This document shows positions 1 to 36,408 of a stretch of DNA of 36,408 bases, piece by piece. The position numbers and the translations under genes are program-made. Below the pieces are notes generated by a model. The model was not told the DNA's origin. It worked only from the letters and a program-made list of their open reading frames with translations, and did no database searches. The DNA lies in NCBI GenBank assembly GCA_937958695.1, contig CALGNK010000020.1, positions 1-36,408 of the forward strand. Reading direction: 5' to 3'. This DNA comes from an uncultured bacterium. Its GTDB lineage: Bacteria; DUMJ01. Position 1 is the stretch's first letter, and every line of letters starts with the position of its first letter.

Positions 1-21
1 AGGTGTGGTTATAGTTAATAA

Positions 22-143
<122 letters not shown>

Positions 144-189
144 ATTTTTATATTATATTTTATAGATTTTTTTAGTTTGAGGTGATTCT

Positions 190-930
190 ATGTCTGGACA
201 TTCGAAATGGCATAATATAAGAGAGACTAAACAAAAAATGGATGCTGTTAGGGGTAAGATCTTTGGAAAGGTTACCCGTCAAATTATTATCGCGGTAAGA
301 GAAGGTGGGCCAGACCCAGAAAATAATCCAAAGCTTAGATTAGCATTAGAAAAAGCAAGAGAAGTTAATATGCCTTCTGAAAATATTAAGAGAGCCATTC
401 AGAGAGGTACTGGAGAACTAGAAGGAGCGAATTACGAAGAAGTTATATATGAAGGATACGGTCCTGGTGGGGTGGCTATTATGGTAGAAGCCACCACTGA
501 TAATAAAAATAGAACAACCGCAGAACTTAGACATGTATTTCAGCGTAATGGTGGAAGTTTGGGAGAATCAGGTTGTGTTTCCTGGATTTTTTTACGTAAA
601 GGATATATATTGATAAGTCCTGAGGAAAAGGAAGAAGACGTCTATAATGTGGCTTTGGAAGCAGAAGCAGAAGATGTAAGAAGTACTGAGGATGGCTACG
701 AGATAATAACTTCTACTGAAAATTTTGAAAGGACCAAGGAAAGTTATGCAAAAGCGGGACTTAAAATCTTAAGAGCAGAAGTTACATATCTTCCCAACAA
801 TACAGTTAGGGTAGAGAGCGATGAAGCTAGACAATTACTTAGATTGCTAGACCAATTAGAAGATCTAGATGATGTACAAAAGGTATATAGTAATTTTGAT
901 ATACCTGATGAGATTCTGATTAATGCATAA
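190..930 (+). CDS. yebC: YebC/PmpR (TACO1) family translation/regulatory factor
   Basis: A 246-residue protein of normal family length that opens with the family signature GHSKWHNI after Met-Ser. The family was long annotated as a DNA-binding regulator. Bacterial and mitochondrial members are also reported to help ribosomes translate difficult stretches such as polyproline. The start ATG follows the SD GAGGTGAT at 179-186. The gene lies directly behind the 5S rRNA and overlaps ruvC by 8 nt, a common bacterial order (yebC-ruvC-ruvA-ruvB), so it probably heads this operon. No separate promoter could be assigned with confidence in the AT-rich 46-bp gap after the 5S gene. Confidence 0.95.
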   Translation: MSGHSKWHNIRETKQKMDAVRGKIFGKVTRQIIIAVREGGPDPENNPKLRLALEKAREVNMPSENIKRAIQRGTGELEGANYEEVIYEGYGPGGVAIMVEATTDNKNRTTAELRHVFQRNGGSLGESGCVSWIFLRKGYILISPEEKEEDVYNVALEAEAEDVRSTEDGYEIITSTENFERTKESYAKAGLKILRAEVTYLPNNTVRVESDEARQLLRLLDQLEDLDDVQKVYSNFDIPDEILINA

Positions 931-1441
931 TGATATTATTATTGGTATTGACCCCGGTTCTAATATTACAGGTTATGGTTTAATAGAATTAAAAGGCAGT
1001 TCTTTTTTTCTTTTAGAATATGGAATTATTGATATATCTAGGGAATGTTCTCGTTCTAAATCTTTAGAACTCATTTTTAAAAATCTTTCATTAGTTATAG
1101 AAACTTTTGAACCGAGAATCCTTTCTCTTGAGGATATTTTTTATTATAAGAATGTCAAAAGTTCCATTGTTTTAGGCGAAGTTAGGGGTATAATATTACT
1201 CCTAGCTGGTTTATATAATCTAGATATTATGGAGTTTTCTTCAACGCAGGTAAAAAGTATTCTTACTGGTTATGGTAGAGCGGATAAGACACAGGTAAGG
1301 TTCATGGTAGAAAGACTTCTATCTGTTCAAGAGAATATTCCTACAGATGCAAGTGATGCATTAGCTCTATGCTTGTGTGCAGGACTTGAAATCTTAGGTA
1401 AGCAATGTTTTCCTATATCGAAGGTATATTATCGAGAATAG
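923..1441 (+). CDS. ruvC: Holliday junction resolvase RuvC
   Basis: A 172-residue RNase H-fold endonuclease that cuts Holliday junctions symmetrically in partnership with RuvAB. The four acidic metal ligands are visible: D10 in GIDPGS, E70 in SLEDIF, and D142 and D145 in TDASDALAL. The length is normal. The ATG start lies inside the end of yebC (8-nt overlap), which suggests translational coupling. The 3' end overlaps ruvA by 37 nt. Cytoplasmic DNA repair and recombination function; the identification is secure. Confidence 0.97.
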   Translation: MHNDIIIGIDPGSNITGYGLIELKGSSFFLLEYGIIDISRECSRSKSLELIFKNLSLVIETFEPRILSLEDIFYYKNVKSSIVLGEVRGIILLLAGLYNLDIMEFSSTQVKSILTGYGRADKTQVRFMVERLLSVQENIPTDASDALALCLCAGLEILGKQCFPISKVYYRE

Positions 1442-1974
1442 ATGATGTTTCTATAGTTTTGGATGTAAATGGAATTGGTTTTCATATTTACATTCCTCCA
1501 TCCTCAGCCAGATCTCTAAATGTTAATAAAGTTTATAAGATATTTACATCTCTTTTGTTAAATAATGGAATCCCAATACTTTATGGTTTTCTTACCGAGA
1601 AAGAGAGAGACTTATTTAATTTAATAATAAATGTCTCAGGTATAGGACCTAAGATTGGTATAACTCTGATTAGTGAACTAGGGTACGAAGGTATAGTAAG
1701 AGGTATTAAGTCTGAAGACCTTGATGTTTTAGGAGGAGTTTCTGGGGTAGGAAAGAAAAGGGCTAAAAAATTAGTGGTAGAATTAAAAGATAGACTTATC
1801 GATTTGGAAGGTATATCTCAAGAAAATAGAAAGCTTCTTACTGAAGTTCTTAAAAAATTGGGTTATAATAAGAGTGAAATAAGAAAGGTGATAGAGGAGA
1901 TGGACTTGGAAGGAAATTCTCTAGAAGACTTAGTAAAGATCTCTTTGAAGAGGTTATCGAAAGGGAATGGATAG
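1405..1974 (+). CDS. ruvA: Holliday junction DNA helicase subunit RuvA
   Basis: A 189-residue protein that binds the four-way junction as a tetramer and loads the RuvB motor. An N-terminal OB-fold covers about residues 1-65. Two helix-hairpin-helix motifs follow (SGIGPKIG at 78-85 and SGVGKKRA at 113-120), then a small C-terminal helical domain (about 145-189) that contacts RuvB. The start at 1405 is supported because MFSYIEG lines up with the usual family N-terminus, even though it puts the first 37 nt inside ruvC. It overlaps ruvB by 8 nt. Confidence 0.95.
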
Positions 1975-2962
1975 AGATATTTTTTCTCCTGTAGTTTTAC
2001 CAGAAGAAAAGGTTATAGAAAGCTCTCTTAGGCCTAGGTCCTTTGACGAGTTTATAGGGCAAGAAAAAGTAAAGACAAAGTTAGAAATTTTTCTTAAAGC
2101 ATCCTTTAAAAGAAGGGACGTTTTAGATCATATCTTGCTCTATGGACCTCCTGGTTTAGGGAAAACTACATTAGCTTATATTATAGCTAGTGAACTTAAG
2201 GTTCCGATTCAGGTTACTTCTGGCCCTGCGATAGAAAAAGCTGGTGAATTAGTTGCCATATTAACGTCTCTAGAAGACTGTAGTATTCTGTTTATTGACG
2301 AGATACATAGACTTGGAAAACCTATAGAGGAAATACTATATCCGGCTATGGAAGAAAGAGAAGTCGATATAGTTATAGGTAAGGGAACAGGTGCTAGGGC
2401 AATAAGAATTAAATTACCTAGATTTACTCTTATCGGAGCTACTACTAGATTTGGCTTAGTGTCTCCACCATTAAGAGATAGGTTTGGTATTATTGAGAGG
2501 TTAGATTATTATACCCCTGAGGAGATACTAAAGATAGTGGAAAGGTCTGCTAGAATATTAAATATAAAATACGAAATAGATGCACTTAAAGAGATCTCAT
2601 ATAGGTCTAGAGGGACGCCAAGAATTGCTAATAGGCTTATAAAAAGAGTGAGGGACTATGCAGAGGTAAAAGGAGATGGTTTTATCTCTTATCATTTGGC
2701 TATAGAGGCGCTAAATCTCTTTGAGATAGAAGAGCATGGGCTAGATAGAGAAGATTTAAGAATCTTAGAAACTATAGCCTACAAGTTTAATGGTGGACCG
2801 GTAGGAATAGAGACACTTTCATCAGCTATTGGAGAGTCTAGCGAAACTATAGAAGAGATATATGAGCCTTATCTTATAAAAATGGGGTATATAGAAAAAA
2901 CTCCAAGGGGAAGAATTATTACTGAAAATGGCCTTAATATTTTAAAGAGGAAAATGGTATGA
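1967..2962 (+). CDS. ruvB: Holliday junction branch migration ATPase RuvB
   Basis: A 331-residue AAA+ ATPase that drives branch migration on RuvA-bound junctions. Visible motifs are Walker A GPPGLGKT (60-67), Walker B FIDEIH (109-114), sensor 1 GATTRFG (157-163), arginine finger R170 in LRDRFG, and a C-terminal winged helix from about residue 255. The length is typical. The start codon lies 8 nt inside ruvA and the stop overlaps the start of queH by 4 nt, so it belongs to a tightly coupled operon. Confidence 0.97.
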
Positions 2963-3507
2963 AGCTTCTCTTGCATATATGCTGTGCTAGATGTGTTATA
3001 TATCCACTAGAGAGATTAAAGACGAATTATGAAGTTATTGGTTATTATTTTAATCCAAATATTCATCCTACTACTGAGTATATATTAAGAGGAGAGGCTT
3101 TGAAAAGCTACTTGGAAAAGGAGAAAATTCCTCTCCTTATAGGAGAATATAATCCTCGGATCCATTTGGAGATAGCTTTAGATTCCTTAGAAAATAGATG
3201 TGAGTCTTGTTACTTATTAAGATTAAAAGAAACTGTTAGGAAGGCTAAAGACTTAGGGATAGACTATTTTTCTACTACTCTTTTAGTAAGCCCCTACCAA
3301 AATCATACTAGGATAAAGGAGATTGGGGAGGAGTTGGCTAAAGAAGAAGATATTAAATTTTACTACGAGGATTTTAGAATTGGTTGGCATAGTTCTCAGA
3401 GAATAGCAGACGAGTTAAATATATACAAGCAGAAGTACTGCGGATGCATATTTAGTGAGTATGAGAGATTTGAGAGAAAGGTGAAAAGATTTACTTCCTT
3501 GGGGTGA
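2959..3507 (+). CDS. queH: Epoxyqueuosine reductase QueH (DUF208 family)
   Basis: A 182-residue protein of the QueH family, which carries out the last step of queuosine synthesis in tRNA (epoxyqueuosine to queuosine) without a cobalamin cofactor. The family cysteine pattern is complete: C8, C9 and C12 in HICCARC, C81 and C84 in CESC, and C161 and C163 in CGC. Some of these bind an Fe-S cluster in characterised members. The start overlaps the ruvB stop by 4 nt. Other queuosine genes are not in the window. The function follows from the family, not from local context. Confidence 0.9.
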
Positions 3508-3514
3508 TATAAGT

Positions 3515-3727
3515 ATGGAATACCTTGGGAAGGTTTTAATTCTATTTGGAGTCATTTTTGTTTTACTTGGTTTGTTTTTAGTTTTCTTCGATCGTATTCC
3601 CTACATAGGAAAACTTCCTGGAGATATTATTATAAGAAGAGGAAATACCATAATATTCTTTCCGATAATAACCTGCATATTATTGAGTATAATTATATCC
3701 TTAGTTCTAAATATCTTTAGAAGATAA
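3515..3727 (+). CDS. DUF2905 family small membrane protein
   Basis: A 70-residue protein with two hydrophobic segments (about residues 5-24 and 47-66). A short loop between them contains the family-typical stretch IPYIGKLPGDI followed by basic residues. It matches the DUF2905 family of two-pass inner-membrane proteins, whose function is unknown. The SD GGGGTGAT at 3500-3507 sits inside the end of queH, so translation is probably coupled. It is the last gene of the yebC-ruv operon. Its stop lies 3 nt from the stop of the convergent exonuclease gene, leaving no room for a separate terminator. Confidence 0.85.
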   Translation: MEYLGKVLILFGVIFVLLGLFLVFFDRIPYIGKLPGDIIIRRGNTIIFFPIITCILLSIIISLVLNIFRR

Positions 3728-3730
3728 AGG

Positions 3731-4627
3731 TTAAGTCTGTTTCTGCTGATAGGTCTTATTGAATCTCGGTTCTAGCATTTGTACTAGTTCTTTCTCTAGA
3801 AGATAGGCTTCAAATTCGGTTGTAGTTATTATATATTCTAAAGAATTAGTATGTTTCAGAAGTTCTTCTCTATTTTTAGATATGCCTTCATGTATATAGA
3901 AATAATTAGATATCTTTGACTTTAAATCTTTAGACTTTGTTATATACAACACATTACCTATTTCATCTAGAAATATGATAACTCCAGGATTATGAGGGGC
4001 CTCTTCAATAATATCTCTTAACTTCATAAAGTTTGATGGAACTTTATAGCTTCCATCTAATCTTCTCTGAAGATCTTCCCAAGTAATTACACCTTCACTG
4101 TCTAATATTTTTAGCATCTTACCTAGTATCCGAGCGGTAGCTTCAGCATCATACATAGCCCTATGTCTGTGTGTTATCTCTATACCAAAATATTCTGCAA
4201 GGCTATCTAGTCCTCTTCTAGGAAGCTTTAGTAATCTTCTAGCCATATTTAATGTACATAATACGTCCCCTTGATATTGAGGTCGTCCTAATCTTTCTAA
4301 TTCGTAGTTTAAGAAGGTAAGATCAAATCTGGCGTTATGCGCTACAAATATTTTATCTCCAATAAGATCCATAAGTTTTGGAATGACAACTTCTGCAGGA
4401 GGAGCAGATTTTATCATCTCAGGAGTTATTCCAGTTAAAAATGTTATAAAAGGGGGAATACTTTTACCAGGATGTATTAGACTAGAGAAATAGTCTATTA
4501 TCTTTCCCTTGGTAAATACAACTGCTCCTACTTCGATTATTCTATCTATAAATGCCAAACTACCAGTTGTCTCAAAATCTACTACTATATATTCTAGATC
4601 CCAAATACTTTTTTCACGATTAACCAT
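3731..4627 (-). CDS. DnaQ-like 3'-5' exonuclease fused to a degenerate UvrC-type GIY-YIG domain
   Basis: A 298-residue protein. Residues about 12-172 form a DEDDh exonuclease with all five catalytic residues visible: D17 and E19 in DFET, D102 in NARFD, and H155 and D160 in HRAMYD. Residues about 205-295 resemble the UvrC N-terminal GIY-YIG nuclease, but the catalytic Tyr is Ile (I217), the YIG glycine is Thr (T230) and the catalytic Arg is Lys (K238). Only E278 and N290 remain. The exonuclease is probably active on DNA or RNA ends, while the second half probably binds rather than cuts. Exonuclease/GIY-YIG fusions are known in bacteria, where they are often labelled DNA polymerase III epsilon-like. 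No clear SD precedes the ATG. Confidence 0.88.
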   Translation of the reverse strand: MVNREKSIWDLEYIVVDFETTGSLAFIDRIIEVGAVVFTKGKIIDYFSSLIHPGKSIPPFITFLTGITPEMIKSAPPAEVVIPKLMDLIGDKIFVAHNARFDLTFLNYELERLGRPQYQGDVLCTLNMARRLLKLPRRGLDSLAEYFGIEITHRHRAMYDAEATARILGKMLKILDSEGVITWEDLQRRLDGSYKVPSNFMKLRDIIEEAPHNPGVIIFLDEIGNVLYITKSKDLKSKISNYFYIHEGISKNREELLKHTNSLEYIITTTEFEAYLLEKELVQMLEPRFNKTYQQKQT

Positions 4628-4628
4628 C

Positions 4629-4657
4629 TTGACATATAGACCATTCTATTGTAATAT
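4629..4657 (+). promoter_or_regulatory. Promoter of tRNA-Glu
   Basis: A consensus -35 TTGACA (4629-4634), a 17-bp spacer and a -10 TAATAT (4652-4657). Transcription would begin around 4664, ten bases before the mature tRNA. The -35 box starts just 2 bp upstream of the divergent exonuclease start codon, so the promoter occupies the only upstream space available to that gene. Confidence 0.72.
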
Positions 4658-4673
4658 AAATATATCATGAAAT

Positions 4674-4749
4674 GGCCCCTTCGTCTAGTGGCCCAGGACG
4701 TCGGGTTCTCAGCTCGAAGACAGGGGTTCGACTCCCCTAGGGGCTACCA
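4674..4749 (+). tRNA. tRNA-Glu (anticodon CUC)
   Basis: A complete cloverleaf. The acceptor GGCCCCT pairs with AGGGGCT. The D arm is followed by the anticodon stem TCGGG/CTCGA enclosing loop TTCTCAG, which gives anticodon CUC reading GAG. The T arm CAGGGG-TTCGACT-CCCCT is intact. Discriminator A and an encoded CCA close the 3' end. The sequence is close to typical bacterial tRNA-Glu outside the anticodon stem. A T-rich stretch follows, but no clear hairpin terminator. Confidence 0.95.
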
Positions 4750-4864
4750 ATGTTTCTAAAATTTCGAGCTAAAGATTTATAATTCAAACTTAGAGATAAT
4801 TATCAAATATAGTATGCTTTCATTTTTTCTATAGAGGCATATATCTATAAGTCTGAGCAGATTA

Positions 4865-4900
4865 TTGTCATTTGATATTAAGCACTTTATATGCTAAACT
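4865..4900 (+). promoter_or_regulatory. Probable promoter region of the MurNAc salvage operon
   Basis: The 176-bp gap after the tRNA carries overlapping promoter-like boxes: TTGTCA (4865-4870) with TTATAT 16 bp later, and TTGATA (4872-4877) with TAAACT 17 bp later. The exact pair cannot be decided by eye. The SD AAGGAG lies at about 4909-4914, ahead of the ATG at 4926. The rest of the gap (4750-4864) is AT-rich, with nothing recognisable beyond a T-run. Confidence 0.4.
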
Positions 4901-4925
4901 TTTCTAACAAGGAGAGACGTAAGAA

Positions 4926-6149
4926 ATGTTCAGGATGATACTATGCGTCTTACTTATGGTCCTATTGTTTAGTATGGTAATATTAGTAGAAGGCAAGGTA
5001 AGGTTAGGATTAGAGATACTTATAAATGAAAAGATTGACCTTATAAAAGGAAAACGTATAGGGCTTATTACTAACCAGACAGGGGTTGATAGCCAGTTAA
5101 GGAGTAACATAAGTATACTTTCTAAGATTCCTAGAGTTAAATTAGTAGCTTTGTTTGCTCCAGAGCATGGTATAAGAGGGGAAGGGATTGCTGGAGAATA
5201 TGTAAAGAGCTATATAGATGAGGAAACTAATCTACCTGTATATAGTCTCTATGGAGAGACGAGAAAGCCAACAAAAGATATGTTGAAAGATTTAGATGCA
5301 ATTATCTTTGATATACAAGATGTTGGCGTAAGACATTATACTTATATATCTACTATGGCTTTAGCTATGGAATCTGCTAAAGAAAATAGGATAGATTTTA
5401 TAGTCCTTGATAGGCCGAATCCTCTTGGTGGAATTAATGTAGATGGTCCGATATTAGAGCCTGAATTTAGATCTTTTATTGGCTTATATCCTATACCTAA
5501 TATCTATGGGATGACAGTTGGAGAGTTGGCTCTTCTTTTTAACAATGAATTTAGGATATCGGCAAAGCTAACAGTGGTACCTATGGATGGATGGAATAGG
5601 GGTATGAAATTTGATGATACAGGTCTATACTGGGTAATTTCTTCTCCAAATATCCCAGATTTTGAAACTGTACTCCTATATCCTTGTACAGGCCCTATAG
5701 GAGATACCTATCTTTCTGTAGGTATAGGAACGACTAAACCTTTTCATTTTGTTGGAGCTCCGTATATTAATCCTAACAAACTTATAGAGGAGCTTTTAAA
5801 GAGAAGGATTGAAGGAGTAATTTTTAGGTTAGTATATTTTATACCGAAATACTCGAAGTTTCAAAATGAAGTTTGTAAAGGGGTTGAAATTTTTATAACC
5901 GATAGAAATAGATTTAATCCTCTGGAGACTTGTCTAAATATTCTGGATATTGTATACAAACTATATCGTAAAGATTTTAACTGGGGAGATAAGTCTGGTG
6001 GAAGATATCTATTTGACTTGAGTATGGGGACTGACAAGGTTAGAAAATATATAGAAGCTGGAATGAATTCGAAGGAGATTATGAAACTTTGGAAGAAGGA
6101 TCTAGAGAATTTTATGGTAATTAGAAATAAGTATCTAATATATAAATAA
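4926..6149 (+). CDS. namZ: NamZ-like exo-beta-N-acetylmuramidase (DUF1343, GH171)
   Basis: A 407-residue protein starting with a hydrophobic signal or anchor (about residues 1-22), so it is exported. Family motifs are GLITNQTGVD (46-55), LFAPEHGIRGE (76-86), FDIQDVGVRHYTY (128-140) and LDRPNPLGG (161-169). Characterised members release MurNAc from the non-reducing ends of peptidoglycan fragments. The two genes behind it encode a sugar kinase and the MurNAc-6-phosphate etherase MurQ, which strongly supports a MurNAc salvage role. The gene symbol is by homology. SD AAGGAG precedes the ATG. Confidence 0.88.
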   Translation: MFRMILCVLLMVLLFSMVILVEGKVRLGLEILINEKIDLIKGKRIGLITNQTGVDSQLRSNISILSKIPRVKLVALFAPEHGIRGEGIAGEYVKSYIDEETNLPVYSLYGETRKPTKDMLKDLDAIIFDIQDVGVRHYTYISTMALAMESAKENRIDFIVLDRPNPLGGINVDGPILEPEFRSFIGLYPIPNIYGMTVGELALLFNNEFRISAKLTVVPMDGWNRGMKFDDTGLYWVISSPNIPDFETVLLYPCTGPIGDTYLSVGIGTTKPFHFVGAPYINPNKLIEELLKRRIEGVIFRLVYFIPKYSKFQNEVCKGVEIFITDRNRFNPLETCLNILDIVYKLYRKDFNWGDKSGGRYLFDLSMGTDKVRKYIEAGMNSKEIMKLWKKDLENFMVIRNKYLIYK

Positions 6150-6163
6150 GGAGAGAATAATAA

Positions 6164-7075
6164 TTGACTAGGTATATCCTTGGTATAGATGGTGGAGGTA
6201 CAAAGACAGAAGTAGTTATTTCTTCAGAAACGGGCGAGATAATCTCTAGAGCCTATAGTGGTCCCTCAAATTGGACCACAACTCCTAAGAAGATTGCTAA
6301 GGAAAATATTATAGAAGGTATAGAATCTGCCCTTAAACAAGTTCCAGATATCAAGATCGATCTAATTAGTGCTGGGGTAGCTGGAGTGTCAAAAAGAGAG
6401 TTAGAAATGAGAGAGTTTTTGCTTTCTCTGAACATAGCTAAAGAGGTTATAGTAACCACTGATGCGTATATTGCTCTTGCAGGGGCTCTTTTAGATACTG
6501 AAGGCGTAATAGTAATAGCTGGAACTGGTTCTATAGGATATGGGAGAAGAGATGATCTAGAAAAAAGAACTGGTGGATGGGGTTATCTTTTGGGAGATGA
6601 GGGGAGCGCATACGACGTTGGTAGAAAGGGAATTATAGCTAGTCTTAAGGCATACGATGGAAGAGGAGAAGAAACTATTCTCTTAGATATGTTTTATGAA
6701 TATATGGGATATGGAGATATGGAAGCTCTAGTAAAAATTATCTATGAAAGGGCTAAAGATACTATATCGGGCTTTGCTAAGTATGTAGTTAAAGCTGGCG
6801 AAATGGGAGATAGGGTAGCTTTGGGTATATTACACTCTGCTGCTTATGAACTAAGCCTTCTTGGCGTTACAACAGCGGAAGGAATAGGGTATGGAAGAGA
6901 TGATATTTTTAATCTTGCTTATACAGGTGGATTTTTTAAGGCTAAAGATATCGTAATAGGACCTTTTACTAAGTTTATAAAAGAGAGATTCCCAAATGCC
7001 AATGTCTTTCCTGCTAAAGCGGAGCCTATAATTGGTGCCATAATAATAGGTCAGAGATTTCTAAAGGAGAGATGA
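6164..7075 (+). CDS. murK: BadF/BadG-type sugar kinase, probable MurNAc/GlcNAc kinase
   Basis: A 303-residue ASKHA-fold kinase. Phosphate-binding motif 1 is DGGGTKT (9-15), D100 in TTDAYIAL is the likely catalytic base, phosphate-binding motif 2 is GTGSIGYG (120-127), and GGWGYLLGDEGSA (137-149) is typical of N-acetylhexosamine kinases of the BadF/BadG group. The start is TTG at 6164, with SD AAGGAGAG 9-10 nt upstream. Placed between namZ and murQ, it probably phosphorylates MurNAc (and perhaps GlcNAc) to the 6-phosphate used by MurQ. This matches Clostridium MurK, but substrate specificity is inferred from context. Confidence 0.82.
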   Translation: MTRYILGIDGGGTKTEVVISSETGEIISRAYSGPSNWTTTPKKIAKENIIEGIESALKQVPDIKIDLISAGVAGVSKRELEMREFLLSLNIAKEVIVTTDAYIALAGALLDTEGVIVIAGTGSIGYGRRDDLEKRTGGWGYLLGDEGSAYDVGRKGIIASLKAYDGRGEETILLDMFYEYMGYGDMEALVKIIYERAKDTISGFAKYVVKAGEMGDRVALGILHSAAYELSLLGVTTAEGIGYGRDDIFNLAYTGGFFKAKDIVIGPFTKFIKERFPNANVFPAKAEPIIGAIIIGQRFLKER

Positions 7076-7082
7076 ATGTTCT

Positions 7083-7988
7083 ATGGGAACTGAAGATTAT
7101 AATGAATTGACATCAAATTTTGACTTGTTGAGCACTTTAGAGATGGCTAAGATTATGAATGAAGAGGATAAGAAGGTTCCTCTAGCCATAGAAAGAGTCT
7201 TGCCTGAGATAGCTAGAGCCATAGATATTATAGTGGAGAGTTTTAAAAAGGGTGGTAGGCTTTTCTATGTAGGTGCGGGAACTAGTGGAAGGCTAGGAAT
7301 CTTAGATGCGGCAGAATGTCCTCCTACTTTTAGTGTTGACCCTGAAATGGTTCAAGGGATAATTGCAGGCGGAGAAAAAGCTATCACTTCTGCAGTAGAG
7401 TATGCTGAGGATGATACTGAGCAGGGAAGAGAAGAGATAAGAAAGAGAGGAGTATCAGAGAATGATGTGGTTGTAGGAATTACTGCTAGTGGAACTACTC
7501 CGTTTGTAGTTTCAGCCTTAGAGGAAGCTTATAATAGGGGAGCTAAGACTATTTTAATAACTAACAACTATAATTCACCAGTTAAGGATTTTGTAGATGT
7601 AGCTATAGAAATAGATACTGGTCCGGAAGTAATAGCTGGGTCTACCAGATTAAAGGCAGGGACTTCTCAAAAATTAGTTTTAAATATGTTTAGTACTATA
7701 AGTATGGCTAAGTTAGGTAAGGTCTATGGAAATATTATGGTTGATGTAAAACCTACTAATCAAAAGCTTATAAATAGGGCTGTTAAGATAATAAAAAAGG
7801 TAACTGAAACTACAGAAGATATAGCTATAGAAAGATTAAAGGCTTGTAATATGAATGTAAAGGAAGCTATAGTAAGCATAATTGGGAATTTAAGTCCTGC
7901 AGAGAGTAAGAGGTTGTTAGAGGAATCGAACTATTATCTGAGATCAGCTCTTGAAAAACTTGGAAAGAATAGTGTAGTAGAGCCTTGA
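7083..7988 (+). CDS. murQ: N-acetylmuramic acid 6-phosphate etherase MurQ
   Basis: A 301-residue SIS-fold lyase that removes D-lactate from MurNAc-6-phosphate to give GlcNAc-6-phosphate. The phosphosugar-binding loop GAGTSGRLG is at 64-72. E78 in AAECPPT and E109 in YAEDDTEQG keep the 31-residue spacing of the two catalytic glutamates in characterised MurQ. The length is normal. It lies 7 nt after the kinase and shares its SD AAGGAGAG region. It completes a three-gene salvage set. No phosphotransferase MurP is present, consistent with uptake of unphosphorylated MurNAc. Confidence 0.95.
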   Translation: MGTEDYNELTSNFDLLSTLEMAKIMNEEDKKVPLAIERVLPEIARAIDIIVESFKKGGRLFYVGAGTSGRLGILDAAECPPTFSVDPEMVQGIIAGGEKAITSAVEYAEDDTEQGREEIRKRGVSENDVVVGITASGTTPFVVSALEEAYNRGAKTILITNNYNSPVKDFVDVAIEIDTGPEVIAGSTRLKAGTSQKLVLNMFSTISMAKLGKVYGNIMVDVKPTNQKLINRAVKIIKKVTETTEDIAIERLKACNMNVKEAIVSIIGNLSPAESKRLLEESNYYLRSALEKLGKNSVVEP

Positions 7989-8022
7989 AATTTAAGATTC
8001 TTTATGTTAATCTCTTTAAGAG

Positions 8023-8619
8023 ATGAGACTTAATATCTTAAGTTTATTGTTGAGTGTACCAGCTATCCTAATAGCCATTACATTTCATGAATATGCTCAT
8101 GGATGGGCTGCCTATAAATTAGGAGACCCTACTCCTAAGTTTTATGGTAGGTTGACATTAAACCCCCTAGCCCATTTAGATCCTATTGGAACGATCATGT
8201 TGCTTATATTTAGATTTGGCTGGGCTAAGCCGGTGCCTATAAATCCAAATAATTTCAGTAACTACAGAAGAGATACAATATTAGTATCTATTGCAGGACC
8301 TTCTGCTAATTTCCTTTTAGCTATACTGTTTGCATTAATAGGAAGGATATTTATGCCGTTTTATGTGGTACCAATAAATATGTTTCTCTCTATAGGTATT
8401 TATATAAATATAGCACTTGCTATCTTTAATCTTTTACCTATTCCTCCTTTAGATGGTTCCAAGCTTTTACTACTTTTTTTACCATATCGATATATGTATG
8501 TTATGGAATTTTTGGAACAGTATGGCTTTATAATTGTAGTAATGTTAATAGCATTTACTAACTTTATAGGAGTAATAGTTTCTCCAATTGTAAATTGGCT
8601 ATTTAATATTTTTGTATAG
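8023..8619 (+). CDS. Site-2 protease family zinc metalloprotease (M50)
   Basis: A 198-residue integral membrane protein with about five to six hydrophobic segments. The zinc site HExxH is H22-E23-H26 in FHEYAHG, and the third ligand D144 lies in NLLPIPPLDGSK. The NPLAHLDPIG motif (47-56) is typical of the short bacterial M50B family without a PDZ domain (YwhC type). The natural substrate is unknown. In many bacteria this gene sits next to trpS, as here. The ATG has no clear SD and is part of a short palindrome (8010-8024). Confidence 0.88.
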   Translation: MRLNILSLLLSVPAILIAITFHEYAHGWAAYKLGDPTPKFYGRLTLNPLAHLDPIGTIMLLIFRFGWAKPVPINPNNFSNYRRDTILVSIAGPSANFLLAILFALIGRIFMPFYVVPINMFLSIGIYINIALAIFNLLPIPPLDGSKLLLLFLPYRYMYVMEFLEQYGFIIVVMLIAFTNFIGVIVSPIVNWLFNIFV

Positions 8620-8634
8620 TGAATGGAGGTAGAT

Positions 8635-9627
8635 ATGGAAAGAGTCTTAAGCGGTATAAGGCCAACAGGCAAGATGCATCTTGGTAATTATTTTGGTGCG
8701 GCGATAAATTGGATAAAGATGCAAGACGAGTATGAATGTTATTTTCCTATAGTAGATTGGCATGCCCTTACTACTAGGTATGAAGATATATCTACATTAT
8801 CGCAAGATGTGTGGGATTTGATACTTGACCTATTAAGCATAGGGATAGATCCAGAAAAGAGTGCCTTGTTTATTCAATCCTTATCTCCAGACCATGCAGA
8901 ATTACACATATTATTATCTATGATCACCCCTATAAGCTGGCTAGAGAGAAATCCTACATTAAAAGATATGGTTAGGAGTATTGATGTAAGGGAGAGTATA
9001 AACTATGGGATTTTAGGGTATCCTGTACTTATGACAGCAGATATCCTTTTATATAAAGCTACTGTAGTTCCAGTTGGTGCAGACCAGATTCCTCATCTAG
9101 AGTTAGCAAGAGAGATAGCAAGGAGATTCAATTATTTGTATGGAGAGGTCTTTCCTGAGCCTCAGCCAAAGCTTACTGAGAGCGCCATATTTCCAGGTAT
9201 TGACGGGAGAAAGATGAGTAAGAGCTATAACAACTATATTGGAGTAAGTGAGGATCCAGAAAGTATTAAAGAAAAGGTTATGGCAACAATTACTGATCCA
9301 CAGAAGATTAGGCTTAGAGATAAGGGCCACCCAGAAGTATGTAATATATTTACCTTCCATAAGTTCTTTACCAAGGACCTAGAAACAGTGGAGACGGAGT
9401 GTAGGAATGGGGATAGAGGGTGTGTTGCTTGTAAAAATGAGCTATACAATAATTTAATTAATTATTTTGCTCCGATAAGAGAGAAGAGGAGTTATTTACA
9501 GGCAAATCTTGACCTTGTTAAAGAGATAGTAAAAAGTGGACAGGAAAAGGCTAGAAAGGTATCTTCTGCTACTATTCAAGAGGTGAGAGAACATATGGGA
9601 ATGTCTTACGGCTTCAGAAATATTTAG
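8635..9627 (+). CDS. trpS: Tryptophanyl-tRNA synthetase, putative Fe-S type
   Basis: A class I synthetase of 330 residues. The start is taken at the second ATG (8635) because GGAGGT lies 4 nt before it and MERVLSGIRPTG matches the family N-terminus. An ATG at 8623 would lie ahead of that SD. PTGKMHLGNYFGA (10-22) carries the HIGH-equivalent and KMSKS is at 193-197. Cysteines C236, C256, C263 and C266 form C-x19-C-x6-C-x2-C, very like the [4Fe-4S] motif described for Thermotoga maritima TrpRS. The 3' end overlaps the coding frame of the downstream S4-domain protein. Confidence 0.96.
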   Translation: MERVLSGIRPTGKMHLGNYFGAAINWIKMQDEYECYFPIVDWHALTTRYEDISTLSQDVWDLILDLLSIGIDPEKSALFIQSLSPDHAELHILLSMITPISWLERNPTLKDMVRSIDVRESINYGILGYPVLMTADILLYKATVVPVGADQIPHLELAREIARRFNYLYGEVFPEPQPKLTESAIFPGIDGRKMSKSYNNYIGVSEDPESIKEKVMATITDPQKIRLRDKGHPEVCNIFTFHKFFTKDLETVETECRNGDRGCVACKNELYNNLINYFAPIREKRSYLQANLDLVKEIVKSGQEKARKVSSATIQEVREHMGMSYGFRNI

Positions 9628-10301
9628 CCAGTTGTGGAATAGCTTCTAGAAGGAAGGCAGAAGAATTAATAAAGTCAGGAAGAATAAAGGTTAATGGTTT
9701 TATTGCTAAGATAGGAGACAAAATAGATCCAGATGTTGATGTGGTTGAATTTGATGATTACATTCTTAAACCTATAAAAAAGGAATATTTTATAATAAAT
9801 AAACCTAAAGGCTCCATTACTACTACATTTGATCCTCAGGGTAGATTGACCGTTATGGACATCTTAAAAAGAAGAGATCTGTTCCATGTAGGAAGACTTG
9901 ATAAAGATACTCGAGGTTTACTGATAGTTACAAATGATGGAGATTTAGCGAATAGATTACTACATCCTAGGTATAAAATAGAGAGGAGATATCGAGTAAC
10001 GATCAAGGGAGAAATAGATAACAGTAAAGTTGAAAAATTGCTTAATGGTATAGTTTTAGAAGATGGCTTAGCTAGATTTGATAGTATCAAAGTGATAAGA
10101 GTTTCTAAAGATAGAAGTGTTTTAGAGGTTACGTTACATGAAGGTAGGAAGAGAATGATTAGAAGAATGTTTGATAGGATAGGTAACCCTGTATTAGATT
10201 TACTTCGTATACAGTTTGGACCGATAAAACTTGGTAATCTAAAAGAGGGAGAAGCGAGACCTCTTACCAAAGAGGAGATAGAAAGATTAAAATGCCTTTA
10301 A
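9606..10301 (+). CDS. rluB: RsuA/RluB-family rRNA pseudouridine synthase with no standard start codon
   Basis: The reading frame from about 9606 encodes an S4 RNA-binding domain beginning LRLQKYLASCGIASRRKAEE, then the catalytic core with FHVGRLDKDTRGLL (nucleophilic Asp in GRLD) and TNDGDLANRLLHP. No ATG, GTG or TTG exists in this frame between the in-frame stop at 9552-9554 and GTG 9741, which would remove the whole S4 domain. The Met position of relatives corresponds to TTA at 9606. An SD-like GAGGTGAG (9581-9588 region) and ATGs at 9595 and 9601 lie in the trpS frame. A one-base deletion, frameshifting or a non-canonical start are possible. Coordinates mark the conserved domain boundary. 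RluB versus RsuA/RluE specificity is uncertain. Confidence 0.78.
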   Translation, partial: LRLQKYLASCGIASRRKAEELIKSGRIKVNGFIAKIGDKIDPDVDVVEFDDYILKPIKKEYFIINKPKGSITTTFDPQGRLTVMDILKRRDLFHVGRLDKDTRGLLIVTNDGDLANRLLHPRYKIERRYRVTIKGEIDNSKVEKLLNGIVLEDGLARFDSIKVIRVSKDRSVLEVTLHEGRKRMIRRMFDRIGNPVLDLLRIQFGPIKLGNLKEGEARPLTKEEIERLKCL

Positions 10302-10957
10302 TAAATATTGCCCTAGATGGACCTGCAGGCGCAGGAAAGAGCACTATAGGGAAAATACTATCTCTTAGATTGTCCTATGATTATCTAGATACCGGCATGC
10401 TATATAGAAGTATAGCTTGGTGGTTTTATGCTATTGGATGGGAAGAAGGATTAGATATCTCGGAAGCTATTTCTAATCTAGAGATTATTTCTGGTAGCGA
10501 GCCAGGATTTTGCAGAGTTGTTATTAATGGAATAGAGCCTCCCTTTGATAAGATATACTCTAGAGAGATAGCTAACCTATCCTCTAAAATATCAATATAT
10601 AAAGAGATAAGGGATATTGTAAATAAGATAACTAGAATTGCTGCAGAACTAAAGGGTATGGTAATAGAAGGAAGAGATATAGGAACAGTAGTACTACCGG
10701 AAGCTGAGGTAAAGATATTCTTAACTGCTTCAAATGAAGAGTTAGCTAGGAGAAGATATAAAGACTTACAAAAGATGGGAGAGAGAATTCCTTACGAAGT
10801 AGTGTTGGCAGAAATTATAGAAAGAAATATTAGGGATAGTACTAGAGAAATTGCACCTCTTAAACCAGCACCTGACGCAATTTATATAGACTCTACCAAT
10901 TTAAAGATACAAGAAGTTATAGATAAGATTCTATTGGTGGTGAAAGATAAAATATAG
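10292..10957 (+). CDS. cmk: Cytidylate kinase
   Basis: A 221-residue P-loop kinase that phosphorylates CMP and dCMP. Visible are Walker A GPAGAGKS (10-17), the substrate motif DTGMLYRS, and EGRDIGTVV, all typical of bacterial Cmk. The length is normal. The ATG overlaps the end of the pseudouridine synthase gene by 10 nt. Placement between rluB and plsC is a frequent bacterial arrangement, so co-transcription is likely. The identification is secure. Confidence 0.96.
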   Translation: MPLINIALDGPAGAGKSTIGKILSLRLSYDYLDTGMLYRSIAWWFYAIGWEEGLDISEAISNLEIISGSEPGFCRVVINGIEPPFDKIYSREIANLSSKISIYKEIRDIVNKITRIAAELKGMVIEGRDIGTVVLPEAEVKIFLTASNEELARRRYKDLQKMGERIPYEVVLAEIIERNIRDSTREIAPLKPAPDAIYIDSTNLKIQEVIDKILLVVKDKI

Positions 10958-10958
10958 T

Positions 10959-11537
10959 ATGTTTTACTGGTTTGCATGGATAATACTTAGAATTTTTCTT
11001 ACTGTATTTTGTAGATACAAGATAGATGGGCTAGAAAATGTCCCTCGTTCAGGAGGGGTTATATTAGTAGCTAACCATAGGGCTATGATGGACCCAATTG
11101 TAATAGGGTGCTGTATACATTTTAGAAAGACGTATTTTATGGCTAAAGAGGAACTCTTTAGATTTAAACCATTTGCATTTATTATTCGCTCTTTAGGTGC
11201 TTTCCCTGTGAGAAGGGGTAAGATTGATAGAGTCGCCTTACGTACTGCAGAAAATATTCTTAAGGAAGGAAAATTGCTCTTAATATTTGGCGAAGGGACA
11301 AGAAATAGAGACCTTTCTAAGATTTTAGGAGAACTTCACTCTGGCTTTGTATATCTAGCTACAAAGACTGACGTCCCTATAGTTCCGGTGTATACATTTA
11401 ATACTCATCAAATATTTCGTAAGATTTTCCGTTGGCCAAAAGTATTAGTAAGATTTGGGAAACCTATAATAGAGAAGGAAGATCTTCTAGAAAAGACTAA
11501 ATCTGCTCTTATTAAGTTAGGTACAGGTGGTGAATAG
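10959..11537 (+). CDS. plsC: 1-acyl-sn-glycerol-3-phosphate acyltransferase
   Basis: A 192-residue acyltransferase of the PlsC family that makes phosphatidic acid from lysophosphatidic acid at the inner membrane. The catalytic HX4D motif is H40-D45 in NHRAMMDP, the glycerol-phosphate-binding motif is FGEGTRNRD (110-118), and a VPVYTF-type motif follows. The N-terminal 18 residues are hydrophobic and could anchor the protein. It is on the short side but complete. One base separates it from cmk, and its stop directly precedes lepA. Substrate preference cannot be read from the sequence. Confidence 0.9.
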   Translation: MFYWFAWIILRIFLTVFCRYKIDGLENVPRSGGVILVANHRAMMDPIVIGCCIHFRKTYFMAKEELFRFKPFAFIIRSLGAFPVRRGKIDRVALRTAENILKEGKLLLIFGEGTRNRDLSKILGELHSGFVYLATKTDVPIVPVYTFNTHQIFRKIFRWPKVLVRFGKPIIEKEDLLEKTKSALIKLGTGGE

Positions 11538-13334
11538 ATGAAGTTGTCAAATATTAGAAACTTCAGCATAATAGCACATATAGATCATGGTAAATCTACT
11601 TTAGCGGATAGGTTTCTCGAGAAGACTAATTCTATGCCAAAAAAGAAGATTGCTGAAGAACAGGTTTTAGATCAGATGGATTTAGAAAGGGAAAGAGGGA
11701 TTACTATAAAGTCTCATCCTATAAGGATGTATTATGTATTAGATGATGAGGAATATGAACTACACCTCATAGATACACCTGGTCATGTAGATTTTTCTTA
11801 TGAGGTATCTAGAAGTCTAGCTGCTTGTGAAGGGGCGATCCTTGTAGTTGATGCAACTCAAGGTATAGAGGCTCAAACTCTTGCAAATTATAGTCTAGCT
11901 CTTGAAAATGGGCTTACACTAATCCCTGTTATAAATAAGATAGACCTACCCGGAGCAGAGATAGAAAGAGTAAAGAAACAGTTAATAGATTCTTTGGGAT
12001 TCTTAGAAGAGGAGATAATACTAGTTAGCGCTAAAGAGGGAATTGGGATAGATGAATTATTAAGAGCTGTGACAGAACGTATTCCTCCTCCTAAAGGAGA
12101 CTTAACTAAGAATCTAGAGGCTTTAATATTTGATGCTTATTTCGATTCATATAGAGGAGTGGTGGTTTATACTAGAGTATTCAATGGAACAGTAAAGAAG
12201 GGTATGAACATCAAAATGATGTCAACTGGAGCTGTTTATGAAGTAGACGAAGTCGGATATTTCTCCTTTGGCTTACATCCCACAGAGTCTCTAGTAGCAG
12301 GAGAAGTTGGCTATATCATAGCTAACATAAAGAACGTAAAAGATGCACAGATAGGAGATACGATAACAGATGCAAATTCACCTATAGAAAAACCTCTTCC
12401 TGGATTTAAGAGAATTAAACCCATGGTGTATTGTGGATTATTTCCGCAAGAGTCAAATCAATACGAAGATCTTAGAGAAAGTTTAGAGAAGTTACAGTTA
12501 AATGACCCCGCGTTAGTATTTGAACCAGAAAACTCAGAGGCTTTAGGTCCCGGATTTAGATGTGGTTTTTTGGGGACACTTCATATGGAGATAGTTGAAG
12601 AAAGATTAGAGAGAGAATACGGGGTAAAATTAGTAGCAACTGCTCCTAACGTTGTATATAGGGTATCTACTAAGGATGGAAATATATTAGAAATAAATAA
12701 CCCTTCCCAATTCCCGCACTATAGTCTAATAGAAAAGATAGAGGAGCCATATGTTAAAGTATCAATTATAAGCCCATCGGAATTTATAGGTCCAATTATG
12801 GAGTTATGCCTTGGAAAGCGAGGAACCCTTATAGAGATGAACTATATAGATCCGATGAAGGTGGTATTTATTTATGAATTACCTCTAAATGAGGTTATAT
12901 TTGATTTCTTTGATAAGTTAAAATCTGTTACTCGTGGTTATGCATCCTTAGACTATGAGCCAATAGGGTTTAGAGAGTCAGACCTTGTAAGGTTAGAGAT
13001 ACTTGTAAAGGGCGAAACAGTAGATGCATTGAGTATTATTGTACATAGAGATGAAGCGGAAAGAAGAGGGAGAGAGATAGTTAAGAAATTAAGAACCCTT
13101 ATACCTAGACAACTTTTTGAAATTCCTCTTCAGGCTGCAGTAAATGGTAAAGTTATAGCTAGAGAGAATATTCCTCCTTTAAAGAAAAATGTTCTCCAAA
13201 AATGCTATGGAGGAGATGTAACTAGAAAGAAAAAATTACTTGAGAAGCAAAAAGAAGGGAAAAAGAGACTGAAACAGATAGGACAGGTAGAAGTCCCTCA
13301 GGAGGCATTTTTAGCTATTCTTAAAAGTGATTAG
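11538..13334 (+). CDS. lepA: Elongation factor 4 (LepA) GTPase
   Basis: A 598-residue translational GTPase, the normal length for LepA. Motifs are G1 AHIDHGKST (13-21), G3 DTPGH (79-83), G4 NKID (133-136) and a SAK-type G5. It lacks the EF-G domain IV and ends with a LepA-type basic C-terminal domain ([20 protein letters not shown]). It acts on ribosomes during initiation or elongation under stress. The start is supported by AGGTGGTG about 5 nt upstream. It overlaps hemW by 8 nt, and the lepA-hemW pairing is widespread in bacteria. Confidence 0.97.
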
Positions 13335-14454
13335 AATAGCTCTTTATATTCATGTTCCATTTTGCATAAAAAAGTGTCTATATTGTGATTTCTATTCCAT
13401 TAGATTTGATGTATCTCTTCTAAATCAGTATACTCTAGCTCTTATAAAAGAATTAGAGCTTAGATTAAACAGAGATTACTTAGTAAAGAGTATCTATCTT
13501 GGTGGAGGAACCCCTAGTATTCTTCCATTGGAAAACTTAGAGAGAATTGTAGATACTATCTATATGCTAACTAGGCTGGAAGAAAATCTTGAGTTTACTA
13601 TAGAGATCAATCCAGGTACTATAAACAAGGAGAAACTGAAAATATACAAAGATCTTGGCATAAACAGGATAAGTATTGGGATTCAAAGTCTTATAGATGA
13701 TGAATTACAACTTTTAGGAAGAATTCATTCATCTAAGGAGGCTCTAGAAGCTTTAGATATATCAATCGAGTCTGGTTTTGATAATATAAACGTAGATCTT
13801 ATATATGGAATTCCGACTCAGACTCTAAAGAGCTGGAAATATACCTTAGAGAGTGTACTAAAAAGGAATCTTACTCATATATCTATATATAGCCTCATGT
13901 ATGAACCTGGGACTCCTCTTTATAAGTCCTTCATTAGAAGGGAAATGGATCAGATGCCAGAAGATTTAGAACTTGAGATATTTGATGTTACTCAAGAGGT
14001 ATTAGACAGACATAGGTTCTTCTGGTATGAAATATCAAACTATGCAAAAGATGGTTATGAATGTAGACATAATTTGACTTATTGGAAAGGCGAAGAATAC
14101 TTGGGTTTTGGTCCTTCAGCATATTCTTTTATGAGAAATACTAGATGGTCTAACACCCCTAATGTAAAGGCTTATATAGAATTATTAAATAGAAGTAAAA
14201 ATCCAAAGATTTGGGAGGAGAAACTTTCGCCTTTTGAAAAGGCAAAAGAACTAGTCATATTAGGATTGAGATTGAAAGAAGGAGTTTCTCTTTCTGAGGT
14301 GCATATAAAGACGGGTATAAATATAGAAGAGATCTTTGCTGAAAATATAAAAAAACTAATCTCTCAAGGATTGATGTGTAGGAAAGGGGATAAAATAGCA
14401 TTAACAACTAAAGGAAGACTATTAGGTAATTTAGTCTTTGGAGAATTTCTGTAA
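13327..14454 (+). CDS. hemW: HemW-like radical SAM protein
   Basis: A 375-residue radical SAM protein. The [4Fe-4S]-binding CxxxCxxC is C13-C17-C20 in [10 protein letters not shown] and a GGGTPS SAM-binding motif follows. The short length and [12 protein letters not shown] motif fit HemW rather than the coproporphyrinogen dehydrogenase HemN. HemW members act as heme chaperones, and older annotations call them oxygen-independent coproporphyrinogen oxidase. The start is GTG at 13327, inside the lepA end. No heme synthesis genes are seen nearby, so a heme-related role rests on the family alone. Confidence 0.88.
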
Positions 14455-14466
14455 TTATGCTAAAAT
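14438..14466 (+). promoter_or_regulatory. Possible promoter ahead of the aldo/keto-reductase-like gene
   Basis: TTGGAG (14438-14443), a 17-bp spacer and TAAAAT (14461-14466) overlap the 3' end of hemW. The following gene begins at 14505 with a strong SD AAGGAGGT. The match to consensus is moderate, and the 50-bp gap is the largest break between genes in this area. Confidence 0.38.
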
Positions 14467-14504
14467 AAAGACAATACTCTACCAGTATGTAAGGAGGTAA
14501 TCTT

Positions 14505-15335
14505 ATGGGCGAAAGTAAGATACCTGAAGTTGAAATATCAGGAATTAAGGTTTCTCGTCTTATCTGTGGAACTAACACATTTAATGGTTATTCACATTTT
14601 TCAAAAGCTAGGGATGTATGGTTAAAGAGATACTTTACAATTGAAAGGATAGTTGAAGTATTAGAGAAGTGCCAAGAGCTAGGAATAACATCTTTACTAG
14701 GACCTATTAATGAAAAGACCTGTCAAGTTCAAGAGGAGTTGAAAAAGAGAAGTAAAGAACCTATGATCTGGATTTCTACTACTCTAGGTTGGTTAGATAA
14801 GGAAAAACTTCGAGAGGAAACTAAAATTGCAAGTAAAATGGGGAATAAACTTCATGCTATACACTGTAGCTTTGTAGACTCACATCTGGTATCTTCTAAG
14901 AATAAGATTGAAGATATAGAGGATTTATTAGCATATATAAGGGAATTAGGAATGATCCCTGGGATAAGCACCCATCGTCCAGAGACCTTAACTGTCCTTT
15001 CTAATAGCAGTTATGATATAGAGTTTGTAATACTGCCATTTAATTCTGTAGGATTTCTCTCTAATCTAGAGGTCAATTGGATAGCTAAAATGATAAGAGA
15101 ATTTCCAAAACCAATAATCGTAATCAAACCATTAGCAGCAGGAAGACTTATGCCAGAGCAGGGAATACCTTTTGTCTTAAATAACATAAAAGAGACAGAC
15201 GCTGTAGCTATTGGAGTTATGAGTCCAGAAGAGGTAGAAGAGGATGTAACGATATTTTTAGATACGCTTATGAATAGGCATACCGATAGAGATCTACTTA
15301 GTACGCCAAGTAAATCTACAGTAACATTAAGATGA
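14505..15335 (+). CDS. Aldo/keto-reductase-like TIM-barrel protein lacking the catalytic tetrad
   Basis: A 276-residue soluble protein. The start IKVSRLICGTNTFNG, the segment IVIKPLAAGRL (205-215) and AVAIGVMSPEEVEEDV (233-248) follow the pattern of aldo/keto reductases. The canonical Asp and Tyr region reads LGITSLLGP (59-67) with neither residue. The lysine position reads ISTT (90-93) instead of ISTK. Only the His (H120 in LHAIHCS) remains. It is therefore unlikely to be an ordinary NADPH-dependent reductase, and its real activity is unknown. A strong SD AAGGAGGT precedes the ATG. It is probably transcribed with the small membrane protein behind it. Confidence 0.7.
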   Translation: MGESKIPEVEISGIKVSRLICGTNTFNGYSHFSKARDVWLKRYFTIERIVEVLEKCQELGITSLLGPINEKTCQVQEELKKRSKEPMIWISTTLGWLDKEKLREETKIASKMGNKLHAIHCSFVDSHLVSSKNKIEDIEDLLAYIRELGMIPGISTHRPETLTVLSNSSYDIEFVILPFNSVGFLSNLEVNWIAKMIREFPKPIIVIKPLAAGRLMPEQGIPFVLNNIKETDAVAIGVMSPEEVEEDVTIFLDTLMNRHTDRDLLSTPSKSTVTLR

Positions 15336-15356
15336 AATTAAATAGAGAGGAATGAA

Positions 15357-15557
15357 GTGTTAGTATTAATTTCACTAATATTTAATCCAGCGCTTTCTGC
15401 TTTAGGATTAAAAAATATTGAAGAACTATTTTTGAAAGGAATCTTTTATGGTAAGCTAGCTTCTTCTGTGATTGATTTTGTTATTGTAGCATTTATAGTA
15501 TTTCTCATGATAAGATGGTTGAACAGAGTTACAAAGGGTGTTAAAAAAGAAGGATAA
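15357..15557 (+). CDS. Half-length MscL-like small membrane protein
   Basis: A 66-residue protein with a GTG start, preceded by AGAGAGG at 15344-15350 (6-nt spacing). A moderately hydrophobic start (1-20) is followed by a clear transmembrane helix VIDFVIVAFIVFLMIRWLNR (38-57) and a basic tail. The helix closely resembles TM2 of the large-conductance mechanosensitive channel MscL (DFLIVAF-type). The preceding SLIFNPALSALG resembles the MscL TM1/loop boundary (DIIMPPLG-type). The conserved N-terminal pore helix TM1 is absent, and an in-frame stop at 15339-15341 rules out a longer form. It could be a decayed remnant, a mini-channel or an unrelated small membrane protein. Confidence 0.65.
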   Translation: MLVLISLIFNPALSALGLKNIEELFLKGIFYGKLASSVIDFVIVAFIVFLMIRWLNRVTKGVKKEG

Positions 15558-15613
15558 ATTATCTTTATAGCACTGTAGGGTAATAGAAGAGATTTTTAGA
15601 AAGGGGTGATAAG

Positions 15614-16162
15614 TTGAATAGAAGTTTTGCTCTCTCTTTACTAGAGAAATATGTAAAATCGGATAATTTAAGAAAACATATGCTTGCAACCGAGTCCATA
15701 ATGAGGGCCTTAGCAAGAAAATTTAATCAGGACGAAGAAATCTGGGGAATAGCTGGTCTTATACATGACATAGATTATGAGCTATGTGGAGATGATTCAG
15801 CAAAGCACGGTAGATTGTCAGAAGATATTCTTAAAGAAGCTAATTTCCCGGAAGAAATTATAGAAGCAGTAAAGGCTCATGTAAAGGGGATAGAGGTTGA
15901 TAATAATCCAATGCATATAGCTCTCTGCTCTGCTGATGCAGTAAATGGACTTATAATAGCTGGAGCTTTGATAAAACCAGAAAAAAGTTTAAATGCTATA
16001 GATACAAAATTTATTATGAAAAGATTTAAAGAGAAGGCATTTGCAAGGGGAGCGAATAGAGAGGAGATAAAACTGTGTGAAAAGCTTGGGCTTAGTTTAG
16101 AAGAATTTATAAATATCTCACTTTCTGCTATGCAAGAGATTCATGAAGAATTAGGATTATAG
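15614..16162 (+). CDS. HD-domain metal-dependent hydrolase
   Basis: A 182-residue HD-superfamily protein. Expected metal ligands are H22 (KHMLATE), H51-D52 (IHDIDYE), H89 near AHV and D108 (SADAV), consistent with a phosphohydrolase acting on a nucleotide or another phosphorylated small molecule. No substrate can be assigned. The start is TTG at 15614 with SD AAGGGGTGAT (15601-15610), 3 nt upstream. The 56-bp gap before it holds no clear promoter or terminator. It is followed closely by the LUD-domain gene. Confidence 0.8.
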   Translation: MNRSFALSLLEKYVKSDNLRKHMLATESIMRALARKFNQDEEIWGIAGLIHDIDYELCGDDSAKHGRLSEDILKEANFPEEIIEAVKAHVKGIEVDNNPMHIALCSADAVNGLIIAGALIKPEKSLNAIDTKFIMKRFKEKAFARGANREEIKLCEKLGLSLEEFINISLSAMQEIHEELGL

Positions 16163-16171
16163 GAGGTAATT

Positions 16172-16813
16172 ATGGATGCCAATAAAAAGTGGTATACAGA
16201 ATTGCTATTAGAGAGAGTAACTGAAAACCTGAAGAAGAGAGGATTTGATGCATTCTGGTGTAATACTATAGAAGAAGCTAGGAATAGATTACTAGAAATT
16301 ATTCCTCAAAATGCTAAGGTTGGGATAGGTGGTTCTATAACTATAAGGGAACTAGGAATAATAGAAGAGCTAGAATCCAGAGGAAATCTAGTAATTCATC
16401 ACTGGAAAGCAGGTTTTACACCTGATGAGGATTTTGAAATTAGAAGAGAAGAATTAATTGCCGATGTATTCCTCTCTAGCACTAATGCCATAACTATAGA
16501 TGGAGTTGTGGTGAATACAGATGGGGTAGGGAATAGAGTAGCAGGGATGATCTTTGGGCCTAAGCGTGTCATTCTTGTAATAGGAATTAATAAGATTGTT
16601 AAAGATATAGAAAGTGCTATTTGGAGGATAAAGAATGTTGCAACCCCAATGAATGCCCATAGACTAGGGTTAAATACCCCATGTGCAAAAGTAGGATATT
16701 GTATGAGTTGTTCTGGCAATGTAAGTATCTGTAGGGTTACTACTATAATCGAATATAAACCATCTAAAACAGATTTCACTATAGGGCTAGTAAACGAAGA
16801 ATTGGGTTACTAG
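16172..16813 (+). CDS. LUD-domain (LutC/DUF162-like) protein with a C-terminal cysteine cluster
   Basis: A 213-residue protein of the lactate-utilisation (LUD) family. The motif VGIGGSITIRELGI (50-63) and NAITIDGVVVNTDGVGNRVAG (residues 105-125) are characteristic. The tail carries four cysteines, C171, C177, C180 and C187, which could bind a metal or Fe-S cluster. LutA and LutB partners are not in the window, so lactate oxidation is not supported by context. The SD TAGGAGGT lies just before the ATG, and the stop codon directly abuts the transporter start. Confidence 0.83.
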   Translation: MDANKKWYTELLLERVTENLKKRGFDAFWCNTIEEARNRLLEIIPQNAKVGIGGSITIRELGIIEELESRGNLVIHHWKAGFTPDEDFEIRREELIADVFLSSTNAITIDGVVVNTDGVGNRVAGMIFGPKRVILVIGINKIVKDIESAIWRIKNVATPMNAHRLGLNTPCAKVGYCMSCSGNVSICRVTTIIEYKPSKTDFTIGLVNEELGY

Positions 16814-18049
16814 ATGAAAGAAAGAAGACTAAATGTTTTCCTGGTAAGGGCTTTCCTTTTTTTCTATTATGCAGGTTGGTCTTTAGTATTCTCTTTTATA
16901 CCTGTACATCTAAGAGAATTAGGACTTTCTATGAGAGAGATAGGTTCTTTATCTGCTCTTTCTGCCTTTATAGGAGCCCTTATACAGACTCCTATAGGTA
17001 ATCTGTCTGATAAAGTACAGAAGAGAAAGCCCTTTATCATCTCTGGTTTACTGATAAATAGTTTTATATATCTTCTAATATTTCCAAGGATAAGTGCATA
17101 TAAAGATTTCTTATTTGTTTATATACTTTCTGGTTTATGCACATATACTATATTGACTATTTCTAGTGTACTCATAGTCGACCTCAGTCTTTTAGGAGAA
17201 ATTGGAAGGGACTACGCATCGAGTAGAATGTGGGGAAGTATTGGCTTTCTAGTTAGCATACTTTTAAGTGGAATTCTTCCCATACTAACTTATGGTAGAA
17301 TTATGTTTATAACCATAGGTATTATATTTCTAGTTTCTGTCTTTTTAGTGATACCCATAAAGGAACCAGAGAGGAAAATAGGTATTCTAGTCTCAGGGAT
17401 AAAAGGTTTCAAAAATTTAATATCAAATAAGCAGTTACTCAACTTTTTATTTTTCTACTTTCTCTACTACACTACGCTCACTAGTGCTTCAACTTATGTT
17501 AATCTGTTAGTAAAATCTTTAGGTGGCTCTAACAGAATGGTAAGTTTTTCTTACGCGATGAGCTCAGGAATAGAGATACCATTTATGTTTATTATGGGAA
17601 GTCTCTCAGATAGGATAGGTAGAAGGCCTTTATTAGTATTAGCTTCCCTAGCTCTTCCATTGAGAATGTTTTTATATAGTATAGCATCAAGTCCTTTGCA
17701 TATAGTAGCGATACAGAGTATGCATAGTATCACATTTGCTGTTATGGTTGTAGTACCTATAGCATATATAAACGACATTGTTCATCCGGAAGAAAGAGGA
17801 ACTGCTCAGGGGATGTTTAATATGATAACAGGTTTTGCTTCTGCATTTGCCCCGTTTTTTGCTGGCTATATAGCAGATGTCGTTGGTATTTCAAGAATGT
17901 ATCTGTCTCTTATGTTATTAGCAGTTGTTTCTAGCATTTTATTAATCTTTTATATAGAAGAATCTAAAGTTTTGCAGAAAGATAGGAACGATTCTTTATT
18001 AATGTTTTTGAAGGTACTCTCTGTGCCCTTATATAGAAGAGGGAAATAA
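16814..18049 (+). CDS. Major facilitator superfamily transporter
   Basis: A 411-residue membrane protein with about 12 hydrophobic segments. The MFS motif A between TM2 and TM3 reads GNLSDKVQKRKP, and a second copy in the C-terminal half reads GSLSDRIGRRPL. This indicates the usual two six-helix halves and a DHA1-like, proton-coupled exporter or sugar/drug transporter. The substrate cannot be read from the sequence. The ATG follows the LUD-protein stop with no spacing and no strong SD, suggesting translational coupling. Confidence 0.85.
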   Translation: MKERRLNVFLVRAFLFFYYAGWSLVFSFIPVHLRELGLSMREIGSLSALSAFIGALIQTPIGNLSDKVQKRKPFIISGLLINSFIYLLIFPRISAYKDFLFVYILSGLCTYTILTISSVLIVDLSLLGEIGRDYASSRMWGSIGFLVSILLSGILPILTYGRIMFITIGIIFLVSVFLVIPIKEPERKIGILVSGIKGFKNLISNKQLLNFLFFYFLYYTTLTSASTYVNLLVKSLGGSNRMVSFSYAMSSGIEIPFMFIMGSLSDRIGRRPLLVLASLALPLRMFLYSIASSPLHIVAIQSMHSITFAVMVVVPIAYINDIVHPEERGTAQGMFNMITGFASAFAPFFAGYIADVVGISRMYLSLMLLAVVSSILLIFYIEESKVLQKDRNDSLLMFLKVLSVPLYRRGK

Positions 18050-18053
18050 TTAG

Positions 18054-18062
18054 TGATATAAT
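18054..18062 (+). promoter_or_regulatory. Extended -10 promoter element ahead of the HAD gene
   Basis: TGATATAAT is a perfect extended -10 (TG-N-TATAAT) located 9 bp before the ATG at 18072. Transcription from it would begin at about 18069, giving a leader of only 0-3 nt. No SD exists before this ATG, which agrees with a leaderless message. No good -35 box was recognised. Confidence 0.45.
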
Positions 18063-18071
18063 AATTTAACT

Positions 18072-18869
18072 ATGATTAAGGTATTGGTTACAGATTTAGA
18101 TGGTACTATACTGTTTAATGATAATATTCCCGATGTTGTAAGAGAGGGAATTGATATGCTTCTTAATTATGGTATAAAAGTCTGTATAGCCAGCGGTAGA
18201 ATGTTTAGTTCTATATATAACTATTATAAGATTCTTGGACTAGATACCCCTATTATAGCCTATAATGGTGCTATGATAGGTGATAAAGATTTAAACATTA
18301 TTTATCATGAACCTATAGATTATCCTACTTGGTTTCAGATTTTTGAAGTCTTGCTAAGAGAAGATTTTCAGATTAATCTTTACTTTAATGATAAGTTATA
18401 TATATTTAGAGGAAATCCCTATGGGAATAACTATCCATTGCAGAATAAAGTCCATGCAATTTTTATAGATAATATAAAATATATCCCAAAGCTTCCTACT
18501 ACAAAGATTCTTGGCATAGGTCCTCCAGAACTAGTCAGGGAGACTCAGTTTAAACTTAAAGAGATATTTAACTGTAGATTCTGCATAACTACGAGCAGTC
18601 CAACGTACTTAGAAATCATGAATAATAGGGTATCAAAAGGTAAGGCTTTAAGATTTCTCTCTGAGATGTTAGGTATATCTACTTTTGAGATGGCTGGCCT
18701 AGGAGATAGTTTTAATGATTTTGAATTGATAAGAGATGCTGGTTTGGGAATAACTTTTAACAACTCGCCCGAAGAATTAAAGAAGATTGCTGATTATGTT
18801 ACCCAAAAGGATAGCCCTGAAGGTTTTAGAGAGGTGGTGGATTTTATAATATGGAAGAATCACTACTAA
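18072..18869 (+). CDS. Cof-type HAD-superfamily phosphatase
   Basis: A 265-residue HAD-IIB hydrolase. Motif I is DLDGTI with nucleophile D8 and acid D10, motif II is ASGR (40-43), motif III is K189 in SKGKAL, and motif IV is GDSFND (211-216). It probably dephosphorylates a sugar phosphate or nucleotide-like metabolite, but the substrate is unknown. The ATG has no SD and lies 9 bp after an extended -10 element. The 3' end overlaps rapZ by 19 nt, so it may head the rapZ-whiA-glycolysis operon. Confidence 0.88.
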   Translation: MIKVLVTDLDGTILFNDNIPDVVREGIDMLLNYGIKVCIASGRMFSSIYNYYKILGLDTPIIAYNGAMIGDKDLNIIYHEPIDYPTWFQIFEVLLREDFQINLYFNDKLYIFRGNPYGNNYPLQNKVHAIFIDNIKYIPKLPTTKILGIGPPELVRETQFKLKEIFNCRFCITTSSPTYLEIMNNRVSKGKALRFLSEMLGISTFEMAGLGDSFNDFELIRDAGLGITFNNSPEELKKIADYVTQKDSPEGFREVVDFIIWKNHY

Positions 18870-19723
18870 ATCTTATAATAATAACTGGTTTTTCTGGAGC
18901 AGGTAAGTCTCTAGCTATAAGATGTTATGAAGATATGGGTTATTTTTGTATAGATAATCTTCCTGTTACTCTCATACCTAAACTTGTTGAGCTGTGTATA
19001 CAATCTGGTGGTAAGATAAAGGATGTTGCTTTGGTTATTGATATAAGGGGCAAAGAGTTCTTCGACTCATTAAAGAATTCATTAGATACTATTCGTAAGA
19101 TGGGGGTAAAAGAGAAGATTATATTTTTAGAAGCTTCAGAAGACATCTTAGTAAGAAGATACAAGGAGAGTCGTAGACCACATCCCTTAAGTGAATTTGG
19201 TTCTCTGATAGAGAGTATTAGAGAAGAGAAGAAAATCTTACAGCCAATCAGAGAGATGGCAGATTATATAGTGGATACATCTAGAACCCCTCCAACTCAG
19301 TTGAAAGAAGTTCTTCAGAAGTTATCACTTTTTAAAGCCAAAGAAACCATGGTATTTAATATAGAATCTTTTGGATATAAATATGGCTTACCTCTTGACG
19401 CTGATTTATTGTTAGATGTAAGATTCTTAAATAACCCATTTTATGAGCCAGAGTTAAGGTTAAAGAGCGGTTTAGACAAAGAGGTAAAGGACTATGTAAT
19501 GCAGGACACTTCAACAGAAAGATTTTTGGAAAAAGTTGAGGATTTTGTAGAATTTCTCGTACCTCAATATGCGAAGTTGGGAAAATATCAGATAACTATT
19601 GCTATTGGTTGTACAGGTGGAAGACATAGATCTCCTGCTATTGTAGAGATATTAAAAGAGAGATTAGAAGAAAAGGGCTATAAAGTAATAGTTCACCATA
19701 GGGATATAGAAGCAGAAAAGTGA
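18851..19723 (+). CDS. rapZ: RapZ/YvcJ nucleotide-binding protein
   Basis: A 290-residue P-loop protein. Walker A GFSGAGKS is at 13-20, followed by the family motif GYFCIDNLP. The C-terminal domain has the diagnostic CTGGRHRSPAIVE. In E. coli, RapZ binds small RNAs that control glucosamine-6-phosphate synthase. In Gram-positive bacteria YvcJ is a nucleotidase-like protein linked to competence and cell envelope. The start overlaps the HAD gene by 19 nt. It directly adjoins whiA, but the usual middle gene yvcK is missing. Confidence 0.95.
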   Translation: MEESLLNLIIITGFSGAGKSLAIRCYEDMGYFCIDNLPVTLIPKLVELCIQSGGKIKDVALVIDIRGKEFFDSLKNSLDTIRKMGVKEKIIFLEASEDILVRRYKESRRPHPLSEFGSLIESIREEKKILQPIREMADYIVDTSRTPPTQLKEVLQKLSLFKAKETMVFNIESFGYKYGLPLDADLLLDVRFLNNPFYEPELRLKSGLDKEVKDYVMQDTSTERFLEKVEDFVEFLVPQYAKLGKYQITIAIGCTGGRHRSPAIVEILKERLEEKGYKVIVHHRDIEAEK

Positions 19724-20524
19724 AAGGATACTCAGAAGCTTTAAGACTTGAACTCTGTAAAAAGATACCTAATAGTATACAAGAGGCATTTGTAGAGTTA
19801 CAGGGTATTGTTGGTTCTAGAAAGAAATTAGGGAGTAATTTTATATATACAGAGAGATTAAATGTCGCCAATAGAATAACTATACTTTGGAAAATGATCT
19901 TTAAAAACTCTCTTAGTATGGACATAACAAAGTATAAAAAAGCCTATCGATTTTCCATAAAACTAGGGGAGGAGTATCTTAAGCTTTTAGAATGGCAGGG
20001 CGAAATGCCTAGGAATTTTCTCAGAGGAGTCTTCTTGGCTTCTGGCTTTATCTCAGACCCTGAAAAATGTTATAGGATAGAATTATTACCTCTTGAAAAG
20101 ACGTTTGCTAGGTATATAGCTAAGGCATTAAATGCTATTGGAATAAGACATACTATCTATGTGAAAAAGGTTTCTATAATTGGATTTCCTAAAGTTGAAA
20201 GATTTTTAAGTTTAATAGGAATTCAACAAGGTCTTATAAAGTTAGAAGAAATAAGAACATTAAAACTTATTAAAGAAGATACAAATAGAAGGATAAATTT
20301 TCAAGAATCTAATATAGAAAAGACTTTACTTTCAGCAGAAAGAGAGTTAGAGGCTATAAGAGTTTTAATGATTAACAATAAACTACCAGATAGATATAGA
20401 AAAATAGCAGAATTAAGATTAACTTATCCCCAAGCCACATTGAAAGAATTAGCAGAATTGTTGCAACCTCCAGTAAGTAAGAGCACTGTAGCCTACTATA
20501 TGAGAAGGTTAGAGAAATTAGCGG

Positions 20525-20550
<26 letters not shown>
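19720..20550 (+). CDS. whiA: WhiA-family DNA-binding protein
   Basis: A 276-residue WhiA homologue. The N-terminal two-thirds forms the LAGLIDADG-homing-endonuclease-like fold (RGVFLASGFISDPEK around 105-120). The C-terminal helix-turn-helix reads LRLTYPQATLKELAELL then PPVSKSTVAYYMRRLEKL, very close to the family pattern. In actinobacteria WhiA is a sporulation and division regulator. In Bacillus it affects division and chromosome segregation. The start is GTG, overlapping the rapZ stop by 4 nt. The stop lies 26 nt inside the next gene. Confidence 0.94.
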
Positions 20551-22470
<1,920 letters not shown>

Positions 22471-22483
22471 TGGGGTAAAGTCT

Positions 22484-23683
22484 ATGGATAAGCTTACAAT
22501 TAGAGATATCGATTTAAAAGGGAAGAGAGTCTTAACTAGAGTAGATTTTAATGTTCCTTTAGCTGATGGTAAAGTTGCGGATGATACGAGGATAAAGGCT
22601 GCTCTTCCCACTATAAATTATATGAGGGATAAGGGGGCAAAGGTTATACTTGTTACACATTTAGGAAGACCTAAGGGTGTTACTGAAAGTTTAAGATTAG
22701 ACCCTGTAGCATTTAGACTTAGAGAATTAGGCGTACCAGTAAAAAAACTAAATGACTGTATAGGTGATGAGGTAAAAAAGGCTGTATCAGAGATGAAAGA
22801 AGGGGATGTAATTCTTCTAGAAAATGTAAGATTTTATCCTGAAGAGGAGAAAAATGACCCTAAATTTACTCAGGAGTTAGCAAGCCTTGCAGATATATAT
22901 GTCAACGATGCCTTTGGCACTGCTCATAGAGCCCATGCTACTACAGAAGGTGTAGCTAGACTTTTGCCTGCGGTAGCAGGATTTCTTATGGAAAAAGAGA
23001 TTAAATTCTTCTCTAAGGTCTTAGAATCCCCAGAAAGGCCCTTTGTAGCGGTATTAGGAGGAGCTAAGGTTTCTGATAAGATTGGAGTTATTAGGAATCT
23101 TCTGGAAAAGGTAGATATAATTCTAATAGGCGGAGGTATGGCTTATACTTTCTTAAAATCCCTAGGATACGAGGTGGGAAAATCTATCTGCGAGGTTGAT
23201 AAAATTTCTCTAGCTAAGGAATTGTTAGACCTAGCTAAGGAGAAAAAGGTTGAACTTGTATTACCTGTAGATGTAGTTATAGCAGACAATTTTGCTCCGG
23301 ATGCAAATACTAAAGTGGTATCTGTATCTCAAATACCAAGTGATTGGCGAGGTTTAGACATAGGACCTCAGACTAGAGAGATATTCGCACAAAAGGTATC
23401 TCAAGCAAAGACTATAGTATGGAATGGACCATTGGGAGTATTCGAAATGCCTGCCTTTAGCGAAGGAACTAAGGCTGTAGGTATTGCTATAGCTAATACT
23501 AATGCATTAAAAGTAGTTGGCGGTGGCGAAACTGCAGAAGCAGTAGAAAAATTTGGCCTTGCTGAAAAAATGACACATGTATCTACCGGTGGTGGAGCTA
23601 GTCTAGAGTTTCTGGAAGGGAAGATGCTTCCCGGAGTAGCAATCTTAGATGATAGCGAGAGTATCAAGAGGAAGCTTAAATGA
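22484..23683 (+). CDS. pgk: Phosphoglycerate kinase
   Basis: A 399-residue two-domain kinase that makes ATP from 1,3-bisphosphoglycerate. Typical motifs are [48 protein letters not shown] and GGGETAEAV near the C-terminus (nucleotide binding). The length is normal, and no tpiA fusion is present, unlike in Thermotoga. It lies 13 bp after gapA with a weak GGGGT SD. Its stop overlaps the tpiA start by 4 nt. Confidence 0.98.
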
Positions 23684-24429
23684 GGCGAAGACTTATAGCT
23701 GGTAACTGGAAGATGAATGGTACTGTACCAGAGGCTATATCTCTGGTACAGCGCCTTAAACTTTTAGTATCAGATGTCCAAGATAGAGATATTGCAATAT
23801 GTCCACCATTTACCCTTTTAGACGTGGTTTCAAAGATGATTGTTGATACACGTATCTATCTTGGAGCTCAAGATATGTTTTGGGAAGAAAAGGGGGCTTT
23901 TACTGGAGAGATATCTCCTATAATGTTGAAAGAGTTTGATTGTACATTTGTTATCTTAGGGCATTCTGAGAGACGATGGATTATAGGAGAGACGGATGAA
24001 TTTATAGCTAAAAAAGTTGAGTCCGCAGTTAGAAATGGTATTACACCGATACTGTGTGTTGGTGAAAGATTGGAAGATAGAGAAGCAGGTAAGACAAAGG
24101 ATGTAGTTATTTCTCAGCTCGAAGGAAGTTTAGCTTTAATTAGAGACCCTGAGTCTCTGGTTATAGCTTATGAACCGGTATGGGCCATTGGCACGGGTAA
24201 ACCAGCATATCCCAGAGATGCAGTAGAAGTTATCTCTATGATAAGAGAATGGTATGGGTCTCGATTTGGAAAGAATAAAGCGGAAGAAGTAAGAATACTC
24301 TATGGTGGTAGTGTAACTCCTTCTAATATAGATGATTTTATGAGAGAAAGTGAAATAGACGGAGCTCTTGTTGGAGGGGCAAGTTTAAATTCAGATAGTT
24401 TTGCTAGAATAGTTAAGTATCTTTTGTAG
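23680..24429 (+). CDS. tpiA: Triosephosphate isomerase
   Basis: A 249-residue TIM barrel that interconverts dihydroxyacetone phosphate and glyceraldehyde 3-phosphate. The catalytic residues are all visible: K11 in NWKMN, H95 in GHSERR and E165 in [10 protein letters not shown]. The phosphate-binding GGSV and GGASL motifs follow. The ATG overlaps the pgk stop (ATGA), so the two are separate but coupled reading frames. Confidence 0.98.
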
Positions 24430-24443
24430 GATAAGGGGGTATT

Positions 24444-24662
24444 ATGAAGACTACTTTAATGATCATACAGATAATAATAGCTTTAGGATTGAGTTTAATC
24501 ATCCTCTTAGAGCCTCCAAGAGGAGAAGGATTAGGAGCAATAGGAGGAAGTGCTAGACTTTTCCATGTAGGGAAAGAAAAGGAGAAAAGACTTGATAAGA
24601 TTATAGCAGTAATAGGAGTAGCATTCTTTATATTAGCTGGAATTTTAGCTTGGGCTTTGTAA
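24444..24662 (+). CDS. secG: Protein translocase subunit SecG
   Basis: A 72-residue inner-membrane protein with two hydrophobic segments (about 4-22 and 50-71). They enclose a glycine-rich loop EPPRGEGLGAIGGSARLF, typical of SecG. It assists SecYEG protein export. Position behind tpiA is common in bacteria. The SD AAGGGGGT precedes the ATG. It closes the operon, followed within 11 bp by a terminator. Confidence 0.92.
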   Translation: MKTTLMIIQIIIALGLSLIILLEPPRGEGLGAIGGSARLFHVGKEKEKRLDKIIAVIGVAFFILAGILAWAL

Positions 24663-24672
24663 AAAATAATTT

Positions 24673-24708
24673 AGGAGGGCAAAAAGGAATTTTGCCCTCC
24701 TCTTTTCT
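24673..24708. terminator. Bidirectional intrinsic terminator
   Basis: A perfect 12-bp hairpin: AGGAGGGCAAAA (24673-24684), loop AGGAA, TTTTGCCCTCCT (24690-24701). On the plus strand it is followed by CTTTTCTT, ending the gapA-secG transcript. On the minus strand the stem is followed by AAATTATTTTTT, ending the convergent glycoside hydrolase transcript. It sits exactly between the two converging genes. Confidence 0.93.
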
Positions 24709-27700
24709 TATTCAGAAAAGACTTCTAATTTGACCTGATCGAAAAGTCCAAGAGGCATTAGGATATAATCTGTAGTAAATTCTTCGCCCTCTGTTCTGAA
24801 TGACCTAGAATCAGTCCAAGCTCTCTTTCCGCTCTTTTGGTGTAAAGGACCTAACATATTCCTAGGACTACCTACTACTTCTATCTCTATCAAGTTCTTT
24901 CCCCTTACAACAAACGGAGTAATATCTAATCCATCTGCACACTTCCAAGGTATATGCCCTGCCAACTTACCGTTAACCCATATGGCAGTAGTAATAGCTG
25001 AATGATTCCCAAGTCTTAAGAACATCCTTTCATTCTCTTCTAGGTTTATATCTACCTCTTCTATATAGCTTATACTTCCAGCATAGTGTGGATATCCCTG
25101 TAAACACCAATCCCCAAAATGAATTCTTTCTGGCTCTTTTATTATCTCTCTAGTAAGAACGTCTATCCCAAAGTCTCCTATGATATAGCATTCCTCTATT
25201 TCCATCCTATTCTTATAAAGGCAGAATAGTATAAGTTCGTTTTCTCCTATTTTTGGTGTTGGTAATTCTATCCTGTCAAAACTCCTATCTAAATACCATC
25301 CTATAGGTTTGTTAGATATACTCTTTCCATTGAAAAGTATCTCAAAATCCTCTGCATTTTCAACAACTAGACTTATAGGAGTCCTAGGTATATCTTTTAC
25401 TTTGAATGTAAATCTAAACTCTACTGGTGTATCATCATTTGGGTGAGGTTGATATACCCATCTCCACCGCTGTTCTATACCATTTATATGGATATCTCTC
25501 ATTCCTAATCTTCTTCTAACTTCAAGCTGAGCCTTCCATACTGGGAGAACCTCTGACCATTCTTCCCCTTTAAATCTATACTGACAAAAATCTAAAGTAA
25601 GGACATTGGGATCGCTTCTTTTAAATCTAGTAACAGGCCCTATATATTGGCTTCTTTTGTACCTAAGCTCTTTAGGTTTACTTACAGTGGGTTTTGACTT
25701 AGGGTCAATTATATAGAGTTTAGATTCTGCTGGTCCAAAGGTTGTCTTTATTCTAGTTTGATTCTCCTCTTGGATAGCATATATCTCTTCTATCTCTCCT
25801 GTAAGAGGATTCCACTCTTCCACCTTACCATTGTTATGTATAGTGATCTCAACTGTATGGGAGTTATTTCTATCAGTATTTACTATAAAGAACACGTCAC
25901 TCTCATCTATATTCCTCTCCATATATATGAAACAACCAGCTTCTTCCCCTGGTGTTTCTTGTATGCGTATCCTAGGTTGTAAGATTTCATCTAATGCTTT
26001 AGATAACTCTCTTTTGTCACTTATAATAGTCATATTTGAGTGGCTAAAGAGCCAAGAGAGGTCTTCATCTTTGGCTAAGACTTTATCTGGAAGAGGCTTT
26101 ATGGCGATTACTCTTCCACCGCTATCCAAAAATTCCTTAATAAGCTCTACTGTCTTTCTCCTTATTGTCTTCATAGGTGGAAGGATAAGAACCTTATAAT
26201 CAGCCTGGTTTACAATAAATTTCCCATTTACTACCTTGCCATACTCCTCAATAATGGATTCGTCTCCTAAGTCAAAGTCTCTGTGTAGTGCTAGAAGTGT
26301 GTCTAGTATGCTCTGAAATTCTTCACCAATCTTTGAGATTTCCTCAGCATTAATACCATTAAATAGCATCCAAGCGCTTTCTATGGGATGTAGGAGAATG
26401 ATATCTCTAATTACCTTACCTTCTGAGAGTATAAGAGAGAGTCTAGCAAAGTAGTCTTCCACAACTTTATTGTATTTCCACCAGGTAGTATTATAGTTAA
26501 ATGATGGAGGGTAATCTCTCTTCCTACAACCTCTTAGGGTATATAGTGCTAGATGCTGACATCTTAGGTTTACACCTAAAGCGTACTGCCAATCACCAAC
26601 CCATTTTTGCCCTTCAAAAGTAAACTCCCATCCAGTACATCCGTAAAGTTCAGAAAGCACTCTATTTTTACCAAATTGGTTAGCTATACTACTACACTGT
26701 TTTACAGTTAATGTCTCTTTGATAGATTCTGTTAAGATATCTATTCCTGGGATTCCCTGATAAACATAATGGGGCATAATCGCTCCAGATGTAATGATAG
26801 CCCTTGGAAAGTCATTTTCGTAAAGGTAATGACCAGTGAATAGTAAGTTATTCTTTTGGCACCATTCTCCTAACTGTTTTGAATAAGCATTAACGAAGAG
26901 TTCAGTTATAGTTCTCCAGTAATCATATCTTATCTTATAAGATTTTTCTCCATCAAAGAAAAGGTACGGTAAGTTTTCTATGATATCATAGCCTCTTCTT
27001 TCTTTGAAAAATTCAGGGAATATATCGGTCCAAGGCAGACCTCTTTTAGCTACTCTCCAAGCAAATATATTCGGCTCATCTGTAAATATGCCTGGAATAG
27101 TTTTCCCAAATTCTTCTCCTACCTCTTTAAGATAAACTTCATATGTTGTTTCTATAAAAGTCTTTACACTTTTGGGATTTAAATTATCACTGTAGGTATC
27201 TCCGTTGAACCAATCTACTTTTGGACATATCTCTCTTTTAAAGATTAACCCAATCTCACCATCTTCAAGGGTCATCCTTTCTGTTATTTTCTTTAGTTTT
27301 ACTATGGAATTCTTATCTAACGTAGCTATAAAACTGACTACCCCCCCATTAGGGTCTATCTCTTTGTTAGCGACCTCTAAAGTTAAGATCTTTGCTCTAC
27401 CCTCGTCTCCTATCGCCTTAGCCACTAGACCTCCGGCAAAACCAGAAGGCCATCTGTCTTCATCATAAAGCCACGCATTCATTCCTATTTCTTTTGCTGT
27501 TTGGATAGATCTTTTTATGCAATTCATCCACTCTTCACTTAGATAAGGAGTTTCTAAGCCTTCTCTTGAATGCATAAAAAATCCACCCATCCCAGAGTAC
27601 TTCATATCCCTTATCTGCCTATCCAGCTCTTCTGGGTCTAACCTATCATTCCAAGACCAAAAAGGGGCCCCTCGATAATCTTTATCTGGATTAAAAAACT

Positions 27701-27719
27701 TTCTTCTTAACTCTTCCAT
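24708..27719 (-). CDS. GH106-like glycoside hydrolase (alpha-L-rhamnosidase-type)
   Basis: A 1003-residue protein. The N-terminal barrel starts with APFWSWNDRLDPEEL (18-32), FFMHSREGL (47-55) and WLYDEDRWPSG (83-93), typical of the GH106 family and relatives. Candidate acidic catalytic residues are E215 in FTDEPN and E357 in LSELYG. A long beta-rich C-terminal part (about 640-1003) contains segments like jelly-roll carbohydrate-binding domains. No signal peptide is present, so it would act on imported oligosaccharides or glycosides in the cytoplasm. The rhamnose substrate is inferred from the family only. SD AGGAGG lies 8 nt before the ATG. It is 26 bp behind the ferritin-like gene and probably co-transcribed with it. 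Confidence 0.83.
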   Translation of the reverse strand: MEELRRKFFNPDKDYRGAPFWSWNDRLDPEELDRQIRDMKYSGMGGFFMHSREGLETPYLSEEWMNCIKRSIQTAKEIGMNAWLYDEDRWPSGFAGGLVAKAIGDEGRAKILTLEVANKEIDPNGGVVSFIATLDKNSIVKLKKITERMTLEDGEIGLIFKREICPKVDWFNGDTYSDNLNPKSVKTFIETTYEVYLKEVGEEFGKTIPGIFTDEPNIFAWRVAKRGLPWTDIFPEFFKERRGYDIIENLPYLFFDGEKSYKIRYDYWRTITELFVNAYSKQLGEWCQKNNLLFTGHYLYENDFPRAIITSGAIMPHYVYQGIPGIDILTESIKETLTVKQCSSIANQFGKNRVLSELYGCTGWEFTFEGQKWVGDWQYALGVNLRCQHLALYTLRGCRKRDYPPSFNYNTTWWKYNKVVEDYFARLSLILSEGKVIRDIILLHPIESAWMLFNGINAEEISKIGEEFQSILDTLLALHRDFDLGDESIIEEYGKVVNGKFIVNQADYKVLILPPMKTIRRKTVELIKEFLDSGGRVIAIKPLPDKVLAKDEDLSWLFSHSNMTIISDKRELSKALDEILQPRIRIQETPGEEAGCFIYMERNIDESDVFFIVNTDRNNSHTVEITIHNNGKVEEWNPLTGEIEEIYAIQEENQTRIKTTFGPAESKLYIIDPKSKPTVSKPKELRYKRSQYIGPVTRFKRSDPNVLTLDFCQYRFKGEEWSEVLPVWKAQLEVRRRLGMRDIHINGIEQRWRWVYQPHPNDDTPVEFRFTFKVKDIPRTPISLVVENAEDFEILFNGKSISNKPIGWYLDRSFDRIELPTPKIGENELILFCLYKNRMEIEECYIIGDFGIDVLTREIIKEPERIHFGDWCLQGYPHYAGSISYIEEVDINLEENERMFLRLGNHSAITTAIWVNGKLAGHIPWKCADGLDITPFVVRGKNLIEIEVVGSPRNMLGPLHQKSGKRAWTDSRSFRTEGEEFTTDYILMPLGLFDQVKLEVFSE

Positions 27720-27745
27720 ATGAGAAACCTCCTCAAAAGAAGATT

Positions 27746-28054
27746 TTATTTACTTATTAATCTCCTAATTATCTCTTCTACCTCTTTTTCTCCCTCTTTA
27801 TAAAAGTTTTCCTCTTCTTTATCTAACTCTTTAAGGAGTCTTAGAAATTCTCCTACATGGACCTTTTCTTCATTTGCTATATCATATAAGACCTCTTTGG
27901 CTAAATCTTCATCAATTGATTCTGCTATCTCTTCGTAGATTTGGATAGCTTCGTACTCAGCAGCAATAAAGAATCTAATAGCTCTTATAAGCTCCTCTTT
28001 AGAGATCTTCTTGTTACTAGAAAGCGTTGAGTAAGGAGTTCCAAACTCAGGCAT
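27746..28054 (-). CDS. Encapsulin-type ferritin-like protein (EncFtn/FLP family)
   Basis: A 102-residue two-helix ferritin-like protein. Iron-site residues of encapsulated ferritins can be placed: E33 in AAEYEA, E63 and H66 in EEKVH, with Y40 near the site. The N-terminus MPEFGTP and KEELIRAIR resemble the domain fused to or encoded beside encapsulin shells in Pyrococcus and Thermotoga. Such proteins assemble into rings that oxidise Fe(II) and normally store iron inside the shell. No encapsulin gene is next to it here. SD AGGAGGA precedes the ATG, and it is divergent from an Rrf2 regulator that may control it. Confidence 0.85.
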   Translation of the reverse strand: MPEFGTPYSTLSSNKKISKEELIRAIRFFIAAEYEAIQIYEEIAESIDEDLAKEVLYDIANEEKVHVGEFLRLLKELDKEEENFYKEGEKEVEEIIRRLISK

Positions 28055-28087
28055 AATAATTCCTCCTATAGATAAGCTTTTTAGAAT

Positions 28088-28116
28088 ATTATATCACAAC
28101 CTATTAGGCATTGACC
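28088..28116 (-). promoter_or_regulatory. Promoter of the ferritin-like gene
   Basis: On the minus strand TATAAT occupies 28093-28088 and is preceded by TGA, giving an extended -10 (TGATATAAT). Transcription would begin near 28081, about 27 nt before the ATG. With a 17-bp spacer the -35 position falls on GGTCAA (28116-28111), exactly the reverse side of the rrf2 -35 box. It is weak there, so the extended -10 probably carries the promoter. Confidence 0.55.
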
Positions 28117-28139
28117 AAGAACCTAATATTCTTTATAAT
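28111..28139 (+). promoter_or_regulatory. Promoter of the Rrf2 regulator
   Basis: TTGACC (28111-28116), a 17-bp spacer and a perfect TATAAT (28134-28139). Transcription would begin around 28146. The area contains repeated CTAAT/ATTAG elements: CCTATTAGG (28100-28108 region), CCTAATATT between the boxes, and CTAATATTTTGTTAG just before the SD. These are candidate operator half-sites for autoregulation. Confidence 0.75.
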
Positions 28140-28177
28140 CTTAACTAGAAAACTAATATTTTGTTAGAGGTGATATT

Positions 28178-28585
28178 GTGGCTTTAAGATTGTCGACTAA
28201 AGCTAGATATGGTTTAAGGGCATTAATATCATTAGCAAGACATTACGGAGAAGGTCCTATAATGGCGAAGATTATAGCTAAAGAAGAAGAGATATCAGAA
28301 AATTATCTAGAACAGATACTGGAACTTCTTAGAAGAAGTGGTATAGTAAGAAGTATAAGAGGAGCCCAAGGTGGTTTTGTACTTGTTAAATCACCACAAG
28401 AGATCAGAGTGAAAGAAATAATTGATATCTTAGAAGGACCAATAGTTCTTGTAGATTGTCTTTCTTCTCCTGAAGTTTGTAAAAGGAGTAAAGATTGTAC
28501 TGCACGTACTCTTTGGGGAGAATTAAAAGGGAATATCATAAGATTTTTAGAGTCAAAGACGTTAGCTGATTTTATAAGCCAATAA
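28178..28585 (+). CDS. Rrf2-family transcriptional regulator (IscR-like)
   Basis: A 135-residue winged-helix regulator. The family N-terminus LSTKARYGLRAL is followed by the helix-turn-helix, SENYLEQIL, and the wing SIRGAQGGF. Three cysteines, C94, C101 and C107 (C-x6-C-x5-C), match the [2Fe-2S] ligand pattern of IscR-like members, suggesting it senses Fe-S status, iron or redox state. The start is GTG with SD GAGGTGAT. Its divergent position suggests that it controls the ferritin-like operon and itself. IscS/IscU partners are not in the window, so iscR is not assigned. Confidence 0.9.
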   Translation: MALRLSTKARYGLRALISLARHYGEGPIMAKIIAKEEEISENYLEQILELLRRSGIVRSIRGAQGGFVLVKSPQEIRVKEIIDILEGPIVLVDCLSSPEVCKRSKDCTARTLWGELKGNIIRFLESKTLADFISQ

Positions 28586-28640
28586 TAGGATAATAGCTGA
28601 TTTATAACCTTACCTAATAGTTTATAGAGCTTTTATGTTT

Positions 28641-28680
28641 TTGTATATTATTGCAAGTTTGTGGTATAATTAATATACAA
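28641..28680 (+). promoter_or_regulatory. Flagellar operon promoter bracketed by a perfect inverted repeat
   Basis: A -35-like TTGTAT (28641-28646), an 18-bp spacer and TATAAT (28665-28670) preceded by TGG, so an extended -10. A perfect 10-bp inverted repeat, TTGTATATTA (28641-28650) and TAATATACAA (28671-28680), encloses the promoter core with a 20-bp spacer. It is a plausible operator. The flgB SD (GAGGG/AAGG) and ATG at 28705 follow. The promoter resembles the sigma-70 type rather than the flagellar sigma-28 or sigma-54 types. Confidence 0.65.
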
Positions 28681-28704
28681 AAATTATATCAGCGAGGGTT
28701 AAGG

Positions 28705-29067
28705 ATGTTTGTAAGAGATAGTTTAATACTTGATATTATTGAGGCAAGCTTAAACGTCGCAACTCTTAGACATAACATCTATAGCGCTAACATAGCTAAC
28801 GTAGATACCCCTGGGTATAAAAAGTATAGAGTAGCATTTGAAGAGATTCTTAAAAATGTTTTAGATACGGATATGGATATCTCCGATATAGAACCTAAGG
28901 TCTATAGAATTACAGAGACTTCTTTTAGGAATGATGGAAATAATGTGAATCTAGATGAAGAAGTAGTGCTTATGAATCAAAACTTCCTTAAGTACCAGGC
29001 TCTTTCGCAATTCGCTAAGTGGCATTTTGACAGATATTATACTGTTCTTGGAGGTAGAAAGAGATGA
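28705..29067 (+). CDS. flgB: Flagellar basal-body rod protein FlgB
   Basis: A 120-residue proximal rod protein. The family motif LRHNIYSANIANVDTPGYK (residues about 22-40) is clear. The start is taken at ATG 28705, because an earlier in-frame TTG at 28651 lies inside the promoter. It is exported by the flagellar type III system and forms the rod with FlgC and FliE. It heads the flagellar operon, and its stop overlaps the flgC ATG by 4 nt. Confidence 0.93.
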   Translation: MFVRDSLILDIIEASLNVATLRHNIYSANIANVDTPGYKKYRVAFEEILKNVLDTDMDISDIEPKVYRITETSFRNDGNNVNLDEEVVLMNQNFLKYQALSQFAKWHFDRYYTVLGGRKR

Positions 29068-29465
29068 GTTTATTAAAGACTATGGAAATATCAGCTTCAG
29101 GACTCACAGCCCAAAGATTAAGATTAGATATTATAGCTAATAACCTTGCAAATGCAGAAACAACAAGAACTGATGAGGGAACACCATACAGAAGACAAGT
29201 GCCAGTTTTTCGAGAGATCTTAGATCAAGTTAGTGGTATATCAAAAGGAGTAGAGGTATTAGGAATACTTAGAGACAACTCTCCGTTTAGGAGAGTCTAT
29301 GACCCTAGTCATCCTGATGCAGATCCAGAGGGTTATGTCCTTTATCCGAATGTAAATCCTATAGTAGAAATGACTGATATGATTTCTGCCACAAGAAGCT
29401 ATGAAGCTAATTTAACATTAATCACCTCTGCTAAGAGTATGTTTCTAAAAGCTTTAGAGATATAA
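29064..29465 (+). CDS. flgC: Flagellar basal-body rod protein FlgC
   Basis: A 133-residue rod protein. The N-terminal rod motif SGLTAQRLRLDIIANNLANAE is followed by the FlgC-typical DPSHPDADPEGYVLYPNVN. The C-terminal heptad helix MISATRSYEANLTLI completes the fold. It is full length. Translation is coupled to flgB by a 4-nt overlap, and fliE follows after 13 nt. Confidence 0.95.
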   Translation: MSLLKTMEISASGLTAQRLRLDIIANNLANAETTRTDEGTPYRRQVPVFREILDQVSGISKGVEVLGILRDNSPFRRVYDPSHPDADPEGYVLYPNVNPIVEMTDMISATRSYEANLTLITSAKSMFLKALEI

Positions 29466-29478
29466 AGAGGTATAATTG

Positions 29479-29766
29479 ATGCCATTTATAGAGCCTATAA
29501 GGTTCGATATTAAACCTATAGAGGATTTTAGGAAGGAAAAGGAGAAGTTAAGTTTTTCGGAATTTTTAAAAGATTCATTAGAAAAGGTAAATCAATTACA
29601 GATAGAAGCCAATAATGCTATAACTGCTTTCTCTACAGGTGAAGATGTAGATATACATAGAGTAATGATAGCAATAGAAAGGGCTAATCTATCTTTATCT
29701 ATAGTTACTGAGATTAGAAATAGATTGTTAGATGCCTATCATGAGATAATGCGTATGGTTCCATAA
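29479..29766 (+). CDS. fliE: Flagellar hook-basal body protein FliE
   Basis: A 95-residue protein that links the MS ring to the rod and is the first export substrate. The C-terminal part with HRVMIAIERANLSLS and VTEIRNRLLDAYHEIMRM is diagnostic of FliE. ATG 29479 is preferred over the adjacent TTG 29476 because AAAGAGGT (29464-29471) then lies at 7-nt spacing. The order flgB-flgC-fliE-fliF-fliG is conserved. Confidence 0.93.
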   Translation: MPFIEPIRFDIKPIEDFRKEKEKLSFSEFLKDSLEKVNQLQIEANNAITAFSTGEDVDIHRVMIAIERANLSLSIVTEIRNRLLDAYHEIMRMVP

Positions 29767-29793
29767 AACTTTTAATGATCAATTGATATAACT

Positions 29794-31347
29794 ATGAACT
29801 ATAGGGATATAGTAGGGGCAGTAAAGAGGTTTTGGCAAGAAACTTCTCCTAAGTTAAGGGTTGTAGTATTGATTGGAGGAGTTACTCTTATATTTTTGTC
29901 TATTTATTTTATTTCTTTAAGTTCAAGGGTAAACTATGATGTTCTTTTTAGCAACCTCTCTCCTCAAGATGCCTCTGCTATCACATCTAAGCTGAAAGAG
30001 ATGGGAGAAGGTTATAAATTAGCTGAAGGAGGTTCTGCTATATTAGTCCCTAAAGATAGAGTTTATGAATTGAGACTTTTGATGGCCGGACAGAACCTTC
30101 CTTCTGGAGGAGGGGTGGGTTTTGAAATCTTTGATAAGACCTCTCTTGGTACTACAGACTTTGTAGAGAGGATAAACTATCAAAGGGCGTTACAGGGTGA
30201 GTTAGCCAGAACAATCTCTAGCCTTTCTAACGTTGAATATGCAAGGGTCCACATTGTTCTTCCTAGGGAAAGACTCTATGCGGCAGAATCTATTCCGCCT
30301 CAGGCTGGTGTAGTTTTAAAGTTAAAACCTGGAAGTATGATGAATAAAAGTGAGATAACAGCTATAGCAAGATTAGTAGCAAGTAGTGTAGAAGGATTAA
30401 AACCAGAGCAGGTTACTATAGTTGATACCAATGGGAATTTGCTCTCAAGAGGATTATTTGATGAAGGCAAAGAAGCATCTACTTTAGAAGAGTCTTTCTA
30501 TCTAGAAGTAAAAGACAGATTAGAAAGGACCATAGAAGACAGAATTCAAAGTATGTTAATAGGTGTTTTAGGTCCTAATAAAGCTATAGTTAGGGCTTCG
30601 GCTGAGTTAGACCTTACTCAGCTTAAAACTTCTAAAGAAGTCTTTTCCCCTGTAGTAGAAGAAAAAGGCATTATAAAGAGAGAACAGAGGTTAAAAGAGG
30701 AATACGAAGGACAAGGAACAGCTGGTGGAGTACCTGGAGTCTCTTCTAATATTCCTGGTTATGAAATCATGACGGGAACTAGTAATGTTAGTACTTATAA
30801 TAAACAGCAGACTAATATAGAATACGAAGTTAATAGAGAGGTTCAAGAGATACTTGAGAAGCCTGGAAAGATGAAGAAGCTTTCTATAGCTGTTGTTGTA
30901 GACAAAGAGCTTACTCCTCAGGAGCAGAAATCTATAAAGGAATTAGCATTAGCAGCAGGAGGGGTAGATCTCGCTAGAGGAGATATGCTTACAGTTCAAG
31001 GTATTCCGTTTGATAGAAGTTACTATGAAAAAGAGGCTTCTATTATGGCTGAAGAAGAGAAAAGACAGAGGAATCAAGAGATGATAAGACTTTCTATAAT
31101 TATAATAGGAATAATTATAGCTTTGATAATCTTAAAGAATATGATAAAAGCAATCATTAAACCTTCAAAGAGAATAGAGGAACTCTTACCAGAAGAGCTT
31201 CCTCAGCCTATATTGGAAAAGGTACCATCTATCTCTCCAGAGGAACAACGTAAAAGGGAAATTTCAGAAGAGCTTATGCAGTTAGCTAGAAGAGACCCAC
31301 AATCTTTTGTTAAACTCTTAAGGTCTTGGATGAGGGAGGAGGAATAA
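29794..31347 (+). CDS. fliF: Flagellar MS-ring protein FliF
   Basis: A 517-residue inner-membrane ring protein. An N-terminal transmembrane helix (about 21-43) is followed by the ring-building motifs of FliF (LEKPGKMKKLSIAVVVD near residue 350). A second transmembrane helix (about 430-452) precedes a C-terminal cytoplasmic segment (SKELLQLAR-like, VKLLRSWMREE at the end) that binds FliG. The ATG lacks an SD. TATAAC lies only 1 bp before it, so initiation may depend on coupling from fliE or on an unstructured AT-rich leader. Confidence 0.96.
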   Translation: MNYRDIVGAVKRFWQETSPKLRVVVLIGGVTLIFLSIYFISLSSRVNYDVLFSNLSPQDASAITSKLKEMGEGYKLAEGGSAILVPKDRVYELRLLMAGQNLPSGGGVGFEIFDKTSLGTTDFVERINYQRALQGELARTISSLSNVEYARVHIVLPRERLYAAESIPPQAGVVLKLKPGSMMNKSEITAIARLVASSVEGLKPEQVTIVDTNGNLLSRGLFDEGKEASTLEESFYLEVKDRLERTIEDRIQSMLIGVLGPNKAIVRASAELDLTQLKTSKEVFSPVVEEKGIIKREQRLKEEYEGQGTAGGVPGVSSNIPGYEIMTGTSNVSTYNKQQTNIEYEVNREVQEILEKPGKMKKLSIAVVVDKELTPQEQKSIKELALAAGGVDLARGDMLTVQGIPFDRSYYEKEASIMAEEEKRQRNQEMIRLSIIIIGIIIALIILKNMIKAIIKPSKRIEELLPEELPQPILEKVPSISPEEQRKREISEELMQLARRDPQSFVKLLRSWMREEE

Positions 31348-31348
31348 T

Positions 31349-32359
31349 ATGCCTGGAAGAGCTGATTTGAAGGGTGCTAAAAAGGCGGCTGCTCTTCTTA
31401 TAGCCTTAGGACCAGATGTATCTGCCCAGATTATGAGACAACTAACTGAAGAAGAGATAGAAAAACTCACCTTAGAAATAGCAAATTTAGGTAAAATAGA
31501 TTCGGAATTGAGGGATAAAGTTATTGAGGAATTTTATCAGATGGCTATCGCTCAGGATTATATAGTTCAGGGTGGATTAGAATATGCTAGGCAAATTTTG
31601 GAAAAAGCTTTGGGAACTCAAAAAGCTTTAGAAATATTAGAAAGGCTTACCGCTACTTTGCAGATTACTCCGTTTGAGTTTATGAGAAAGATGGACCCTA
31701 AACAAATATTGAGTTTTATTCAAGATGAGCATCCTCAAACTATTGCTCTTATACTTTCATATCTTACACCAGAACAATCTGCAACTATACTCTCATCTTT
31801 ACCTCCAGAACTTATGACAGAGGTAGCTATGAGAATTGCTACTATAGACAGGACTAGTCCAGATGTGATAAGAAAAGTCGAGGATATACTAGAGAAGAAG
31901 TTAGCTCTTCTTGCTACTCAAGAGTCTACTAATGTTGGAGGAGTGAAACATTTTGTAGAAATATTAAATAGGGTGGATCGAAATACAGAGAAGGCGGTAT
32001 TAGAATATCTGGAAAGCGAAGATCCAGAATTGGCTGAAGAAGTAAAGAAGCAGATGTTCTTATTTGAAGATATAGTAATGTTAGATGATCGTTCTGTACA
32101 AAGAATACTGAGAGAAGTTGATTCTAAAGATTTAGCCTTAGCGCTTAAAGGAACAAATGAAGAGGTTAAACAGAAAATCTTTAAGAATATGTCTAGTAGA
32201 GCAGCCCAGATGCTCAAAGAAGATATGGAATTTATGGGTCCCGTAAGAGTAAGAGATGTAGAGCAGGCTCAGCAGAAGATAGTCTCTATAATAAGAAGAT
32301 TAGATGAGGCAGGAGAAATTATAATATCAAGGGGAGGAGAGGAGGAATTAATTGTCTAG
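31349..32359 (+). CDS. fliG: Flagellar motor switch protein FliG
   Basis: A 336-residue switch-complex protein that binds FliF through its N-terminal domain and contacts the stator through its C-terminal charged helix. Visible are KAAALLIALGPDVSAQIM near the start, DEHPQTIALILSYL with the EHPQ motif in the middle domain, and the C-terminal MSSRAAQMLKEDMEFMGPVR. The SD GGGAGGAGG lies just ahead of the ATG inside the fliF end. It overlaps fliH by 8 nt. Confidence 0.97.
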   Translation: MPGRADLKGAKKAAALLIALGPDVSAQIMRQLTEEEIEKLTLEIANLGKIDSELRDKVIEEFYQMAIAQDYIVQGGLEYARQILEKALGTQKALEILERLTATLQITPFEFMRKMDPKQILSFIQDEHPQTIALILSYLTPEQSATILSSLPPELMTEVAMRIATIDRTSPDVIRKVEDILEKKLALLATQESTNVGGVKHFVEILNRVDRNTEKAVLEYLESEDPELAEEVKKQMFLFEDIVMLDDRSVQRILREVDSKDLALALKGTNEEVKQKIFKNMSSRAAQMLKEDMEFMGPVRVRDVEQAQQKIVSIIRRLDEAGEIIISRGGEEELIV

Positions 32360-33029
32360 AGAAGATTTTATAAAGATTGCCTTTGAGATGGAGGATAATC
32401 GTATAGATGATTCTTTTTCATTAGAAATACAGGAATTAGTGTTAGGTATACTTGAAAGGGCTAAGAGAAACGCTGATCTTTTGAAAGAGAAGGCTAAAGC
32501 AGAAGGATATCAAAAAGGTTTAGAAGAGGGCAGAGAAGATGGATATAGAGAAGGTTATGAGAATGGATATAGAAAAGGATACGAGGAAGGTTTAAACTTT
32601 TTTAAAGATAAGATGGAATATCTGGAAAAACTAGGAGAGGGTATTTTATTAGAGAGACATAGATTGTTTGAGGAATATAAGTATGAAATAGCACAAATGG
32701 CTTTGGAGATCGCTAAAAAATTAGTCTTTACAGAAATTTTGACTAATCCAGATATCATCTATAATATAATATCTAAAGCTATATCTTTGATGAAGGAAAA
32801 AGAGTCAATAAAGATAGTAGTAAATCCTGTGATATTTGGTTTAATAAATGGTAATAATATATTAACTATAGGTGGAGATAAGGTGGAAATAGTAAGTGAT
32901 CAGAGATTAGACGAAGGAGATATAATAATCATAACTCCTGGAGAAAAGGTGGAATTTAGACTAAAAGAAAGGTTAAAGGAGCTAGAGGAGAGTTTTAGAG
33001 ATGTCTTTGCCAATTTATCTAGACCTTAG
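32352..33029 (+). CDS. fliH: Flagellar assembly protein FliH
   Basis: A 225-residue regulator of the export ATPase FliI. Residues 52-80 contain an uninterrupted glycine every fourth residue (G52, 56, 60, 64, 68, 72, 76, 80), the GxxxG helix typical of FliH. The C-terminal domain (about 90-225) resembles the FliH/V-ATPase E-subunit fold. The start is TTG at 32352, just after a strong SD-like GGAGAGGAGG, inside the end of fliG. It overlaps fliI by 29 nt. Confidence 0.9.
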   Translation: MSREDFIKIAFEMEDNRIDDSFSLEIQELVLGILERAKRNADLLKEKAKAEGYQKGLEEGREDGYREGYENGYRKGYEEGLNFFKDKMEYLEKLGEGILLERHRLFEEYKYEIAQMALEIAKKLVFTEILTNPDIIYNIISKAISLMKEKESIKIVVNPVIFGLINGNNILTIGGDKVEIVSDQRLDEGDIIIITPGEKVEFRLKERLKELEESFRDVFANLSRP

Positions 33030-34335
33030 TAGTTATAAAGAAAGAATCAACAGTATAAGACTTTTTAAGCAGATAGGTTATATAGATACAGTAACAGGAT
33101 TAACTGTAGAGTCAATCGGACCTACGGCCTCTGTTGGAGAGGTATGTAGAGTATATTCTAAAAACGATGAAGGAGAATTTTTAGCTGAGGTCGTAGGCTT
33201 TAAACAGAACAAACTTATACTAATGCCGATAGGAAAGATAAATGGTATAAAACCAGGAATGGAAGTGACACCTCTAGGAAAGCCACTATCAGTTAAGGTA
33301 AATACCAATATACTAGGGAGGATCTTAGATGCCCTTGGAAACCCTATAGATGATTTGGGATCTATAATAGAAGGGATAGAGTATCCTTTAGATAATATAC
33401 CGCCTAATCCTCTTAAGAGAACTAGGATAAAAGAAATTATCTCTGTTGGAGTTAAAGCTATAGATGGATTATTAACTTGTGGGAAGGGACAACGTATAGG
33501 AATTTTCGCTGGAAGCGGTGTTGGCAAGAGTACACTTCTAGGAATGATAGCAAGACATAGTAAGGCGGATGTAAATGTTATAGCTCTTATTGGAGAAAGA
33601 GGAAGAGAAGTAAGAGACTTTATAGAAAAATCCTTAGGAGAAGAAGGCTTGAAAAGGTCAGTAGTAGTTGTTGCTACTTCTGATCAGCCTCCTTTATTGA
33701 GGCTTAAGGCTGCATTTACCGCTACTGCTATAGCGGAATATTTTAGAGATTTGGGAAGAGATGTTATTCTTCTAATGGATTCTGTAACTAGATTTGCTAT
33801 GGCGCAGAGAGAGATTGGATTAGCTAGTGGGGAGCCTCCTACAACGAAAGGATACACTCCTAGTGTATTTGCTCTCCTTCCTACCTTGTTGGAAAGAGCA
33901 GGTAATAGTGATAGAGGTAGTATAACTGGTTTTTATACAGTTCTTGTAGAGGCAGATGATATGAATGAACCAATAGCAGATGCAGTAAGGGCTATCCTTG
34001 ATGGACATATAGTGCTATCAAGGAATATAGCTATGGAGAATAGATATCCACCTATAGATGTCCTTGCTAGTGTAAGTAGAGTGATGCCAGATATAGTCTC
34101 TATAGAACATATAAAATTAGCCAATAAGGTAAAAGAGATAATGAATGTTTATATACAGGCAAAAGACTTGATTCAAATTGGAGCATATGTAGATGGAACG
34201 GATCCTAGAGTAGACTCTGCTAAGAATCTAATAGAAGAGATTTATTCTTTTCTGTCTCAAAATATAGAAGAAAAGTTTACTTTAGAAGATGTTTTAGAAA
34301 AGATGAAAGAGATTGTTAGAAGATATGGCTACTAA
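33001..34335 (+). CDS. fliI: Flagellum-specific export ATPase FliI
   Basis: A 444-residue F1-beta-like ATPase that energises flagellar protein export. Walker A is AGSGVGKST (170-178), Walker B is VILLMDSVTRFAMAQRE, and the export-ATPase motif EPPTTKGYTPSVFALLP is present. The start at 33001 gives an N-terminus (YLDLSSYKERI) in line with relatives, and it overlaps fliH by 29 nt. The length is standard. It overlaps fliJ by 11 nt. Confidence 0.97.
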   Translation: MSLPIYLDLSSYKERINSIRLFKQIGYIDTVTGLTVESIGPTASVGEVCRVYSKNDEGEFLAEVVGFKQNKLILMPIGKINGIKPGMEVTPLGKPLSVKVNTNILGRILDALGNPIDDLGSIIEGIEYPLDNIPPNPLKRTRIKEIISVGVKAIDGLLTCGKGQRIGIFAGSGVGKSTLLGMIARHSKADVNVIALIGERGREVRDFIEKSLGEEGLKRSVVVVATSDQPPLLRLKAAFTATAIAEYFRDLGRDVILLMDSVTRFAMAQREIGLASGEPPTTKGYTPSVFALLPTLLERAGNSDRGSITGFYTVLVEADDMNEPIADAVRAILDGHIVLSRNIAMENRYPPIDVLASVSRVMPDIVSIEHIKLANKVKEIMNVYIQAKDLIQIGAYVDGTDPRVDSAKNLIEEIYSFLSQNIEEKFTLEDVLEKMKEIVRRYGY

Positions 34336-34762
34336 TTTTAGGTTTAGATTTGAGAAAATATTGGATTGGTATGCAAAGAAAAAGGATGAAGCCAAGAAGA
34401 GATTAGCAGAGCTTAAGGCAGAGTACCTAAGAGAAGAGAGTATATTAAGGGAAATGGAGGAAGAAAAGGAGTTTGGAGAAAGAGCCTTTCTAGAAAATAT
34501 CAGTAATATAAGATATAGCTTAGTTATAAGGGATTACATAGATAAGAAGAAAGAAGAGATTAGTATCCAGAAAAATAAGTTAAATTTACTTGATAAGAAA
34601 ATATTGGAGCAGAGAAGTGTATTGTTATACTGGGAAATGAAAGAAAGATCAATGGAGAAGCTAAGAGAAAGAGATCTCTTTACATATCAGTTGAAACTAA
34701 AGAGATTGGAAAATATAATATTAGACGAAAATGGAATTGTTAGATACCTTAGAAAGATATGA
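34325..34762 (+). CDS. fliJ: Flagellar export chaperone FliJ
   Basis: A 145-residue, highly charged, almost wholly alpha-helical coiled-coil protein. The start NFRFRFEKILDWYAKKKDEA fits the FliJ N-terminal pattern. ATG 34325 is chosen over an in-frame TTG at 34313 because it gives that N-terminus and places AGAAG just upstream. FliJ escorts chaperones and couples FliI to FlhA. Sequence conservation in the family is low, so position between fliI and the MotE-like gene is important support. Confidence 0.85.
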   Translation: MATNFRFRFEKILDWYAKKKDEAKKRLAELKAEYLREESILREMEEEKEFGERAFLENISNIRYSLVIRDYIDKKKEEISIQKNKLNLLDKKILEQRSVLLYWEMKERSMEKLRERDLFTYQLKLKRLENIILDENGIVRYLRKI

Positions 34763-35298
34763 AAATACTTAGTTGGATTATAATATTGCTTTTTTGTATA
34801 GTATGTATAGGTGGTTTGTTATATTTTTTACCGATAACTAGGGATTTAGTAATTGGGGTATTAGATGATTTACCTATAATATCAAATTATATAAAGACGG
34901 AAAAGTCAAAGAGTCAGGTAGAGTTACTTAAGGAGAATATAGAAGGATTACAAAAACAGATAAAGACTTTAACAACTAAGATTAAAGAAGTTAATAGTGA
35001 GTTAGAATTGGCGAGGTCTCAGTTAGAAGAGAAGGATAAATTGATATCTGGTTTAAAGTCAGAACTGAGATCTCTGAAAAGTGAAACTGAGAAAAGAATT
35101 CAGAATACTAAAAAGTTGGCTAGTGTCATAGAGAGTATGGATGTTAAATCTGCTGCTAGGATTATAGAAGAGATGGATGAAGAAAGAGCAGTAGAGATAT
35201 TAATTCTTATTAACAAAGAACGAGTGGGTGAGATATTTAAATATCTTACTCCTAGTAAGGCTGTAAGCTTGTTGGATAAACTTGGATGGGGAGGATAA
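34759..35298 (+). CDS. MotE/YlxF-like MgtE-N-domain protein
   Basis: A 179-residue protein. It has an N-terminal transmembrane helix (about 5-24), a periplasmic-type coiled coil (about 48-120) and a C-terminal MgtE-N-like helical domain (about 120-176) with MDVKSAARIIEEMDEERAVEIL and LTPSKAVSLLDKLG. This layout matches MotE/YlxF proteins encoded between fliJ and fliK in many bacteria. MotE is a chaperone for the stator protein MotC in Rhizobium. The stop of fliJ overlaps its ATG by 4 nt. Confidence 0.82.
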   Translation: MKILSWIIILLFCIVCIGGLLYFLPITRDLVIGVLDDLPIISNYIKTEKSKSQVELLKENIEGLQKQIKTLTTKIKEVNSELELARSQLEEKDKLISGLKSELRSLKSETEKRIQNTKKLASVIESMDVKSAARIIEEMDEERAVEILILINKERVGEIFKYLTPSKAVSLLDKLGWGG

Positions 35299-35302
35299 AT
35301 TT

Positions 35303-36408
35303 TTGTATATAACTATTCCTAATACGGGGGAATTAGTAACTGAGCTAAATATAGACACAGATATACAAAGTAACAAAGATATTGAGGGGTTAAATTTCTT
35401 GGAATTACTTTCTGCTGTATTAGATAGGGAGAATAAAGAATTAGATTTTTCACCACAGAAGATAGAGAAGGATTATAAAAGAGGGGTAGAGATAAGTAAT
35501 ATCTTTCTCTTTAATTATATTTATAGTAATCCTATATTTCTTCCTCAGACCTTATTCCTCTTGGATAAAGAAAAGGCCGATATATTATCAGAAAATCAAA
35601 AAATAACTGAACAGATAGTTAATATAGTATCCTTAATGAAACCTGGAGACGAGATAGTTTTTAATATTGACGATAAGGAGATATTAATAAGGAAAGATCT
35701 ACAATCGCAAGTTTCTGTTTTGGTCGATTATAAAGACGTCGAGAATAAAATAAAAACTACTAGAGTACTTCAACCTATAAGAAAGGATTCCGATAAGATT
35801 CAAGAAGAGGAGAAAAGCTCTAAGATAATTCAAGACATCCAAATTAGAGAAGATACACAAAAGACTAGGTTCAGTGCAAAAATAGAGGAGATATCTGAAA
35901 AGTTTCAAATTAAAGACAAGAGAGATGAAATTCTAGAAGGAATCACCGGAGATAAAGTATTTAAGGATATTGCAAACGAAAAGATCTTGAAAGATAGCGA
36001 TAATGATAAAAAATCAATCGAGCAAGTAAAGACTATTAATAGAGAGGAGATAGTTCAAGAGATAGTTAATGAGCCTAAGGTTACCCAGAAGGGGATAGAG
36101 GTTACTAAGGTATTAAGAGATAGAGAACCAGTTGAGCAAGTAAAGACTATTAATAGAGAAGAGATAGTTAATGAACCTAAGGTTACTCAAAAGGGGATAG
36201 AGGTTACTAAGGTATTAAGAGATAGAGAACCAGCTGAGCAAGTAAAGACTATTAATAGAGAAGAGATAGTTCAAGAGATAGTTAATGAGCCTAAGGTTAC
36301 CCAAAAGGGGATAGAAGTTACTAAGGTATTAAGAGATAGAGAACCAGTTGAGCAAGTAAAGACTATTAATAGAGAAGAGATAGTTCAAGAGATAGTTAAT
36401 GAACCTAA
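35303..36408 (+). CDS. fliK: FliK-position protein with tandem repeats, partial at window edge
   Basis: An open frame from TTG 35303 to the window end (at least 368 codons, no stop). The SD GGGGAGGA at 35288-35295 has 7-nt spacing. There is no ATG start, so simple ORF searches can miss it. The first about 130 residues include a moderately hydrophobic stretch (NIFLFNYIYSNPIFLP). After that the protein is hydrophilic and rich in Lys, Glu, Asp and Ile, and from about residue 240 it consists of tandem 38/34-residue repeats. Position after fliJ and the MotE-like gene is that of fliK, the hook-length ruler. The conserved FliK C-terminal domain would lie beyond the window, so the symbol is positional. 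Confidence 0.72.
   Translation, partial: MYITIPNTGELVTELNIDTDIQSNKDIEGLNFLELLSAVLDRENKELDFSPQKIEKDYKRGVEISNIFLFNYIYSNPIFLPQTLFLLDKEKADILSENQKITEQIVNIVSLMKPGDEIVFNIDDKEILIRKDLQSQVSVLVDYKDVENKIKTTRVLQPIRKDSDKIQEEEKSSKIIQDIQIREDTQKTRFSAKIEEISEKFQIKDKRDEILEGITGDKVFKDIANEKILKDSDNDKKSIEQVKTINREEIVQEIVNEPKVTQKGIEVTKVLRDREPVEQVKTINREEIVNEPKVTQKGIEVTKVLRDREPAEQVKTINREEIVQEIVNEPKVTQKGIEVTKVLRDREPVEQVKTINREEIVQEIVNEP
36020..36408 (+). repeat. In-frame tandem repeat, 114/102-bp units, continuing past the window
   Basis: Unit 1 is 36020-36133 (114 bp), unit 2 is 36134-36235 (102 bp), unit 3 is 36236-36349 (114 bp), and unit 4 starts at 36350 and is cut by the edge. Each unit encodes EQVKTINREEIV... ending in KVLRDREP. 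Units 1 and 3 differ at only three bases, all synonymous G/A third positions. Unit 2 lacks 12 bp because one copy of an internal GAGATAGTTCAA sub-repeat is missing. Confidence 0.95.

Follow-up and report, generated by a model that had tools for sequence, protein, structure and literature searches.

The window analysed here, that is, the entire contig C20 of 36,408 bp from a genome of 57 contigs (2.09 Mb), ends within a gene that is a real FliK ruler with a rapidly renewed array of tandem repeats, a variant with a clear precedent in YscP. Our main reading, to which we assign a probability of about 75%, is that the array sets the length in a genuine FliK hook-length ruler and is renewed by turnover of its units.

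The gene order in this genome runs from flgB/flgC-like rod genes through fliF and fliG-fliH-fliI-fliJ-ylxF-like-fliK in the window to flgD on contig C49 (Table 1), and, judging by this arrangement, the gene occupies the usual place of fliK in the operon. A search of the genome with the gene showed that C20 ends inside the array and that C49 begins inside the same array. The Flg_hook domain (PF02120) is located on C49 at residues 190–265 of 314, with an E value of 5e-11 and 42.7 bits against a cut-off of 29.8. The stop codon is followed by a gene with a FlgD domain (E = 1.5e-16), a hook-type flagellar gene, and others. Domain, stop codon and flgD together identify the gene as fliK. The earlier note had proposed a FliK-type hook-length ruler gene carrying the repeats in its ruler part, an identification that hinged on a stop codon and a FliK C-terminal domain downstream; both turned out to be present on C49, along with three further units, and the array does sit in the ruler part. 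One Flg_hook match per genome was found in the window's genome and in both congeners (G001 and G002). The nearest solved structure by profile is the C-terminal domain of Salmonella FliK (2rrl), although this match is weak (E = 0.042).

Translation of fliK probably starts at the TTG at 35303, which follows a GGAGG at 35290–35294. The mechanical ORF call puts the start at 35282; the TTG was chosen on account of the GGAGG, which resembles a Shine-Dalgarno sequence, and of the overlap with the gene upstream. The product of that upstream gene, a small membrane/coiled-coil protein, reveals a weak similarity to FlbB, a spirochaete collar protein, with an E value of 2.7e-4 that is far below the cut-off. 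Elsewhere in the window, the region 24708–28054 on the minus strand encodes a 1003-residue glycoside hydrolase family 106-like protein (alpha-L-rhamnosidase, E = 7.5e-33) and carries a rubrerythrin-like gene, and an Rrf2-type regulator (28178–28585, plus strand) lies immediately upstream of the flagellar operon.

Table 1. Coordinates of the flagellar genes, the fliK repeat units and the other tandem arrays discussed in the text
Feature	Sequence	Position	Strand	Remarks
fliI, export ATPase	C20 (window)	33001..34335	+	TIGR03497 E=5.9e-198, over cut-off
fliJ	C20 (window)	34313..34762	+	Pfam FliJ E=6.3e-7; TIGR02473 E=5.2e-13
MgtE_N/YlxF-like coiled-coil protein gene	C20 (window)	34759..35298	+	between fliJ and fliK; Pfam MgtE_N E=3.3e-7
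fliK, 5' part	C20 (window)	35303..36408	+	ORF and translation; open at contig end, continues on C49
Repeat unit U1	C20 (window)	36020..36133	+	114 bp, 38 residues, EQVKTINREEIVQEIVNEPKVTQKGIEVTKVLRDREPV
Repeat unit U2	C20 (window)	36134..36235	+	102 bp, 34 residues, minus one 12-bp sub-repeat
Repeat unit U3	C20 (window)	36236..36349	+	114 bp, 38 residues, protein identical to U1
Repeat unit U4	C20 (window)	36350..36408	+	partial, 59 bp, cut by end of C20
Repeat unit Va	C49	1-96		12-bp-short type
Repeat unit Vb	C49	97-210		full unit
Repeat unit Vc	C49	211-324		3' half degenerate
fliK stop codon	C49	943-945		3' of Flg_hook domain
Desulfoscipio MAG FliK	L047			414 bp x 2.2
Deltaproteobacteria MAG FliK	L040			291 bp x 2.0
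G049 FliK	L140			291 bp x 1.8
Other strong array, same genome	L161 (G000:C5)	87-413
Other strong array, same genome	L168 (G000:C12)	4835-4993
Other strong array, same genome	L173 (G000:C17)	167-312

When TRF was applied to the whole window, the region 36020–36408 was recovered as a single tandem array with a period of 114, 3.5 copies and a score of 652; the only other arrays are two short ones with scores of 59 and 73. The array takes up the last 389 bases of the contig, in the frame of the ORF that is open at the contig end. The details reported in the earlier note hold: the in-frame repeats of 114, 102 and 114 bp run on to the edge, where the last unit breaks off, U1 and U3 differ at three bases, all synonymous, and U2 is shorter by exactly one 12-bp sub-repeat with the frame kept. 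Adjacent copies have up to 92 exact bases in common, and the non-terminal units of this species differ by 0–8 nt per 96–114 nt. A match of the repeat region to DUF7234 (24.8 bits) was rejected as a repeat artefact, since no single stretch passes alone. Structure prediction of the N-terminal part, performed on the window portion alone, gave a mean pLDDT of 33 and was discarded as uninformative.

On C49, Va differs from U2 by three bases. U4 and Vb are distinct copies, since U3 has the 12-bp sub-repeat and Va, which precedes Vb, is without it. Therefore, the array would comprise at least seven units (U1–U4, Va, Vb, and Vc) and the protein about 703 residues or more, assuming that both contigs represent one strain; the unit count is a lower bound because the assembly broke in the array. 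C20 and C49 both terminate in this array and are correctly oriented for a join, and no exact suffix-prefix overlap between them was found. We infer the junction from gene content and synteny, and the parts on either side of it could derive from different strains if the genome is metagenome-derived.

In a collection of 97,973 species, the window's phylum has only three genomes, all from a single genus, and its FliI has at most 64% identity to anything found in named genomes. All three genomes, one per species, were compared; the assemblies of the two congeners are also multi-contig (~170 and ~430 contigs). In G001 and G002, too, fliK is in two pieces, one at the end of a contig and one at the start of another, with the split inside a tandem array, and the Flg_hook domain is found in both proteins (E = 4.1e-12 and 3.9e-13). 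The G001 array is built of a 105-bp unit (VIRREPKIDNQVRIDTDSIRDRVIEATDGKLEVTS) whose copies differ at 2 of 73 nt, and the G002 array of a 120-bp unit (RIVQDIGRDLVETPKDRVATEITQGIDRGIQDSKGRIDAT) whose copies differ at 3–12 of 120 nt. Between species, the units are barely alike: alignments against shuffles gave P = 0.02, 0.04 and 0.23 for protein and P = 0.01, 0.002 and 0.002 for DNA. The rest of the protein is conserved better. Its C-terminal part shows 75% and 59% identity across species (FliI, 91% across the congeneric species), the N-terminal flank is alignable with both congeners over most of its length, and the arrays of the three species terminate in similar flanks (TKVIQDRLDILDIS, TSVIRKDEKLEAN, and NLAQDRLNALDIS). 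In composition, the units of all three species resemble each other, having 35–40 residues, 38–43% D, E, K and R with a net charge near neutral, and no aromatic residues, His, or Cys.

Units of one species are near-identical and those of different species show little resemblance, yet the flanking domains are alignable; turnover of the array thus seems to be rapid and to proceed species by species. This agrees with the recent expansion or homogenisation suggested in the earlier note. Such a pattern would be expected from concerted evolution, or from an array that repeatedly collapses and expands again at one site. That each of the three species invented unrelated repeats independently is made less likely by the common site, the similar flanks, and the fact that the units align slightly above shuffled sequences. 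Weak homology of the arrays combined with concerted evolution is thus preferred, though not proven.

To see how common such arrays are, we looked for arrays of at least 150 bp in 85 FliK reading frames, some of them truncated, that belong to organisms outside the genus. Tandem arrays are present in three of them, each with about two copies of a 291–414-bp unit; FliK proteins with arrays thus recur, although as a minority. These three are also Flg_hook proteins in which near-identical tandem repeats, again in frame, precede the C-terminal domain; however, their units are of ~97–138 residues in about two copies, compared with 34–38 residues and at least seven copies in the window's FliK, and the sequences are unrelated. 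None of the 85 frames has as many short units. In the literature covered, which leaves most subscription journals outside, no direct report of natural tandem repeats in FliK was found. The background of the genome itself was estimated from 417 kb, in which three other contigs carry strong arrays with periods of 21–63 bp; thus, tandem arrays are not confined to fliK. The units of these arrays are of a 7- or 14-residue type, coiled-coil-like where read by eye, and each array is near a contig end.

In FliK, a ruler domain at the N-terminus is joined by a linker to a C-terminal switch domain, which binds FlhB (PMC6972891). In Salmonella, FliK proteins of 363–785 residues give hooks of 42–135 nm, a linear dependence with 0.2 nm per residue, and motility peaks at the wild-type hook length (PMC6126814). 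The window's FliK resembles the FliK of Salmonella and Bacillus (PF02120) in operon position, the C-terminal Flg_hook switch domain, and a long variable N-terminal/central ruler part. It differs in that the ruler is made up of tandem units, most of them near-identical, and in its length (at least about 703 residues vs. 405 in Salmonella). Internal repeats in the ruler are a feature it has in common with YscP/SctP, the homologous needle-length ruler of Yersinia, which, however, serves the injectisome rather than the flagellum and has different units. In YscP, the repeats are of 14, 25 and 46 residues, their number varies naturally among Yersinia strains (452 vs. 538 aa between strains), and protein size tracks needle length (PMC3469391); strain variation is thus documented for YscP.

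FliK would be exported through the growing hook, and the span from its N-terminal signal to the C-terminal switch domain would time the export change from hook to filament protein. Here, this span would be built of tandem 34–38-residue units. Copies are probably added, removed and homogenised in frame by unequal exchange between the long identical units or by slippage during replication, which would account for near-identity within species and divergence between species at the same site of the gene. Given the ~0.2 nm per FliK residue and the natural repeat variation in YscP, a ruler role with ~7–8 nm of hook per unit is likely; if the Salmonella scaling holds, a protein of at least 703 residues would correspond to a hook of ~115 nm or more. 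The change in hook length on unit gain or loss that the earlier note predicted is thus in line with what has been published on FliK and YscP. We infer both exchange or slippage as the cause of turnover and its effect on hook length. A bolder extension, which we consider improbable, is that this small phylum-level lineage keeps its FliK ruler as a fast self-homogenising array, so that hook length evolves in quantised steps of ~7–8 nm by unit gain or loss, with length polymorphism at the population level.

The strongest competitor of a length-setting array is that the repeats are neutral filler: the ruler part tolerates almost any sequence, the array is duplication noise, and hook length is not tuned, with compensation elsewhere in the protein being possible. 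The ruler part is indeed the fast-evolving part of FliK, three distant FliK proteins have repeat units unrelated in sequence, and other genes of the same genome also carry tandem arrays. On the other hand, the Salmonella hook grows linearly with added residues and motility peaks at its wild-type length (PMC6126814), so a neutral hook length is improbable for peritrichous swimmers. We regard neutral filler as possible but on the unlikely side.

A contingency-like switch, an idea raised in the earlier note, appears very improbable. In this reading, the number of units would change frequently in one clone, and the population would vary its hook length on purpose. The exact bases common to adjacent copies are long enough for recombination, and in each of the three species the assembly is interrupted within the array, as would also happen with mixed counts in a population. 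However, exact repeats alone, with short reads, already predict such a break, and we know of no benefit of hook-length switching. It is harder still to explain the repeats as a product of misassembly. The array does lie at a contig end in a fragmented assembly, but the units bear distinct variants and keep the frame, each of the two independent congeneric genomes possesses an array of its own at this site, and C49 shows the same units a second time, independently, so that this explanation is largely refuted.

Molecular rulers must change length in nature, and the evidence for this comes mostly from engineered insertions. A FliK ruler composed of units that can replace one another, present in different states in three sister species, offers a natural test of how ruler and hook length evolve. 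The repeat array also explains why short-read assemblies repeatedly break in fliK and why the gene will be annotated wrongly as two fragments.
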